This document shows, piece after piece, positions 1-64,000 of a stretch of 64,000 nucleotides of DNA. The notes under the pieces are model-generated. The model was not told the DNA's origin. It was given only the letters and a program-made list of their open reading frames with translations, and did not search any database. Source of the DNA: Candidatus Cloacimonas acidaminovorans str. Evry (lineage in GTDB: Bacteria; Cloacimonadota; Cloacimonadia; Cloacimonadales; Cloacimonadaceae); the NCBI RefSeq assembly GCF_000146065.2, contig NC_020449.1, positions 2,146,654-2,210,653 of the forward strand, in the 5' to 3' direction. A program made the position numbers and the translations under genes. Numbering within the stretch: position 1 is the stretch's first letter; each line of letters starts with the position of its first letter.

Positions 1-180
1 GGTAAAAAGTGAAAAGTGAAAGGTGAAAAAGTGAAACAAAGTGATAATTTTCGGTGCAAAATTAAGTCAGGAGTCGTGGCTGCCAAAATAACTTTTACCC
101 ATTCCCCAAATTCCTCTCACTGTTTTAACTCTCATTGGACAAAGTCCTCTCACTTCTCCATCTCGCTATCTATCTAATTT
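1..180. repeat. Intergenic repeat upstream of mutS2
   Basis: The first 60 bases are a purine-rich run of GTGAAAA-like units followed by GTGATAATTT and GTGCAAAA. Positions 64-88 (AAGTCAGGAGTCGTGGCTGC core) match one arm of the hairpin element at 6177-6247. The GTGAAAA/ATAATTT block also recurs just upstream of that element (6105-6150), so a longer dispersed repeat is present. No convincing promoter for mutS2 was recognised here, and the transcription start may lie outside the window. Confidence 0.6.
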
Positions 181-2523
181 ATGACTTATCATAATCCCGA
201 CCTGGAATTTGAAACTCTCGTTGCTCAAATCGGCAAACGCTGTCATAGTGATTTAGGTAAAGAACAGGCATCTTTATTACAGCCCCTCTCCGATTTGGGG
301 GAAATAATCAAATCCCAGAAATTGGTAGCCGAAATCCAGGAACAACTTTTGCGGGGTAGAGATTATGATTTTAGTGGTTTAACTAATCTGCAACCTCTTT
401 TTGAAGACAGCCGAAACACTCTTTTTGCGTTTGAGGAATTTTCTGCTGTTTATGCCAATAACCTCATTGCCGAAGAAATTTTGGCTCAGCTAAAGCTTTG
501 GGAGGAATTTCCGGAAATTACTCTTTACCTAAAGAAATTAACCTCCTTTTCCTTTCTCAATTCCAGGTTTTTGGAGATTTTTGATAAAGACGGTGAAATT
601 TTGGATACCGCTTCCAAAGAACTGGCAACTATCCGCAAAAGAGCTAATTCCTTAAGAATGCAGATTCAGAAAACAATGCAAGCATTACTTTCCGACAGTA
701 GTTTAGAACACTACTTGCAAGATAAATATGTAACTCAAAGGGAAGACCGTTATGTTCTGCCCGTTAAAGAAAGTGCGGTTCCTTTCGTAAATGGCATCGT
801 TCAAAGCCATTCCGGCAGTAAATCCACTGTTTTTATAGAACCAATGTCTGTTGTGCCTCTCAATAATGAACTCCAGCTTATTTTTCAGCAGGAAAAGCAG
901 GAAATTTATCGTATTTTCAGTGCCTATACTTCAGCTATCAAAGCAGAAAAGAAAGGACTTTTACGCAATCAGAAAATTCTGGCTTGGCTGGATTTTCGTT
1001 TTGCTTGTGGACGGCTTTGTAATACAATAAAGGCAAAAACCCCGATAATGCTATCCCGTCCTTGTTTGAATCTAAAATCGGCAAGGCATCCTCTGCTGAT
1101 TTTACGCCTGGGAAATTGCCGCAAAGTTATTCCCTTTGATTTGGAACTGGGCGAAGAGAAAAAAATTATTATTTTAAGCGGACCCAATACCGGGGGAAAA
1201 ACAGTTCTGCTAAAGGCAGTCGGTTTGATTACTCTGATGGCTCTTTCAGGACTTCCCGTTCCTGCTGATGCTGATAGTGAAATTGGCTTTTTTAGCAATG
1301 TTTTTGCCGATATTGGAGATGACCAGTCCATAGAAAATGCTCTTTCCACTTTTTCCGCTCACCTGGAAAAAATAGGTAAAATGCTCAATAAGGCAAAACC
1401 GGATACCCTGGTTTTAGTAGATGAAATAGGTGCTGCAACTGATCCTCAACAGGGTTCCGCTTTGGCACAGGCAATTCTGGAAAAGTTTTTGGCTTTAGGT
1501 TGCCCGGCAATTGTTACAACTCATTACACAGCCCTGAAAATCTTTGCTGAACAGCATCCCAGGTGTCTGAATGCCTCAATGCAATTTGATACCAAAAACC
1601 TCCAGCCAACCTATAAATTTATTGCTGGTTTCCCAGGTGACAGCTTTGCTATTGAAGTTGCTGCCTCTCTGGGGATTGACCCTGCCCTAATTGAAAGAGC
1701 TAAAGAACTTGCCGGCAACCAAAATGTCCAATTTACCGAACTGCTGAAAAAAATGCAGGACGAAAAAAAGAAATACAGCGTTTCCTGCTATCAAAATGAA
1801 CTGAAAACACACCTGCTGGAAACCAAACTGCAAGAACTGGCAAAAAAAGAAGAGGAATGGGAAAAAGAAGTGAAAATACGCCGCCAAAATCACTTAAAGG
1901 AATTGCAACAAGAACTGATCGCCCAACAAAAAATATATCAGAATGACCTCGCAGAATTGAAAACCCTTTCCAAACAGGAACGTAAAACATTTTTAGAATA
2001 CAAATTACATAATATAGCAGTTAAAAATGCCGAGATTCAAAAAGAACTTGACAAAGACCTTTCCGCTAATAACTTGCCCGTCAGCAATCCTCAACCCGGA
2101 ATGAAGGTTTGGCTTTCCAATTTTGAAACGGAAGCAGTTATTTTGTCTATTGAAGGTGAACAGGCAAAAGTAGATATGAACGGAATTACCTTCAAAACAC
2201 CTGTGAGCACACTTTTTGAGCCCAAAACGAAAACTGAAACAACAAAAATAGAACCTAAAGTGAAAGCTAATGTTGCTCCCGTAGCAAAATTTGAACTGAA
2301 AATTATAGGACTAACCTTTGAAGAGGCAAAACCCTTGATAGATGAATTTTTGGATAATGCTGCCCTGGCCGGCTTGCATTCCTTAAGAATTGTTCACGGA
2401 AAAGGAACCGGCGCTTTAAGAACTAAGGTTCGGGACTATCTGAAAAAAAGAAAAGAGGTAAAAGGTATCGGAACTCCAGGTCCTAATGAAGGTGGAACCG
2501 GAGTAACCATTGTTACTATCTAA
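181..2523 (+). CDS. mutS2: Endonuclease MutS2 family ATPase
   Basis: A 780-aa MutS2, the MutS paralogue that acts on recombination intermediates or stalled ribosomes rather than in mismatch repair. The N-terminal core/lever region lacks the MutS mismatch-reading domain. Walker A GPNTGGKT lies near residue 334, followed by the Walker B and signature helices (LVLVDEIGAATDP, STFSAHLEKI). A long charged coiled coil spans about 520-640 and a C-terminal Smr domain ends the protein (IVHGKGTGALR). The length is normal for the family. Oddity: the usual L-D-x-(R/H)-G nuclease motif at the start of the Smr domain reads ELKIIG. It is first in a same-strand run with dnaG and rpoD (63 bp to the preferred dnaG start). 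Confidence 0.95.
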   Translation: MTYHNPDLEFETLVAQIGKRCHSDLGKEQASLLQPLSDLGEIIKSQKLVAEIQEQLLRGRDYDFSGLTNLQPLFEDSRNTLFAFEEFSAVYANNLIAEEILAQLKLWEEFPEITLYLKKLTSFSFLNSRFLEIFDKDGEILDTASKELATIRKRANSLRMQIQKTMQALLSDSSLEHYLQDKYVTQREDRYVLPVKESAVPFVNGIVQSHSGSKSTVFIEPMSVVPLNNELQLIFQQEKQEIYRIFSAYTSAIKAEKKGLLRNQKILAWLDFRFACGRLCNTIKAKTPIMLSRPCLNLKSARHPLLILRLGNCRKVIPFDLELGEEKKIIILSGPNTGGKTVLLKAVGLITLMALSGLPVPADADSEIGFFSNVFADIGDDQSIENALSTFSAHLEKIGKMLNKAKPDTLVLVDEIGAATDPQQGSALAQAILEKFLALGCPAIVTTHYTALKIFAEQHPRCLNASMQFDTKNLQPTYKFIAGFPGDSFAIEVAASLGIDPALIERAKELAGNQNVQFTELLKKMQDEKKKYSVSCYQNELKTHLLETKLQELAKKEEEWEKEVKIRRQNHLKELQQELIAQQKIYQNDLAELKTLSKQERKTFLEYKLHNIAVKNAEIQKELDKDLSANNLPVSNPQPGMKVWLSNFETEAVILSIEGEQAKVDMNGITFKTPVSTLFEPKTKTETTKIEPKVKANVAPVAKFELKIIGLTFEEAKPLIDEFLDNAALAGLHSLRIVHGKGTGALRTKVRDYLKKRKEVKGIGTPGPNEGGTGVTIVTI

Positions 2524-2586
2524 ACGGAAGGTTGACCTCCTGGCCAACGCTAATGAACAACAGGGATGTTGTTCTTCCGAGAAAAA

Positions 2587-4308
2587 ATGGATCAAAACTT
2601 AATAGATCAAATTCGTCGTGCTAACGACATCGTAGATGTTATTCAAGGTTATCTTCCCTTGAAAAGGGTGGGAAGTAACTTTCGTGGTTTATGTCCTTTT
2701 CATAATGATTCTCGCCCTTCGCTTTATGTAAGCCAATCCAAACAGATTTTTAAATGTTTCGCTTGTGGCAAAGCCGGTAATGTAATCGGTTTTGTAGCGG
2801 ACTTTGAAAAGCTGACCTTTATTGAAGCGGTAAAAAAATTGGCTCAGCGTGCCGGTATACAAGTTCCTGAATATGAAAAAACCAAAGTTGTAAATACTAA
2901 AAGGGAACAGCTGTTAAGCGTGTATAAAAGTGCCGCAGAGTTCTTCACTTCCTCGCTTTTTGCGTTTGGGCAGAATGTTTTGGATTATTTGAAAAAGCGT
3001 TCTTTTTCTCCCGAAACGGCTAAAGAACTGCAGTTGGGCTATGCATTAAACAGTGAAAAAGCGCTTTTAAATCATCTCCTGAAAGAAGGTTATAGTGTTT
3101 CTCTGCTAAAGGACTCCGGACTTTTTGGCAATTATGGCGGGGGTTTAACAGACCTCTTTAAAGACCGTTTGATGTTCCCTATTCATAATAGTTTAGGGGA
3201 AGTTATCGCTTTCGGCGGACGCATTCTGGAACCCAAAGAAGGTGTGGGAAAATACATAAATTCACCCGGAACGGAACTATATACCAAAGGCAAAGAACTC
3301 TACGGTTTATACAAAACCAAATACAATATCAGCAAAGCCGGCACAGCTATTATCTGTGAGGGCTATTTTGATTTCCTGCGTCTATACGAAAACGGCTTTA
3401 CCAATTCCGTTGCCAGCTTGGGAACAGCTCTAACGGAAGATCAAATAAATTTACTGGCACGTTTCTGTAATCGGATTATAATATTATATGATGGCGATAG
3501 TGCAGGAATTAAAGCTGCAGTAAGAGCCGGACTTTTATGTTTAAGTAGAGGTATGGAAGTTTTAATAGCTAATCTGCCTGCAGAAGAAGACCCCGATTCC
3601 CTGATCTTAAAACAGGGTAAGATAGCAATGCAAGAAGTTGTAGATAAATCAATTCCCTTAATCAATTTCCTGGCAACCGATCCGCGTCCGGAACAGCCAA
3701 CCGCGGAAAGAATTGAACTGATTTTAGATGCTTTAAGGATATTAAAGGACAGAATTAAACAGGAGCTATTACTGCAAGAGGTCTCCGATGCCTTTGGAGT
3801 TACTGTAGGTGCTTTAAACAGTAAATTACGCCGTAGCAGTGCTTCCGTTTCCGCTGAATCAAGTGAACAAATTGTGCCTCAATACGAAAGCTTTGAAGAG
3901 CGAAATGTTCTTGCTTTGGCACTAAAGGACTATGAATCTTATAAATTACTTGCCAATGACTTGGATTCCAGTTATTTTAATAATAAGCGCTACCGTCAGG
4001 TATATAATTTCCTGATAACTCAAAATCTAAAATCAGAGCCCTGGGAACCGGCAGCCCTGCTTGATAATATTGAAAATAATGAAATAAAGGAAAGCTTAGC
4101 TGAACTTCTTTTTGAGGATTTACAGCAAATGTGTTTTGAAGATTGCCTCTCCGGCTTACGCATCCGTAAAGTCCAAAGGGACTTGGAAGAAATGGATCGC
4201 GCAATTAGCAAAGACCCTAAAAATATGGAACTCCTCAAAGAGAAAGAAAAGCTGGCTCTAAAGTATAGGCAAATGACCAGGAAGGTCGTAAACAAAGTCC
4301 TCTATTAG
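2587..4308 (+). CDS. dnaG: DNA primase DnaG
   Basis: Primase that makes RNA primers at the replication fork, 573 aa from the chosen start. The CHC2 zinc finger is visible (C36, H39, C57, C60: CPFH and CFAC), followed by the RNA-polymerase basic domain and a TOPRIM domain with CEGYFDFL near residue 255 and YDGDSAG near 301. A C-terminal helicase-interacting helical region completes the protein. An upstream in-frame ATG at 2566 would add seven residues; 2587 is preferred because primases start at the conserved MDQ..I-D-I-V segment. Neither start has a strong Shine-Dalgarno. The gene sits between mutS2 and rpoD, a variant of the macromolecular-synthesis operon lacking rpsU. Confidence 0.96.
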   Translation: MDQNLIDQIRRANDIVDVIQGYLPLKRVGSNFRGLCPFHNDSRPSLYVSQSKQIFKCFACGKAGNVIGFVADFEKLTFIEAVKKLAQRAGIQVPEYEKTKVVNTKREQLLSVYKSAAEFFTSSLFAFGQNVLDYLKKRSFSPETAKELQLGYALNSEKALLNHLLKEGYSVSLLKDSGLFGNYGGGLTDLFKDRLMFPIHNSLGEVIAFGGRILEPKEGVGKYINSPGTELYTKGKELYGLYKTKYNISKAGTAIICEGYFDFLRLYENGFTNSVASLGTALTEDQINLLARFCNRIIILYDGDSAGIKAAVRAGLLCLSRGMEVLIANLPAEEDPDSLILKQGKIAMQEVVDKSIPLINFLATDPRPEQPTAERIELILDALRILKDRIKQELLLQEVSDAFGVTVGALNSKLRRSSASVSAESSEQIVPQYESFEERNVLALALKDYESYKLLANDLDSSYFNNKRYRQVYNFLITQNLKSEPWEPAALLDNIENNEIKESLAELLFEDLQQMCFEDCLSGLRIRKVQRDLEEMDRAISKDPKNMELLKEKEKLALKYRQMTRKVVNKVLY

Positions 4309-4329
4309 AAGGTTTTCCAAGGAGCATTA

Positions 4330-6069
4330 ATGATTACTTACAATGAATGTTTGAAAAAACTGGTGGAATTGGGGAAAGAATCCGGTTACATAACCTTTAA
4401 GCAGATAAATGAAATTCTGCCCCCCAGTCCCTTCTTTCTGGATAAGGTGGATGATATTATCTTTGACCTTTCCCAGGATGGAATTGAAATCATAGACGAA
4501 ACCGAAAAACGCATCACTAAAAGCGGAGCCGCTATTCGGAAACCATCCACCGCTAAAAAATTCAAGTCCAAACGCTATTACGATGACCCCGTTAGAATGT
4601 ATTTACGAGAAATGGGTCGTGTTCCCCTTCTGGATAGAGAAGGAGAAGTGCGTGTTGCCAAAAAGATTGAGACCTATCAGAAAATGATCAACCAAAATGT
4701 GTTCAAATGCGGAAGCACTTTAAGGGAAATGTATAACTTCTTGCATCGCTATCGTGAACGCAGAGTCCGTTTAGACCAAATTTTCAAAGTAGATATCAGC
4801 ACTTGGATAGATAAAAATCAGGATGCCAAAATCATAGAGAAATTCAAAGAAATCCTCAAAGAAAACGAAGAGAAATTTGAAAAAGTAGGAAATATCCTGG
4901 ATAACTGTGAATTTGACGATACCGGAACTTCCAGCAGACAGGAAGAAATTGATGAACTCCGCTCTCAAATTGTGAATACCTTTATGCAACTGTCCTATAA
5001 CGATAAACTCATTAAACGAATGGTTTACCGTATTCGCTCCCTCGTTGAACGCATTGAAGAAAGCTATGAAAGCATCAATAATTTAACCCGCATTAAACGC
5101 TATACCATTGATGAAATTTGTATGTATGGACGCCGTGCCAAAAAAAGCGATGAGGACTTTCAGGAAGTTTTGGAAGAAACAGGAATTGACCCCAATGTTT
5201 TTGTAGAGACCTTGCGCAAAATTAAAAATGCCCGCAGGAAAATCCGTCGTGTAGAACTGGAAACCAAAATGACCGGTAACAAATTAATCTTCCTGCTAAG
5301 GGAAATTGACCGTGCCGAACGCAATAAAGAAAGAGCGCAAAATGAAATGATTGAGGCAAATGTCCGCCTCGTTATCAGTATCGCTAAACACTATAACAAT
5401 CGTGGACTGGAATTTTTAGACCTCATTCAGGAAGGAAATACCGGACTGATGAGAGCCGTAGAAAAATATGATTACCGTAAGGGCTATAAATTCAGCACTT
5501 ATGCCACCTGGTGGATTCGTCAGGCAATTACCAGAGCTATTGCAGACCAGGCAAGAACTATCCGTATTCCTGTACATATGATTGAATCCATCAATAAAAT
5601 TAATAGAACCAGCCGTCGCCTGATGCAAAAATTGGGGCGTGAACCCTATCCTGAAGAAATTTCCGAGGTCTTGGATATCCCTGTGGAAAAAATCAAAAAC
5701 ATTATGTCCATCAGCAAAGAACCCGTTTCTCTGGATAAGCCCATTGGACACGATAGCGAAGATAGTATCTTAGGGGATTTTATTGAGGATAGAACAATTA
5801 TTTCTCCAGAACGCCTGGCAGAACGTTCCCTCCTGAAAAAACAGGTGGATGAAGTTCTGAAAACATTAACTCCGCGCGAGGAACGAGTTATTCGTCTGCG
5901 TTTTGGCATTGATGATGGCTATCATAGAACCCTGGAAGAAGTTGGCAATATTTTTCAGGTTACCCGTGAACGCATTCGCCAAATTGAAGATAAGGCACTG
6001 AAAAAACTTCGCCATCCTTCCCGAGCTGCAATTTTACAACAGTTCCTGGATAACTTCCATGTGAAATAA
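4330..6069 (+). CDS. rpoD: Primary sigma-70 factor RpoD
   Basis: Housekeeping sigma factor, 579 aa. An N-terminal region 1.1-like domain is followed by [14 protein letters not shown] (region 1.2) and a charged non-conserved insert. Region 2 (about 341-404) has the -10-binding [13 protein letters not shown] segment, then region 3. Region 4 (about 514-570) has a helix-turn-helix [20 protein letters not shown] that reads -35 elements. AAGGAG at 4319-4324 precedes the ATG by five bases. It starts 21 bp after the dnaG stop, so the two are probably co-transcribed. The TTGACA/TATAAT-like promoters seen elsewhere in the window fit this factor. Confidence 0.97.
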
Positions 6070-6104
6070 TGTAGTTAGGGGATGCCATTCCTCCGCATTT
6101 TTGT

Positions 6105-6250
6105 AGTGAAAAAGGGAAAAGGTGAAACAAGGCAATAATTTGAGTTGCAATCTTGTTTCAGGTAACTGTGTCGTCACGAGTCCTCACTGCCAAATTTGAT
6201 AGAGGAAAATGTAAAAAAATATTAAAGGCAGTGACGACTCCTGACTTACC
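6105..6250. repeat. Dispersed hairpin element (GTCCTCACTGCC family)
   Basis: A purine-rich GTGAAAA block (6105-6140) is followed by an inverted repeat. The left arm at about 6177-6197 contains GAGTCCTCACTGCC and the right arm at about 6224-6247 contains GGCAGTGACGACTCCTGAC. One mismatch interrupts the 14-bp core of the stem. A second full copy is at 60072-60143 and a single arm at 64-88. It lies between the convergent rpoD and M14 peptidase genes, so it may also act as a bidirectional terminator, although no U-tract is obvious. Confidence 0.7.
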
Positions 6251-6251
6251 T

Positions 6252-7283
6252 CTATTTTTCCTTCTTCCTTTTTTCCAGTTCTTCAAACACTTTCAGCATT
6301 GCCTGCACATTTTTCTCCACAATCTTTTCCAGCATAGCATTGGCAGGATGAATAATGCTTTGTCCGCGTTTATTTTGGCCTCCGATTTCCACTAAAAAAG
6401 CCGGAGTTCCCATCCGATAAAAGAAAAAATTACGTGCATTTCCCACTTCGGAAGTATTTCCTGCATAGACCTCGTAAGTTCCTTTCAGATAGTCCTTTTT
6501 CACTTCTTTAGCGTAAATAGTGGCTAAGGTCTGTGTCTTTTGAAAAAGTTCTGAATCATTACTCCGGGCAGGAAGATATATTTTTTCGCTGTAAGCACCG
6601 GAAATGGAGCTATGCAGAAAAATTGCCAAAGCAAAGTTTTCCTGTTGAGCCAAAGCGATAATTGCTTGTATTTCACTTTCGGAAGCCGGTTCTGAGCCCT
6701 TATAATAGGGACTGTTGATTTCTGTTTCCGAGTCCATATCCCAAAAAATAGGATAATTACGATTTAAGTCCACACCATCTGTGCGCAGATCAAGTTTATG
6801 ATTATTATTAGTATCCCGGTTATTCTTACGTTTAGTTCTAAAAATTCCGGAACTTACAATCCGAAACCCTTCCGGATTCAAAGTGGGAATAATCCAAACC
6901 TGATAATTCTCTAAAAGATGGGATTGCTTATCCTCTTGGGAATAATTGTTTAACAACTTTTCCGCTAAGGCGAGGGAAACATTAACGCCAATAACTTCTT
7001 CTCCATGATGTTGACCTATTACCAAAATTGCTTTTTCGGCATTTTTATTCCCTAATTGCAAGGCATAAACAGGTAAATTTTCGGCACTGCTGAAACCAAT
7101 AATCCTTTTTTCAGCAAGTTCTGGTTTAATTTGCACGATTTTATCCAATTTAGCATTCAGTTCTTCTGCCTTAACATATTTGGAATCAAGAGGATATACA
7201 TTTCCTTTTGCCTGCATACAAGATATCAGGCAAGGTAACATCATCACCAGAAACATTATTTGTAAAGCATCTATTGTTTGCAT
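6252..7283 (-). CDS. M14-family zinc carboxypeptidase, exported
   Basis: Predicted zinc metallopeptidase of the M14 (carboxypeptidase A/T) family, 343 aa from the chosen start. Motifs: zinc ligands in GQHHGEE (H-x-x-E) with a later His in FLHSS, the substrate-carboxylate motif DLNRNYP, and the catalytic Glu in FLVEIGG. The start at 7283 is preferred over the in-frame ATG at 7421 because AAAAAGG precedes it and it then begins with a hydrophobic signal segment ending LISCMQA, a possible lipoprotein signal. Likely role: trimming peptides or peptidoglycan in the periplasm. The 3-prime end abuts the hairpin repeat. Confidence 0.88.
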   Translation of the reverse strand: MQTIDALQIMFLVMMLPCLISCMQAKGNVYPLDSKYVKAEELNAKLDKIVQIKPELAEKRIIGFSSAENLPVYALQLGNKNAEKAILVIGQHHGEEVIGVNVSLALAEKLLNNYSQEDKQSHLLENYQVWIIPTLNPEGFRIVSSGIFRTKRKNNRDTNNNHKLDLRTDGVDLNRNYPIFWDMDSETEINSPYYKGSEPASESEIQAIIALAQQENFALAIFLHSSISGAYSEKIYLPARSNDSELFQKTQTLATIYAKEVKKDYLKGTYEVYAGNTSEVGNARNFFFYRMGTPAFLVEIGGQNKRGQSIIHPANAMLEKIVEKNVQAMLKVFEELEKRKKEK

Positions 7284-7710
7284 AAATACCTTTTTATCGG
7301 AAATGAACTTATCGTCAAGGAGAAATACAGAAACCGAGAGTTGCAAAGTGAGAGCTAAAGCAGTGAGGGTTTTACAATAAGAGCCAAAGAAATGAAGAAT
7401 GAATTTCAGTGGAAGGCACATACTTATATATTTTAGCTTTCTTTTATTCTCTTGCTTTCTATTATATTATAACGAGCTACCAGTAAACTTATAAAATATT
7501 TTATCTGATTCTGTCAATCTTATATTTGGATTCATCTTCAATTTTTTTTCCTTATAATTTTGAACCACGGAATTCACTTATAGCTTAGTTAGATAGGATA
7601 AAGTTGGATAGATATAAAATTGAGGAGAATTGTTTTTGGGCTGAAAATTGCATAATTGTGAGTGAAAATAATTCCGTAACCCTTTTTCTCTTGGCTCTTT
7701 ACCTTTTGCA
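7284..7710. other. Gene-free interval
   Basis: About 430 bases between two same-strand genes. It holds A+T-rich sequence with no ORF, RNA or clear hairpin that I can support. The ATG-initiated extension of the peptidase ORF (7284-7421) lacks a ribosome-binding site and reads as ordinary leader sequence. Confidence 0.5.
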
Positions 7711-9318
7711 TTATTTCAGTTCAAACTTGCGGGTTGCCAAATTCTGAATAAAAGCCCTATCGTGCGAGACAAAAATAACTGCACCCTGATATTGATTTAA
7801 TGCTTGTTCCAGCATTTCCCGGGTTTTAATATCCAGATGGTTGGTTGGCTCATCCAAAAGGAGAAGATTATATTTTCCACAAAGCAAAGAAGTTAGTTGC
7901 ACTTTTGCTTTTTCACCCCAGGAAAGAACTTCAATTTTCTGATAGGCAATATCTCCGGTTAACCCTAAGCATCCCATAAAATTACGAATTTCCATTTCGC
8001 TATCGGAGAACTGTTTCAGAAACTCTAAAATAGTTAAATTCCCCGGAAGGGTGTTTAAGTTTTGATTATAGACACCAACTTTTAAGAAATTGGTATAGGA
8101 AACGGTTCCTTTTGTGGGTTTCAGTTCGCCGGTAATTATTTTCAGCAGAGTAGTTTTACCTATTCCGTTAGCTCCTGCAAGCCAGATTTTTTCGCCTCCC
8201 CAAAGATAAAAATAGAGGTTATGCAAGACCTGTTTTTCGCCATAAGAAAAGTCAATATCCTTCAAGGAAAGCAGTTCTTTGGGTTGCCCTTGGACAGGGG
8301 AAAACATTATTTTACGGGTTTTATCTCTTATCGGTTTTTCAATCGGAAAACGATTTTGCAGCATAATTATACGTTCTTCAATATGTTTTGCCTGTTGATT
8401 CATCGTTCTGGCAGCGTTAAAAATTGATTCATAAACAAATCCACCACCTTCGGGACGGGTTTCTTTTTGAAAGCTGTTTGCCCAATTATGTCTTTTTTGA
8501 GCGGCTTCCTGCAATTTTCCAATCAGTTTTGTGCGTTGCATATATTGTTTTAACTGGTGTTCCTGCAATTCCTGTTTGTCTTTGGTAAAGCTTTCATAAT
8601 TGCCTTTTCGGATAACAACTTTTCCTTTTTCCAGTTCAATAATTTTGGAGGCAGTATGATCAATAAACACTCTATCGTGGGAAACATAAAGGATAGCTTT
8701 GGGGTAATTATTCAGCCAATTTTCCAGCCACATAAGTTCTTGCAGGTCAAGATGATTTGTTGGTTCATCCAAAATTAAAATATCCGGATTTTGTAATAAA
8801 AGCAAGGCAAGCTGAACGCGAGTTGTTTCTCCCGCGGAAAGAGTGTTACAGCTTTGATTTGCCAGGGCATTCAAGTCCATTTTCCTAATTACTTCATCCA
8901 CATTTTGTTCCCAAAATAAAACATTGTCGTGATCATAATTTTGCCACAATTCAGCAAGATGCAAGCCATCTTCAACGCACAGGTTTTTTTCTGCGGAGAG
9001 GGTATTGATTTCTCTAATAATATTATAGCTATTAATATCTCCCTGCAATAAAAAATCACGCACAGTTAATTGGTTGCTAATCATCAGGTCTTGAGGCAGA
9101 TAACCGATTTTGGGAACGGCTATAGGATAGGAAATAGAACCCGAAGTGGGCTGCAGTTCACCCCTAATAATTTTTAGCAAAGTAGATTTTCCGCAACCGT
9201 TTTTCCCGATGAGAGCTATTTTTTGTCCGTCACAAATATCCAGAGTAATGCCGGAAAGAATTTCCTGATATTGATCGGGATAGGTGAAGTGTATATTTTT
9301 TAGCCGTATTGCCTGCAT
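7711..9318 (-). CDS. ABC-F family ATP-binding protein
   Basis: A 535-aa protein with two ABC cassettes and no membrane segments, i.e. the ABC-F class that acts on ribosomes (translation factors or antibiotic-resistance proteins). Cassette 1: Walker A GKNGCGKST (residues 38-46), signature LSAGETTRVQ, Walker B ILILDEPTNHLDL. An inter-domain charged linker follows, then cassette 2 with GANGIGKTT, signature LSWGEKAKVQ and LLLLDEPTNHLDI. The length fits the Uup/EttA/Msr-like group; the subtype cannot be assigned by eye. It is monocistronic as far as the sequence shows, with a repeat-rich 860-base gap upstream. Confidence 0.93.
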   Translation of the reverse strand: MQAIRLKNIHFTYPDQYQEILSGITLDICDGQKIALIGKNGCGKSTLLKIIRGELQPTSGSISYPIAVPKIGYLPQDLMISNQLTVRDFLLQGDINSYNIIREINTLSAEKNLCVEDGLHLAELWQNYDHDNVLFWEQNVDEVIRKMDLNALANQSCNTLSAGETTRVQLALLLLQNPDILILDEPTNHLDLQELMWLENWLNNYPKAILYVSHDRVFIDHTASKIIELEKGKVVIRKGNYESFTKDKQELQEHQLKQYMQRTKLIGKLQEAAQKRHNWANSFQKETRPEGGGFVYESIFNAARTMNQQAKHIEERIIMLQNRFPIEKPIRDKTRKIMFSPVQGQPKELLSLKDIDFSYGEKQVLHNLYFYLWGGEKIWLAGANGIGKTTLLKIITGELKPTKGTVSYTNFLKVGVYNQNLNTLPGNLTILEFLKQFSDSEMEIRNFMGCLGLTGDIAYQKIEVLSWGEKAKVQLTSLLCGKYNLLLLDEPTNHLDIKTREMLEQALNQYQGAVIFVSHDRAFIQNLATRKFELK

Positions 9319-10175
9319 TTTTTCTCCTTTAATTGTTTTTAGCAGTTTTCTTGGCGGGCAGGCATAACAGCTTTCTTTATGAGAGAAAGGGTGAGATAGT
9401 TCTTTAAAGTTAAATGCGGGAAGAAGTTACTCTTATCTGACTTCCGGCTTTTGCAGGAAGGACAAAGAAACTCAAGAATGGCAGTAAAAAGACCGCTTGT
9501 CATTCCGCATTTGTGGCGGAATCCATTTTAATTGTAGGGATTCCTGCTATCTCAAGAATGGCAAAATATGCAAATGCCACTTGAAAAATAAGAACAACTA
9601 TTGGGCTTCCCGATAGTGCAAAAAGGACATAGCAATTTTCTTTTTAACAATGTGATAAGAGCATTTTCCCGGACTGTTATGCCTTAAATTTTGCAGTTGA
9701 TCATTGGTTCAATCTCCTTTGTTTATTATATTGTTCCTTTTTTATATGCTTTGGAAAAAAGTCAAGGAATAATAACATTGCCTTGGTTGTCATTTCAGAA
9801 CCTTTCTGCACCCGGTAATATATTTGTAGCAAATCTATAACGATCAAGTAACGATACTACTGCAGTGTTACAGAAGTGTTACGGTAGTGTTACGGTAGTG
9901 TTACGGAATTGATTAAGAACCAACTAATAAATAAGGAGTTAAACGCCTAAATTGGAGGGTCTTTTTAAGGAGCAAAAAAGAACTATCGGATTTCGGTTTT
10001 TGTTTGCCGGATAAGGAATATATCTTATTTCTATTGACGAAATTAGGCACTTTTGTTAGCGGTTATATGCATTAGAATCTCGCTTCGGCAAAGTTTGAAG
10101 GTATAGCCATCAAGGACTATGTTCTTTGTGGCAAAACGGAATTTTACATCCCAATTGCAAAAAGGAGGTGAAAAA
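9319..10175. other. Gene-free, repeat-bearing interval
   Basis: About 860 bases without a supported gene between the divergently oriented ABC-F and macro-domain genes. It contains a copy of the GGATTCC/GGAATGA palindrome family (about 9498-9555) and the 11-bp tandem array at 9864-9907. I saw no RNA gene. TTGACG at 10034 could be a -35 element for the macro gene, but no good -10 lies at the right distance. Confidence 0.55.
9864..9907. repeat. Four tandem 11-bp units AGTGTTACGGT
   Basis: Units begin at 9864, 9875, 9886 and 9897: AGTGTTACAGA, AGTGTTACGGT, AGTGTTACGGT, AGTGTTACGGA. The 11-bp period is close to one helical turn. A related three-unit array with a similar AGTAACGA flank is at 59792-59824. 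Confidence 0.85.
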
Positions 10176-10676
10176 ATGATAGAACTGAGAGAGGGCGATA
10201 TAACCCTTTTTGAGGGCGAAGCAATTGTAAATGCGGCAAATAGCTCCCTTTTAGGTGGAGGAGGAGTTGACGGTGCAATCCATAGAGCTGCCGGAAAATG
10301 TCTTTTAGAAGAATGTAGAACATTAGGTGGATGCAAAACCGGCGAGGCAAAAATTACCAAGGGTTATAACCTTAAGGCACAATATGTTATCCATACAGTT
10401 GGTCCTGTTTGGCAGGGGGGTAACTCCAGTGAAGCAGAATTATTGGCATCCTGCTATAAAAAATCGCTGGAACTTGCTGTTGAAAAAGGGATTAAGTCCA
10501 TTGCCTTTCCCAATATATCTACCGGCGTATACCGTTTTCCCAAAGAAGAAGCAGGCAAAATTGCTGTGGAAACAGTGCGGGAATTTTTGCCTCAACACCC
10601 TGAAATAGATGTTTATTTTTATTGTTTTGATCGGGAAAATTACGATATATATTGCAGGTTATTGCAGGAGAATTGA
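10176..10676 (+). CDS. Macro-domain ADP-ribose hydrolase
   Basis: A 166-aa single macro domain. The ADP-ribose-binding signature is complete: [24 protein letters not shown] with the catalytic-type Asn/Asp, then GPVW and [12 protein letters not shown]. Relatives such as E. coli YmdB and the MacroD group remove O-acetyl-ADP-ribose or protein mono-ADP-ribose. The start at 10176 is chosen because a near-perfect AAAGGAGGTG (10161-10170) precedes it; an in-frame ATG at 10119 has none. It stands alone, flanked by a repeat region and a convergent gene, with no ADP-ribosyltransferase or sirtuin partner in the window. Confidence 0.93.
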
Positions 10677-10826
10677 TTATAGGAGAGCAAGGACAAAAGA
10701 GATAGTTTACATAACATCGTTATGACAGCAGGAAATTTTCCGAGAGCTTGATGAGGATATCAACCTTCCGGAATTCTCAACTCTCTAAACCTTCTCCACC
10801 CTCTCAACCCTTTTTCCTGTTCGTTA

Positions 10827-12440
10827 TCACTTTAAAACAGCGGTAAATTGTTTGCGCATAATTTTCCCGCCACCGGCATTTTGCGATTCCCACAAAACAA
10901 TATAGAGACCGCGCGGGGCAAAATTGCCGTCCTGTTTGCAGCCATTCCAGTAAAGAACTCCCGCAGCATTTACCAGGGCATAATCTGCTACAGTACAAAT
11001 CTTTCTTCCGTTCAAATCGTAAATATTGCAGGTAATTCTATTGGTGGCAGAGGGAAAATTGTAGGCAAGAGATATTTTCTCTCCCGCTTTAGCGTTACAA
11101 GGGCTTCCTGATAAGACAACTTTTCCCAAATCGGGCAGTTCTGTTTGCGGCATACTGCTGTTGGGAAGTCCCGGAGTGCCACCTATTTCACTATAACAAT
11201 TTTGCCAAAAAACAGTGGAATCCGCAGTAACTCTTTCGCGGGAAACACCTTTTATTATTTCCTCTCCGGAATAAATCAAAGAATCCAAAATACCGGTTTC
11301 ATTTTTCAAAACCAGACAATCTCCCGCATTATTCAGATAAGTCCAACTCTCAGCTAAAATTATTGAAGCGGCAGGACACTCGGGATAACGCCAAATTAAA
11401 GCATCGGGATTTTGGCAGATAACAAAACAGCCACTTGTTGCAGGAAGGGAAAAACGGATTTTGGAAGTGGAATTATCTGTGATATAATAAGTTCCCTGAG
11501 AAATTTGGGCACCGTAAATTTCAATCCATTCCTGATTTCCGGATTCCGGATTAGCCAGAAACTCGTTGATATAAATGCCCTCTTCCATTTCAGGATTTAA
11601 GGGAACTAACAAAACATTATTGGTGGAATCAGGATCATCTACAAGCGATAATTTTACGGTTAAAGGCGAAGAAGCGCAGAAAAATGCCAGATTTACCAGA
11701 AGGGAATCCAAAGCTGGAATTGGAGCAATTGCCTGTTGAGCCAGTAACTCATTATTTTGAGTAACGGTTAACTCTGCCGATAAAATCGGAACAAGAAAGC
11801 TTAAATTTTTCAACCAAAGGTCAAGTTCAACATAATTATTCTCTCGCAAAACACTATAAGTTCCTAAAGCATAATCGCAATGAATCCGATTGGGCAAGCC
11901 GGGAGTTGGCTTTGCTTCCGCTATAAAATCCGTTTCACAATTATCGGTATCGTAGCCGTCGTAAATTCTTGCCAAAGAATAACCTGCCGGAACATCGGGA
12001 GCAAAATGCGTTCCTGCCAAATTATGATCATCAAATAACTGATTGGTATTGGGAGAATCATAAAGAACTGTATCGGTATAAGTTCCCTCAGGACTCACAT
12101 AGCGAATGCCATCCGTTTCACTTCCCCCGTTTTGAAAGCTGAAATTATAGTAAAGTTGAGCATTCAATATTGACGCTCCTCCAATTAGTAAATAGCGATG
12201 AGGACGCAATTCAAAAAAGGGAAAAGTGTATTGAAGAGTAAAAGAACTACCTCCGGAAAGGATTTTAGCTCCTTCCAACTGCACACTTGTGCTACCGTTA
12301 TTATAAAGTTCTATCCATTCCCAGCCCTCATCATTGCTAACTGGATCGTAACAAACCTCGTTAATTACAATTTCTGCCTTTAAAGCAAGGCACAAAAATC
12401 CCCAAAAAGCAAAGAGGACAATGTTCCTTATCCAAGCCAT
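10827..12440 (-). CDS. Secreted lamin-tail-domain protein with FlgD-like tail
   Basis: A 537-aa exported protein. A signal peptide of about 20 residues ends near LALKA. Two lamin-tail (LTD) domains are visible: INEVCYDP..WEWIELYNNG near the N-terminus and INEFLANPESGNQEWIEIYG mid-protein. A CARDB-like beta segment lies between them. The C-terminus has the FlgD-like fold used as a secretion/anchoring tail in Bacteroidetes-like bacteria (YNFPSATNRITCNIYDLNGR, then ..PRGLYIVLWES). It starts five bases after the glycogen phosphorylase stop, so they are probably co-transcribed. Its function is unknown; a surface or extracellular role is inferred. Confidence 0.8.
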   Translation of the reverse strand: MAWIRNIVLFAFWGFLCLALKAEIVINEVCYDPVSNDEGWEWIELYNNGSTSVQLEGAKILSGGSSFTLQYTFPFFELRPHRYLLIGGASILNAQLYYNFSFQNGGSETDGIRYVSPEGTYTDTVLYDSPNTNQLFDDHNLAGTHFAPDVPAGYSLARIYDGYDTDNCETDFIAEAKPTPGLPNRIHCDYALGTYSVLRENNYVELDLWLKNLSFLVPILSAELTVTQNNELLAQQAIAPIPALDSLLVNLAFFCASSPLTVKLSLVDDPDSTNNVLLVPLNPEMEEGIYINEFLANPESGNQEWIEIYGAQISQGTYYITDNSTSKIRFSLPATSGCFVICQNPDALIWRYPECPAASIILAESWTYLNNAGDCLVLKNETGILDSLIYSGEEIIKGVSRERVTADSTVFWQNCYSEIGGTPGLPNSSMPQTELPDLGKVVLSGSPCNAKAGEKISLAYNFPSATNRITCNIYDLNGRKICTVADYALVNAAGVLYWNGCKQDGNFAPRGLYIVLWESQNAGGGKIMRKQFTAVLK

Positions 12441-12445
12441 AAAAA

Positions 12446-14962
12446 TCAGGAATTATTTCCGTTGTTCAATTCCAAAGGCAGGGGTTTAATGCCCCAAATG
12501 TCATCGGCATATTCTTTGATCGCTCTGTCGCTGGAAAATTTTCCCACGCGTGCTACATTCAGAATTGCCTTAGTTATCCACTCTTCCCGGTTCAAATAGA
12601 ACTCATCAACTTTATTGGAGGTCTCTACGAAAGCGCGGAAATCAGCCATATTCAAATAGCTATCCCCATCTTCCATCAGTGCTTTCCAGATAGGTAAAAA
12701 GAGGTCTTTTTCGCCTTCCTCAAAAGTGCCATCAATTAAAGAATCCACAACTCTTTTCAGTTCAGGGTCGCTTTCATAATAACTGCGAGGATTGTAACCG
12801 CTTTGATTAAGCTCTTTCACCTCCTCTGCAGTCAAGCCAAAAATGAACATATTTTCCGCTCCAATCTCTTCAGCCATTTCAATATTGGCACCATCCAAAG
12901 TTCCTAAAGTTAAAGCTCCGTTTAAGGCAAATTTCATATTTCCCGTTCCACTGGCTTCATAACCGGCAGTAGAAATTTGAATAGAGAGGTCTGCAGCAGG
13001 AATAATCCTTTCGGCTAAAGAAACGCAATAATTAGGCAAAAAGACGACTTTTAAACGGTCTTTGATGTCCGGGTCTTTATTTACCACTTCTCCAATGTTG
13101 TTTATCAATTTAATCAAACGCTTTGCCAGAAAGTATCCTGGTGCTGCTTTTCCGGCAAAAATAACCGTTCTGGGCACAAAATTACCATTGGGATTATCTT
13201 TAATGCGAAAATAACGGGCAATTGTGCCCATCACATTCAATAATTGGCGTTTATATTCATGCAGGCGTTTTATTTGAGCATCAAAAAGGGAATTTACCTG
13301 CACGCGTATACCTGTTTCGCGATAAATGTATCTGCTTAAATGGCTTTTGTTTATATCTTTCACTTCGGCAAAAGAAGTGCGAAAATCAGGGTCATTTATA
13401 TATTTTTCAATACCGCGAATTTCCTCCAGATTGGTGATCCAACCACTACCTATATATTCGGAAATTAAGCTTGCCAATTGCGGATTACAGGTATGCAACC
13501 AAAGACGCGGTGTGATGCCATTGGTCTTATTTTGAAACTTTCCCGGGTATAATTCAGCCAAATCGGGAAAAATTCTTTCACAGAGGATTTTGGTATGTAA
13601 TTTGGCAACTCCATTCACAGTATGCGAACTATGAATTGCCAGTTGCGCCATTCTGATAGCTTTTCCGTTGGTTTCTTCAATAATGGAAAGATTACGCATT
13701 TTGGCTAAATCGCCAGGATACAAACGCATCACTTCTTCCATAACTACATTATTTATTTGATAAATAAGCATCAGATGCCGTGGCAGTAATTCTTCAAAAA
13801 GAGCAATACCCCATTTTTCCAGCGCTTCAGGCAAAATAGTATGATTGGTATAAGAAAAACAGCGCTTGGTGATTTCCCAGGCATTTTCAAAACTCATTCG
13901 TTCTTCATCAATCAAAATTCGCAACATTTCCGGAATAGCAAGAGCCGGATGCGTATCATTCAACTGAATGGCAATTTTATCCGCAAAGTTATTAAAACTA
14001 TGGTGATAGCGTTTCCAATGCGCAAAAATATCCTGCAAAGTGGCAGAAACAAAGAAATATTCCTGCTGTAAACGCAACATCCTGCCCAAATGAACATTAT
14101 CATTCGGATAGAGAACTTTGCTGATGTTTTCGGAAATGGTTTTCTTCTCCACTGCCTTTACATAATCGCCATTATTGAAATATTCCAAATCAAATTCAGC
14201 AGTGCTGGTTGCCTGCCACAAACGTAAATTATTCACATTATCCACTTGATAACCAGGAACAGGAATATCCCAGGCAACTGCCAGAACATCTTCCGTATCA
14301 ATCCAATGGTGTTCAATTCTGCCATCGGGAAGGGTCTCGCTGATAACCTTGCCCCCAAAACGCACACGGTAAGTTAGTTCCGGACGATTGATTTCCCAGG
14401 GACAACCATTTTTACGCCAATTATCAGGTTCTTCCACTTGATAACCCTGAACAATCTGCTGCTTGAAAATGCCATAATCATAACGAATACCATATCCATA
14501 AGCAGGATATGCCTGGGTGGCTAAAGAATCCATAAAACAGGCAGCTAAACGTCCTAAACCACCATTCCCCAATCCCATATCCGGTTCCAGTTCAATAATA
14601 TCTTCCAAAGAAATACCCATTTCCTTCAACATATCGTAAACTTCGTTATACACATCCAGATTGATTAAACTATTGGTAAGCATTCTCCCCAGCAAAAATT
14701 CCAGCGAAAGATAATAGACCTTCTTCACATCCTGCTTACGATATTCATATTGAGTGCGCAACCATCTTTCTATCAGCAGGTCTCGTAAACTGAGAGCTAA
14801 CGCATAATAAATATCCCAGGGCTTAACTGTTGTTATATCTTTTATTAATGAATATTCCAGATGATTCAGAAATAAGGACTTCAGTTCGCTCTCACATTCT
14901 TCTGCCTTGTCCGTAAAAAAGATGGAGCGATAGTCATTCTTTTGTATATAATCTTCTTTCAT
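12446..14962 (-). CDS. glgP: Glycogen/starch/alpha-glucan phosphorylase
   Basis: An 838-aa GT35 phosphorylase that releases glucose-1-phosphate from glycogen in the cytoplasm using pyridoxal phosphate. Seen: the N-terminal YYLSLEFLLGR and GNGGLGRLAACFMDS segments, the glucose-site motif IQLNDTHPALAIPE, RLHEYKRQLLN, and the PLP-lysine motif GTGNMKFALNGALTLGTLDG near residue 675. The length is typical. It is the 5-prime gene of a pair with the lamin-tail protein. No other glycogen genes are in the window. Confidence 0.97.
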   Translation of the reverse strand: MKEDYIQKNDYRSIFFTDKAEECESELKSLFLNHLEYSLIKDITTVKPWDIYYALALSLRDLLIERWLRTQYEYRKQDVKKVYYLSLEFLLGRMLTNSLINLDVYNEVYDMLKEMGISLEDIIELEPDMGLGNGGLGRLAACFMDSLATQAYPAYGYGIRYDYGIFKQQIVQGYQVEEPDNWRKNGCPWEINRPELTYRVRFGGKVISETLPDGRIEHHWIDTEDVLAVAWDIPVPGYQVDNVNNLRLWQATSTAEFDLEYFNNGDYVKAVEKKTISENISKVLYPNDNVHLGRMLRLQQEYFFVSATLQDIFAHWKRYHHSFNNFADKIAIQLNDTHPALAIPEMLRILIDEERMSFENAWEITKRCFSYTNHTILPEALEKWGIALFEELLPRHLMLIYQINNVVMEEVMRLYPGDLAKMRNLSIIEETNGKAIRMAQLAIHSSHTVNGVAKLHTKILCERIFPDLAELYPGKFQNKTNGITPRLWLHTCNPQLASLISEYIGSGWITNLEEIRGIEKYINDPDFRTSFAEVKDINKSHLSRYIYRETGIRVQVNSLFDAQIKRLHEYKRQLLNVMGTIARYFRIKDNPNGNFVPRTVIFAGKAAPGYFLAKRLIKLINNIGEVVNKDPDIKDRLKVVFLPNYCVSLAERIIPAADLSIQISTAGYEASGTGNMKFALNGALTLGTLDGANIEMAEEIGAENMFIFGLTAEEVKELNQSGYNPRSYYESDPELKRVVDSLIDGTFEEGEKDLFLPIWKALMEDGDSYLNMADFRAFVETSNKVDEFYLNREEWITKAILNVARVGKFSSDRAIKEYADDIWGIKPLPLELNNGNNS

Positions 14963-15353
14963 TCATTGCACCTTCTCTGTTCTTATGAACACTTTTCCAA
15001 CTGGGGAAAAGGGAATTGTTGTCAAGTAAAAAATGAGGAATTTACATTAGGGCACTGAAAATAACCAAAACACTGAGAAAAATGAAGAAAGCAAATATAA
15101 TTTATAATAATACAGATTTTAGGTCTTATAGCCATTATTTTGTCCCTTTCATACAGTTGATATCACTTGTTTATGTTTATACTACCATTCTCAAAAGCCG
15201 ACAAGGCACACGAAAAATTAATTCAGAAGCAAAATAATGAAATAAGCAGAATATCCCTTCCATTACCTAATTGGAAATGAAGTGTCAAATTGAGTTTGAC
15301 ACCTAAAATATGATGACTTTAACTGAAATTTTGCCTTATTTTACTCTTCATTC
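14963..15353. other. Gene-free interval with one perfect hairpin
   Basis: About 390 bases between two same-strand genes. A perfect 8-bp stem GTGTCAAA/TTTGACAC with a 5-base loop sits at 15282-15302, about 50 bases downstream of the DGC-domain gene. It may end that transcript, though the U-tract is poor. TTGACA is seen on the minus strand about 70 bases upstream of glgP, but a matching -10 is weak. Confidence 0.5.
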
Positions 15354-15770
15354 CTAATACATTATTTTATCTATCATTTGAATAATTATAGCAGGTTCAA
15401 AATCAAATGTTGCTTCTTTATCTATGCCAAATTCTGTCACAATTATATGCTTAAAACCCTTTATTCCCTTTTGCTCTAAGATTTTTTGCACACACGCAAT
15501 CGGACACCCGTCAATCACTAAATCCTGATTACCTTCCTGTTGAATTGTATTTTGTACTTCAAATTCACCAGCTGCAACTCCGGATGTACAACCCATTTTA
15601 TATTGATTCTTCAGATGCAATGTCTTCGCAAGCTCAAAAGAAATGACACCTACATTACTGGCTCCACTACATGCGTAAACTTTGTTTGTTGCTAAATTAG
15701 TTGCACACTTGCTATTTTCTTCTCCTGTATTACAATTACAGGAACAGCTACAAGTATTTTCATTTGTCAT
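15354..15770 (-). CDS. DGC-domain putative zinc-binding protein
   Basis: A 138-aa protein of the DGC family, named after conserved Asp-Gly-Cys residues seen here as VIDGCPIACV. The N-terminus is a dense Cys cluster (CSCSCNC), followed by KVYACSGASNVG and MGCTSG. The family is predicted to bind zinc or another soft metal and is often found beside ArsR-type regulators and thioredoxin-like genes; no enzymatic role is established to my knowledge. It lies 20 bp downstream of an arsR-type gene on the same strand, so the two form a likely metal- or redox-responsive operon. No transporter or arsenate reductase accompanies them. Confidence 0.85.
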   Translation of the reverse strand: MTNENTCSCSCNCNTGEENSKCATNLATNKVYACSGASNVGVISFELAKTLHLKNQYKMGCTSGVAAGEFEVQNTIQQEGNQDLVIDGCPIACVQKILEQKGIKGFKHIIVTEFGIDKEATFDFEPAIIIQMIDKIMY

Positions 15771-15790
15771 TTTTCACCTCTTATTTTGAT

Positions 15791-16072
15791 CTAATATTTA
15801 ATTTGGGACAAACAATTATAAAAGTTCAGCACACAGGGACATAGCAGATTATACCAGACCTGATTATTCACTTTGTGACTACATATTAGTTTAGCATTTT
15901 TTAGAACAGCTAAATGCCTGGAAACGGTTGAGATATCCGTTCCGATCTGTTTCTGCAATTCACATACGCAATATTCCTTTTCAGCAAGTAAATCCAGAAT
16001 AAATAATCGTGTCGGATGTGCCATCGCTTTCATTATTGTGCTCATATATTGATACTTAGGATCATTTTTCAT
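15791..16072 (-). CDS. ArsR/SmtB-family transcriptional regulator
   Basis: A 93-aa winged-helix repressor. It contains MAHPTRLFILDLL (helix 1-2), the metal-sensing ECVCEL-type segment read here as EYCVCEL (C35, C37), recognition helix DISTVSRHLAVLKNA, and the wing NQVWYNL. The tail adds CPC at 78-80 and C87. The C-x-C in the alpha-3 position is the As(III)/soft-metal sensing type of known ArsR proteins. It is the first gene of a two-gene operon with the DGC protein and probably represses its own promoter. Confidence 0.92.
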   Translation of the reverse strand: MKNDPKYQYMSTIMKAMAHPTRLFILDLLAEKEYCVCELQKQIGTDISTVSRHLAVLKNAKLICSHKVNNQVWYNLLCPCVLNFYNCLSQIKY

Positions 16073-16096
16073 ATATTCATTTTCCTTTAATTTTCA

Positions 16097-16133
16097 ATTT
16101 GGCAAAATAGGCAAATTTGTCAAGGAAAACGAT
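16097..16133 (-). promoter_or_regulatory. Putative arsR promoter/operator
   Basis: On the minus strand TTGACA (complement of 16128-16133) is followed by an inverted repeat, AATTTG then ten bases then CAAATT, occupying the -35/-10 spacer. This is a typical place for an ArsR-family operator. The -10 hexamer is not clear. The placement is inferred. Confidence 0.45.
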
Positions 16134-16289
16134 GGTAAGGATAATATAAGATACATTATAAGACCGTTGAACAATAAGGGATGAGGACATAACTGTGATA
16201 ATTTCTGACTAAGCGGAAGAAATATTCAAAAAAAGGAAATATTTTTATCTGATATTTACTTTTTGCCTTTTCCAAACCCTCTTTTTCGC

Positions 16290-16326
16290 TTTGTAAAAAA
16301 ATCTCGGTGCTCTCGGTGAAAAAAAA
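16290..16326. repeat. Single arm of the CTCGGTG repeat family
   Basis: The sequence TTTGTAAAAAAATCTCGGTG is followed by CTCTCGGTGAAAAAA. It matches arms of the long palindromes at 26011-26140 and 59884-60040. It lies between the divergent arsR and DUF234 ATPase genes. Confidence 0.65.
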
Positions 16327-16372
16327 CCAGCGGAATGTAATTTCATAACCTCAGCTTATAATTATGATCATC

Positions 16373-16414
16373 AAACATAATGATTGACAAACATAATGAT
16401 TAAAAAAGTATAGT
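16373..16414 (+). promoter_or_regulatory. Promoter with 13-bp direct repeats before the DUF234 ATPase
   Basis: AAACATAATGATT occurs at 16373-16385 and again at 16389-16401 (16-bp period). A TTGACA at 16384-16389 lies across the repeats, and TATAGT at 16409-16414 gives a 19-base spacer, slightly long. The repeats overlap the core promoter, so they look like a regulator site (inference). Confidence 0.4.
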
Positions 16415-16441
16415 CCCGAATACAAAATAATGAGGTTTATT

Positions 16442-17809
16442 ATGGAATTCTTAAACAGACACACTGAAATGTCTATACTTAAGGAAGAGTTAGCGAAAAA
16501 GGAAAGCCGGTTAGTTATGCTTTATGGACGTCGTCGGGTCGGAAAAAGTGCTCTTTTACAGAACTTAGATATAAAGGACAGGATTTATTACCTGGCAGAT
16601 ATCAATGCTGCAGAGGTTCAGCGAGCTTTTTTTGCTGCTGAACTGACAAAGTTTATTCCCGGTTTTAATTCTGTTCAATATCCGGATTGGTTCACTTTTT
16701 TCCAGCAGGCAAACCGGCAATTGACAAAGAAAATAACCCTTATAATAGATGAATTTCCTTATCTGGTGAAAAGTTCTCCCGAATTACCCAGCGTTCTGCA
16801 AAAGATAATTGACCTCAAACAGAATTCTATGTTTCATATAATTCTTTGTGGCAGTTCGCAACAGATGATGCAAGGTGCGGTTCTGGAAAAAGGTTCTCCT
16901 CTTTTTGGCAGAGCCCAGAGGATTATCAAACTCCAACCCTTGGAGTGTTACTGGTTGCAACAAGCTTTAAATGTTACTCCTGTTCAGGCAATAGAAGAAT
17001 ATTCTGTCTGGGGAGGAATTCCACGCTATTGGGAAATAAGAAATGAATTTCAAAGTATGTGGGAAGCAATCAGAGAGGCAATTCTTGATCCTTACGGTAT
17101 ACTCTATGAAGAACCCTTCCATTTATTTATGGATGATCTTAGTGGGGCTGTGCAGCCTATAAGTATTGCTTCTTTAATCGGAATGGGCTGCAATAAGCTT
17201 TCTGAAATAGCTGGCAGATTGAATAAACCAGCTACTAATCTAACCAGAGCTATACAAGTTCTGATTGACACCGGTTATATCAAAAGGGATATCTGCTGGG
17301 GTGAGAATTATAAGAACAGTAAAAAGACCTTATACCGTCTGGATGATCCTCTAACCAGATTCTTTTTTACTTTTGTAGTTCCCAACAAGTCCAAATTGAA
17401 CAGCAGACAAATAGCAATCGTGGAAAAGGAAATTAAAAACCGTTGGCAGGTTTATGTTTCTGAGACCTGGGAAGAACTATGTAGACAACGCATAGTAAAA
17501 CTTACAATTAATAACACAAGTTTCCTTCCGGCACAGCGTTGGTGGCAACAAACAAAAACCGGAAGCCAAACGGAAATAGATATCATTGCTGAATCTGTAG
17601 ATAAAAAGGATTTGCTTGTTGGTGAAGCAAAATGGCAGAAAAAAATAAAACCGGAAACCATATTAAGGGAACTGGAACAGAAAATTACTGCTCTACCTCT
17701 TAAAAAAGAATATCAACATATCTACCGTTTAGTAATGCTTCCGGAACTTGAATTTGCAGTACAGGGAGATATTGTTTTTGCAGGAGCAGATTTTGTGTGT
17801 GGTAAGTAG
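16442..17809 (+). CDS. DUF234-type AAA ATPase with nuclease-like C-terminal domain
   Basis: A 455-aa protein of the archaeal-type ATPase family. Walker A GRRRVGKS spans residues 29-36 and Walker B LIIDEFPYL is near residue 105. A sensor region (FHIILCGSSQQMM) and a winged-helix segment (CNKLSEIAGRLNKPATNLTR) follow. The C-terminal DUF234 domain carries a PD-(D/E)xK-like pattern (QTEIDIIAE then VGEAKWQ). The start at 16442 has GAGG six bases upstream; the ATG at 16430 does not. Physiological function is unknown for the family. It stands alone in an accessory-looking stretch. Confidence 0.88.
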   Translation: MEFLNRHTEMSILKEELAKKESRLVMLYGRRRVGKSALLQNLDIKDRIYYLADINAAEVQRAFFAAELTKFIPGFNSVQYPDWFTFFQQANRQLTKKITLIIDEFPYLVKSSPELPSVLQKIIDLKQNSMFHIILCGSSQQMMQGAVLEKGSPLFGRAQRIIKLQPLECYWLQQALNVTPVQAIEEYSVWGGIPRYWEIRNEFQSMWEAIREAILDPYGILYEEPFHLFMDDLSGAVQPISIASLIGMGCNKLSEIAGRLNKPATNLTRAIQVLIDTGYIKRDICWGENYKNSKKTLYRLDDPLTRFFFTFVVPNKSKLNSRQIAIVEKEIKNRWQVYVSETWEELCRQRIVKLTINNTSFLPAQRWWQQTKTGSQTEIDIIAESVDKKDLLVGEAKWQKKIKPETILRELEQKITALPLKKEYQHIYRLVMLPELEFAVQGDIVFAGADFVCGK

Positions 17810-18128
17810 TGAGATGGTGAACGGTGAATAGTGAAAGGTTAAAGGTTAATCCTGAATAAGCAACACAGATAAATTAAAATTATCATAAAATCTCTGTGTT
17901 TTCGTTGTATAAATACAATCTCTTTCTCTCTTTGTAAAATAAATCTCTTTTCCTCTTTGTAAAAAATCTCGTTCCCTCGGTGTTAATAATAATCAGCAGC
18001 ATCTGAACAAAAATAAAAGAACATATTATTTTACTTGACGCCATACCCTTCTTCAAATATTAAACACTTTATGAGTAATTAATATATCTTATTATAAGTT
18101 AGGAACTAAGTTTTCTCAAGGAGGAAAT
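17810..18128. other. Intergenic with CTCGGTG-like degenerate repeat and promoter
   Basis: After a GTGAAAGG-like purine run (17810-17850), positions about 17890-17985 hold degenerate TCTTTGTAAAA / TCTC..CTCGGTG units of the same family as at 16290. The promoter of the following secreted-protein gene occupies 18035-18063. Confidence 0.55.
18035..18063 (+). promoter_or_regulatory. Sigma-70-type promoter of the 1418-aa protein
   Basis: TTGACG at 18035-18040, a 17-base spacer, then TATTAA at 18058-18063. The start codon is about 65 bases downstream, with an AAGGAGG Shine-Dalgarno close to the ATG at 18129. Confidence 0.65.
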
Positions 18129-21100
18129 ATGAGAAAGACATTGTTTTTGATTCTACTAACCCTTTCCTTTATAGGAGGGTTATTCGCTCAGGTAAATATT
18201 CAAAGTGGCCAGAATGTAACCCAAAACTTTGATGTCTTGGGAACTTCAGCTGCTGCAACCATACCTACCGGTTGGAAAGCTGATAAAAATACAACCGTTA
18301 GAAGTGTGGGAACTTATTCTGCTGCTGGTACTGTCACCGAACGAATCGCAGGGAATAATATGAGTTCATCTGCTACAAACGGTATCTATAACTATGGTGC
18401 AGGAGATGCAGCTACTGCTACCGATAGAGCAATTGGTTTTATATCTTCCGGTACTGCTACCAAAAGTGGCAATGTCTATGTTCAGTTAACCAATAACGGC
18501 AGCACTAATATCAATTCTTTTACTATAAGTTATAATGTAGAAAAATACCGGATGGGAACTAATACAGCCGGTTTTTCTTATCAGATGTATTATTCTGCTG
18601 ATGGAACAACCTGGACTACTGCCGGTAGTTCATTTTTAACCTCTTTCCCAGCTGATGCTACAACCGGTGGCTATGATTCAGCTCCAGGGGCAACAGTTCC
18701 AGTAACTGCCACTTTATCTTACTCTCTTTCGGCAGGAAGCTCTTTGTATCTTGCCTGGAACTATTCCGTAACAAGTGGTTCAACTACTTCCAACGCTCAG
18801 GGCTTGGGAATTGATGATGTAAGCATTACTGCTGAAGGTGCACCTACACCGGTTATTGTAGTTAATGGCACTTTAACTCCTTTTTCTACTTATACAGGTA
18901 CTCCTTCCACAGCTCAGAGTTACACTTTGAGCGGTCAAAATTTAACCGGAAATATCACGGTTGCTGCTCCTACAGGTTTTGCTCTTTCTACTGATGGAAC
19001 AACCTATACCGGCAATTTATCTTTACCTGCCACTTTTAACGGTTCGGTATATGTACGCTTAACCGGAGCTGCAGCAGGAAATTTTTCCGGCAATATTGTG
19101 CATTCCAGTACCGGAGCAACGAATGTAAATCTTGCTGTGGAAGGAACTGTTACCAATCCTACACCGACAATTAATATTACAGCTAACTTAAGCACTTTCA
19201 GTACTCAATTAGGAACTCCTTCTGCTGCCCAAAGTTATACAGTAACCGGATTATTTTTAACTGCCGGAATAAGTGTTACTGCACCTGAAGGTTTTGCCCT
19301 TTCTACAGATAATACTACCTTTTCCAACACTCTTACCTTAGCCAGTAATTTCAGCGGATTGGTTTATGTGCGTTTAACAGGAGCCACAGCAGGAACTTTT
19401 TCCGGCAATATAGTCCATTCCAGCACCGGAGCAGAAACCCAGAATTTGGCTGTAAGTGGATTAGTTATTGATCCTAATGCAGCAACAACTTTCCTGGAGG
19501 AAGAATTTATTTATCCCGCTGGCGATCTTTTAACAGATCACGGATGGTTTGCTCATAGTGGAGCAGGAAACCATCCTGTAATTGTAGCTGATGAAGGTCT
19601 TATTTATCCTGGTTATTATGCTTATCAGGGTTTAGCCGCTCAAACAGTTTTCTCGGGTTCGGCGGAAGATGTTAAAAAGACCTTTGGTGATCAGACCTCT
19701 GGCACTTTTTATGTCTCCTTTTTGGTTAATGCTTCAGAGGTAAAAACCACCGCTGATTATTTCTTCCACTTTTTACCCAGTTCGTCTTCATCAACTGACT
19801 TTAAGGGCAAAGTATTTGTGCAAAAAGATACTTCCAATAACCTGAGATTCGGTATAACCAAAGCAGCAAATGCTATTTCAGAATCTGCAGCTACTACTTA
19901 CAGCTATAGTTTAAATACAACCTATTTGATTGTGGTTAAATATGTAATTGTTTCAGGTGCTACCAATGATGAGGTCTATATGTGGGTTAATCCTGTTATC
20001 GGAGAAACTGAACCTGCACCTCAACTTACGGCCGATGATTTAACAGGAACAGATATAGGAGCAATTGGAGCAGTGGCTATTCGTCAAGGAACTAATGGTC
20101 CTATAGCCAGAATTGATGGCATCCGAGTAACCAATAACTGGGCTAAACTTTGGGAAGGGTCTCCTATGGAAACTCCAGTTATTCATACCAGCACACCCGA
20201 GCTTGATCCTTTGGAAAGCATTGTAAATCTTCCCTCAGACGAAACCAGAGATTATACTTTATGGGGAACTAATATCGTAGGTGGAATAACTGTTACAGCC
20301 CCCAACGGCTTTCAGGTTTCTACTTCTCAAATAGAGGGATGGGCTTCCAGTATAACTGTTCCCGCCGATTTTCACTCGCAAATTTATGTGCGGATGCTGG
20401 CAAACGCCATCGGTGAATATGAGGGCTATATTGTTCATACCAGTGGAGGTGCTGAAGCTGTAAATGTTAGAGTAACAGGGGAAGCTCTTCCAACACCTGT
20501 AACCTGGAATATTACTGCCAATTTAACTCCTTTTTCTTCTGAAGCAGGAACTCCTTCTGCAGTTCAATCATATACTTTAAGTGCTCCGGGAGCAATTGAT
20601 CCTATTCAAATAACTACTTCCTATCCTTTTGAATTAAGTTCTACGGGAACAGGTAACTGGGGAATAAGTTTAACCCTGAGCAATACTTTTAGCGGAAATG
20701 TTTATGTACGGATGAATGCTACAGGTTCTGGAACATTCAACGGAATAATCTACCATAACACTACTTATGCTAATGAATATCAACTTCCCGTTAGCGGAAC
20801 TGCCACATCTCAACCCGGAATGGCAAGTGATTTGTTTTTCTCTGAATATATAGAAGGCAGCAGCAGTAATAAAGCTATTGAAATTTTCAACGGCACCGGT
20901 GGACCAGTGGACTTGAGCAATTATTGGGTGTGCCTGTTTGCTAATGGTGCTATAACACCTTCAAATCCTATACATTTAACCGGAACTCTCGCTCACCTGG
21001 ATGTTTATGTAATTGCCAATGCTTCTGCAAATGCCACTATTTTGGGATTGGCAGATACAACTTCTACCGTTTCTTTTTATAATGGAGACGATGCTCTTTT

Positions 21101-22385
21101 GCTTTATAAAAAAGTGGGAACGGACTCCACCAGAATAGATGTTATCGGCACTATTGGCACAGATCCCGGAACGGCATGGAATGTAGCAGGAGTTACAAAT
21201 GCTACTGCTGAACATACCTTAATCCGTAAACCCACCATTACTCAAGGCAATTTGGATTGGGCTATCAGTGCTGGAACTAATGCCGATGATAGTGAATGGA
21301 TTGTTTATGCCCAGGATTATACTGATAATCTGGGAATGCATACCTTTGGCAATGTTGTAGTTATGCCTGTTTTCAATCCTCCTGCGGGTGCTTACGCTAC
21401 TCCAATAAATGTAACTATCAGCACAACCACTCCTGGAGCTGTAATTCACTATACTACTGATGGTTCTGAGCCCACAGAAGCATCTCCTGTTTACAGCGCT
21501 CCAATTCCTGTCAGTTCAGATACTACTATCAAAGCTAAGGGTTATGCCACCGGTTATTCGCCCTCTGCAATTGCTACTGCTTTTTATGATTTCCCGGAAA
21601 ATGTATCTACTATAGCACAATTGAGAGCCGGAACTTTAGGAAGTGCCTATCGCCTTACGGGTGAAGCAGTTCTTACTTTCCAGCAGGCAAATCGTAATCA
21701 AAAATATGTTCAGGATGCTACAGCCGCTATCGTTATTGATGATCCCAACAGCAAAATAACCACTACTTATAACCTCTACGATGGAATTACCGGAATAGCG
21801 GGAACTTTATCTGCTTATTCTGGATTACTACAATTTGTTCCTATTGCCGATCCGGGAGCTGCCACCTCTCATAATAATACAATTGTTCCTGTAACGAGAA
21901 CTTTGGCAACTATCACATCTGCCGATCAGGCAAAACTGCTTAAGATATATAGTGTAACTTTAACACCCAATGCTGATGGTGTTTTTGCTGCAACAGCAGA
22001 AAATATCAATGCCAGTGATGCTTCCGGAACGGGTGTTATGAGAACTTTCCCCAATGCCGATTATGCCGGAACCGCTATTCCAACAGACCCTGTGGATATC
22101 GTCTGTCTGGGAGGTCAATATAATGACACGATGCAATTCAGTCCGCGTTTTCTAGCAGATATAACTCCCGCTGCTGGAATCTTGGAAGCCCCGATTGTTA
22201 ATATTTCTCAAGTAGCTGGAATGATAAACCTTAGCTGGAATCAGGTTCCTGGAGCTACTAACTACAGAATTGAATCTGCTGATGATCCTTATGGCACCTG
22301 GTCTACCGTAACTACAACTCCCAATTTATTCTATAGTGGCGCGGCTGTTTCCAAAAAATTCTATCGGGTGATAGCAACTAACTAA
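18129..22385 (+). CDS. Large secreted multidomain beta-sandwich protein
   Basis: A 1418-aa exported protein. A signal peptide of about 20 residues ends at LFA-Q. An N-terminal beta-sandwich (about 25-235) is followed by at least four divergent copies of a ~100-aa Ig-like repeat (LTPFST..GTPS..QSYTLSG..VYVRLTG..GNIVHSS) at about 240-335, 342-445, 680-790 and 800-895. A laminin-G-like sandwich sits between repeats two and three. Then come a lamin-tail domain (FFSEYIEGSSSNKAIEIFNG), a chitobiase/hexosaminidase C-terminal Ig domain (AVIHYTTDGSEPT), an OB-fold-like segment (DUF5689-like) and a final FnIII-like domain. No catalytic domain and no FlgD-like sorting tail was recognised. Likely a cell-surface or extracellular adhesin or structural protein. 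Confidence 0.75.
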   Translation: MRKTLFLILLTLSFIGGLFAQVNIQSGQNVTQNFDVLGTSAAATIPTGWKADKNTTVRSVGTYSAAGTVTERIAGNNMSSSATNGIYNYGAGDAATATDRAIGFISSGTATKSGNVYVQLTNNGSTNINSFTISYNVEKYRMGTNTAGFSYQMYYSADGTTWTTAGSSFLTSFPADATTGGYDSAPGATVPVTATLSYSLSAGSSLYLAWNYSVTSGSTTSNAQGLGIDDVSITAEGAPTPVIVVNGTLTPFSTYTGTPSTAQSYTLSGQNLTGNITVAAPTGFALSTDGTTYTGNLSLPATFNGSVYVRLTGAAAGNFSGNIVHSSTGATNVNLAVEGTVTNPTPTINITANLSTFSTQLGTPSAAQSYTVTGLFLTAGISVTAPEGFALSTDNTTFSNTLTLASNFSGLVYVRLTGATAGTFSGNIVHSSTGAETQNLAVSGLVIDPNAATTFLEEEFIYPAGDLLTDHGWFAHSGAGNHPVIVADEGLIYPGYYAYQGLAAQTVFSGSAEDVKKTFGDQTSGTFYVSFLVNASEVKTTADYFFHFLPSSSSSTDFKGKVFVQKDTSNNLRFGITKAANAISESAATTYSYSLNTTYLIVVKYVIVSGATNDEVYMWVNPVIGETEPAPQLTADDLTGTDIGAIGAVAIRQGTNGPIARIDGIRVTNNWAKLWEGSPMETPVIHTSTPELDPLESIVNLPSDETRDYTLWGTNIVGGITVTAPNGFQVSTSQIEGWASSITVPADFHSQIYVRMLANAIGEYEGYIVHTSGGAEAVNVRVTGEALPTPVTWNITANLTPFSSEAGTPSAVQSYTLSAPGAIDPIQITTSYPFELSSTGTGNWGISLTLSNTFSGNVYVRMNATGSGTFNGIIYHNTTYANEYQLPVSGTATSQPGMASDLFFSEYIEGSSSNKAIEIFNGTGGPVDLSNYWVCLFANGAITPSNPIHLTGTLAHLDVYVIANASANATILGLADTTSTVSFYNGDDALLLYKKVGTDSTRIDVIGTIGTDPGTAWNVAGVTNATAEHTLIRKPTITQGNLDWAISAGTNADDSEWIVYAQDYTDNLGMHTFGNVVVMPVFNPPAGAYATPINVTISTTTPGAVIHYTTDGSEPTEASPVYSAPIPVSSDTTIKAKGYATGYSPSAIATAFYDFPENVSTIAQLRAGTLGSAYRLTGEAVLTFQQANRNQKYVQDATAAIVIDDPNSKITTTYNLYDGITGIAGTLSAYSGLLQFVPIADPGAATSHNNTIVPVTRTLATITSADQAKLLKIYSVTLTPNADGVFAATAENINASDASGTGVMRTFPNADYAGTAIPTDPVDIVCLGGQYNDTMQFSPRFLADITPAAGILEAPIVNISQVAGMINLSWNQVPGATNYRIESADDPYGTWSTVTTTPNLFYSGAAVSKKFYRVIATN

Positions 22386-22414
22386 ACAAGAAACCCTATT
22401 CTTAATAAAATAAA

Positions 22415-22439
22415 GAGGTGGAGATTTTTTCTCCACCTT
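22415..22439 (+). terminator. Rho-independent terminator after the 1418-aa protein
   Basis: Stem AGGTGGAGA/TCTCCACCT (22416-22424 with 22430-22438), 5-base T loop, followed by a T-rich tail TCTTTCTT. It begins 30 bases after the stop codon. Confidence 0.75.
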
Positions 22440-22459
22440 CTTTCTTCTGCAGATTTCCC

Positions 22460-22488
22460 TTGACTTTATATCAACATTTGGATAGTTT
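22460..22488 (+). promoter_or_regulatory. Probable promoter of the fba operon
   Basis: TTGACT at 22460-22465, 17-base spacer, weak -10 TAGTTT at 22483-22488, located 35 bases before the ATG of fba. A GGAGG precedes the start codon. The -10 is poor, so confidence is moderate. Confidence 0.45.
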
Positions 22489-22523
22489 ATCTTATAAGAA
22501 CTAAACACAAGTGGAGGTATAAA

Positions 22524-23498
22524 ATGTTTTTAACCGGAACACAACTTAAAGAGGTCTTCCTCAAAGCTAAAAAACAGCGTTTTGGTATCATCGCATCCAA
22601 TGTTGTTTTTGACACTCAGGTAAGAGCTCTCATTCAAGGTTACGCGGCTGTCAATTCTGATGGCTTAATGCAAATGAGTACTGGTGCCTGTAAATATGCA
22701 GCAGGCACTTCTCAGGATTTGCATATAGGGGCAAAAATGATTTCCGCAATGGTAAAAATCTTTTCTGCTCAGTTTCCCAAATGTGGAATTGGATTGCATA
22801 TTGACCATGCCACACCTAACTATTTTGATTTTATTAAGTTCTGTATTGAAAACGACCTTGTTTCCTCTGTAATGATTGATGCCTCGGCAGAAAAACTGGA
22901 GGATAATATTCGGATTACTAAAGAGGTTGTGGAGTTGGCACATAAATATAACATTTTAGTAGAAGGTGAAATCGGTCATATCAAAGGTGCCGAAGATGAA
23001 ATTGTTTCCGAAGATGAGCTCTATACCAAACCCGAAGAGGCATTGGAATTTGTAATAAAAACCAATGTAGACCTTTTTGCTGCTTCCGTAGGTACCAATC
23101 ATGGCGTTACTAAAGGTGAAAATGTAGTTCTGCATTTGGATTTAATTAAGGAAATTGATGACCTGCTGATTAAAAATGGAGTGGAAAGAGGACTGGTTTT
23201 ACATGGAGCTTCCGGATTAACTGATTGGCAACAACAAACAGCTATTGCCAATGGTGTGGTGAAAATCAATAAAGATACTCATTACCAGATGGATATGGCT
23301 TCTGCTATTCAAGAATATTGGGAAAAGGAAAAATATGCCATTGTTTGCCCACCTGATGTTGACCCTGCTGCCTATATACCTAATAAAAGCAAGTTTGACC
23401 CTCGTAAATGGTTAATCAAAGGGGAAGAGAAAATGCAGAATACGGTTATGGAATTCTGCAAAATGTCCGGTAGTGCCAATAACAGTATTTTGCTATAG
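22524..23498 (+). CDS. fba: Class II fructose-1,6-bisphosphate aldolase
   Basis: A 324-aa zinc-dependent aldolase interconverting fructose-1,6-bisphosphate with dihydroxyacetone phosphate and glyceraldehyde-3-phosphate. Family landmarks: GIGLHIDHATP with metal-binding His, VEGEIGHIKGAED, AASVGTNHGV (His ligand) and GLVLHGASGLTDWQQ (third His, phosphate loop), with KINKDTHYQ near the end. An AAGTGGAGG ribosome site precedes the ATG. It ends only five bases before a DNA methyltransferase gene and, past the restriction cassette, gapA follows, suggesting fba and gapA were once adjacent. Confidence 0.96.
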   Translation: MFLTGTQLKEVFLKAKKQRFGIIASNVVFDTQVRALIQGYAAVNSDGLMQMSTGACKYAAGTSQDLHIGAKMISAMVKIFSAQFPKCGIGLHIDHATPNYFDFIKFCIENDLVSSVMIDASAEKLEDNIRITKEVVELAHKYNILVEGEIGHIKGAEDEIVSEDELYTKPEEALEFVIKTNVDLFAASVGTNHGVTKGENVVLHLDLIKEIDDLLIKNGVERGLVLHGASGLTDWQQQTAIANGVVKINKDTHYQMDMASAIQEYWEKEKYAIVCPPDVDPAAYIPNKSKFDPRKWLIKGEEKMQNTVMEFCKMSGSANNSILL

Positions 23499-23503
23499 CT
23501 GAT

Positions 23504-24436
23504 ATGGTTAAAATAAGCAATAAATGGAACTCTGATTCCATTCTCTGTCTATTTCAGGGTGATTGTTTGGAACTACTGGATTCCATACCGGATGCCGCTA
23601 TTCAGTTAGTAGTTACTTCACCTCCCTATAATATAGGCAAAAAATATGAAAAACGCCAACCCTTAGATGAATATATTGACTGGCAGAAAAAGGTTATTAC
23701 AGAATGCTGTAGAGTTCTAAAAAAAAGTGGAAGTATCTGTTGGCAGGTAGGAAATTATATTGAAAACGGAGAAATTATCCCTCTGGATATTTTACTTTAT
23801 CCTGTTTTTGCTGAATCGGGCTTAAAACTAAGAAATAGAATAATCTGGCATTTCGGGCATGGTTTACATTCTTCCAAAAGGTTTTCAGGACGCTATGAAG
23901 TAATTCTCTGGTTTACCAAAAGTGATGAATATATCTTCAATTTAGACCCAGTCCGAATTCCCCAGAAGTATCCTAATAAGAAATATTTTAAGGGAGATAA
24001 AAAGGGAGAATTATCCTGCAATCCTTTAGGCAAAAATCCTTCCGATGTATGGAATATTCCCAATGTGAAAGCTAATCATATTGAAAAAACAATTCACCCT
24101 GCCCAATTTCCTGTAGAATTAGTAGAACGCTTAATCTTATCTATGACCAATGAAAATGACTGGACTTTAGACCCTTTTATGGGAACAGGAACAACGCAAA
24201 TTGCTTCGCTTATTCATAACCGGAAAAGCTGTGGAGCGGAACTTCTTGATGAATATTATGAAATTGCCCTGCAAAGAATTAATAGTGCCATTTCCGGCGA
24301 ATTGAAAATACGCCCTATGAATAGACCGATCTTTGATCCTGAACATCCTAATTCCTTCAAACCTATTACGGTAAATTTAAGCAAAATAAAAGAAGAACAG
24401 TCAGAACTTGATCTGGTTTGGAGTAATGAAAAGTGA
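23504..24436 (+). CDS. Type II DNA methyltransferase (beta class, SPPY motif)
   Basis: A 310-aa SAM-dependent DNA methyltransferase. Catalytic motif IV TSPPYNIG lies at residues 38-45 and the SAM-binding motif I DPFMGTGTT near 223-231; catalytic-before-SAM order defines the beta class. SPPY, as opposed to D/NPPY, is usual for N4-cytosine enzymes, as in the BamHI system, so m4C is the likely product (inference). It overlaps the endonuclease gene by four bases. No Shine-Dalgarno is visible in front of its ATG, only five bases after fba, so translation may depend on coupling. It protects the host from the neighbouring BglII/BstYI-like endonuclease. Confidence 0.92.
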   Translation: MVKISNKWNSDSILCLFQGDCLELLDSIPDAAIQLVVTSPPYNIGKKYEKRQPLDEYIDWQKKVITECCRVLKKSGSICWQVGNYIENGEIIPLDILLYPVFAESGLKLRNRIIWHFGHGLHSSKRFSGRYEVILWFTKSDEYIFNLDPVRIPQKYPNKKYFKGDKKGELSCNPLGKNPSDVWNIPNVKANHIEKTIHPAQFPVELVERLILSMTNENDWTLDPFMGTGTTQIASLIHNRKSCGAELLDEYYEIALQRINSAISGELKIRPMNRPIFDPEHPNSFKPITVNLSKIKEEQSELDLVWSNEK

Positions 24437-24975
24437 ATATTGTCTATGAATACTCACATCTTGGCGGTTTGGAAATATTGTTAGTAAGATATCCTAAAAT
24501 TATAGAAGAAGTATTAACCATTATAAAGGATATTAAACCTCACAAAACCAAGATTAGTAAAGAAAAAACAATGAGTGGCAAAGCGCTTTTTTCTCCTAAA
24601 GATATAAATAAACAATTCAAAGACAAATTTCAATTATTAGGTTATAAAGAACTGAGAGATACTTTTAGTATAGAATTACCAAATTACGAACCGAAAATAA
24701 CCGGTTGTTATAAACAAATTGACTTCTGTTTAGGGAAAGTTCTTGTGGAAGTGCAATTGGGAAAATACCCTTTTATGTTTTACGACCTTGCCAAATTTCA
24801 ATACTTTTTTAATGAAAACAAAGCGGATGTAGGAATAGAAATAGTTCCCTGTTACCAATTACACAAGTCAATGTCCACAGGTGTTTCTTATGGCGAACAA
24901 TTGATTAACGATATTGAAAGGTTGAAAAGGCACTTTCCGTCAGTTCCGGTAGCAATCTATCTAATAGATATATAA
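24433..24975 (+). CDS. Type II restriction endonuclease, BglII/BstYI family
   Basis: A 180-aa endonuclease. The N-terminal VYEYSHLGGLEILLV and the block SKEKTMSGKALFSP strongly resemble BstYI as I recall it. The active-site pattern is QIDF..VLVEVQLGKY with D97, E106 and Q108, i.e. the D-x(n)-E-x-Q variant typical of BglII/BstYI rather than ExK. Family members cut AGATCT (BglII) or RGATCY (BstYI). The start is GTG at 24433 in a GTGA overlap with the methyltransferase stop. gapA begins 18 bases after the stop. RGATCY is strongly depleted in this window, supporting that specificity. Confidence 0.9.
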   Translation: MNIVYEYSHLGGLEILLVRYPKIIEEVLTIIKDIKPHKTKISKEKTMSGKALFSPKDINKQFKDKFQLLGYKELRDTFSIELPNYEPKITGCYKQIDFCLGKVLVEVQLGKYPFMFYDLAKFQYFFNENKADVGIEIVPCYQLHKSMSTGVSYGEQLINDIERLKRHFPSVPVAIYLIDI

Positions 24976-25995
<1,020 letters not shown>

Positions 25996-26328
25996 ATTGT
26001 AGAGATTTTTTACACCGAGAACACTGAAGACACTGAGAACACCGAGAAAAAGAGTTTAATTCATTCTCTTCCTGTTTTTCTTTTGCGGGTAAATAAACAA
26101 ATTTTTCGGTGTTCTCGGAATTCTCGGTGTTTTCGGTGTATATAACATTCCCCAAGAAAGCAGTTGACATTTTTCATTCTTATTCACTTAGGTAATTTAT
26201 TAAAATTTCTGTTTGAAAATGCATAATTATTTTTTACCTTCTGTGAATTCTTGTTTGCGCAGGAATGACAAAGGACTTTTCATTCCAGAAATGATATTAT
26301 ATCTTTAGAGGAATTTAGCTAAAAATTT
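25996..26328. repeat. Long imperfect palindrome after gapA (CTCGGTG family)
   Basis: Left arm 26011-26051 (TACACCGAGAACACTGAAG start) and right arm 26102-26140 form a stem of about 39 bp with several mismatches around a 50-base loop. It may terminate gapA transcription. A GCAGGAATGACAAAGGA half-palindrome of another repeat family is at about 26258-26277. No gene is supported in this interval. Confidence 0.7.
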
Positions 26329-27201
26329 ATGAGAGAATATCCAAAGTCCATCTTCACTATTGATGTGGAGGATTATTTTAATGTAACCGAAGAAAGAGGT
26401 GAACCACCTGTTTCCGAATGGGATTCATTACCCAGTATTGTAGAAAGCGGTTTTTTGAAGTTGCTGGACTTGCTGGATACCTATCAGGTGAAGGCAACCT
26501 GTTTCTTTTTGGGTTATGTAGCCAAAAAATATCCGCATTTAGTGAAAGAAGCACAGAAACGGGGACACGAAATTGCCTCGCATGGAATGTTTCATCGGAT
26601 TGTTTATAAAATGAGCAAGGATGAATTTACCGCCGATTTGCTACAATCCAAAAACATTCTGGAAGATATTTGTTCCGAGCAGGTTACAGCTTTCAGGAGT
26701 CCCAGTTTTTCTTTAACGGAGGCAAGTCCCTGGTTTTTTGAGACCTTGGCAGAGACAGGTTTTATTGCCGATTCTTCTGTTTTTCCCGTAAAAAGGGACT
26801 ATGGGGGTTACAAAACAACGCAGAAAAAGCCCTATTGGATAACGACAGAAAAAGGTGATATATGTGAATTTCCGATTTCTGTAGCGCCCTTTTGCGGTAA
26901 AGATATTTGCTTTTTTGGGGGTGGCTATTTGCGTCTTTTTCCTAAGCGAGTTATTTTGTATATGCACAAAAAGCTGGCAAAACAAGGAATTCCTACTCTT
27001 TTTTACATTCATCCCAGAGAAATGGAACCCCAACATCCGCGTTTGAAAATGAACAAAATGGCATATTTCAAGAGTTATGTAAACCTGAATACGGTACAAC
27101 CTAAGCTGGAAGCTATCCTTTCCAGCAGTAAGTTTATAACCTGCCGGCAGTATATAGAAACCTGCTTTCCGGAAAAAAGGATGTCCTCATCCTTCACTTA
27201 A
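26329..27201 (+). CDS. Polysaccharide deacetylase (DUF3473 type)
   Basis: A 290-aa CE4-fold deacetylase. Motif 1 TIDVEDYFN supplies catalytic Asp/metal Asp, HEIASHGMFHR is the metal-binding H-x(3)-H motif, FRSPSFSL is motif 3, and FYIHPREME with the following HPR segment corresponds to the C-terminal DUF3473 region found in exopolysaccharide-locus deacetylases. It likely removes N-acetyl groups from cell-envelope or exopolysaccharide glycans. The last residues, RMSSSFT, fall in a small palindrome (27177-27194) that recurs in the window, so the C-terminus may be repeat-derived. A methyltransferase gene follows after 54 bases. Confidence 0.9.
   Translation: MREYPKSIFTIDVEDYFNVTEERGEPPVSEWDSLPSIVESGFLKLLDLLDTYQVKATCFFLGYVAKKYPHLVKEAQKRGHEIASHGMFHRIVYKMSKDEFTADLLQSKNILEDICSEQVTAFRSPSFSLTEASPWFFETLAETGFIADSSVFPVKRDYGGYKTTQKKPYWITTEKGDICEFPISVAPFCGKDICFFGGGYLRLFPKRVILYMHKKLAKQGIPTLFYIHPREMEPQHPRLKMNKMAYFKSYVNLNTVQPKLEAILSSSKFITCRQYIETCFPEKRMSSSFT
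27177..27194. repeat. Short hairpin AAGGATG-TCCT-CATCCTT
   Basis: A perfect 7-bp stem with TCCT loop inside the last codons of the deacetylase gene. The ATGTCCTCAT core recurs at 63930-63938 (in a hairpin) and, inverted, at 16181-16190. Confidence 0.6.
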
Positions 27202-27255
27202 TAAGGAAGATTTGTAGTCAGCAGGAACTATATTAAAACTATGAAGGATAATTAA

Positions 27256-27909
27256 ATGCAGGAAAATAAAACCGCCTCTTTCTTTGATCGCTATTCAATT
27301 GATTTTAATGCTATTTACGGTAGCGGCACAGGACCTTTTCAACGCTTAATCAATAAATGGTTTCGGCAGACAATGTTGATCCGTTTTCAAAAGACAATTG
27401 TTGCTTGTAACCCCTTAGAAGGAAAGACAATTCTGGATGTTGGTTGCGGTCCTGGAATTTATTCTATAACTTTAGCAAAAGGTTCTCCGAATTTTGTTTA
27501 CGGTATTGATTTTGCTCCTTCAATGATAGAAATAGCCAGACAAGAGGCAAAGAAAGCAGGGGTGGAAAATATCTGCCGGTTTGAAATTGCCGATTTTAAT
27601 ACCCTGCCGGAGGATAAGCAGTATAATTATCTTATTTTAATGGGTTTTATGGATTATATGAAAAATCCCCAACAGGTTATTGAAAAAACAATGCGTTTGG
27701 CAAGTGATAAAGTTCTTTTCAGTTTTCCTTCCGATAAAGGTTTCTTGGCTTGGCAACGGAAAATCCGCTATAAATTTAAGTGTCCACTTTACCTTTATAA
27801 CGAAAAACAACTAAAAAACCTGTTTTCGGATATTTCACCCTGGCATTATACCCTTGAAAATATAGGGAGGGACTTCTTTGTGACCTTGGAAAAAGGGGAA
27901 AACCTTTAG
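27256..27909 (+). CDS. Class I SAM-dependent methyltransferase
   Basis: A 217-aa methyltransferase with motif I ILDVGCGPGIYSI near residue 55, motif II acidic YGIDFAPSMIEIA, and motif post-I CRFEIADFNTLP. The fold is clear but the substrate is not; the family includes ubiquinone/menaquinone- and small-molecule-type methylases. It follows a polysaccharide deacetylase on the same strand, so modification of an envelope glycan or lipid is possible but only inferred. A very strong 27-bp hairpin follows the stop. Confidence 0.85.
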   Translation: MQENKTASFFDRYSIDFNAIYGSGTGPFQRLINKWFRQTMLIRFQKTIVACNPLEGKTILDVGCGPGIYSITLAKGSPNFVYGIDFAPSMIEIARQEAKKAGVENICRFEIADFNTLPEDKQYNYLILMGFMDYMKNPQQVIEKTMRLASDKVLFSFPSDKGFLAWQRKIRYKFKCPLYLYNEKQLKNLFSDISPWHYTLENIGRDFFVTLEKGENL

Positions 27910-28322
27910 GCAGATAGAATTGCCTACCCATTGCTTACCCATTACGGATGGCATTAGTAATGGGTAAGCAATGGGTAAGCAATGCTATTAAGGAAGAAAA
28001 TGGAACTGTTTATATTTAGAAGTAGTTACAAATATTGCAGGGAAATATATAATTGAATAGACAAGAGCCGTATTCTTGCTCAACCTTCTAAACCTTTTCA
28101 ACCCTCTAAACTTTGCGCTAATAGTGATTTACGAGGAAATTTACCTTCCGGTATCTTCATCTCTTGGCTTTTAGCTATTTGCTTTTTGCTTTTTAAACCC
28201 CTTCATTTTCTGTTCTGGGCTCTTTGCTTTCAACTCTCACAATATTTTATTTCTATTTTATTCAGCGGAAATTTAATCCGTACAAATCAGTATCATCTAT
28301 ATAATCCTTATTGCCGATAATG
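27910..28322. other. Gene-free interval with long hairpin
   Basis: Holds a hairpin at 27919-27983: 21 perfect base pairs (27925-27945 with 27957-27977), one mismatch, then five more pairs around an 11-base loop. The arms are themselves built from two copies of GCTTACCCATT. The remaining sequence to 28322, between convergent genes, is T-rich and has no recognisable gene. Confidence 0.75.
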
Positions 28323-29831
28323 CTACAATCCTACTGAAAGGTAGAGAGTGCGATTTCCGTTTAGCCAGGATTGTTGCCATTCCGTTTTCAGGTTAATTAC
28401 TTTTCCTTTATAGGTTACTTTGGCAAAGACCCTATCATCCTCACTGGTGGCACAAATGCATCCCTCCGGATTTTCCGTGTCTGTTTCGGGCAGAATAAGA
28501 GAAGTAAGGGTTTGCCAGGTTTTAATTCCAGCAGAAATTTGCCATTTTGTCCTGTGATAGTGAAAAGCGTTTTCCCAATAAAAGCTGTTGTTTCGGCGTT
28601 CAATTTTATCTTCATAATGATAACGGAGCAAAAGAGATAAGGTAAGTTTCGGATTTAATTCGTGGTCTATCTTAAACCGCAAACGATAATGGACAGGAAG
28701 AGTAGCTATATAGCTTGAATCCGTTTCAGTTACGATTTCCTTATCCAGCAGGGTTAACTGTAAATTTATAATGGTATAAGAGGGATTAAAAGTAAGATTG
28801 AATATCCCTCGTGAATTCCAGTTCGGACCTTTAAGGGCATTATTTTTACGCATTAGAGCATAGCGCAAACCGAGGGACATATTTTTCGATAACTGATAAT
28901 CCAAATTCCAGTCAATTTCCCTATTTTCTCCTTGATTGCCTAATAGATAGGGCTTGGCAGCATAAGCAGGCAATTGTTTTCCCTGTCTATAAGAATAACT
29001 GAGTTCCTGAGTAATATAGTTATAAATGAATTTAATGGAGGATTGAAAAGCAATGTTTTCTTCCAGAAGAGCTGTTTCTGCAGATAAAACATAGTTTTCC
29101 CCGGTTGTTTTAGCCGAAATTGAGTAAGCATTCAGATTTTTTACCCAAAGCGTATCGGCAAAGTCCCGATCGTAATTCTGGTTATAAGCCAACAAGGCAA
29201 AATTATTGTTTTTATAGTGATACTCCAGTCCTCCGGCGATAATTTCTTCCTGAACGGAAGTTTTCTCGGACTGAACCGATTTATAAAGTGACCCGATTTT
29301 GCCTTCTTTCAGAGAAGCATTGCGCTTTTGACCGGAAGCCATAAAGAAAGCGGAAAAATTGTTTACCCGCCAAATAGCTCCTGTTCCAAAAGGAGAAAAG
29401 GAAGCAGGATGCCCTGCTCGGTTTATAGCAAAAAGGGAATTTCCTCCGCTTTTTTTCAGAATAGTTCCCCTACCAAAAGCAGGACGAAAGGAACCAAAAT
29501 GAATTTCCGAGGGATTGTTTTTAGAAGGTATAGCCGATAGCTGGAAATTGGCATAAAGGTCTGAATTTTCCTTTTTATAAAGATTAAAGTTAAAGCGCAT
29601 ATCTTTCTGGCGGAATTGAAGATTTGCCAGTCCATTAGCAAAGGTCTCCTGATATTTTGTCCGGCTCTGAAGGTCTACCTTATGCTTTCCTGTTTCCAGT
29701 TCCGTGTAAAGTTGATTCAGCCAGTTATCTTCCAAGGTTTCGGATTCCAGCTCCGGTATTTCTTCTATTTGGCTAAATATAGGAACACAGCAAAAAGTAA
29801 AGAGGACAAGAAAACAGCCAAAAACCTTCAC
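28323..29831 (-). CDS. Predicted outer-membrane beta-barrel protein
   Basis: A 502-aa exported protein. Signal peptide of about 20 residues ends VPIFSQ. The rest is a series of alternating hydrophobic/polar strands with aromatic girdle residues (YHYKNNNFALLAYNQNYD, YRLRFKIDHELNPKLTLSLLLRYHYED) and ends in a strand terminating LYLSVGL, as in integral outer-membrane barrels. I do not recognise a named family. It overlaps the gene upstream (29828-30607) by four bases (ATGA), so the two are translationally coupled and probably work together in the outer membrane. Confidence 0.7.
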   Translation of the reverse strand: MKVFGCFLVLFTFCCVPIFSQIEEIPELESETLEDNWLNQLYTELETGKHKVDLQSRTKYQETFANGLANLQFRQKDMRFNFNLYKKENSDLYANFQLSAIPSKNNPSEIHFGSFRPAFGRGTILKKSGGNSLFAINRAGHPASFSPFGTGAIWRVNNFSAFFMASGQKRNASLKEGKIGSLYKSVQSEKTSVQEEIIAGGLEYHYKNNNFALLAYNQNYDRDFADTLWVKNLNAYSISAKTTGENYVLSAETALLEENIAFQSSIKFIYNYITQELSYSYRQGKQLPAYAAKPYLLGNQGENREIDWNLDYQLSKNMSLGLRYALMRKNNALKGPNWNSRGIFNLTFNPSYTIINLQLTLLDKEIVTETDSSYIATLPVHYRLRFKIDHELNPKLTLSLLLRYHYEDKIERRNNSFYWENAFHYHRTKWQISAGIKTWQTLTSLILPETDTENPEGCICATSEDDRVFAKVTYKGKVINLKTEWQQSWLNGNRTLYLSVGL

Positions 29832-30607
29832 CAGGCAGAGCCCAAATCCACAATATGAGTTAAATCAAGTTCCGTATGAGTGCGCACAGCATACATCAAA
29901 TTCACTTTACCTATCAGCACTTTCAGTCCCAGTCCAAAACGCGCGGGTTCACTTTGCCAGGAACTTTGAATTATTAAGGGTTTTGCTATGGCAAGAGAAG
30001 TTGCCAGAGAATAACTATCCTTTTCCTTGGGTCTAAAGGAATAAGATGTAGCAAAGGAGGAATTTTCATTGGCGTTAAAATTGGCAGAAAGGGTAAATGT
30101 CCTTTCTTCCGTGCGGATATTATTACAGCGTATTTCGCTTCCGAACCTTTTATTCTGAAAAGAAAGAGCAAAATCGTTATCCCAGGTATACCAGCTTTGG
30201 TCTGCTATTTTTTCGTAGATTAAATGCTGAGTTGCACCTATGCGAAAAAAGGAAAAACTTGTGCTTAAAGCCAAATATTCATTTTGCCAACGATAATCCG
30301 AATGCGCCAGATAGTCAATTCCCGTAGCTACTATCAATGGTTTTACGAGAAAGGCACTATGCAATCCATAAACATTGATATCGCTTATGCCAAATGGTTG
30401 ATGCCAACTAAAACAAATTCCGCTTTCCCCAATTACGGGAGAAAGAGTATAATCCGCAGGTGAAGCCGATAACATAGTGATTCCTGATAAGGCATTAGCA
30501 GAAGCAGAATTTTCCGTTGTTAGAGAAAACAGGAAAGGGTTGGAACAAAACAGGATAAAAGTTACGCTCAGGATGTGAATATATTGTTTTCCCGTTTTGA
30601 ACCACAT
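29828..30607 (-). CDS. Predicted outer-membrane or surface beta protein
   Basis: A 259-aa exported protein with a hydrophobic signal region (HILSVTFILFCSNPFLFSL) followed by beta-strand-like segments with an alanine/glycine-rich first strand (SASANALSGITML) reminiscent of PorV/PorQ-like barrels. No enzyme motif is visible. It is the 5-prime partner of the 502-aa barrel with a four-base overlap. Another in-frame start could be used, but none is marked by a clear ribosome site. Function unknown. Confidence 0.65.
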   Translation of the reverse strand: MWFKTGKQYIHILSVTFILFCSNPFLFSLTTENSASANALSGITMLSASPADYTLSPVIGESGICFSWHQPFGISDINVYGLHSAFLVKPLIVATGIDYLAHSDYRWQNEYLALSTSFSFFRIGATQHLIYEKIADQSWYTWDNDFALSFQNKRFGSEIRCNNIRTEERTFTLSANFNANENSSFATSYSFRPKEKDSYSLATSLAIAKPLIIQSSWQSEPARFGLGLKVLIGKVNLMYAVRTHTELDLTHIVDLGSAW

Positions 30608-30642
30608 AGCATTAACACTTTAGCTGATAAGCTGTTATGGGC

Positions 30643-31746
30643 TCAATACAGGTTTACTTCGCTCTCCGGATCAAAGAAATGTGCCTTAGCCATATCAAAA
30701 GTAACGCTAAGGTCTTGTCCCATTTTAGGTAAGTCCTTAGGATCAAAACGCGCCGTATATTCGTTATTTGCTGTAGTTAAAACAACATGATATTCATTTC
30801 CCAAGGGTTCTACAAAATCCACTTTAGTAATAAATTTCTGGGGTGATTCAGCCATAGCGTCAAAACGGGAATCGTAGATATCTTCAGGTCTGATGCCCAT
30901 AATAATATCCTTATTTGCGTAATTTTGGAGAACTTCTGCCTGGCGAGGGGTAAGTTTCAGCTGATAATCTTCACTATCAAAATACAAATCACTTTCTTTT
31001 CTAATCAATTTGCCTTTCGTCATATTGATGGCAGGACTGCCAATAAAGCCGGCAACAAACATATTTGCAGGATTATTATAAATATTTAAGGGGGTATCTA
31101 TTTGCTGAATAACACCATCTTTCATAACTACAATGCGGTCTGCCATAGTCATTGCTTCCACTTGATCGTGCGTAACATAAACCATAGTATTGCCAATAGT
31201 ATGATGCAATTTAACAATCTCTGCCCGCATTGCCACACGCAATTTGGCATCCAGATTGGAAAGGGGTTCATCAAATAAAAAGACCTTCGGATTGCGAACT
31301 ATGGCTCTTCCAACGGCAACACGCTGTCTTTGACCCCCGGAAAGTTGACCTGGTTTTCTTTTCAGGAGTGATTCTATGCCCAATAATTTTGCCGCGTCAT
31401 AAACAATTCTCTTTATATCTTCTTTGGGAATATGCCTCATTTTAAGAGCAAAAGCCATATTATCAAACACCGTCATATGCGGATAGAGAGCATAATTCTG
31501 AAAAACCATAGCAATATCTCGTTCTTTGGGAGGCACATTATTAACCAAAACATTGCCAATATAAATCTCCCCGGAAGAGACCTCTTCCAAACCAGCTATC
31601 ATTCTTAAAATTGTGGTCTTTCCACAACCGGAAGGACCTACAAGAACTATAAATTCCTTATCTTCCGCAGTAAAAGTTACATCTTTAACAGCATGAACAC
31701 CATTATCAAAATATTTATTCAGGTTTTTTACGGTAACCTTAGCCAT
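30643..31746 (-). CDS. ABC transporter ATPase, UgpC/MalK/MsmK type
   Basis: A 367-aa ATPase that energises sugar or sugar-phosphate importers. Walker [11 protein letters not shown]-loop ([16 protein letters not shown]), signature [14 protein letters not shown], Walker [17 protein letters not shown] and the switch His ([15 protein letters not shown]) are all present, with the C-terminal TOBE/OB regulatory domain of the MalK group ([11 protein letters not shown]). No permease or substrate-binding protein is nearby, so it may be a shared ATPase serving several transporters, as known for MsmK/MsiK. Good Shine-Dalgarno AAAGGAG. Confidence 0.95.
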
Positions 31747-31818
31747 TATTACTCCTTTTGTGTTTACTCAAAGCAGGTAATAGGGAAATATGTCAAGAGA
31801 GAAATTATTGCTATTATT

Positions 31819-33519
31819 CTAACAGTTATTATCCGTAGCTCCAGTAGGTGATTGATAGAGTTCAACCCGGTTGCGTCCATTAGTTTTTGCCACATAACAT
31901 GCTTGATCTGCACAAGCAATACATTTGGCGAGGTTTTTGGGCTGAGAGGAAATATGAAAATCACAGGCAATTCCGATGCTAATTGTGAAAGTAATAATCT
32001 GATTGTTGTAATCAAAGGAATATGCCTCAATTTTTTGGCGGAGGTCTTCCATAATGGAATAGCTTAATCTCTGGTCGGAATCAAAAAGAATAACTAAAAA
32101 CTCATCACCTCCATAACGGATAACAACATCACTTTTACGGAACTCGGAATTGAGAATACGAGCCAGTTCTTTCAACACAAAATCCCCTGCCAAGTGACCG
32201 TAATTATCATTTACCAGCTTGAAGAAATCAATATCTATCATACTGAAACAAACAGGAACATTATGACGAGCCGCTAAAATTACCATTTGAAAGAGGTTTC
32301 CTTCCAAGTATCGTCTATTTCTTAAGCCGGTTAAGCTATCGGTTAAAGAAAGTTCACCCACTTTCTCATAGAGTTCTTCAATTTTATAGAAGTTTGCTTG
32401 TAAGCTCTCTACATAAGCATTATTCTGTAAAGATGCCTGATTGCTGAGTTCCTTGATGCGACTTTCCAGATAGGGAATGGCTTTATAAAAACGCAAAGGA
32501 TCAAGGTGTTCTCGCATAAAGCGGGAAAGATGGAGAAAAGAATCCCAGCTTTTATGCAAAAAGTAATTGGAATATTGATAATTCTGAATGGAATCCTTGA
32601 AATTGGAAAGCACACCACAGTTATAGTATCCGGCAAAAAAATAAAGCGTATGAAGTTGTTGAACATTCAGCATTGAAACAGGATATTTAATCAGTATCCG
32701 TTGATATTCTATCTTTTCCACGGAAGGCACAAGACGGTCTTCCATTGAAAACAATTCATACAATACCATTGCCGTGTTCAAGGATTTCTGTTCTAAAAGG
32801 TAATCCTTAATTCTCAGCAATAAGGTTTTCTTGATGATATTCTGCTTAAACCAGTTAATAGAAATAAGCCAACGGATAATAAAATTGATGGCGCTATCAC
32901 TGCTATCCCTTATATATACTTCTAAAATCAGGTTTAACTGCGTCTCCAAAAGCTCGGTAGGTTTATTTTGATGACGATAGATTCGGGTTTGGGAAAGCTG
33001 GAATAAAGCCCAAAGCTCAAGATGTTTATTTTCTTCAACAGGTTCCAGTTCTTCCAGCAGTTCTTCCGCATTCCCAAAATCCCCGTTTTCCGTTAAAAGA
33101 TAAAGCAACTGAAGGCGATTAAAGATATTCATTAATTCCGGTTCGCTTTCCTTATGGTCATTCATAATCTTTTGCACATAAGGATAATAGGGCGAATCCT
33201 CTGTTACGGGACAATGACTTAGAAAACTAAGAAAATGATAAAACTCACTTTCCTGTGTTGATTTCAGCTCCAGGAAATAATCCAGCAGATATTCAATAAG
33301 CAGACCGGAAAATTCACTGAAAAGCTGATTATCCAGGTTCCCTGAACAGGCAGGAATCACTATATCCGCAATCTTTTCTATAATTAGCAGACGGCTGTCC
33401 TCATTTGCCAAAATCAAATCGTGAACTAATTTCTTCAGCTTATTACGAGTATCCTGTTCCACATTTGTGAACAGGGAAATATTGTAAATATGAGGTTGGC
33501 TATTTTTTTGGGGGTTCAT
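31819..33519 (-). CDS. Diguanylate cyclase with helical-repeat sensor region
   Basis: A 566-aa protein from the preferred start (the ATG at 33555 would add 12 residues). The N-terminal ~390 residues are alpha-helical with TPR-like character and no membrane segment. The C-terminal GGDEF domain has an intact RYGGDEF active site, and RKSD five residues before it is a canonical c-di-GMP inhibitory I-site. It makes c-di-GMP from two GTP in the cytoplasm. The start overlaps the ftsB-like gene by 20 bases, placing it at the end of the purA operon. Confidence 0.9.
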   Translation of the reverse strand: MNPQKNSQPHIYNISLFTNVEQDTRNKLKKLVHDLILANEDSRLLIIEKIADIVIPACSGNLDNQLFSEFSGLLIEYLLDYFLELKSTQESEFYHFLSFLSHCPVTEDSPYYPYVQKIMNDHKESEPELMNIFNRLQLLYLLTENGDFGNAEELLEELEPVEENKHLELWALFQLSQTRIYRHQNKPTELLETQLNLILEVYIRDSSDSAINFIIRWLISINWFKQNIIKKTLLLRIKDYLLEQKSLNTAMVLYELFSMEDRLVPSVEKIEYQRILIKYPVSMLNVQQLHTLYFFAGYYNCGVLSNFKDSIQNYQYSNYFLHKSWDSFLHLSRFMREHLDPLRFYKAIPYLESRIKELSNQASLQNNAYVESLQANFYKIEELYEKVGELSLTDSLTGLRNRRYLEGNLFQMVILAARHNVPVCFSMIDIDFFKLVNDNYGHLAGDFVLKELARILNSEFRKSDVVIRYGGDEFLVILFDSDQRLSYSIMEDLRQKIEAYSFDYNNQIITFTISIGIACDFHISSQPKNLAKCIACADQACYVAKTNGRNRVELYQSPTGATDNNC

Positions 33520-33823
33520 CTTCTTTTGCCGGGACGAAACGAAAAACGGTTTCATCAGGTTTAGTCAGCCCAAAATTCTCCCGTGCAGCTTTTTCAGCGG
33601 CTTCGGGGTCGGTCTTTAAGCGTTCATTTTCTTGTGCTAAACTATCATTTTGAGCTTTGAGGATGGAGGTTTCTTTTTCCAGCTGTTCTACCCGGCGTTT
33701 CAATTTCCAGGTATTCAGAAAGCTGTTATTAGCTAAAAATAGAATCCAGATTATCAACAGGACTATTATTGCCCAAAAGGCAAAACGCAAAGTAGGACTA
33801 AGCTTTTTCGTTTTAGATTTCAT
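33500..33823 (-). CDS. FtsB/DivIC-like septum formation initiator
   Basis: A 107-aa single-pass protein: short cytoplasmic N-terminus, membrane helix FAFWAIIVLLIIWILFLA (about 14-31), then a coiled coil (RRVEQLEKETSILKAQNDSL) and the NFGLTKPDETVFRFV segment typical of FtsB/DivIC. Such proteins join FtsL and FtsQ in the divisome. It overlaps the DUF362 gene by one base (TAATG) and the diguanylate cyclase by 20, so it is firmly embedded in the operon. Confidence 0.85.
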   Translation of the reverse strand: MKSKTKKLSPTLRFAFWAIIVLLIIWILFLANNSFLNTWKLKRRVEQLEKETSILKAQNDSLAQENERLKTDPEAAEKAARENFGLTKPDETVFRFVPAKEDEPPKK

Positions 33824-34947
33824 TATACACCTAACCTTGCCAGTAATGATTTTTTAATGTCTATTGCCTGATAGGGACAGAGTTCATGACAACAGAGACA
33901 TTTAATACACTGCTCTTTATGAATATAGGGCTTGGTATCATTTTGCCAGGAAATAGCTTTTACCGGACAGCTCTTTACGCATATTCCACATTGTTTACAG
34001 CGTTCACTTACCGCAGGATAAAAGTAATACACTTTCCGAAATGCTTTACGAGCAATATCGGGAACATATTTCAGCGTTTTCTGGATTACTTTTACGCTGT
34101 TTATATCCGCATCAGGTATTCTGTAGTTGCGGAAAGAAACAGGAATTTTAATCTGTGAGGGTAAAATGCCATCCATAATCAAAGCGGAACTTAAATAGGG
34201 AACATCTTTTAGCTGAAAACCCATTATGCGTGATGCTACATAATCCAATGCAGGAATGGAAGTTGAACCGAAAAGAAGTCCAAAATGATGTGGCTTCCCT
34301 GCAGAAGGTCCGTTGCCATCCATACCTGTAATACCGTCAATTATGCTATAGGTTATCCGGTTGCCAATTACAGCATACAAAGCGGTAAGCATAGCGGCAA
34401 AACTATTAGTATCGGGATATAAACGATGATATTCACTTTTCGCCAATCCCGGAACAAAGCCGAAAAGATTTTTCAGAGCTCCTGTGAATGCGGTTAATTG
34501 ATGGGTCTTATATTTGCCTACATTGATAACGATTCCACATTGGAACAGAGCTTCGCTAACCTTTATGTTAATATCCTTATAGCTTAATTCTCTAAAGCCC
34601 AATGTAGAAAAATTGACTACTTTAAGATGATATTTTTCTGCCAGAGAAGAAAATCCGCAGGTTTGCCAGACAGTTTCAAAAGCAACAGAATTACCTGGAC
34701 TGTCACCAAACCAAATCTCTTTTTTCCTGTCCAGAAAATAACGAATAATTGCTTCCAGCACTATAGGATGTGTAGTTACGGCTCTTTCGGGAGGATAAGC
34801 TCCCAAGGCATTGGGTTTAATTAATACCCTTTTACTATGATTTATTTTAGGGCTTTTTATTTCCTTGAAGAAATCGGCTACTGCCTCTTCTATAACAGGT
34901 AAATCGTAGGAGTCAATTCTGCGAATTTCTACTGCCGGTTTATTCAT
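33823..34947 (-). CDS. DUF362 protein with two 4Fe-4S clusters
   Basis: A 374-aa protein: the DUF362 domain (VLIKPNALGAYPPERAVTTHP, GIVINVGKYKTHQLT) is followed by a bacterial ferredoxin domain with CKQCGICVKSCP and CIKCLCCHELCP, ligands for two 4Fe-4S clusters. DUF362-ferredoxin proteins are common in strict anaerobes; their reaction is not established to my knowledge, and an electron-transfer role is inferred. It overlaps the outer-membrane protein gene by eight bases. Confidence 0.9.
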   Translation of the reverse strand: MNKPAVEIRRIDSYDLPVIEEAVADFFKEIKSPKINHSKRVLIKPNALGAYPPERAVTTHPIVLEAIIRYFLDRKKEIWFGDSPGNSVAFETVWQTCGFSSLAEKYHLKVVNFSTLGFRELSYKDINIKVSEALFQCGIVINVGKYKTHQLTAFTGALKNLFGFVPGLAKSEYHRLYPDTNSFAAMLTALYAVIGNRITYSIIDGITGMDGNGPSAGKPHHFGLLFGSTSIPALDYVASRIMGFQLKDVPYLSSALIMDGILPSQIKIPVSFRNYRIPDADINSVKVIQKTLKYVPDIARKAFRKVYYFYPAVSERCKQCGICVKSCPVKAISWQNDTKPYIHKEQCIKCLCCHELCPYQAIDIKKSLLARLGV

Positions 34948-36112
34948 TTAGATGAATTTCCCTCTTCCGGAATATATAATTTAAATAGAAACAAAGGGAG
35001 AGATTTATCTGGGTTTTATTCACATCTCCCAAAATAACTTGCATCGCAGAGAGATTAAATATACCATTTTTAAAACGATAACTTAAGCCCGCAGTTAAAG
35101 AATGCTGTGCATTATCTTCAATGAAAACTGCCTGCGGAACTGTATTCCAGGCATAACTGGTATCAGGATTAACAACATTTTGAGCCAAACGAATCATACC
35201 GCTGTAAACATTGGAAGTAAAATGATAGCCAAGACGGTAAACTAATTTATCGCTCATTTTTTCCAAACCGGCTTTGAAAGTAAAACGATCATTAAAACTA
35301 TCACAAATATCGCTTGTTTGTTCCCATTCGGCTTCTGTGGAAATGGTAAATTCCGGTTTCACAAATTCAATTCCGCCTGTAAGCCAAAGAGGCATTTTGA
35401 AATCGTAGTTGGCGCATTTCAAATTCCAGCCAAATTTGGTAGCTGGCATCATACTGAAGCCAATATTAGCAGAACCAAGCTGATATATAATTCCGGGCTG
35501 AAGGCGCAAATGATATTGGGAATCCCTTATGCGTTCATAACTTCTTAAAAATATGGGGTCATCTATATAATGGAATTGATTGTGCAAATTCAAACCCAAA
35601 TGCAAAGGTCCGTTATGAAAAGCAATAAGAGCAGTTGCCTGATGAAGATTATAAACAGGAAAACGCTGAATTAAATCTGCTCCCTGATTGATAAAAAAGG
35701 AATAATCATCAAGGGTAATAGATTTAGGCAAATTGTAAAGCACACCAAGGGAAAATTTGTTCTCCAAGGCAAAACTTAAACCCAAAAGCCCCAAAGGAAA
35801 AGGAGAAGTGTAATTAGCATAAAGGGGATAACCCTCTGCCTCCAAGGATGGTTTAATATTCATTTCAATGAAAAACTTAACTGAATCGGGTAAAACGGAA
35901 GCAGGATTTAAAAAAGCATTATCTAAACCGCCTAAAACTGAAACACCCGTATAACCTCTTCCTGCAGAAGTTGAGCCGATATAATTCCGACTAAAGCTAT
36001 CATAAAAAGGATTGCTGAATTGAGGAAGCAAAAGATATAAGGAATCAGCTTGAGCCATCAAAAAAATAGCCAGCAGACAAAAAATAGCAGTAAAAAACAA
36101 GCGTTTAATCAT
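34940..36112 (-). CDS. Outer-membrane beta-barrel (FadL/OMPP1-like)
   Basis: A 390-aa exported protein: signal peptide to about residue 20 (LLAIFLMAQA), then STSAGRGYTGVSVLGGLDNAFLNPASV, the glycine/asparagine N-terminal pattern seen in PorV/OMPP1-like barrels, and about a dozen amphipathic strands. The final NLSLCFYLNYIF resembles a closing strand, although charged residues (RKREIHLNE) follow. Function unknown; hydrophobic-substrate uptake or a secretion accessory role is possible. Twelve bases downstream of purA. Confidence 0.75.
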   Translation of the reverse strand: MIKRLFFTAIFCLLAIFLMAQADSLYLLLPQFSNPFYDSFSRNYIGSTSAGRGYTGVSVLGGLDNAFLNPASVLPDSVKFFIEMNIKPSLEAEGYPLYANYTSPFPLGLLGLSFALENKFSLGVLYNLPKSITLDDYSFFINQGADLIQRFPVYNLHQATALIAFHNGPLHLGLNLHNQFHYIDDPIFLRSYERIRDSQYHLRLQPGIIYQLGSANIGFSMMPATKFGWNLKCANYDFKMPLWLTGGIEFVKPEFTISTEAEWEQTSDICDSFNDRFTFKAGLEKMSDKLVYRLGYHFTSNVYSGMIRLAQNVVNPDTSYAWNTVPQAVFIEDNAQHSLTAGLSYRFKNGIFNLSAMQVILGDVNKTQINLSLCFYLNYIFRKREIHLNE

Positions 36113-36124
36113 CTTTCCTTACCT

Positions 36125-37704
<1,580 letters not shown>

Positions 37705-39039
37705 ATGAAGAACTTTCTCACAGTCATTATCCTTCTGCTGTTTGCCTTACCTTTATTGGCAGAGGACTGGTTAACAATTTACAATAATGATCTTTCTTTA
37801 GTTCGCAGCCGTTTTGAGCTAGAGCTGGAAAATGGACGCCAGGATATCAATTTTAGCGATATAACCAGTAGAATAGACCCTTCATCCGTAATTGTTACTG
37901 GAAATGGAATTCGCATAGCGGAGCAGAATTTTGAATACGATTTAGCTGGAAAATGGCAGATTATGGCTAAATATCTGGATAGGGAGGTTCTGATTATCAC
38001 GAAAGACCAATCCAGATTAACCGGAATTCTCAAGTTTTATAGTGACAACAGCATAGGTATTATTGAAAAAGGAACTGAACGCTTATTGGTAATTTCCGAA
38101 AGCGAAACTCAGTGGATTCAGTTAGCTGAATTGCCAGATAATTTTTACACAAAACCAACTTTGCATTGGAGCATAATTGCCTCTAAAAAAGCAAAATATC
38201 CTGTTCAAATGTCTTATTTAACGGGTGGCTTAAGCTGGGATGTTACCTATAACACGGTTTGGGACGAAAAGACATTACAATTTAATTCCTGGGTAACCAT
38301 CAATAACACTTCCGGCAAAGCATTTAACGATGTGATGCTAAAGCTTATTGCGGGAGACATCAACCGGGTTTATTCTGGATTTTATGGAAAAAGAGGCAGT
38401 TTAATCAGTTATGATGCAAGTACAGCACAAGAATCTGCCGCTCCTTCCTTTGAAGAAAAGGCATTTCACGACTTTCATTTATATACTTTAGACCAAAAGG
38501 TCTCCTTTGCCAATAATCAGACAAAACAACTGGAACTTTATCCTCCCAAAAACATTAAAGCTTATGCTGAATATCAATATCCCACCTATGCTGCTAATGT
38601 TAAAAGTATCATCAAATTCAAAAATACTACAGATAACGGTGCTGGAATGCCTCTTCCCAAAGGGATTATCAAGGTATATAAACAAGATAGCGATGGCAAC
38701 CTGGAATTTATAGGTGAGGACAGCATTAACCACACTTCCAGAAATGAAGAGGTCTCTATCAATACCGGAACTGCTTTTGACCTAATTGCCTCTACCCGCT
38801 TGAAAGAACAAACACAAATCTCCAAATATATCACCGAACGTCTCATCCAAATAACTTTAAGGAATAATTCTAATAAAAACAAAACCATTAAAGTAACTCA
38901 CCAACTTTCTCCTAATACCCGCATCGTGGAAGCCGATTATAAATACACTATAGATAGTAACGATAAAGTTACTTTCAGCATTGATATCGCTCCCGATAAA
39001 GAAATAGTATGGACTTTTAGAGAACGTAGCGAGTATTAA
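37705..39039 (+). CDS. DUF4139-domain exported protein
   Basis: A 444-aa protein with a signal peptide (NFLTVIILLLFALPLLA) followed by a beta-rich domain matching the DUF4139 pattern: LTIYNNDLSLVRSRFELELENG near the N-terminus, SYLTGGLSWDVTYN and VTINNTSGKAFNDVMLKLIAGDI mid-protein, and a final immunoglobulin-like segment ending DIAPDKEIVWTFRER. Such proteins are predicted periplasmic or secreted; no biochemical role is known to me. AAGGAG precedes the ATG. An Hsp20 gene follows after 19 bases, suggesting co-expression. Confidence 0.85.
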   Translation: MKNFLTVIILLLFALPLLAEDWLTIYNNDLSLVRSRFELELENGRQDINFSDITSRIDPSSVIVTGNGIRIAEQNFEYDLAGKWQIMAKYLDREVLIITKDQSRLTGILKFYSDNSIGIIEKGTERLLVISESETQWIQLAELPDNFYTKPTLHWSIIASKKAKYPVQMSYLTGGLSWDVTYNTVWDEKTLQFNSWVTINNTSGKAFNDVMLKLIAGDINRVYSGFYGKRGSLISYDASTAQESAAPSFEEKAFHDFHLYTLDQKVSFANNQTKQLELYPPKNIKAYAEYQYPTYAANVKSIIKFKNTTDNGAGMPLPKGIIKVYKQDSDGNLEFIGEDSINHTSRNEEVSINTGTAFDLIASTRLKEQTQISKYITERLIQITLRNNSNKNKTIKVTHQLSPNTRIVEADYKYTIDSNDKVTFSIDIAPDKEIVWTFRERSEY

Positions 39040-39058
39040 ACAAAAACGGAGTTTTGCT

Positions 39059-39499
39059 ATGCGTGAAAAAATATTTTCCAACATCGTTGGAATTCAACGA
39101 GAAATGCTTAAATTGCTGGGAGAGGTTTCTGCCTTAACTAATAGTCCCTTAGCCATTGAAAATGCCATAGACGATGTTTGGCATCCCAAATGTGATGTCT
39201 TTCAAACAGATACAGAGTGGATTGTGATTGCCGAACTGGCTGGAGTGGAAAAGGATGAAATAAGCGTTTCAATTTCTCCTGAATACCTCAGAATTAGCGG
39301 AAATAGGGGTTTCCCCAATTCCAATACAACCGTTTGCTACTATAATATGGAGATTGAAACCGGAAGGTTTGACCGGAAGATATTCTTTCCGGATTTGAAC
39401 ATTGATAAGGATAACCCTAAAATTACCTATATCAACGGAATTCTAAGAATTGCCTTTAACCTGGCACCCATTGTGGAAAGGATTATTCCCGTGCAATAA
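39059..39499 (+). CDS. Hsp20/alpha-crystallin small heat-shock protein
   Basis: A 146-aa small chaperone. The alpha-crystallin domain runs from PKCDVFQTDTEWIVIAELAGVEKDEISVSISPEYLRISGNR to GRFDRKIFFPDLNIDKDNPKITYINGILRIAF, with the C-terminal I-x-I/V-type anchor read as RIIPVQ. Holdase that binds unfolding proteins in the cytoplasm. It is downstream of the DUF4139 gene. No CIRCE or HrcA-type inverted repeat was seen upstream. Confidence 0.92.
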   Translation: MREKIFSNIVGIQREMLKLLGEVSALTNSPLAIENAIDDVWHPKCDVFQTDTEWIVIAELAGVEKDEISVSISPEYLRISGNRGFPNSNTTVCYYNMEIETGRFDRKIFFPDLNIDKDNPKITYINGILRIAFNLAPIVERIIPVQ

Positions 39500-40152
39500 C
39501 AACTAATTTTTCCTTACCTTCTCTGTTTGTTACTGGTTGCATACTTGAACCCAACCTCTACTCATCATCCACCCATCCTCAATCCATAGTAAAGGATGGG
39601 TTGTGGGTGTGTGAATTGTAAGGAGAAAGTTGGAGGAGATAATTTCTACTTGGAAATGCCATAGATATAAAATCCCGTTAGAGATAACAGGTATATAATA
39701 ACGGATTTCAATCCTCTGAAGATATATAGTTATAATTTTTCCCTCTGGATTCCTGCTTTCCCAGAAATAACAATAGAACGATAGGTATATAAAAATGGGT
39801 TTTAATCCAATTAATGCAATAGGTTTGAAAGCCCGAAGGGCAACACAATAATAGCGATGGTGGCGTAAGCCCCTCGTTAAAAATGGCTAAAAAACTTTAT
39901 GCACTGCGCTCTTTGCTCTTTGCCAAAAGCCCGTCAGGGCGACACAATGATAGCGATGGTGGCGTAAGCCCCTCAAAGAATATAAGTCCTGTATTTTTTC
40001 CTTTTCATTATCTCTTTCGTCGCTATCTTTTTGCACCGGGTTAAAACCCGTTGTTAATATCTGTCGTTCCTACGGAACTCTTTTCTAAAGAAATTATATT
40101 TTTCCCTCAACCCCTAAAGGGATTTTTAATATATGCCTTCTTAAAATGGAAA
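39500..40152. repeat. Gene-free repeat island
   Basis: About 650 bases between convergent genes with no ORF. It contains a degenerate GGATTCCTGC palindrome (39746-39770), a direct-repeat pair about 97 bases apart (39828-39875 and 39925-39974; core ATAGCGATGGTGGCGTAAGC) whose left ends are small GCCCGAAGGGC-like hairpins, and a GGGTTAAAACCC hairpin at about 40038-40055 followed by CCCCTAAAGGG. The pattern resembles REP-type elements; no associated transposase is in the window. Confidence 0.75.
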
Positions 40153-41298
40153 TTATATTACATATTGCAGGACTTTTTGATAGGTCTGAGCATTGATTTG
40201 CAGAATGGTTTCCAGATCGGGATCAAGGATAGGTTCCTGTTCATCCAATGCCTTTTTAACCAAATCAAACATTTTCAGATAGGGAATTTTATTCTGCAAA
40301 AAGAGGACAGAAACCGCTTCCACTGCGGAATTGATAACGGTGGGATAAATTCCTCCCGCTTTAGCTGCTTCCAAACCTAAATAAAATAAGGGATAGCGTT
40401 GCGGGTCAATTTCCTGAAAGGTTAAAGGTGGAAGAGACATTAAATCCGTTTCCACAAGCTGCGATTCAACCCTTTGAGGATAGGAAAGAGCATATAAAAT
40501 CGGCAATTTCATATCCGGCATACTCATTTGAGCTAAAAAAGAACCGTCAATAAATTCTACCAGAGAATGAATAATTGATTGCGGATGAATTACTGCCTTG
40601 ATTTTTGAATAGGGCTGATTGAATAACCAATGTGTTTCCATCGCTTCCAGTGCTTTATTGAACATCGTTGCCGAATCCAGAGTAACTTTAGTTCCCATTG
40701 TCCAGTTCGGATTTTTTAGTGCCTGCTGAGGTGATATTTGGTTAAAATCCTCAAAAGGCAGGTCACGGAAAATACCACCGGAAGCAGTAAGATGCAAAAA
40801 TCTGATTTCTTCTGCAGGATGATTTCCAATTGCCTGAAAAAGAGCGCTAAGTTCGCTATCTACAGGCAAAATTGGTTTACCCGCAAGCATTTTGGTTAAA
40901 ATATGTCCTCCCATAATTAGGGATTCTTTATTTGCCAAAGCCAGTGTTTTATTGTTTTGTAAGATAGCATAACTATAGCGGAGTCCTGCCGAACCGGCTA
41001 TTGCATTTAAAGCAATATCGTAATTCTCATTCGCAATTGCCTTTAGCAATTCTGCTTCGCCAAAATATATCCTTTTGTCAGGATTTTCACTTTTCAGCTT
41101 GGTTTGTAGTTCCTTATCTTCTATTCCTGTAAAAATCAGACAGGGAATATGATGTTGATAAGCTTTTTGCAGAAGGGAAGAATAATTTTTCTGAGCCGTA
41201 GCCAAAACAATTGAAACATTCTGCTCTTCAGCCACTGCCAAAGCGGAGGTTCCAATTGAACCTGTTGCTCCTAAAAGAGCAATTGATTTCTTTACCAT
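40153..41298 (-). CDS. dxr: 1-deoxy-D-xylulose 5-phosphate reductoisomerase
   Basis: A 381-aa MEP-pathway enzyme making 2-C-methyl-D-erythritol 4-phosphate from DXP with NADPH. Seen: Rossmann motif LGATGSIGTSAL, ANKESLIMGG, PVDSELSALFQ (metal ligands Asp/Glu), TASGGIFRD, and NPNWTMGTKVTLDSATMFNKALE. The family's QSIIHSLVEFIDGS is also intact. Length is normal. It overlaps the upstream PorV-like gene by seven bases, giving an unusual pairing of isoprenoid synthesis with an outer-membrane protein. A Rip/RseP protease often follows dxr, but not here. Confidence 0.97.
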   Translation of the reverse strand: MVKKSIALLGATGSIGTSALAVAEEQNVSIVLATAQKNYSSLLQKAYQHHIPCLIFTGIEDKELQTKLKSENPDKRIYFGEAELLKAIANENYDIALNAIAGSAGLRYSYAILQNNKTLALANKESLIMGGHILTKMLAGKPILPVDSELSALFQAIGNHPAEEIRFLHLTASGGIFRDLPFEDFNQISPQQALKNPNWTMGTKVTLDSATMFNKALEAMETHWLFNQPYSKIKAVIHPQSIIHSLVEFIDGSFLAQMSMPDMKLPILYALSYPQRVESQLVETDLMSLPPLTFQEIDPQRYPLFYLGLEAAKAGGIYPTVINSAVEAVSVLFLQNKIPYLKMFDLVKKALDEQEPILDPDLETILQINAQTYQKVLQYVI

Positions 41299-42236
41299 TG
41301 ATAAGAAACAGAAATCCTTTGAGAATAGCCCAAATCGTCCTCCGAACCATTACGGAAGGCATAATTTAACCCTAAGCGCTTATAGGAAACCCCGATTCCG
41401 GCAGTAAAACAATCAATATCGTATCCGGCAAGTAAACACAAATTAGAAATTGGCTGAACTGCAATTCCGGCGTGGAAATCGGCGCTTAAATCACCCGTTT
41501 CCAAGGTTGCTTCTCTGTTTTCCAGTAAAATTTCACTCCGCACGGCAAGATGAACAGGAATATTCTTTATGGGAGAAAAATCATAGCTCAATTCCAAATC
41601 CAGATTGGGAATAACAGTTTCATTCTCTCCCCCTTCCCAAAGAACTTGAGTGCTGAAAAAATCTCTGAGGTTTACCCCTAAATTTGCCTGTTTATTTATC
41701 TGCCAAAGCATTCCCAGATCAGCTCCAAAAGCATAACCGCTGTTCTCTGCCAAAGACCTGTATGCCAGCTTGGGTGAAATTCCTAAATAGAGTGTTTTCT
41801 TAAGCTGTCTTGCCAAACCTGCATAAAGAATAAAGTCCTGATTGCTAATGGTTTTCCAAACGACAGGACGGTTTTCGTTACTTAAACTGTCATCGGGGTT
41901 TTCCAGTTTGGTTAATTTTATTTTATCTATGGCTAAGTGATTGAAAGTCAAAGATGTTTTGGTTTTGGAGCCAATAATTAAACTTAGTTGATTTTGCGCC
42001 ATTAAACCCTCAAAATGCTCACAGCGCATAAGTTCTATTCCACTTTCAGGATTCAAAGCTAAAAGAGCCGGATTCCACCAACCTGCAGATAAACTGCCGA
42101 CATAAGTAAGACCTGTAGAACCCATTGCTGTGGAAAGAACTCCAGGACTTACAGCGAAAATTTCTCCCGCATATTTTGTAGCAGTAAGGGGTATAGTTAT
42201 CAGCAATAAGCAGATAACCAGAACCTGGATTTTCAT
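41292..42236 (-). CDS. PorV/PorQ-like outer-membrane protein
   Basis: A 314-aa exported barrel. Signal peptide to about residue 19 (LLLITIPLTATKYAGE), then the PorV/UPF0164 signature: AMGSTGLTYVGSLSAGWWNPALLAL and later LGISPKLAYRSL, FGADLGMLWQINKQANLGVNLRD, ending in an aromatic strand SQRISVSYQW as outer-membrane barrels do. PorV is a type IX secretion component in Bacteroidetes; whether this paralogue serves secretion is uncertain. Overlaps dxr by seven bases; the tRNA lies upstream on the same strand. Confidence 0.82.
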   Translation of the reverse strand: MKIQVLVICLLLITIPLTATKYAGEIFAVSPGVLSTAMGSTGLTYVGSLSAGWWNPALLALNPESGIELMRCEHFEGLMAQNQLSLIIGSKTKTSLTFNHLAIDKIKLTKLENPDDSLSNENRPVVWKTISNQDFILYAGLARQLKKTLYLGISPKLAYRSLAENSGYAFGADLGMLWQINKQANLGVNLRDFFSTQVLWEGGENETVIPNLDLELSYDFSPIKNIPVHLAVRSEILLENREATLETGDLSADFHAGIAVQPISNLCLLAGYDIDCFTAGIGVSYKRLGLNYAFRNGSEDDLGYSQRISVSYQW

Positions 42237-42284
42237 TTAACCTTCCTCTTGTCTGTTCATACTTATAAAAAACGGGAGAAAAAA

Positions 42285-42360
42285 TGGTGGGCCCAGAGGG
42301 ATTCGAACCCCCGACCAACCGGTTATGAGCCGGTAGCTCTACCAGCTGAGCTATAGGCCC
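42285..42360 (-). tRNA. tRNA with CAT anticodon, probably elongator Met
   Basis: A complete cloverleaf with genome-encoded CCA. Acceptor GGGCCTA/TGGGCCC (one G-U), D-arm GCTC..GAGC, anticodon stem ACCGG/CCGGT with loop CTCATAA (anticodon CAT), T-loop TTCGAAT, discriminator A. The 1-72 pair is G-C and the anticodon stem lacks the three G-C pairs of initiators, so it is not tRNA-fMet. It could be the lysidine-modified tRNA-Ile2; elongator Met is my preference. Confidence 0.93.
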
Positions 42361-42608
42361 CCTAAGTTTTTTATTACATTTTCCCGGCTTGCCTAATTCC
42401 ATTTCGGAAAATACCAAATCTATACTTATAATAACTGATTTTATCAGCTTTGGCAAGTCGGAAATCCCTGCCCTGATTTACATTTAAAACCCTAAAATCC
42501 CTGAGGCAGATTTTCGTCAAGCCAAAAAAGTAAGAGAAAAGAATATTTTGTCTTGACAGATTGCAGGGAGACAAAATAAAAGTAAATAAATAAGAGGAAG
42601 ATAGTTAT

Positions 42609-42713
42609 ATGTGTTACCAAAACAAGAAATTATGCCAACCTGACAAGATTGAACATACAATAGAAAAAAAGCATTTGCAAAACGCAGATGCTTTTTTTTT
42701 GCCTTGGAGGTAG
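42609..42713 (+). CDS. Putative 34-aa leader ORF upstream of nadC
   Basis: ATG at 42609, eleven bases after GAGG (42594-42597), open for 34 codons (starting MCYQNKKLCQPDKIEHTIEK, ending FFLPWR) and stopping with TAG at 42711-42713, one base before the GTG start of nadC. The last sense codon AGG belongs to nadC's GGAGG Shine-Dalgarno. The terminator hairpin lies inside the ORF, so a translating ribosome would disrupt it. It may be a chance ORF; the geometry is what makes it worth listing. Confidence 0.35.
   Translation: MCYQNKKLCQPDKIEHTIEKKHLQNADAFFLPWR
42664..42700 (+). terminator. Intrinsic terminator in the nadC leader
   Basis: Stem GCATTTGC/GCAGATGC (one G-U), loop AAAAC, followed by nine T and preceded by seven A. 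It can act in both directions. No plus-strand gene ends just upstream, so as a forward terminator it would act as an attenuator of nadC; as a reverse terminator it has no obvious client. Confidence 0.8.
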
Positions 42714-42714
42714 C

Positions 42715-43536
42715 GTGTTTATTGATGAAATAATCCGTAAAGGTCTGGAAGAAGATATCGGAAGTGGAGATATAACTACCCGCTATCTGGATTTGGAACC
42801 CCAAAATAATATTGCTTACATTATTCCGAAAGAAGAAGGTGTCTTGGCAGGAGTAGATGTTGCACGCCTCGTTTTTCGGATGGTTGATCCGGAACTGAAA
42901 ATCGTTCTCTATAACAAAGATGGCGATAAAATTATGCCCAATGAAGAAATTATGCGCCTGGAAGGGCGTCCTTCTTCCATTTTACAAGGTGAAAGGACTG
43001 CCTTAAACTTTCTGCAACGGCTTTCCGGAATTGCCACTAAAACGGCAAAATTCGTTTCCTTGCTAGAAGGAACAAATGTAAAACTTTTGGATACCCGTAA
43101 AACAACTCCTCTTTTGCGTTCCCTGGAAAAATATGCTGTCCGCGTAGGAGGTGGCTATAATCACCGTTTTGGCTTATTTGATATGGTGTTGATTAAAGAA
43201 AATCATATTCGTGCCTGTGGCTCTATCACGGAAGCAGTAAATCGCATCCGTAAACATAATACCAGTTATAAAATTGAAGTGGAAGTTACAAATCTAAAAG
43301 AAGTTGACGAAGCGGCTAAAGCTAAAGTGGATAGAGTGATGCTGGATAATATGACTCCTACGCAAATAAGAAAGGCAGTAAAAAAATATAAAGATATTCT
43401 GGAATTTGAGGTTTCAGGAGGCATTACAGAAGAAAACATTCGTTCTTTTGCCGAAACAGGAGTGCAATTTATCTCTTCCGGAGCCCTCACTCATTCTTAT
43501 AAGTCACTGGATATCAGTTTGTTATTTAAGGAGTAA
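42715..43536 (+). CDS. nadC: Quinolinate phosphoribosyltransferase (decarboxylating)
   Basis: A 273-aa NAD-biosynthesis enzyme converting quinolinate and PRPP to nicotinate mononucleotide. Landmarks: LEEDIGSGDITTRYL, ERTALNFLQRLSGIAT, LLDTRKTTPLLRSLEKYAVRVGGGYNHRFGLFDMVLIKENH, IEVEVTNL, DRVMLDNM, EVSGGITEENI. The GTG at 42715 is the start: GGAGG ends five bases before it and family alignment begins there, whereas the ATG at 42688 lies inside the terminator stem. No nadA or nadB is adjacent. A zinc-ribbon protein gene follows after three bases. Confidence 0.95.
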   Translation: MFIDEIIRKGLEEDIGSGDITTRYLDLEPQNNIAYIIPKEEGVLAGVDVARLVFRMVDPELKIVLYNKDGDKIMPNEEIMRLEGRPSSILQGERTALNFLQRLSGIATKTAKFVSLLEGTNVKLLDTRKTTPLLRSLEKYAVRVGGGYNHRFGLFDMVLIKENHIRACGSITEAVNRIRKHNTSYKIEVEVTNLKEVDEAAKAKVDRVMLDNMTPTQIRKAVKKYKDILEFEVSGGITEENIRSFAETGVQFISSGALTHSYKSLDISLLFKE

Positions 43537-43539
43537 ACT

Positions 43540-44271
43540 ATGGAAGAACAACTGAGAACTTTAGCCCAAATGCAAACCCTGGATGATGAAATTGGCCGCT
43601 ATAGGGTTTTACAAAAAGAACTGCCCAAACAACTTAACGAAATTATTGAAAGTGTAGAACAAGCAACCGCCAACCTTCTTGAGGTGGAAACCCAAAGGGC
43701 AGAAATTAACAAAAAACAACGCACTCTGGAAATGGACATAAAACAACTGCAGGAACAACACAAAAAATATACCAATCAACTGGCAGAAATCAAAAACAAC
43801 AAGGAATATAAGGCATTAAACAGCGAAATTGCCTATATCAAAGATAAAATCTCCGATCTGGAATCCAACCTTTTGGAACTGATGGACCAAGAAAACGAAA
43901 TTAAAGAAAAGGTCGCCTCTGCCAAAGCTGAACTGGAAAAAGCCGAAACCAGAAAAAAAGAAAAAGAAACCGATTTAAGAGAACAAATTGCTTCTCTGGA
44001 AACCAAGATTGAAGATGTTCGCAATAAAAGAAATGACCTAGCACGCACCTTGCCCGTTCCTGTGGTTAAACATTACGGAAATATGATTAAACATAAAAAC
44101 AACCAGGCAGTTGCTTACAATCGCAATGGTTCTTGTGGTGCATGCGGTTTTGTGATTCGTCAACAAATGAGAATTGAACTTCAATTGCGACGCAAAATTA
44201 TCTATTGTGAAAATTGCGGTCGCATTTTGATGAACCGTTTTGAGGATAATTCGGAAGACGCCTCTAACTAA
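43540..44271 (+). CDS. Coiled-coil protein with C4 zinc ribbon
   Basis: A 243-aa protein: residues about 1-170 form a long antiparallel coiled coil rich in E/K/Q, followed by a C4 zinc-ribbon (CGACGF ... CENCGRIL). This is the HP0958/CdsZ-like family (zf-RING_7), implicated in other bacteria in RNA binding, flagellar regulation and replication-arrest functions. Three bases separate it from nadC, so they are co-transcribed, and rnpB follows; the order zinc-ribbon protein-rnpB also occurs in other phyla as far as I recall. Confidence 0.88.
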   Translation: MEEQLRTLAQMQTLDDEIGRYRVLQKELPKQLNEIIESVEQATANLLEVETQRAEINKKQRTLEMDIKQLQEQHKKYTNQLAEIKNNKEYKALNSEIAYIKDKISDLESNLLELMDQENEIKEKVASAKAELEKAETRKKEKETDLREQIASLETKIEDVRNKRNDLARTLPVPVVKHYGNMIKHKNNQAVAYNRNGSCGACGFVIRQQMRIELQLRRKIIYCENCGRILMNRFEDNSEDASN

Positions 44272-44330
44272 TCTGAAGTTCTATTATAATTGTTGTTCTG
44301 AAAACATAGCTATTGTGCTACATTTTATCT

Positions 44331-44358
44331 GGATTCCCGCTTTCGCAGGAATGATAAA
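44331..44358. repeat. GGATTCC...GGAATGA palindrome
   Basis: CTGGATTCCCGC-TTTC-GCAGGAATGA: imperfect inverted repeat of the family also found at 48019, 49763, 49820, 56852 and 60744. Confidence 0.65.
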
Positions 44359-44426
44359 TAACGAGTGAAACAATAAATTGTTTACGGGGAAATTTGGTTT
44401 TTTGCAGTTTTGAATTATAATTTATA

Positions 44427-44797
44427 GAGGGAAGATTGGATGTTCGCTGCCTTCAAAAGGCAGAGGAAAGTCCGGACACCATAGGGCAGGATACTTCCTA
44501 ACAGGAAGCTGCAGTAATGCAGAGCAAGCTCCACAGAAATAAACCGCCATTTTTGTTGTTCAGAAATGGTAAGGGTGAAATGGTGGTGTAAGAGACCACC
44601 GGTATCTTTGGTAACAAAGATAGACAGGAATGCCTTATCCGGTGCAATGCCAAATAGGAAAGCTATGATGTTGCCCGCATCGCTTTCGGGTAGGCAGCTG
44701 GAGCTGTTTTGTGAAAAACAGCCAAGATGGATGAACATCACTTTCGGGAAACTGAAAGCACAGAATCCGGCTTATAAATCTTCCCCCTTTTTTTCGG
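44427..44797 (+). ncRNA. rnpB: RNase P RNA, bacterial type A
   Basis: The catalytic RNA that trims the 5-prime ends of pre-tRNAs. The P1 helix GGGAAGATT (44429-44437) pairs with AATCTTCCC (44777-44785). Conserved core segments: GAGGAAAGTCCGGAC at about 44462, AACAGGAAGCTGCAG, GGTAAGGGTGAAATGGTG, AGAGACCACC, and the 3-prime ACAGAATCCGGCTTATAAAT. A run of seven T follows P1, completing a terminator. The gene lies about 155 bases after the zinc-ribbon gene. Confidence 0.95.
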
Positions 44798-44799
44798 AA

Positions 44800-44850
44800 G
44801 AACGACATTCTTGTCGTTCACATACAAAATGGTTGATGAAAACATCAACC
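44800..44850. other. Two small hairpins between rnpB and the next gene
   Basis: GAACGACA-TTCT-TGTCGTTC (44800-44819) and GGTTGATG-AAAA-CATCAACC (44831-44850), each a perfect 8-bp stem with a 4-base loop, lie directly before the ribosome site of the next gene. They could protect the RNase P RNA 3-prime end or affect translation initiation; neither has a U-tract. Confidence 0.6.
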
Positions 44851-44864
44851 TTTCAGAGGTATAA

Positions 44865-45716
44865 ATGCTCAAAAAGCTGATAATCTTTCTCATCCTGGCA
44901 ACTGCTATCGCTCTTTTTGCTTTAGCAAATAGACCACCCAAAGAATTTGTGTTACAAACCGATGTCCTGAACGAAGCATCAGGCATTGATTTTGGCATAC
45001 TTAATAAAGAGGTGCTTTTTAGCCATAACGATTCAGGAAATAAAGCTGAAATTTATGCTCTCACCATAGATGGCAAAATTCTTTCTACCCTAATTCTAAA
45101 AGGCACTAAAAACCGTGATTGGGAAGATATTGCAGTTGCCAAAGACCCCCAAAATGACATCAGCTATATTTATATTGCCGATATTGGTGATAACAACGCC
45201 AAATATAATACTGTTTATGTTTACCGCCTTAAAGAGCCACAGCTTACAGGCAAAAATGAAATCCTGCAAATTAGCGCAGTTGATACTATAGAAATAAGTT
45301 ACGAAGATGGACCTCGCGATGCGGAAGCAATCTTTCTGGAACCCAAAACAGGAGATATTTATATTATCAGTAAAAGAGAAGAACAGGTAGGACTTTACCG
45401 CGTTCCCTATCCTTTCAATTTCAAGGATAAAAACAATGCCAGGCGAATTGCTTCTTTACCTCTTTCCTGGGTCACAGCTGCAGACCTGAGTAATAATGGA
45501 AAACTGCTGCTGGTTAAAACCTATACGGGCATTTACAGATACAAAATAATGCTGGATGATAAAAACATCATTATCCTCAGCAAAGAAGCCAAAACTATGC
45601 CCTATATTACTGAAACTCAAGGTGAAGCAGTTTGTTGGGATGCTAAAAACAAAGGGTATTTCACCCTTTCCGAAGCTGCTACAGGAATAAACCAAACCCT
45701 CTACTACTACAAATAG
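44865..45716 (+). CDS. Exported beta-propeller-like protein, unknown function
   Basis: A 283-aa protein with a hydrophobic N-terminal segment (KLIIFLILATAIALFALA) that could be a signal peptide or membrane anchor. The rest has repeating blade-like beta motifs with NDSGN, WEDIAVAKD, IADIGDNNAKYNTVYVYRL, PRDAEAIFLEP and ITETQGEAVCWD, similar to predicted propeller proteins of uncharacterised families that bind calcium or sugars. I cannot assign a function. GAGGT precedes the ATG. Confidence 0.65.
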   Translation: MLKKLIIFLILATAIALFALANRPPKEFVLQTDVLNEASGIDFGILNKEVLFSHNDSGNKAEIYALTIDGKILSTLILKGTKNRDWEDIAVAKDPQNDISYIYIADIGDNNAKYNTVYVYRLKEPQLTGKNEILQISAVDTIEISYEDGPRDAEAIFLEPKTGDIYIISKREEQVGLYRVPYPFNFKDKNNARRIASLPLSWVTAADLSNNGKLLLVKTYTGIYRYKIMLDDKNIIILSKEAKTMPYITETQGEAVCWDAKNKGYFTLSEAATGINQTLYYYK

Positions 45717-45895
45717 TGCACTGCAGTAAGATTATTCTTCTTAATATGAATTTAATGCTATCTATGAGATATGGGACTATGAGTAAAGAAATTGCGCTAC
45801 TAAGAAAATAACCTGAAGGGGAGTAATTTTAACTTGACATAAATGATATATAATTAGAAAGTAAAAATATGAAATAACGGGTAAGGATAAGAAAA

Positions 45896-46888
45896 ATGAG
45901 AGCAAAATCAAGCCGGGAAAACCTACTTAAAAGCTTAGAAAAATTGCGCAAAACTAAAATTCTTGTTTATGTTACAGGTGATAGACCTGGATGGGAAACC
46001 CAAATTCATCAGGAAGTACATAGCTTTTTTGCCCACCATTTGGAAAGAATGTCTAAGAGCTCCAAGCTACCAAAGCTATCTTTATTCCTCTATACAAGAG
46101 GTGGAAATACACTTGCAGCTTGGAGTTTGGTAAACCTTCTCCGACAATATTGTAATGAGCTGGAAATTATAATTCCCTCTAAAGCGCATAGTGCAGGAAC
46201 CTTAATGTGCTTAGGTTCAAATTTTATTGTTATGACTAAACAATCAACTTTAGGACCTATTGACCCGAATATTAATACTCCATTAAATCCTGCCGTTCCG
46301 AATATGCCAGGGCATACTATTCCCGTTAGTGTAGAAGCAATTAATGGCTATATAGAATTAGTAAAGAAGGAATTTGGAATTAAAAATGATCAGGCCTTGG
46401 CTGAAGTTGTTAAGGTGCTTTCGGAAAAAATTCATCCTTTGGTTTTAGGAGAGGTGTATAGAGCCAGAGCACAAATAAAGATGCTGGCTAATAAACTTTT
46501 GGATTTCCATATACCAAATGGTAACAAAGAAAAGATTGTAAATTTCCTGTGCACTGATTCCGGTAGCCACGATTATACAATCAACATTGAAGATGCAAAG
46601 GACTTAGGGTTACAAGTTGAAGAAGCTGATAAACGCAATGCGGAATTAATCAATTCCATATTTGAAACGATTTCTCGGCAACTGGAGCTTAATATTCCCT
46701 TTGACCCTAAAAAGTTATTGAATAATAAAGATATGGTAGATTATAATTGTAAAAGAGCTCTTATTCAGAGTATTGAAGGTGGTAAGCATCTGTTTATTTC
46801 TGAAGGTACACTTACCAAACAATGCAATGAGACAAATATCATTATTCATAACACACCTACTTTTGAGGGATGGAGATATGTTAAATAA
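45896..46888 (+). CDS. SDH-family Clp-fold serine proteinase
   Basis: A 330-aa protein of the serine dehydrogenase proteinase (SDH) group, related to ClpP and SppA. Seen: LSLFLYTRGGNTLAAWSLVNLLR (oxyanion GG region), SKAHSAGTLMCLGSN with the probable nucleophile Ser in HSAGT, and LGPIDPNIN. No signal peptide or membrane helix, so it acts in the cytoplasm. It overlaps the next gene, a putative antitoxin, by 11 bases, and a YafQ-like toxin follows. A TATAAT at 45849 lies upstream but without a well-spaced -35. Confidence 0.87.
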   Translation: MRAKSSRENLLKSLEKLRKTKILVYVTGDRPGWETQIHQEVHSFFAHHLERMSKSSKLPKLSLFLYTRGGNTLAAWSLVNLLRQYCNELEIIIPSKAHSAGTLMCLGSNFIVMTKQSTLGPIDPNINTPLNPAVPNMPGHTIPVSVEAINGYIELVKKEFGIKNDQALAEVVKVLSEKIHPLVLGEVYRARAQIKMLANKLLDFHIPNGNKEKIVNFLCTDSGSHDYTINIEDAKDLGLQVEEADKRNAELINSIFETISRQLELNIPFDPKKLLNNKDMVDYNCKRALIQSIEGGKHLFISEGTLTKQCNETNIIIHNTPTFEGWRYVK

Positions 46889-47135
46889 ATCTATAAGTTT
46901 TGGCACTACTACTAATACTGCTAACCAAATTAGTTATTTAGATTATACTAATAGTTCCTTCAGATTTTCCGGTTTCTTTTCTTATAATCAGGAAATCTTC
47001 TTAAAGCTCTTTACTGGAAGTAAACAGCCCCAACCCAATAAAAAAACACTGACAGCTATTGAAGAATCAAAACATCCAGATAACTTACCCGTTTTTAATA
47101 CTATTGATGAACTGCTAAAGAATTTAGAGAATTGA
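46878..47135 (+). CDS. Putative antitoxin of a YafQ/RelE-type pair
   Basis: An 85-aa acidic-tailed protein (MLNKSISFGTTTNTANQ start; PVFNTIDELLKNLEN end). The C-terminus resembles the toxin-binding tails of RelB/DinJ-type antitoxins, and the gene is one base from a YafQ-like toxin gene. I see no clear ribbon-helix-helix in the N-terminal half, so the DNA-binding part, if any, is unusual. The start is inferred from position; it lies within the end of the proteinase gene (11-base overlap), with GGAGAT just before it. Confidence 0.65.
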   Translation: MLNKSISFGTTTNTANQISYLDYTNSSFRFSGFFSYNQEIFLKLFTGSKQPQPNKKTLTAIEESKHPDNLPVFNTIDELLKNLEN

Positions 47136-47136
47136 T

Positions 47137-47406
47137 TTGCTTAAATTAAGCTATACATCTCAATTTAAAAGAGATTATAAGAGATATGAGCATAATAAAA
47201 CAGTTGTTGACGCATTGCAAGAGGCATTGAATAAACTCATAACAGAAATTCCCTTACCGGCAAAATATAAAGATCACCAGCTAAAAGGAAATCTGAATAA
47301 TTGCAGAGAATGTCATTTGACCCCAGATGTTCTACTACTGTATAGAATTCAGGATGAAGTTCTGATTTTAGTTAGAATTGGCACGCACTCAAATTTGTTT
47401 AATTGA
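47137..47406 (+). CDS. YafQ/RelE-family mRNA interferase toxin
   Basis: An 89-aa toxin with the YafQ pattern: LSYTSQFKRDYKRYEHN at the N-terminus, LPAKYKDHQLKGNLNNCRECHLTPDVLLLYRI in the centre (including the conserved H-x-L and D-x-L-L-x-Y blocks) and LVRIGTHSNLF with the catalytic-type His at the end. Relatives cut mRNA on the ribosome. It uses a TTG start one base after the antitoxin stop. Together with the SDH proteinase it forms a three-gene cassette. Confidence 0.88.
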   Translation: MLKLSYTSQFKRDYKRYEHNKTVVDALQEALNKLITEIPLPAKYKDHQLKGNLNNCRECHLTPDVLLLYRIQDEVLILVRIGTHSNLFN

Positions 47407-47431
47407 CCTTTTGACTTTTCAACCTCTTGAC

Positions 47432-47953
47432 TTATAGCATTGTTTCTTTGGCAATAAAATCCCTGTGGGCATCAAAGGCAATAACAGGCAGATTATTCAA
47501 GGGAAAGAATTTTACATCAACAGCATCATCTCCGGCTTGAAGTTTTCCCCCAATAGCTTTCATCCTGAATCCAATACTGAGAACTCTTTCATAGATTGGA
47601 CTTTTGCCAAAAAACCAACCCACGCAATGCATAATTTTGCCTTTAAGACCTGTCTCTTCCTCCAGTTCCTGAAGGGCATTTTCTTCCGGAGTGAGGTTAA
47701 TTTCCATATAACCACTGGGCAAAGCCCAAAAACCTGCTTTGGGTTGCAGACCTCGTTTCACTAAAAGTAATTCCCTGTTTTCATTGAAGAGCACAATTGC
47801 TACTGCCGGAATGGGATTTTTGTAATAAACCCAATTACAGGCGGGACAATGAGGTCTCAACTTATTTTCGTGGTCTGTTTTCAGCTCAAGTTTATGCCCG
47901 CAACGGAGACAGAAATTTACATCTTTGTAGTTAGCAGAATTAAGTTTTTTCAT
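47432..47953 (-). CDS. Nudix hydrolase with zinc ribbon
   Basis: A 173-aa protein: N-terminal zinc ribbon (CLRCGHKLE ... CPACNWVYY) and Nudix domain, an arrangement shared with NudC-type NAD/RNA-cap pyrophosphatases and related ADP-ribose hydrolases. The Nudix helix reads GYMEINLTPEENALQELEEE: the E-E-x-x-E core is retained but the first Glu of the G-x5-E element is Leu and the usual Arg of R-E-L is Gln. Activity on nucleoside diphosphate-linked compounds is therefore likely but not certain. TTGACA-17-TAAAAA lies directly before the ATG, implying a very short leader. Confidence 0.85.
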   Translation of the reverse strand: MKKLNSANYKDVNFCLRCGHKLELKTDHENKLRPHCPACNWVYYKNPIPAVAIVLFNENRELLLVKRGLQPKAGFWALPSGYMEINLTPEENALQELEEETGLKGKIMHCVGWFFGKSPIYERVLSIGFRMKAIGGKLQAGDDAVDVKFFPLNNLPVIAFDAHRDFIAKETML

Positions 47954-48018
47954 ATTGTCTTTTTAATTTCTCCGATTTCTTTTGTCAAGCAGAAAAAGTT
48001 ATATAGATTAAAACTCTC

Positions 48019-48050
48019 TGGATTCCTGCCTGCACAGGAATGACAAAGGA
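48019..48050. repeat. GGATTCCTGC...GCAGGAATGACAAAGGA palindrome
   Basis: CTGGATTCCTGCCTGCACAG is followed by GAATGACAAAGGA. A well-preserved copy of the dispersed palindrome family, in the nudix/htrA interval. Confidence 0.7.
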
Positions 48051-48088
48051 ATTTTCCCAACGGATATAATATTAGCGGGGGAAGTGAA

Positions 48089-48118
48089 AAAGCGGAAGAC
48101 AATATTATCTTCCGCTTT
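48089..48118 (-). terminator. Terminator of htrA
   Basis: Perfect 11-bp stem AAAGCGGAAGA/TCTTCCGCTTT (48089-48099 with 48108-48118) and an 8-base loop; on the minus strand it runs into TTTTTC. It begins 23 bases after the htrA stop. Confidence 0.85.
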
Positions 48119-48140
48119 AATCTGTTTCTATCTGTTTAGC

Positions 48141-49601
48141 TTATTCAAATTTCAGAATAAGAATGGAAGGTTGATTGTTAGTATCCAGCACATACAAGCG
48201 AATGGTCTTCCTGTTTTCCTTTTCCATATTGGTCTTTGCTTTTTCCAGTTCTGTATTGAATTCTTTGGGGCTGTTCACTTCTTTGCCTTCAATTTTTAGA
48301 ATTACATAGCCAACTTTTAATCCAGATTTGGCAGCAACGGAATTCGGTTCCACTTTAGTTACTACAACACCTTTATCGCTTGTCACATTCAAGCGTTTTG
48401 CTATAGGACTATCTATTGCTTCTACAGTGATTCCTGTAGCAAGGGTTCCTTTGGTTGTATCTGCTGTAGCGATAGTATCTTCAGGATATGCTTCCAGGAT
48501 TACTTTCACGGTCATTTCCTTTTTATTGTGTAAGATTTTTAATGCTACTTCCTGTCCTGCTTTGGCAGTAGCAATCGCTATACGAAATTTTGGAACACTG
48601 GTAATTTTCTGACCGTTTATTTCCAGAATAATATCCTCAACCTGGAGACCTGCTTTTTCGGCAGGTGAATCTTTTTCCACTTTGGCAACAAGAACTCCTG
48701 CAACTTCTTTCAAACCGTAGGATTCCATAATATCCTGGGTTATTTCCTGAGCCAGAATACCAATATAAGCCCGGGTTACTTTTCCACTGGCTACAAGGTC
48801 TTCTACCACCCGTTTGGCAAGATTGATAGGTATAGCAAAACCGATTCCTACATTGCCTCCGTTGGTGCTTGCCAAGGCAGCATTGATACCTATAACTTCT
48901 CCTTTGATATTTAGTAAAGGACCGCCACTATTGCCACTGTTGATAGCAGCATCGGTTTGAATAAAATCCTGATAGATAGGAGCATTCTCACCCAAATTAA
49001 GATTGGCTCTACTGGTTGCGGAAATCACTCCCAAAGTTACTGTTCTATCCAGTCCTTCGCTGAAAGGATTGCCAATAGCAATAGCCCATTCCCCAATTTG
49101 CAGCTTGTCCGAATCACCTAAAGGCGCAACAGTAACTTTTTCACCTTCTTTAACCACAATTTTAATAACAGCAACATCGGTATTGGGGTCTAAACCAACT
49201 ACTGTTGCAGTATAGACAACTTTATCCGCCATCGTAACTGTAATTGTGCCTTCCCTGCCCTTTTCTACTACATGGTTATTGGTTAAAATAAATGCTTCAC
49301 GGGTATTAGGGTTATATTCATAAATAAAACCGCTTCCTAAAGAAACAATAGGACGCGTCTGTTCCTGAGGAAAATTGAAAAATTGCCGGAACCAGGGATC
49401 GTTAAAAAAGGGATTAATATAATTCTGAACCGTCACTTTTGCCTCTACCCTAATCTGAACTACCGCATCGCGAACATTTTTAACTACTTCTACTACAGGA
49501 TTGGGCGCATTAGGGTCAATCATATTATCTTTTGCTATGGCACAACTCATTAAGAATAATGCCACTATCACCAGGACTATTTGTTTCCACATTTTCATCA
49601 T
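48141..49601 (-). CDS. HtrA/DegP-like periplasmic serine protease
   Basis: A 486-aa envelope protease. N-terminal export signal LVIVALFLMSCAIA, possibly a lipoprotein signal (FLMSC). Catalytic triad: His in TNNHVV, Asp in NTDVAVI, Ser in GNSGGPLL. Two PDZ domains follow (AYIGILAQEI..VEKDSPAEKAGL and VEPNSVAAKSGLKVGYVILKIEG). Typical DegP/DegQ architecture; degrades or refolds damaged envelope proteins. It has its own promoter (TTGACT-17-TATATT) and terminator, so it is a single-gene unit. Confidence 0.94.
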   Translation of the reverse strand: MMKMWKQIVLVIVALFLMSCAIAKDNMIDPNAPNPVVEVVKNVRDAVVQIRVEAKVTVQNYINPFFNDPWFRQFFNFPQEQTRPIVSLGSGFIYEYNPNTREAFILTNNHVVEKGREGTITVTMADKVVYTATVVGLDPNTDVAVIKIVVKEGEKVTVAPLGDSDKLQIGEWAIAIGNPFSEGLDRTVTLGVISATSRANLNLGENAPIYQDFIQTDAAINSGNSGGPLLNIKGEVIGINAALASTNGGNVGIGFAIPINLAKRVVEDLVASGKVTRAYIGILAQEITQDIMESYGLKEVAGVLVAKVEKDSPAEKAGLQVEDIILEINGQKITSVPKFRIAIATAKAGQEVALKILHNKKEMTVKVILEAYPEDTIATADTTKGTLATGITVEAIDSPIAKRLNVTSDKGVVVTKVEPNSVAAKSGLKVGYVILKIEGKEVNSPKEFNTELEKAKTNMEKENRKTIRLYVLDTNNQPSILILKFE

Positions 49602-49698
49602 TAAATCTCCTTCTTCTGAAATTAGATTTACTTTTATTTTATACTTGCGAAAGACAAAAAACCTGCGGGAAAACCCGTAATTAATAAAATTCTAAAAC

Positions 49699-49727
49699 AA
49701 TATATCCTGATTAGTGTTTACAGTCAA
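49699..49727 (-). promoter_or_regulatory. Sigma-70-type promoter of htrA
   Basis: On the minus strand TTGACT (complement of 49722-49727), 17-base spacer, TATATT (complement of 49699-49704), about 100 bases before the ATG. No sigma-E-like GAACTT element was noticed. Confidence 0.65.
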
Positions 49728-49762
49728 GTGGAAAATGAAGTTCTTTCTGAAACCATATTTAA

Positions 49763-49850
49763 TGGGATTCCGCATCAAGGGCGGAATGACAAACGCTAAC
49801 ATCATAGGCAAGAACGCTATCTTTGTCATTCCTACGCAAGCAGGAATCCA
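49763..49850. repeat. Two dispersed palindromes in the htrA upstream region
   Basis: GGGATTCCGC...GCGGAATGACAAA at 49763-49793 and, in the opposite orientation, TTTGTCATTCCTACGCAAGCAG... at 49820-49850. The two copies lie head to head 27 bases apart between htrA and the giant gene. Confidence 0.7.
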
Positions 49851-49861
49851 ATATAAAACAC

Positions 49862-49889
49862 AAAAAGGGCAGAATTAACTTCCGCCCTT
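49862..49889 (-). terminator. Terminator of the 2217-aa secreted protein
   Basis: On the minus strand AAGGGCGGAA-GTTAA-TTCTGCCCTT (one G-U pair) followed by TTTTTG. It lies about 40 bases after the stop codon. Confidence 0.8.
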
Positions 49890-49926
49890 GATATATAATT
49901 ATTAGTGTCTAAACCTTCAACTCTGT

Positions 49927-52900
49927 CTATTCCATCAGCAGCATCTTCCGCGTGGAAATATAATTTCCCGCCTGCAAGCGATAGAAATAGATACCGGAAG
50001 AAAGGGTATTGCCTTTCTCATCCTTAGCGTTAAAGACCGCTTTATAATGTCCGTTTGCCTTTTCTTCATTCACTAAGGTTCTCACCAGTTGTCCTTTCAG
50101 GTTATAGACCTCCAAGCGCACTTTGCATCTATCCTTAATAGAATAGGCAATAGTGGTCTCCGGATTGAAGGGATTGGGATAGTTCCCTATCAGTTCCGTA
50201 GAAACAGCAGGCAAATATTCATCCTCATTAGCTACCGGATCAAGCACAAAGTTCAAAGTGGTATTTTGATTGGGCAAAACCACAACCCCGTCAATTGTTC
50301 GCGGTTGATAACCCGCTGCTGAAGCCGTTACACTGTAAGTTCCTATGGATAAAGCCAAAGAATAGGCTCCCGCTGAATTAGTGGTAGCAGAAATTCCCCC
50401 GGCAGTTACTGTGGCTCCGGCAATGGGCTGATTATTTTGTTTCCGCACAAAACCAACAATATTACCCATCTGTGTTTCTTTATTCAGAACATTGGAGAAT
50501 GAAGCAACAGAAGTAACATTGGCAGTATAAACAGCTTTCACAGCCCAACGGTAACTTCCATTAGGAAGTGCAGTCCAGGCAGAATCAACTGTTGCCAAAG
50601 TAGTTATCAGTTCAGTGGTTAGCAGAGTCCAGGTATCCGGTATTGCTTCATTTCCGCTAGTTAAACGCCAGACCTTATAGCCCTGCAAAGACCTTTCCGA
50701 CCGTGTTGGAGTTGTAATTTTGTCTATCCGGACTGTGGGAAGCTCTCTCTTCCCTTCAATTGCATCTCGGGAAGGATAGGGAGCAACAACTAACTCGGAA
50801 GAGACCTTCTCTACCGCAACTTTAGAACGAGAAGGAAGCAGGTCGGAACCCGCAAATTTCACACCTTGAACCGCATTGCCAATGTAGAGATTATCTATAA
50901 ACCAACCATACCAGAGGCCATCATTGGAAGGGGGATCATCGGCCTGAAAAGCAATTTTAATCTGCTGTCCACCGTATGCCTCCATATTCAGATAGATAGG
51001 TGAGACATAATAATTCCAGCCACCTGTAGCGGCTGTAGCATCATACAAAACAGTCCAATTTGTGCCATTATCGGTAGAAACCTTGATGTAATAGTGGTCG
51101 TCATAAATAGAACCCCGATAAATATAGGCATCTACAGTAAGATAAGCCATTGGAGGACAATTGAAAGTAGGAGTAATTAACCATTCATCCTGATGTTCAT
51201 AATCCCACCACAGACCTGCCTGATAATTTCCTTCCGGTGGATTTATCGGATTCCCGCCTGCATTAACTGTTCCAAATCTGCACCATGTTGGTAAAACCCC
51301 CGGAATAATTTCTGGTCCTGTATTGTTGATGATTTGAGTCCATTGCAAAGGCGGAAAGACAGTTCCTTCAAAACCTTCAGTAACATCTACCGCTGTAGGA
51401 TCAGGTGCCTGCCAACTGATATTCACTGCCGTATAAATATCGTTCAGAGCAGCTACAACACCAAAAGGTGCATAAGCAACTTCGTTCATAGTAATACTGC
51501 CCATATTGTAGTTAGTGGCTCCTACATTGATTGTTCCCGTAACAGTTGTATAACCGGTAGCAATAATTGTATATTCATAGGTCTGATTGGCATAAACTGC
51601 AGGAAAGCTGAAAGCACCAGTAGCAGAACTAGTTGTATTATAATTTTGGTAACCAACCAGATATATTGATGCACCGGCAATTCCAGCTCCGGTATCACTG
51701 GCTACAATAGTTCCGGTAACAGAAACGGTAGGCATCGGTTGCATTGTTACATTCAGAATTTCGGTCTCATCCTCCTCTATGGTAATATTGATACTTTGGC
51801 TGATGTAACCATACTTGCTGAAGTTCACAGTATAATCATCAGGAATAATATTGGCAATATGATAATGTCCCTGAGCGTCTGTAACTGCGCTGTAAGTGGA
51901 AGTGGCAATATTAACCGCTACACCTTCCAAAGGAATACTGCCAGTAGCAACTACTGTGCCCTCCAAATGTCCCACTCCTCCAGGAATTACAATTAAGGTA
52001 GTTTTGGGGAATTGACCGGAAACAGTTGCTCCTGTAGCAGGCAAATTATTGGGATCATAGGTAACGGAATCACTATACATTCGTCTGGAGCGTCCTGTAT
52101 AAGTAGCATCTGTTTGTGCGTGGAAATCATCGCTGGAATTGTGATATGCGCCTTCCCAGGGACGTTGCACAAAGATTACCAGGTTTTCTCCATTCAGATA
52201 GAAATAGGGAGCATTGAAGGGAATAGTAATTATATTATCGCCAGCAGGATAGTTGATATTCCCGTCAAAAACAAGGGTTAATTCTGAAACTGGAATCCAG
52301 GCATCCGACAAAGAAGTTAAAGTGGTAGTTCCGATCCAGACCTTGGTAGGCATATTGGGCAGATCGGTATAGAAGTTGTTATAGAACTGGATACCGGTTA
52401 TTTGCCCCATAAAGTCACCCATTTCGGCAGGATAATATAGCCCTTCATAGATGCTGTTTCTATAATACATATCAACAGGCATCCGAGCAAACTGACCGCC
52501 GGCACCTATGGTAATCATAAAGACCCCGGAAGGATTTACGAGAATAGTGAGAGTGGGAGTTTGATCATTAGCGCTATTGGTATCTCCCGTTAAGAATACT
52601 TTACCGTAGATAACCATAGTTCCCTGCTCTGTAGGAGTCCAGTTGATTGGCACATCAAGGACTTGATTGGGATTGATAGCAGGGCCGGGAACACTTGCCA
52701 GTTCTGTATCTCCACTCATTAGCTTAATTGTATAACTTCCAGCGGGCTTAGCTTGAGTTCCCACATTTTTAATTCCAATTGTGTAAGTAGTAGCTACTCC
52801 AACCGTAGGAGTAAGAGAACCGGAAATTGTATTGGCTGCCATATCGTTTCGTAGCATAATCAACAGATTGGAAAAGCCCGCAGGACCAAGTAAATTATTG

Positions 52901-55900
52901 GTATAAACACCTTTCACTGCCCAACGGTAATTTCCGTCCGGTAAAGTTCCCCAGCCAGTATCAATAAAGGTTGTATCGGTAATAGTATTAGCAGTAAGCA
53001 AAGTCCAGGAATTTTCGTTATTTTCGTTACCGGAAATCAATCGCCAGACCTTGTAGCCGTTTAGAACCCGGTTATCAGTTCTGCTATAATCACTACTCTG
53101 AACTGTTCTTTGAGGTTCTTGTAAGGAAAGTTCATTTGCTACTTTAGCTGCTTCCATTTCACTTAAACCCTTTAACGCAGTAGGCATAACTGGTAAATGA
53201 GAATTGGCAATATATGTTTGAGCTGTTCCAACATAAACATCGTCTATATACCAACCGGCATAATTGACGACAGTTGATGCCCACATCTGGAATTGAATTG
53301 TTACTTCAGACATACCGTCATAGGCAGAAAGATCAATAACTCTTTGTCGCCATTGAGTTGAAGTATAATCCCAAGAAGGGCCCCACACCAAAGTTCCATT
53401 CACAGCTACTTGACAGTAATCAAAATTTCCAAACACATTTTCCCAGCTCCAAAAACTCAGTTGGGCGTTCGATATCGTACTGAAATTGAATGTCTTCGTG
53501 AGATAATTGAATCCACCGGAATTAGTGTAGTTTGTATTTATTTTTGTTCCCCACATCCCGGTTCCAGAATGCGCTGTAGGAGGAGGAACAATATTCGTTC
53601 CGGTATAAGAAGGTGACCAGTCGGCTACATCGTAAGTATTAGTCCATTCAAAATCTCCCAAAGGATTTGTCCAGTTAGAGGAAGGAACCCAACCGCCATC
53701 GTCAAGCTCAAAATCTTCCAAACCAACTCCGGTTCCTGTTGATCCGGGAGGACGCCAAGTAAGGGTTACTTGCGTTTGAGCAGTATTTTCTTCTGCTACA
53801 ATTTGCACCGGAGGAAGAGCTAATTCACTCATTACCAAGGTTCCCATATTTACATTAGTGGAACCAACTACCACAGTTCCGGTCAAATCTGCATAGCCAA
53901 TTGCCTGAATGGTATAGTTATAGGTATTTCCGGAAAGAACACCGGTTATCGTAAAATCACCATTGGCATTGGAAGTACCTTCATAATCCAGAGGTCCATC
54001 CAAAAATATATGAGCATTGGCAATTCCTACAGTCGGCTGATCGCTACCGACAATATGTCCACTGACAGAGACCGTGCTGGAAGAGACCAAACTGAAGTTC
54101 TGCACCGTATTCTGGTTCTCAATAATTGTTACGGTAACGGATTGAGTTTCATAACCCAGCTTGGAAGCAGTTGCAGAATAATTGCCAATAGGCAGATACT
54201 GGAAAGAATATTCACCCGCAGCATTAGTATAACGGGTGTAGGAATAATTAGCATCACTTACTTGAATTAGAACATCGGCAAGAGGAGAGCCACTGCTGGT
54301 AACCGTTCCGCTTAAAGAACCCATTCCGGTTACTACAAAAGTAAAAGAGGTCTTGGGAAAAGTTCCCGAAAGCGTTCCTGTAGCAGAAGGATTCATCGGA
54401 TCGTAGGCTACACTGTCATTGACAAGTTTACGCGCACGGTTACTGCCAACGGTTTGAGCTTTGAAATTATCACTGCTGCTAAAATATTGTGTATCCATAG
54501 GTCTATTGGCATAAAGAACCAGATTACCGCCTGTATAGAGATAAGGTGTCTGCAGTGGAACTACAATAGTATTTTCTCCGTTGGGGAAATTAAGGGTGCC
54601 GTCATAAACCAGGGTTAAATCATTCAAAATCCAACCCGCACTCAAATCCGCCAAATCAGTTGTGCCAAGCCAGAGTTTTACAGGTTTATCGGTTAAATTG
54701 GTAACGAAATTATTGTAGAAAGTAACAGCAGTTATATTACCCATCACTCCAATTTCGGCTTGATAATACAGGGTTTGGAACAAGCTGTTTTTGTAGAAAA
54801 ATTCCCAAGGCACACCTTCAGCCAAGTTACCTTCTCCTATTGTTACTACAATGGCACCGGCAGGCATAACAGAAATATTTATTGAGGGGGAATTATCATT
54901 TAGGGGATTTACATCACCGGTAAGAACCACTTTTCCATAGATGCTCATCGGTCCTTCTACTGTAGGAGTCCAAGTGACAACTGCAGTAGCAGTAGCTCCA
55001 GCTGCAATAGTTGGTCCAGGAGCACTTGCCAATTCTGTATCTCCGCTCATCAGTTTAACTATATAGGCACTTTGGGAGGCAGTTCCCCAGTTTTTTAGGC
55101 CTATCGTATAGTCAGTTGCATTACCTACGCTGGGAGTAACATTTCCGGTTATAGAAAAAGCAGCCAAATCATTGGGTGAAATTAATTCAAAACTGATATC
55201 ATCAAGATACAAAGTCCCGCTGGAACCGCCTCCGTGTTTAAAAGTTATATAACGTCCGTTTCCCGTGTAAGTAGTCAGATCAACAATGTATTCAGTTATT
55301 GTAGTAGTAAGAGCAATATTTTGTACTGCCTGAAAAGTAGCAGGATTTGTTTGACTGGTCATAACTCCTAAAGAAATATTGTAACCTGTACTGAGAGAAC
55401 GAGCCCAAAATCTAACTCTTACCGTATGAGGATCAAGAGCATCTCCTAAAACAGGAGCTACAAGCATAACCGTAGCACTGGCATCCGAAGAATTATAGAG
55501 ACGGACACAATTGGGTTGGCTGTGAGCATAGGTAGTGGAAGCATAAGTATCTACATAAGCGGTAGTTACTGCTGCTTGCACAATACTTGTCCAGTCAAAA
55601 GGTAAAACCGGAGGAATGACTAAATCAAAGTTTTGAAAATAGGGAAGGGAATTTACAATCGGCTCACCGTGAGTAGTAAAACTCCAGACAGGACAGCTTA
55701 CCGCATCTCCCATTGCATTATAGGGAGTAACTTTCCAGTAGTAGGTAGTGTTAAGATCAAAATCTTGAGGGGGATCATAGGTAGTAACCAAGCCCAGATC
55801 CTGATTGTTCAATATGTTTGTAGGGGGATTATTGGTTCCCAGAGAAAGTTTAAAACCGGAAGGAGCACCTCCACCGCTAACCCAATTTAAATTTGCAGAG

Positions 55901-56580
55901 GGACTAACCAAAGTAGCTCCATTGGCAGGAGAAACTAAAATTGCCGGATTGGGTGGATTGGTTACAACAACCGGAGCCATTATGAATTGCATATTGGAAC
56001 GATTAGTAGAAACCGTTCCGGTTGCAGAAGAAGAAGCATCGGTACTATCGCTTTGATAGCGGAGGGAGCTATTGAAAGTAGTGGTAGAATAATAACAAGA
56101 AGCATTCTGAGTATAATTTCCGGTTATTAAAGTAGTAACAATATCCACAAGGAGATTGGAAGCGCCATCCCAATTAAAAGGAGTAGTAAAATTATGCACA
56201 TTCCAACCAGTTACAGGCATAAATTCCGGGGCAGTCCAAACGGTTGTATAATCCCCTACTTCAAAAGTAGTAGTGAGAGTTGTTTGAGTTGTGTGTTTTA
56301 ACCTAATCGTGTAGTTCGGCATCGGACTACAATTATTTAAATTACTGACATTGAAGGCAATAGAAGTGATATCACCGGCACCTCCACCGGCATCATTTAA
56401 TTCGGATGCCAAAATTAAAAATTGCTGATGAAAGTTCTTGTAATATGTGCCGTAGGGAGTGGGAACTCCTGTAGTAGTATTAACTGCAGTTCCACTTCCA
56501 ATATTAACCAAAGTTTGAGCGGAAAGAATTCCTCCTATGCTCAGCGTTAGGGCAAGAATTGCTAAAAATAAGCGTTTCAT
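49927..56580 (-). CDS. Giant secreted protein with duplicated modules and FlgD-like tail
   Basis: A 2217-aa exported protein. The start at 56580 follows AAGGAGAAGG and opens with a signal peptide (FLAILALTLSIGGILSAQ); an upstream in-frame ATG adds 19 residues without signal. An FnIII-like domain and a choice-of-anchor-type sandwich come first. Then a ~775-aa block occurs twice (about nt 55175-52850 and 52850-50470): CARDB-like Ig domain, a sandwich domain, two carboxypeptidase-regulatory-like domains, a MAM/choice-of-anchor-J-like domain and a GYKVWRL..RWAVKGVY FnIII-like domain. One more regulatory-like domain and the tail YPNPFNPETTIAYSI..GIYFYRLQAG..MLLME complete it. The tail matches FlgD-like/type IX-associated sorting tails. 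Probably cell-surface. Confidence 0.85.
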   Translation of the reverse strand: MKRLFLAILALTLSIGGILSAQTLVNIGSGTAVNTTTGVPTPYGTYYKNFHQQFLILASELNDAGGGAGDITSIAFNVSNLNNCSPMPNYTIRLKHTTQTTLTTTFEVGDYTTVWTAPEFMPVTGWNVHNFTTPFNWDGASNLLVDIVTTLITGNYTQNASCYYSTTTFNSSLRYQSDSTDASSSATGTVSTNRSNMQFIMAPVVVTNPPNPAILVSPANGATLVSPSANLNWVSGGGAPSGFKLSLGTNNPPTNILNNQDLGLVTTYDPPQDFDLNTTYYWKVTPYNAMGDAVSCPVWSFTTHGEPIVNSLPYFQNFDLVIPPVLPFDWTSIVQAAVTTAYVDTYASTTYAHSQPNCVRLYNSSDASATVMLVAPVLGDALDPHTVRVRFWARSLSTGYNISLGVMTSQTNPATFQAVQNIALTTTITEYIVDLTTYTGNGRYITFKHGGGSSGTLYLDDISFELISPNDLAAFSITGNVTPSVGNATDYTIGLKNWGTASQSAYIVKLMSGDTELASAPGPTIAAGATATAVVTWTPTVEGPMSIYGKVVLTGDVNPLNDNSPSINISVMPAGAIVVTIGEGNLAEGVPWEFFYKNSLFQTLYYQAEIGVMGNITAVTFYNNFVTNLTDKPVKLWLGTTDLADLSAGWILNDLTLVYDGTLNFPNGENTIVVPLQTPYLYTGGNLVLYANRPMDTQYFSSSDNFKAQTVGSNRARKLVNDSVAYDPMNPSATGTLSGTFPKTSFTFVVTGMGSLSGTVTSSGSPLADVLIQVSDANYSYTRYTNAAGEYSFQYLPIGNYSATASKLGYETQSVTVTIIENQNTVQNFSLVSSSTVSVSGHIVGSDQPTVGIANAHIFLDGPLDYEGTSNANGDFTITGVLSGNTYNYTIQAIGYADLTGTVVVGSTNVNMGTLVMSELALPPVQIVAEENTAQTQVTLTWRPPGSTGTGVGLEDFELDDGGWVPSSNWTNPLGDFEWTNTYDVADWSPSYTGTNIVPPPTAHSGTGMWGTKINTNYTNSGGFNYLTKTFNFSTISNAQLSFWSWENVFGNFDYCQVAVNGTLVWGPSWDYTSTQWRQRVIDLSAYDGMSEVTIQFQMWASTVVNYAGWYIDDVYVGTAQTYIANSHLPVMPTALKGLSEMEAAKVANELSLQEPQRTVQSSDYSRTDNRVLNGYKVWRLISGNENNENSWTLLTANTITDTTFIDTGWGTLPDGNYRWAVKGVYTNNLLGPAGFSNLLIMLRNDMAANTISGSLTPTVGVATTYTIGIKNVGTQAKPAGSYTIKLMSGDTELASVPGPAINPNQVLDVPINWTPTEQGTMVIYGKVFLTGDTNSANDQTPTLTILVNPSGVFMITIGAGGQFARMPVDMYYRNSIYEGLYYPAEMGDFMGQITGIQFYNNFYTDLPNMPTKVWIGTTTLTSLSDAWIPVSELTLVFDGNINYPAGDNIITIPFNAPYFYLNGENLVIFVQRPWEGAYHNSSDDFHAQTDATYTGRSRRMYSDSVTYDPNNLPATGATVSGQFPKTTLIVIPGGVGHLEGTVVATGSIPLEGVAVNIATSTYSAVTDAQGHYHIANIIPDDYTVNFSKYGYISQSINITIEEDETEILNVTMQPMPTVSVTGTIVASDTGAGIAGASIYLVGYQNYNTTSSATGAFSFPAVYANQTYEYTIIATGYTTVTGTINVGATNYNMGSITMNEVAYAPFGVVAALNDIYTAVNISWQAPDPTAVDVTEGFEGTVFPPLQWTQIINNTGPEIIPGVLPTWCRFGTVNAGGNPINPPEGNYQAGLWWDYEHQDEWLITPTFNCPPMAYLTVDAYIYRGSIYDDHYYIKVSTDNGTNWTVLYDATAATGGWNYYVSPIYLNMEAYGGQQIKIAFQADDPPSNDGLWYGWFIDNLYIGNAVQGVKFAGSDLLPSRSKVAVEKVSSELVVAPYPSRDAIEGKRELPTVRIDKITTPTRSERSLQGYKVWRLTSGNEAIPDTWTLLTTELITTLATVDSAWTALPNGSYRWAVKAVYTANVTSVASFSNVLNKETQMGNIVGFVRKQNNQPIAGATVTAGGISATTNSAGAYSLALSIGTYSVTASAAGYQPRTIDGVVVLPNQNTTLNFVLDPVANEDEYLPAVSTELIGNYPNPFNPETTIAYSIKDRCKVRLEVYNLKGQLVRTLVNEEKANGHYKAVFNAKDEKGNTLSSGIYFYRLQAGNYISTRKMLLME

Positions 56581-56851
56581 AACCTTCTCCTTGATTTTGC
56601 TATACTTGTTTACGGGTTTTACACATCCGGAGTACACATAAATATTACATCCGGCTGAAACACATACACACTATGACATTAAAATAGGTTAACATCTCTG
56701 TGAACTAATAAATTATAGAACACAACAATAAATCCATCTTTACCTACTTAAAAGCAATTTTTATACCCATTACATAGAAAATTTTGCGAGGCATTTTTTC
56801 TCTCTTACACTTTTATGAGCAAAAGCAGGTCTATCTGTCAATCCTGCGTTT

Positions 56852-56880
56852 TTTTGTCATTCCTGCGAAGGTAGGAATCT
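56852..56880. repeat. TTTGTCATTCCTGCG palindrome overlapping recX
   Basis: TTTGTCATTCCTGCGAAGGT is followed by AGGAATCT. Same family as 48019 and 49820. The recX stop codon and its last six residues lie inside it. Confidence 0.75.
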
Positions 56881-57510
56881 ATTACTACTACATTCTTGCC
56901 AGGCAGAGTGGATAGCATCCAAGTCAAAACCTTTACGATAGAGGGAAGCAAAGACCTTTTCTTTTTGTTTGTTGAGAGGCAAATCGCGGTAGCGGAAACG
57001 CAGTTTTACAATTTGTTCTTTCAGGTTTTCTTTTTCCTCTTCGGGGGGGTATAGTTCGTTTAATTTTCTTTCCCACAGTTCATTTGGCAGCCGTGTTTCT
57101 TTCAATTTCTGTGCTATTGCGCGTTTGCTTTTTTTCCGTTCCATGAGAGAGCTAATAAGGATTTGCACAAAGCGAAAGTCATCAATATATTTTTTGTTCT
57201 GGAATTCTTTTATGAGATTATCAATCAATTCCGCAGGATAGCGTTTTCGGGAAAGGAATTGTCGGCATTGAACAGAGCTGTGTTCTTGATCGGATACATA
57301 TTTCAGGAGTTGTTGCCGGGCATTTTTGGCAATTAGTGAAAGCAGTTCTTTGCCTTGTTCGTCGTCAATTTCCCCGGCAAAAGGAAGAGGGAAATAAGAA
57401 AGGAGGATTCTATCAGGAAGAATCCCCCTTACTTCATTGTCAATAATAATCAGCGAGTTTTTATCGTGTTCAGCTTTCTTCGTTGTCTTCAGGAACATTT
57501 TCTTCAGCAC
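56857..57510 (-). CDS. recX: Recombination regulator RecX
   Basis: A 217-aa RecX, which binds and restrains RecA filaments. Three-helix RecX repeats are visible ([88 protein letters not shown]). The start overlaps recA by 41 bases; internal ATG at 57498 is an alternative. The final residues RFLPSQE and the stop are encoded by a dispersed palindromic repeat, so the natural C-terminus has been replaced or extended. Confidence 0.88.
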
Positions 57511-58525
57511 TTAAATTGAATTCCTCGGGATTTATTTTTTCCCTTAGTTTGGCTTCAATTTCTTGCAGCAGTGGCTGGTTTTCCGTTAAATAGAGCTTGG
57601 TTTTATCTGCTCCCTGACCCAGTTTGAGGTCATTGTAAGAGAACCAGGAACCGCTTTTCTTGATTATATCGTGCTGAACTGCCATTTCCAGAATGATATC
57701 CAGTTTGGAGATACCCTGGCCAAAAATAATAGGAAATTCTACTGTTTTAAAGGGAGGAGCGAATTTATTTTTCACTACTTTTACTTTGGTACGAGTTCCG
57801 ATAACTTGTGATTCGGAGCCGACATCTTTAATCTGGGCACCATGCCGAACTTCTAAGCGCACTGAAGCATAGAATTTTAGAGCTACTCCACCGGTTGTGG
57901 TTTCAGGGTTCATATAGGGACCGGCACCTATTTTCATTCTTGTCTGATTGATAAAAATAACTGCAGTATTGCTTTTAGAGACGATAGCAGTTAATTTTCG
58001 CAGTGCCTGGCTCATCAGTCGTGCCTGTAAGCCAACATGGCTATCTCCCATTTCACCTTCAATTTCCTGTTTGGGAACCAGTGCAGCGACGGAATCAATG
58101 ATTATTAAATCAACTGCAGAACTGCGAACAAGAGTTTCAGTAATTTCCAGTGCCTGTTCACCTCCATCGGGTTGAGAAAGCAAAAGGTCATCTGTAATTA
58201 CCCCCAAGTGCTTGGCATAAATAGGATCAAGGGCATGTTCAACATCAATAAAAGCAACTATTCCACCCTGTTTTTGACATTCTGCCGCAATATGCAAAGC
58301 CAAAGTTGTTTTACCTGATGCTTCAGCACCGTAAATTTCCGTGATTCTACCTTTGGGAATACCTCCAATTCCTAAGGCAATATCCAAGTTCAAAGCTCCT
58401 GTAGGAATTACATCTACAACCTGATGAGGTTTATCTCCCAGGCGCATTAAAGTTCCTACACCGTATTTTTTTTCCAGTTGTGAAATTGCTGTTTTTAAGG
58501 CAGCATCTTTGTTTTTATCCAGCAT
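57470..58525 (-). CDS. recA: Recombinase RecA
   Basis: A 351-aa strand-exchange protein. Walker [10 protein letters not shown], Walker [13 protein letters not shown], loop L1 [30 protein letters not shown] and loop L2 [16 protein letters not shown] are intact; the acidic C-terminus NVPEDNEES is typical. It overlaps thpR upstream by 11 bases and recX downstream. No LexA-like operator was recognised, and the tight operon suggests it depends on a promoter ahead of the adenosine-kinase gene or inside thpR. Confidence 0.98.
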
Positions 58526-59102
58526 TTATCCTCCGGCTGTGAATTAAATTATATCTGTTTAAAACGGTATATTGCGGTCCCTCTGGAAATAATTGACTTT
58601 TAAACAGACAAAGGCAGTCAAAATATAGGGGCTCGTGTTTTATCTTTCTGCTCATTATTTCTCTTTCCAAAGCGGGATTTAGGGATGATTTCAACCGTGC
58701 CAAAGTGATGTGTAATTTCATTGCTTTTTTATCCGCTTCAATTCCGCAGGCGGAAAGCTCTTTCAGCAAACGCCTATTCAGTTTGAAAATATCTTCATTT
58801 TCACTGGAAAGCTTCAGCCATAAAAGATGGGGCTGAAGAGAAGGAAAAAATTCCAAACCTTCAGGACGAAAAATGAAAGAGGGAAAACCTTCCAGTTGTT
58901 TTGCCAGCACTTCATCTATAATCCTTATTTCTTGGGGCTGAACATCTCCAATAAAAAGCAGTGTTAAATGTAAATTTTCCGGTTTAACCCAATTTACATA
59001 AGGCGGAGTTGTTTTAGAATATCTGTTAACTACGCTCCCAAGTTCACTTTTCAAGGGTTTGGGTAATTCCAGGGCAATAAAAGTGCGAATCATCATTTTC
59101 AA
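58515..59102 (-). CDS. thpR: RNA 2',3'-cyclic phosphodiesterase (2H family)
   Basis: A 195-aa 2H phosphoesterase. The two catalytic H-x-T-x motifs are HLTLLFIG (N-terminal half) and HITLARLK (C-terminal half), and the N-terminus RTFIALELP is characteristic of ThpR/LigT. It opens 2',3'-cyclic phosphates in RNA. It overlaps the adenosine-specific kinase by four bases and recA by 11. Start could also be the second or fourth codon (ATG repeats). Confidence 0.93.
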
Positions 59103-59581
59103 CGCTTATATCCAATATCCAAAAGGAATTTCTTCCGATGTGTAATATCTGTATCCAATTCTATTCCCTTAGGTGAAAAACCGTCAATAACGCCTAAAAT
59201 ACCTCTTCCCTGTTCTGTCTGAGCTAAAATCACTTCTACCGGATTAGCTGTAGCACAAAAAATATTAACCACTTCCCGGCAGTCCTTAACCGCTTGCATT
59301 ATATTGATAGGAAAAGCATTCCGCAGAATAATCAGAAAACTGTGCCCGGCACCTAAACGAAACATATTTTCCACCGCTATTTCTATCAGTTCATTATCCG
59401 TTCCTTCTTTGCGAACTAAACAAGGACCCGAGGATTCACAAAAAGCCAAACCAAATTTAATTTCCGGTACACTGGTAACAAGCGCCTCATATAGGTCTTC
59501 CACTGTTTTGATAAAATGGCTTTGACCTAAGATTATGTTACAATCAGAGGGAAACTTGAGTGCTTCTGTGATTATTTCCAT
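59099..59581 (-). CDS. Adenosine-specific kinase (DUF355-type)
   Basis: A 160-aa protein matching the small adenosine-specific kinase family described from thermophiles: [83 protein letters not shown] and [10 protein letters not shown]. Expected to phosphorylate adenosine to AMP. It is the first gene of the thpR-recA-recX operon, with a TTGACA on the minus strand (complement of 59644-59649) about 65 bases upstream but a weak -10. Confidence 0.92.
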
Positions 59582-60113
59582 TGTGTGTTCTTCCTTCTAA
59601 CTCATATTCTCTTACTTAACCCTTAAAAAAAACAAAAAAGGAATGTCAAGGAAAAGTTTTCCCCCTTGATGCCAAATTCCGATTCTCTATTTCTGCCAAA
59701 AGTATCTTGTAGAGATACATTTACCCTTCTTCTCTGTTTGCAGTAATAACCAGGTTACAAATAAGTAACGACTCCGTAACGAGACAACGGAAGTGTTAGG
59801 GAAGTGTTACAGAAGTGTTACGGGGTCTATTAGGAAAGGACTATAAAATAAGCAATTATGCAATTCAATCAGATTAGGGCAATTTTTTACACCAAGAACC
59901 ACCGAAGCCACCGAAAAAATTCAATAGTTATCACTTTTCTCTGTTTTCTCTTTTTCTCGCTGTTTTTTCTTCTCTCTTTTTCTCTTTTTCTCTTTGTAAA
60001 AAACTCTCTCTTTTTTCGGTGGCTTCGGTGGCTAAAAATTCATATTTTTAATCTGCTTGAAACCAGTCGTCCTTAGTCCTCACTGCCAAACAAATTCGTG
60101 AATAGGTTAAAAG
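59582..60113. repeat. Gene-free repeat cluster
   Basis: About 530 bases holding three 11-bp AGTGTTA-units at 59792-59824, a long palindrome of the CTCGGTG/CGGTGGC family (59884-59921 with 60011-60040; perfect core of about 20 bp) around a pyrimidine-rich TCTTTTTCTC spacer, and the left arm of the GTCCTCACTGCC hairpin (60072-60090) whose right arm lies in rsmD. No gene recognised. Confidence 0.75.
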
Positions 60114-60143
60114 TTATTTCGGCAGTGACAACTCCTTACTTAA
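60072..60143. repeat. GTCCTCACTGCC hairpin overlapping rsmD
   Basis: Left arm TTAGTCCTCACTGCC (60074-60088) pairs with right arm GGCAGTGACAACTCCTTA (60121-60138). The rsmD stop (60114-60116) and the last codons fall in the loop/right arm. Second copy of the element at 6177-6247. Confidence 0.75.
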
Positions 60144-60686
60144 ATCATTATTCCTTGCCCTCAGCCAGGTAAAATGAGACCTCTTAAAGCACTTTTCCTT
60201 TGTAATATAGGGCAAAAATTCCTCTGCGATGATTTCCTGAGGGGAATGTTCCACAATAATGCTACCTTCCTCATTCAGCAGTGACTTTTCATAGATAAGT
60301 TTCAGAGTGGGGTTAATCAAATTTTTGTCATAAGGTGGATCAATAAATATGATATCGTATTTATTTTCACAGGATTTCAAATATACATCCACCTTTTTTC
60401 GCCAGAGATGACAATTCTCGGAACAACCTAAAAGATTTATATTCTGCAAAATAGTGTTAATAGCGGAAGGAGCAAATTCTACAAAATCAACCCAGACAGC
60501 TCCTCGTGAAAGTGTTTCCAAACCTAAAGAACCGCTTCCGGCAAAAAGGTCTAAAACCCTGCAACCTGCATAATCCTGAAGAACGCTGAAAATAACTTCC
60601 CGATTGAAAGAAGAGGTAGGTCTGGTACTCATTCCAGGAACTAAAAACAGGTTTCTTTTTTTATAGATACCGGTTATAATACGCAT
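60114..60686 (-). CDS. rsmD: 16S rRNA (guanine-966-N2)-methyltransferase RsmD
   Basis: A 190-aa enzyme from the preferred start (family N-terminus MRIITG; an ORF extension to 60761 lacks similarity). Motif I VLDLFAGSGSLGLETLSRGA and motif IV DPPYDK in IIFIDPPYDKN identify an N2-guanine methylase. Substrate-binding N-terminal R-P-T-S-S-F-N-R-E segment is present. The C-terminal SKELSLPK and the stop codon lie in a dispersed hairpin repeat, so the protein end is repeat-derived. A coaD gene often follows rsmD elsewhere; not here. Confidence 0.93.
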   Translation of the reverse strand: MRIITGIYKKRNLFLVPGMSTRPTSSFNREVIFSVLQDYAGCRVLDLFAGSGSLGLETLSRGAVWVDFVEFAPSAINTILQNINLLGCSENCHLWRKKVDVYLKSCENKYDIIFIDPPYDKNLINPTLKLIYEKSLLNEEGSIIVEHSPQEIIAEEFLPYITKEKCFKRSHFTWLRARNNDLSKELSLPK

Positions 60687-60743
60687 TTGGGACTCATATC
60701 CTTTTATTAGAATGAAAATTCCTTCTTCTTTCCTGTGTTTTTT

Positions 60744-60770
60744 ATTGTCATTCCTATGCAAGCAGGAATT
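60744..60770. repeat. TTGTCATTCCTATGCAAGCAGGAAT palindrome copy
   Basis: TTGTCATTCC then GCAAGCAGGAAT: a member of the dispersed palindrome family, ending two bases before the stop codon of the 55-aa gene. Confidence 0.65.
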
Positions 60771-60771
60771 A

Positions 60772-60939
60772 TCACTTATTCTTGGGTTTTTTACGCAATC
60801 CCTTAAATTTCAATTCCAGTTGCACGGGAAAAGGATCATAAAAAGGACAGGTAATAATAAGCACCAAATCCTTTTGTTTACATTTTTCATAACAGCTTGC
60901 GCAAAGGGAATTGATGTTCAAGGTATGTTTTTGCTTCAT
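60772..60939 (-). CDS. Small 55-aa Cys-rich protein
   Basis: ATG at 60939 shares its A with the TGA of the upstream gene (TGATG), so the two are translationally coupled. It encodes MKQKHTLNINSLCASCYEKC, a CPFYDPFPVQLELKFKG segment and a basic tail KKPKNK. Cysteines at 13, 16, 20 and 31 could bind a metal ion. I do not recognise the family. It is probably real because of the coupling and biased composition; a repeat follows its stop. Confidence 0.65.
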   Translation of the reverse strand: MKQKHTLNINSLCASCYEKCKQKDLVLIITCPFYDPFPVQLELKFKGLRKKPKNK

Positions 60940-61514
60940 CAGGGCTGATTTTTTAAGCTCTGCATCTCCAGAAATAGCGATAACAGGTCACTCAATTTAA
61001 CCTCGCTCAGTTTTTGGTCTTTATCAAATTTAGCCAGCATCGCAATTAAGAAATCTTGAACATTGTATTCGCCAACATCGCCTGTTTCGGAAATTAAACT
61101 TAGCTGTGCCTGCTGTTCAATTTCTTCCAGAATTTCTCTTAAGGTATCAAGTTCGGATTCATCAACTAAAACATCTTCAGGCATAACTTCACTAAAAATC
61201 AATTCTGAACCCTGCATTTCTTCCATTAGCTTTTCCCGTGCTTTAGCCATATTGAGGAAACCCTGATGGTCAAGGATTTTTAAATAGGCAAGTTCTTCCG
61301 GAGAAAAGAGTTGCTCCAAACGGGGATCGTAAGTTCTATTAGGATCGTTTAAAATACGCAGATGAAGCTCCTCTATCCTTTCCCGTAATTCCGGAGAAGG
61401 ATCATTTTGACTGATTAGCTCATAAGCGGCTAATGCATCATAAAATTGATTCTGTTCTTCAAATAATCTGGCTAAAGTAAGAGTAGGTTTCCAGCTGCGT
61501 GAATTTGTCTTCAT
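60939..61514 (-). CDS. TPR-like helical protein, unknown function
   Basis: A 191-aa protein. Residues about 10-45 resemble one TPR hairpin (LARLFEEQNQFYDALAAYELISQ); the rest is acidic and helical (DESELDTLREILEEIEQQ) with no enzyme motif or membrane segment. It is followed by the 55-aa Cys-rich gene with a one-base overlap. Family unknown; it may be a lineage-specific partner of that small protein. Confidence 0.7.
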   Translation of the reverse strand: MKTNSRSWKPTLTLARLFEEQNQFYDALAAYELISQNDPSPELRERIEELHLRILNDPNRTYDPRLEQLFSPEELAYLKILDHQGFLNMAKAREKLMEEMQGSELIFSEVMPEDVLVDESELDTLREILEEIEQQAQLSLISETGDVGEYNVQDFLIAMLAKFDKDQKLSEVKLSDLLSLFLEMQSLKNQP

Positions 61515-61588
61515 TTACTATCTCCCATTATTTCATAGAGACACAATAGAAGAACTTTGTTTTATGTCAACTGCTTTCTTTAGGGATT

Positions 61589-61640
61589 TTTTTACACCGA
61601 GAACAGCGAAAACACCGAGATTTATTTACAAGGCCTTGTA
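61589..61640. repeat. Single arm of the CTCGGTG repeat family
   Basis: TTTTTTTACACCGAGAACAG, then CACCGAGATTTATTTACAAGG. The inverse matches TTTGTAAAAAAATCTCGGTG at 16290. It lies between two minus-strand genes. Confidence 0.65.
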
Positions 61641-61662
61641 AAATCCATATACTGTGAAACAA

Positions 61663-62628
61663 TCAGGGAATATTGGAATATAACACTGCTTTATTTTTTC
61701 CGCTGCTTTTCCCTTCATACATTGCTTTATCTGCTCTGTCTACAAGTTCTTTGCTATCCAGATGGTCTTGTCCGTTATAAAAACTAACCCCAATAGTAAT
61801 TGTAACCTTAATCTGATTGCCTTTATAGTTAATAATAAGTTCTTCAATAGCTTTCCGAATGCGTTCTACAACTATCATTGCTCCTGATTCCGTCGTTTCG
61901 GAAAAAAGGAACAAAAATTCTTCTCCACCCCAACGGCAAACTGAATCTGTTACTCTGATTTTCTGCAAAAAGGATTGAGTCAGCTTTACCAGAACAAGGT
62001 CTCCGCAATCGTGACCATAAGTATCATTTACCTTTTTAAAATCATCAATATCAGCAATACCAACAGCAAAACCGCGGTTAGTTTCCAGAGAGCTGATAAT
62101 TTCTTTATTCAGCATTTCTAACATTACCCATCTGTTATAAAGTCCGGTTAGAGAATCATATTTTGCCTGTCGTTTGAGGCCTATATTGGCGTTGCTCAGT
62201 TCCTTATTCAAAGTTTCCAAACTCTGAAACAATTCTCCCTGAACTTTTTCGGACCTTACCTGAACATCAATATCCACAAAAATATCCAGAATGCCCATAA
62301 CTTTGCCTTTATCATTAAACAATGCGGAACGATAAAGATCAGCCCAGAAAATACTGCCATCCTTTCGTTTATAGCGTTGTGTTTTACGCAAACTGCAAAC
62401 TTTTCCCTCAGCTAATTTACTCAGTTCCTGATTTAGGGTCTGTTGTTCTTCAGCAAGAGTTATATCTTTAATATTCAGGGTATTAGTTTCTTCTTCCGTC
62501 CAGCCCAGGGCTTTACACCAGGCAGGATTTACGGCACTAAAATTTCCTTTCGTATCGGTTGTTCCGATAGCAACTAAGGCGCTATTAAAAATTTTAGCAT
62601 ACAGGTCTTCTTGCGGTAAAGATTTCAT
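61663..62628 (-). CDS. PAS-GGDEF diguanylate cyclase
   Basis: A 321-aa cytoplasmic signalling protein. A PAS domain (about 10-125: AIGTTDTKGNFSAVNPAWCKALGW ... GILDIFVDIDV) is followed by a helix and a GGDEF domain with GGEEF active site (CRWGGEEFLFLF). RVTD five residues before it is an I-site for product inhibition. It makes c-di-GMP in response to an unknown small signal. Second diguanylate cyclase in the window; no phosphodiesterase (EAL/HD-GYP) is present. Confidence 0.92.
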   Translation of the reverse strand: MKSLPQEDLYAKIFNSALVAIGTTDTKGNFSAVNPAWCKALGWTEEETNTLNIKDITLAEEQQTLNQELSKLAEGKVCSLRKTQRYKRKDGSIFWADLYRSALFNDKGKVMGILDIFVDIDVQVRSEKVQGELFQSLETLNKELSNANIGLKRQAKYDSLTGLYNRWVMLEMLNKEIISSLETNRGFAVGIADIDDFKKVNDTYGHDCGDLVLVKLTQSFLQKIRVTDSVCRWGGEEFLFLFSETTESGAMIVVERIRKAIEELIINYKGNQIKVTITIGVSFYNGQDHLDSKELVDRADKAMYEGKSSGKNKAVLYSNIP

Positions 62629-62697
62629 ATCAGCTTCCTTTAATTTAGTTATGTTTTTTTGGGACAGTTGCAGGCAGGAAAATCTGCACTGAAGTTA

Positions 62698-63894
62698 TTA
62701 CATTGCATTGAGTTTTTCCCTTATTTGCCGTTGCAAATTGCTTTTTATCCGGGTAAGTTCTTCTTCATCAGGAATATATTGCACTTGAACCGGTTCCAGC
62801 ATTGCAAAACCGCATTCTTTCGGGTCTCCTAAAAGCTGATGTAAAATTGGTATACTTTGTCCACCCCAACCGTAACTTCCGAAAGCAAGACCAATCTTAT
62901 TCCGGGGTGAAAGTCCTTTTAAATAATAAAGAAAGGCAGCTACCGTAGGCAAAATGGAACTGTTTAAAGTTGGTGAGCCGACAGCAATAAATTTGGCATC
63001 CATCACAGCAGTCATAACATCTGAAATATGATTGGTCTGCAAATTAACTAATTGAGCTCTAAAACCTTCTGCTTCAAATGCGGCAGAAATAGTATAAGCA
63101 AGTTTTTGAGTGGATTTCCACATCGTATCGTAAATAATTAACGCTTTATAATCATCTGCAATATTATAAGCCCAATTGTGGTAAGCAGAAAGGATTTCAG
63201 GAATATTTTCTGCTGTCCAGATAACTCCATGACTGGGACATATCATATTTATATCCCATTTTCCCGCTTCTTCCAAAACCTTCTTAACCTGTTTGGAATA
63301 GGGCAAAACAATATTGGCATAATACTTTTTTGCCTCTTCCATAACTATGCCTGCTGGAAGTTCTTTGGCAAAGCGTTCATTAGAAGCAATATGCTGACCG
63401 AAACCATCGTTGGAAAACAGGATTTTCTCTTCGGGACAATAAGTAAATTGATTATCAGGCCAGTGCACCATCGGGGTAGTTAAAAAAGCTAAAGTTCTTT
63501 TCCCAATTTTAATGCTGTCTCCGCTTTTGATTTCGTTAAAATTCCAGTCCTGCTTAAAATGCCTTTTCAGAGCTTTTATACCATTGGCATTAGTGTAGAT
63601 AGCCGTATCGGGAAGGTATTTAATCAGTTCCGGCAAGCCACCGCTATGATCCATTTCCGTATGATTTTGAATTAAAACATCAATCTTGGAGGGGTCAATT
63701 ATATCGCTTATTCGGGAAAGCATTTCTTCAAACAGAAAACTCTTCACATTATCTATAAGGGTAACCTTCTCATCTATAATCAGATAGGCATTATATGTGC
63801 TACCTCGTTGAGTTATATAACCATGAAAATTACGCAAATCCCAGTCAATAACTCCAACCCAGTAAACGCCTTCTTTCAGTTTAATTGCTTTCAT
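62698..63894 (-). CDS. Flavodiiron protein (FprA-type A flavoprotein)
   Basis: A 398-aa enzyme from the preferred start. The N-terminal metallo-beta-lactamase fold binds the diiron site: H-x-E-x-D-H in NHTEMDHSGG, then MVHWPDNQ, SNDGFGQH and PSHGVIW supply further ligands. The C-terminal flavodoxin domain has LIIYDTMWKST (FMN phosphate loop), VGSPTLNSS and AFGSYGWGGQS. It reduces O2 to water or NO to N2O in anaerobes, with a rubredoxin partner usually encoded elsewhere. ATGs at 63906 and 63945 lie upstream; the 63945 extension sits in a small hairpin (63925-63942) and lacks family similarity. Confidence 0.95.
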   Translation of the reverse strand: MKAIKLKEGVYWVGVIDWDLRNFHGYITQRGSTYNAYLIIDEKVTLIDNVKSFLFEEMLSRISDIIDPSKIDVLIQNHTEMDHSGGLPELIKYLPDTAIYTNANGIKALKRHFKQDWNFNEIKSGDSIKIGKRTLAFLTTPMVHWPDNQFTYCPEEKILFSNDGFGQHIASNERFAKELPAGIVMEEAKKYYANIVLPYSKQVKKVLEEAGKWDINMICPSHGVIWTAENIPEILSAYHNWAYNIADDYKALIIYDTMWKSTQKLAYTISAAFEAEGFRAQLVNLQTNHISDVMTAVMDAKFIAVGSPTLNSSILPTVAAFLYYLKGLSPRNKIGLAFGSYGWGGQSIPILHQLLGDPKECGFAMLEPVQVQYIPDEEELTRIKSNLQRQIREKLNAM

Positions 63895-63924
63895 AGCTCT
63901 ATCCATCTTCTTTTTATGCGGAAT

Positions 63925-63942
63925 AACGATGTCCTCATCGTT
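63925..63942. repeat. Short hairpin AACGATG-TCCT-CATCGTT
   Basis: Perfect 7-bp stem with TCCT loop, the same core as 27177-27194, located just upstream of the flavodiiron-protein start. It may act as a regulatory hairpin or a miniature repeat. Confidence 0.6.
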
Positions 63943-64000
63943 CATCTATATAAAATCATTTCTATTTTGAAAATTCCTTTATCCTTCCTGTGCAAACAGG

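What the first reader, a model, noticed from the sequence alone, without database searches (positions are those of the whole stretch)
45896..47406. Clp-fold proteinase coupled to a YafQ-type toxin-antitoxin pair
Seen: an SDH-family proteinase gene overlaps (11 bases) an 85-aa gene with an antitoxin-like tail, which is one base from a YafQ-like toxin gene with a TTG start. Known: antitoxins are normally destroyed by host Lon/ClpP proteases. Inference: this cassette may carry its own antitoxin-degrading protease, or the proteinase may be a third regulatory or defence component. The antitoxin lacks an evident DNA-binding motif.
Basis: partly seen in the sequence, partly recalled or inferred. Interest (0 to 1): 0.68.

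Follow-up and report, generated by a model that had tools for sequence, protein, structure and literature searches.

The report
Toxin–antitoxin cassette with its own protease
A bacterial three-gene cassette pairs a ClpP-like protease with a toxin whose antidote is a hybrid protein, its usual DNA-binding half replaced by a segment found beside this protease in many prophages, which suggests a poison whose antidote is controlled by a dedicated protease; unrelated toxins have been plugged into the same arrangement several times.

Summary
In detail: protease 45896-46888, an 85-aa gene 46878-47135 (11-base overlap), YafQ 47137-47406 (TTG start). The 85-aa protein is a chimera. Residues ~48-84 are a DinJ/RelB toxin-neutralising tail. 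The RHH DNA-binding half is missing, and residues ~1-44 resemble the small Ser/Thr-rich protein encoded right behind this protease subfamily in prophages. All 67 distinct close proteases recovered have a coupled 50-130-aa ORF (control ORFs 34%); most have no toxin behind it. The same three-gene layout recurs with other toxins: MazF (2 loci), PIN (2 by HMM, 1 by eye), RelE-like (2, weak HMM scores), plus an unknown family (2). Toxin presence needs at least 6 changes on the protease tree. In two RelE-type loci the antitoxin matches an AbrB-type antitoxin, in L219 only outside the AbrB domain. Within the genus the cassette has one site; a relative keeps a dead remnant with a nonsense codon in yafQ. 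Best reading: a toxin–antitoxin system gated by a dedicated ClpP-fold protease that recognises the antitoxin's N-terminal segment. The modular architecture is well supported; proteolysis, trigger and defence role are inferred. Nearest precedent: ImmA/Xre-peptidase three-component TA systems. I found no description of this one.

The parts
45896..46888 (+). SDH-type (ClpP-fold) serine protease gene, 330 aa; invariant Ser99 (46190-46192) and His225 (46568-46570); conserved C-terminal EGW motif
   Evidence: PF01972; invariants in A2 and A7 alignments; AlphaFold2 pLDDT 88.4, pTM 0.84; Foldseek/VIA matches to NfeD 1510-N protease and ClpP, Z about 13
46878..47135 (+). Chimeric antitoxin gene, 85 aa, overlapping the protease by 11 bases
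   Evidence: conserved in four Cloacimonadota; purifying selection
46878..47009 (+). N-terminal partner segment (residues 1-44; core TANQISYLDYTNSSFRFSGFF), in place of the RHH domain
   Evidence: Motif shared with the coupled small ORF of phage SDH proteases (near set: 7/3000, 0/3000, 17/3000, 6/3000 composition-preserving shuffles reach the score in the four cassettes); evolves more slowly than the tail (window vs L003 dN 0.105 against 0.331)
47019..47132 (+). DinJ/RelB-type toxin-neutralising tail (residues 48-85)
   Evidence: HMM of 11 YafQ-adjacent antitoxins matches only profile positions 46-85 of 88 in all four cassettes (18.9-24.7 bits)
47137..47406 (+). YafQ-family mRNA interferase toxin gene, 89 aa, TTG start; residues equivalent to the E. 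coli YafQ active-site residues kept (H47, H60, D64, H84, F88)
   Evidence: PF15738 1e-33, TIGR00053 over cut-off, matches to YafQ structures 4ml2/4q2u; residue roles from general knowledge of YafQ

Best explanation
The cassette is a three-component toxin-antitoxin system gated by its own protease. YafQ is an mRNA interferase held inactive by the DinJ-like tail of the 85-aa protein. The N-terminal 44 residues of that protein are the protease's cognate partner segment, a short, Ser/Thr-rich, apparently unstructured peptide that this SDH/ClpP-fold protease carries elsewhere as a separate small protein, and which here replaces the usual DNA-binding domain. When the protease is activated by an unknown cue (phage infection would fit the prophage setting), it would bind this segment and degrade or clip the antitoxin, freeing YafQ to stop translation. 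The same protease-plus-segment module has been joined to MazF, PIN and RelE-type toxins elsewhere. Shown by sequence: the three-gene unit, the chimera, the recurrent partner gene, the toxin swaps. Inferred: binding, proteolysis, trigger, defence function.
For: Same three genes in four Cloacimonadota. Tail = DinJ tail only, RHH half missing. N-terminal segment shares the motif of the coupled small ORF of phage SDH proteases. 67/67 distinct close proteases have a coupled 50-130-aa ORF against 93/274 control ORFs, and toxin-less small ORFs are also under purifying selection, e.g. dN 0.037/dS 0.438 and 0.153/1.495. Independent toxin-bearing loci: MazF L102 (PF02452 8e-24) and L253 (7e-9); PIN L203 (6e-12) and L225 (3e-7); RelE-like L219 (TIGR02385 4e-5) and L221. 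The L219 antitoxin tail matches the C-terminal half of an AbrB-type antitoxin of a related RelE toxin (0/1000 shuffles); L221 also matches it (0/1000). Toxin presence needs at least 6 changes on the protease tree. Toxin-bearing small proteins are longer (median 93 vs 63 aa, p=7e-8). Where the protease and most of the antitoxin were deleted (L063, same site), yafQ carries a nonsense codon, as expected if the antitoxin neutralises it.
Against: No experiment shows that the protease is active or cuts the antitoxin. Motif similarity is short and low-complexity; with the full, more divergent partner set it is weaker (11 to 194 of 3000 shuffles). In the middle-distance loci (L203, L219 and others) the N-terminal motif is not recognisable and only position links the small proteins. 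L102's tail could not be matched to two MazE antitoxins. L222 PIN is by eye only; L221 toxin scores below cut-offs. Most relatives have no toxin, so the protease-partner pair must also do something by itself. No match in the PADLOC defence library.
Confidence: 0.58

Rival explanations
1. The protease itself is the primary toxin and the small partner is its inhibitor (antitoxin). In the three-gene form the inhibitor is fused to a second antitoxin, so loss of one labile protein releases two toxins.
For: The two-gene form (protease + small partner, no toxin) is by far the commonest and looks like a two-gene TA pair: overlapping genes, prophage moron position (L010).
Against: The gene order protease-then-small protein puts the supposed antitoxin second; no toxicity data. 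It does not exclude the best explanation, since an inhibitor can also be a substrate.
Confidence: 0.22
2. The protease is a catalytically idle scaffold or chaperone: it binds the N-terminal segment and stabilises the antitoxin until a phage product displaces it (as SecB-like chaperones do in TAC systems).
For: The partner segment is short and apparently unstructured; translational coupling would favour co-folding.
Against: Ser99 and His225 are invariant even in distant relatives with different toxins, which a scaffold would not need.
Confidence: 0.1
3. An ordinary YafQ-DinJ pair with a protease gene next to it by chance; the N-terminus is just a diverged antitoxin.
For: YafQ and the DinJ-like tail are ordinary; most phage relatives of the protease lack a toxin.
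Against: Three-gene order kept in four genomes to 68% protease identity; the RHH half is absent while the N-terminus is the better conserved half; independent fusions with MazF, PIN and RelE-like toxins; in family f1 YafQ occurs only with this cassette or its remnant.
Confidence: 0.05
4. A phage head-maturation (ClpP-like prohead) protease with a scaffold-like small protein, domesticated.
For: Weak matches to head-maturation protease profiles (NF045542 3.6e-5); many loci are in phage contigs.
Against: In the E. coli prophage a separate HK97 prohead protease is present and the SDH gene lies in the moron site between holin and antiterminator Q, on the opposite strand to the late genes; no capsid gene lies next to the window cassette.
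Confidence: 0.05

Closest known systems
ImmA/COG2856-Xre three-component TA systems (Makarova 2009, PMC2701414), RosmerTA (PMC10440598), PD-lambda-2 HigB + Xre-peptidase (PMC9519451)
   Same: A dedicated protease tied to RelE/PIN-type toxins through the antitoxin, often in prophages; proposed to cut the antitoxin or repressor; some shown to give phage defence
   Different: That protease is a zinc metallopeptidase usually fused to an HTH domain. Here it is a separate ClpP-fold serine protease, and the antitoxin has lost its DNA-binding domain in favour of a protease-partner segment
YafQ-DinJ type II toxin-antitoxin pair
   Same: YafQ toxin of the family and a DinJ-type neutralising tail
   Different: No RHH domain, so no classical dimerisation or operator binding; extra upstream protease gene
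SDH-type ClpP-like proteases (PF01972 / NF047768) and phrog_11747
   Same: Fold and catalytic Ser
   Different: Far below the NF047768 equivalog cut-off (75.6 vs 250 bits); belongs to the divergent prophage subfamily phrog_11747 (6.4e-60), of unknown function
Panacea (PanAT) hyperpromiscuous antitoxin domain (PMC10440598)
   Same: One module combined with many unrelated toxins
   Different: Different domain, no protease gene

Membership tests
YafQ toxin family | YafQ sequence profile over curated cut-off | tested here: met
   PF15738 115.9 vs 30 bits; TIGR00053 91.1 vs 87.25
YafQ toxin family | mRNA cleavage / toxicity | not testable with these tools
   needs expression
RelB/DinJ antitoxin family | C-terminal toxin-wrapping tail | tested here: met
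   HMM positions 46-85 in all four cassettes, 18.9-24.7 bits
RelB/DinJ antitoxin family | N-terminal RHH DNA-binding/dimerisation domain | tested here: not met
   profile positions 1-45 unmatched; no Pfam/NCBIfam hit
Type II toxin-antitoxin system (works like) | adjacent co-oriented antitoxin and toxin genes | tested here: met
   one-base gap, four genomes
Type II toxin-antitoxin system (works like) | antitoxin protein neutralises toxin | not testable with these tools
   indirect: yafQ nonsense mutation where the antitoxin is deleted
SDH/ClpP-fold serine proteases (PF01972) | profile match and ClpP fold | tested here: met
   57.3 vs 31.3 bits; Z about 13 to 1510-N and ClpP
SDH/ClpP-fold serine proteases (PF01972) | complete catalytic apparatus | tested here: inconclusive
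   Ser99 and His225 invariant; third residue and geometry not determined
NCBIfam NF047768 Clp_like_SDH equivalog | score over 250 bits | tested here: not met
   75.6 bits
ImmA/COG2856 three-component TA | HEXXH zinc metallopeptidase with HTH | tested here: not met
   serine protease of ClpP fold, no metallopeptidase or HTH hit
Known anti-phage defence systems (PADLOC 2.0.0) | match to a defence model | tested here: not met
   no match for window proteins or relatives

The most novel reading that the evidence does not exclude
An undescribed class of protease-gated toxin-antitoxin systems: a ClpP-fold serine protease with its own short recognition peptide forms a portable sensor/trigger module in prophages and chromosomes, into which unrelated toxins (YafQ, MazF, PIN, RelE-like, one unknown family) are plugged by fusing their antitoxin tails to the recognition peptide; the two-gene form is the same module acting alone.
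Probability: 0.5. Interest if true: 0.87.

Novelty: new variant of a known kind. Interest (0 to 1): 0.74.

Why it matters
How toxins of type II systems are released is a long-standing dispute, because general proteases (Lon, ClpP) degrade many antitoxins without a clear trigger. Here the protease, its recognition segment and the antitoxin are genetically bound together, and the toxin part is exchangeable. That makes release directly testable in vitro and in E. coli, and gives a first functional handle on phrog_11747, a prophage protease family of unknown function with a so far unannotated partner gene.

Tried and rejected
Pfam, NCBIfam, PHROGs and PADLOC give no family for the 85-aa protein or the small partners; phrog_15978 at E=0.066 was too weak to use. 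A first motif test with 26 small partners was not significant and profile-profile gave about 2% (6-7 of 300 column shuffles); only after closer relatives were found did it become clear. The near set in that test was chosen by hand as the loci with the closest proteases, after the first tests, so the p-values are indicative. L102's antitoxin tail against MazE antitoxins: not significant. L222 PIN and L221 RelE-like toxin found no meaningful sequence match among solved structures. No promoter or terminator signal above chance. Literature: no paper on SDH-family proteases with toxins in the open library; subscription journals and preprints are not covered. Searches for relatives of the small protein itself in plasmids found nothing.

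Full report
What is there. The window lies in a single-contig 2,246,820-base genome, a Cloacimonadota (the nearest named relative is Candidatus Cloacimonadota; the size matches, from memory, Ca. Cloacimonas acidaminovorans). Protease: PF01972; the NCBIfam equivalog NF047768 is hit but far below its cut-off, and PHROGs places it in phrog_11747, function unknown. An AlphaFold2 model (pLDDT 88.4) has the ClpP fold, nearest to the NfeD 1510-N protease and ClpP. Ser99 and His225 are invariant in all relatives aligned. YafQ is a clear member of its family.

The cassette is a unit. Of 125 Cloacimonadota genomes, eight have any relative of the protease at E<=1e-5; the four closest (own, G008 86%, G041 72%, G019 68%) carry the same protease-85 aa-YafQ order. 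In that family (f1) YafQ occurs only in these four and in G003. G003 has, at the same site, a remnant: the first codons of the protease are joined to the end of the antitoxin (MEPK|HPEKLSVYSN) and yafQ has a nonsense codon. Five other genomes of the genus have the upstream gene but no trace of the cassette next to it. So it sits at one place in the genus and has been lost at least once, and yafQ was not kept functional where the antitoxin is gone.

The 85-aa protein is a chimera. An HMM from 11 antitoxins that sit next to YafQ elsewhere matches only its C-terminal part (profile positions 46-85 of 88) in all four cassettes; the RHH domain is missing. The N-terminal half is the slower-evolving half (window against G008: dN 0.105 vs 0.331).

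Where the N-terminus comes from. Relatives of the protease at 40-54% identity are mainly in prophages and viral contigs, including 47 E. coli genomes where it lies between holin and antiterminator Q. Behind nearly all lies a small ORF overlapping the protease stop by typically 4-19 bases, mostly with no toxin behind it. Over all loci fetched, 67 of 67 distinct close proteases have a coupled 50-130-aa ORF, against 93 of 274 other long ORFs in the same DNA. Pairs of these small ORFs show dN well below dS, so they are genes, though the E. coli one is unannotated. They are Ser/Thr-rich with a shared core, e.g. L118 TKGVTYKSYTNSSAPS, L134 GVGYKPYSNSSAPR, L102 TGQHVLYKDYSNSAIG, compared with the window's TANQISYLDYTNSSFR. 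With an HMM of the nearer partners, 7, 0, 17 and 6 of 3000 shuffles reach the score of the four cassettes; with all partners it is weaker (134, 11, 33, 194). Together with the identical position this makes common origin likely, not certain.

Other toxins in the same slot. L102: protease, 113-aa small protein with the motif, then MazF (PF02452 8e-24). L253: MazF (6.7e-9). L203 and L225: PIN (6e-12, 3e-7); L222: PIN-like by eye only. L219 and L221: RelE-like (TIGR02385 4e-5; PF15781 0.0016; both below cut-off). In L219 the C-terminal half of the small protein matches the C-terminal half of an AbrB-type antitoxin paired with a related toxin (score 68, 0 of 1000 shuffles); L221 likewise reaches 0 of 1000, over a longer gapped stretch. 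L200 and L223 share a third gene of unknown family (BLAST 9e-7). On a tree of 65 proteases toxin presence needs at least six changes, and the YafQ clade sits among toxin-less phage proteases. Toxin-bearing small proteins are longer (median 93 vs 63 aa).

How it most likely works. The partner segment is the constant link between protease and antitoxin, and stands in place of a DNA-binding domain in at least two antitoxin types (RHH in the window, AbrB in L219). The simplest role for a segment that a protease always carries, when moved onto a labile inhibitor, is recognition by that protease: activation of the protease removes the antitoxin and frees the toxin. This is inference; inhibition of the protease by the segment (rival 1) fits the toxin-less form equally well and is not exclusive.

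Relation to the known. Makarova et al. 2009 (PMC2701414) predicted a three-component TA in which a COG2856 zinc protease cleaves an Xre antitoxin of RelE/PIN toxins; RosmerTA (PMC10440598) and PD-lambda-2 (PMC9519451) are such systems with phage defence. The present one is analogous, not homologous: a ClpP-fold serine protease in trans and a chimeric antitoxin without DNA-binding domain. No match in PADLOC 2.0.0 and no paper found in the open library. Hence 'new variant of a known kind', with a fair chance that it is a class of its own.

Noticed in passing
L010 8977-9156 (E. coli lambdoid prophage, NZ_CP081794.1): A 59-aa ORF behind the SDH protease, under purifying selection against L024, is not annotated in RefSeq although the region occurs in 47 complete E. 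coli genomes.
   Followed up: partly
L200 2580-3005 and L223 4364-5098: Third gene of two protease cassettes belongs to an unnamed family (QGDI...; LSHDC/TQTCD), matched by no Pfam or NCBIfam model; possibly a new toxin.
   Followed up: partly
L063 1424-1755 (G003): Dead remnant of the cassette: internal deletion joins protease start to antitoxin end, yafQ with a nonsense codon.
   Followed up: yes
L079, reverse strand, 2975-3562 of the reverse complement (G178): A protein with an N-terminal membrane-like segment follows a distant SDH protease and its small partner; possibly another effector.
   Followed up: no
L064 1492-2090: An ordinary RHH antitoxin-YafQ pair in another Cloacimonadota genome (YafQ 49% identical to the window's), useful as a control for the domain swap.
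   Followed up: yes
window 46865-46873 (protease residues 324-326) and relatives in A2/A6/A7: A conserved C-terminal (E)GW motif, its Trp invariant even in distant relatives, lies in a confidently predicted beta strand beyond the PF01972 match; its role is unknown.
   Followed up: no
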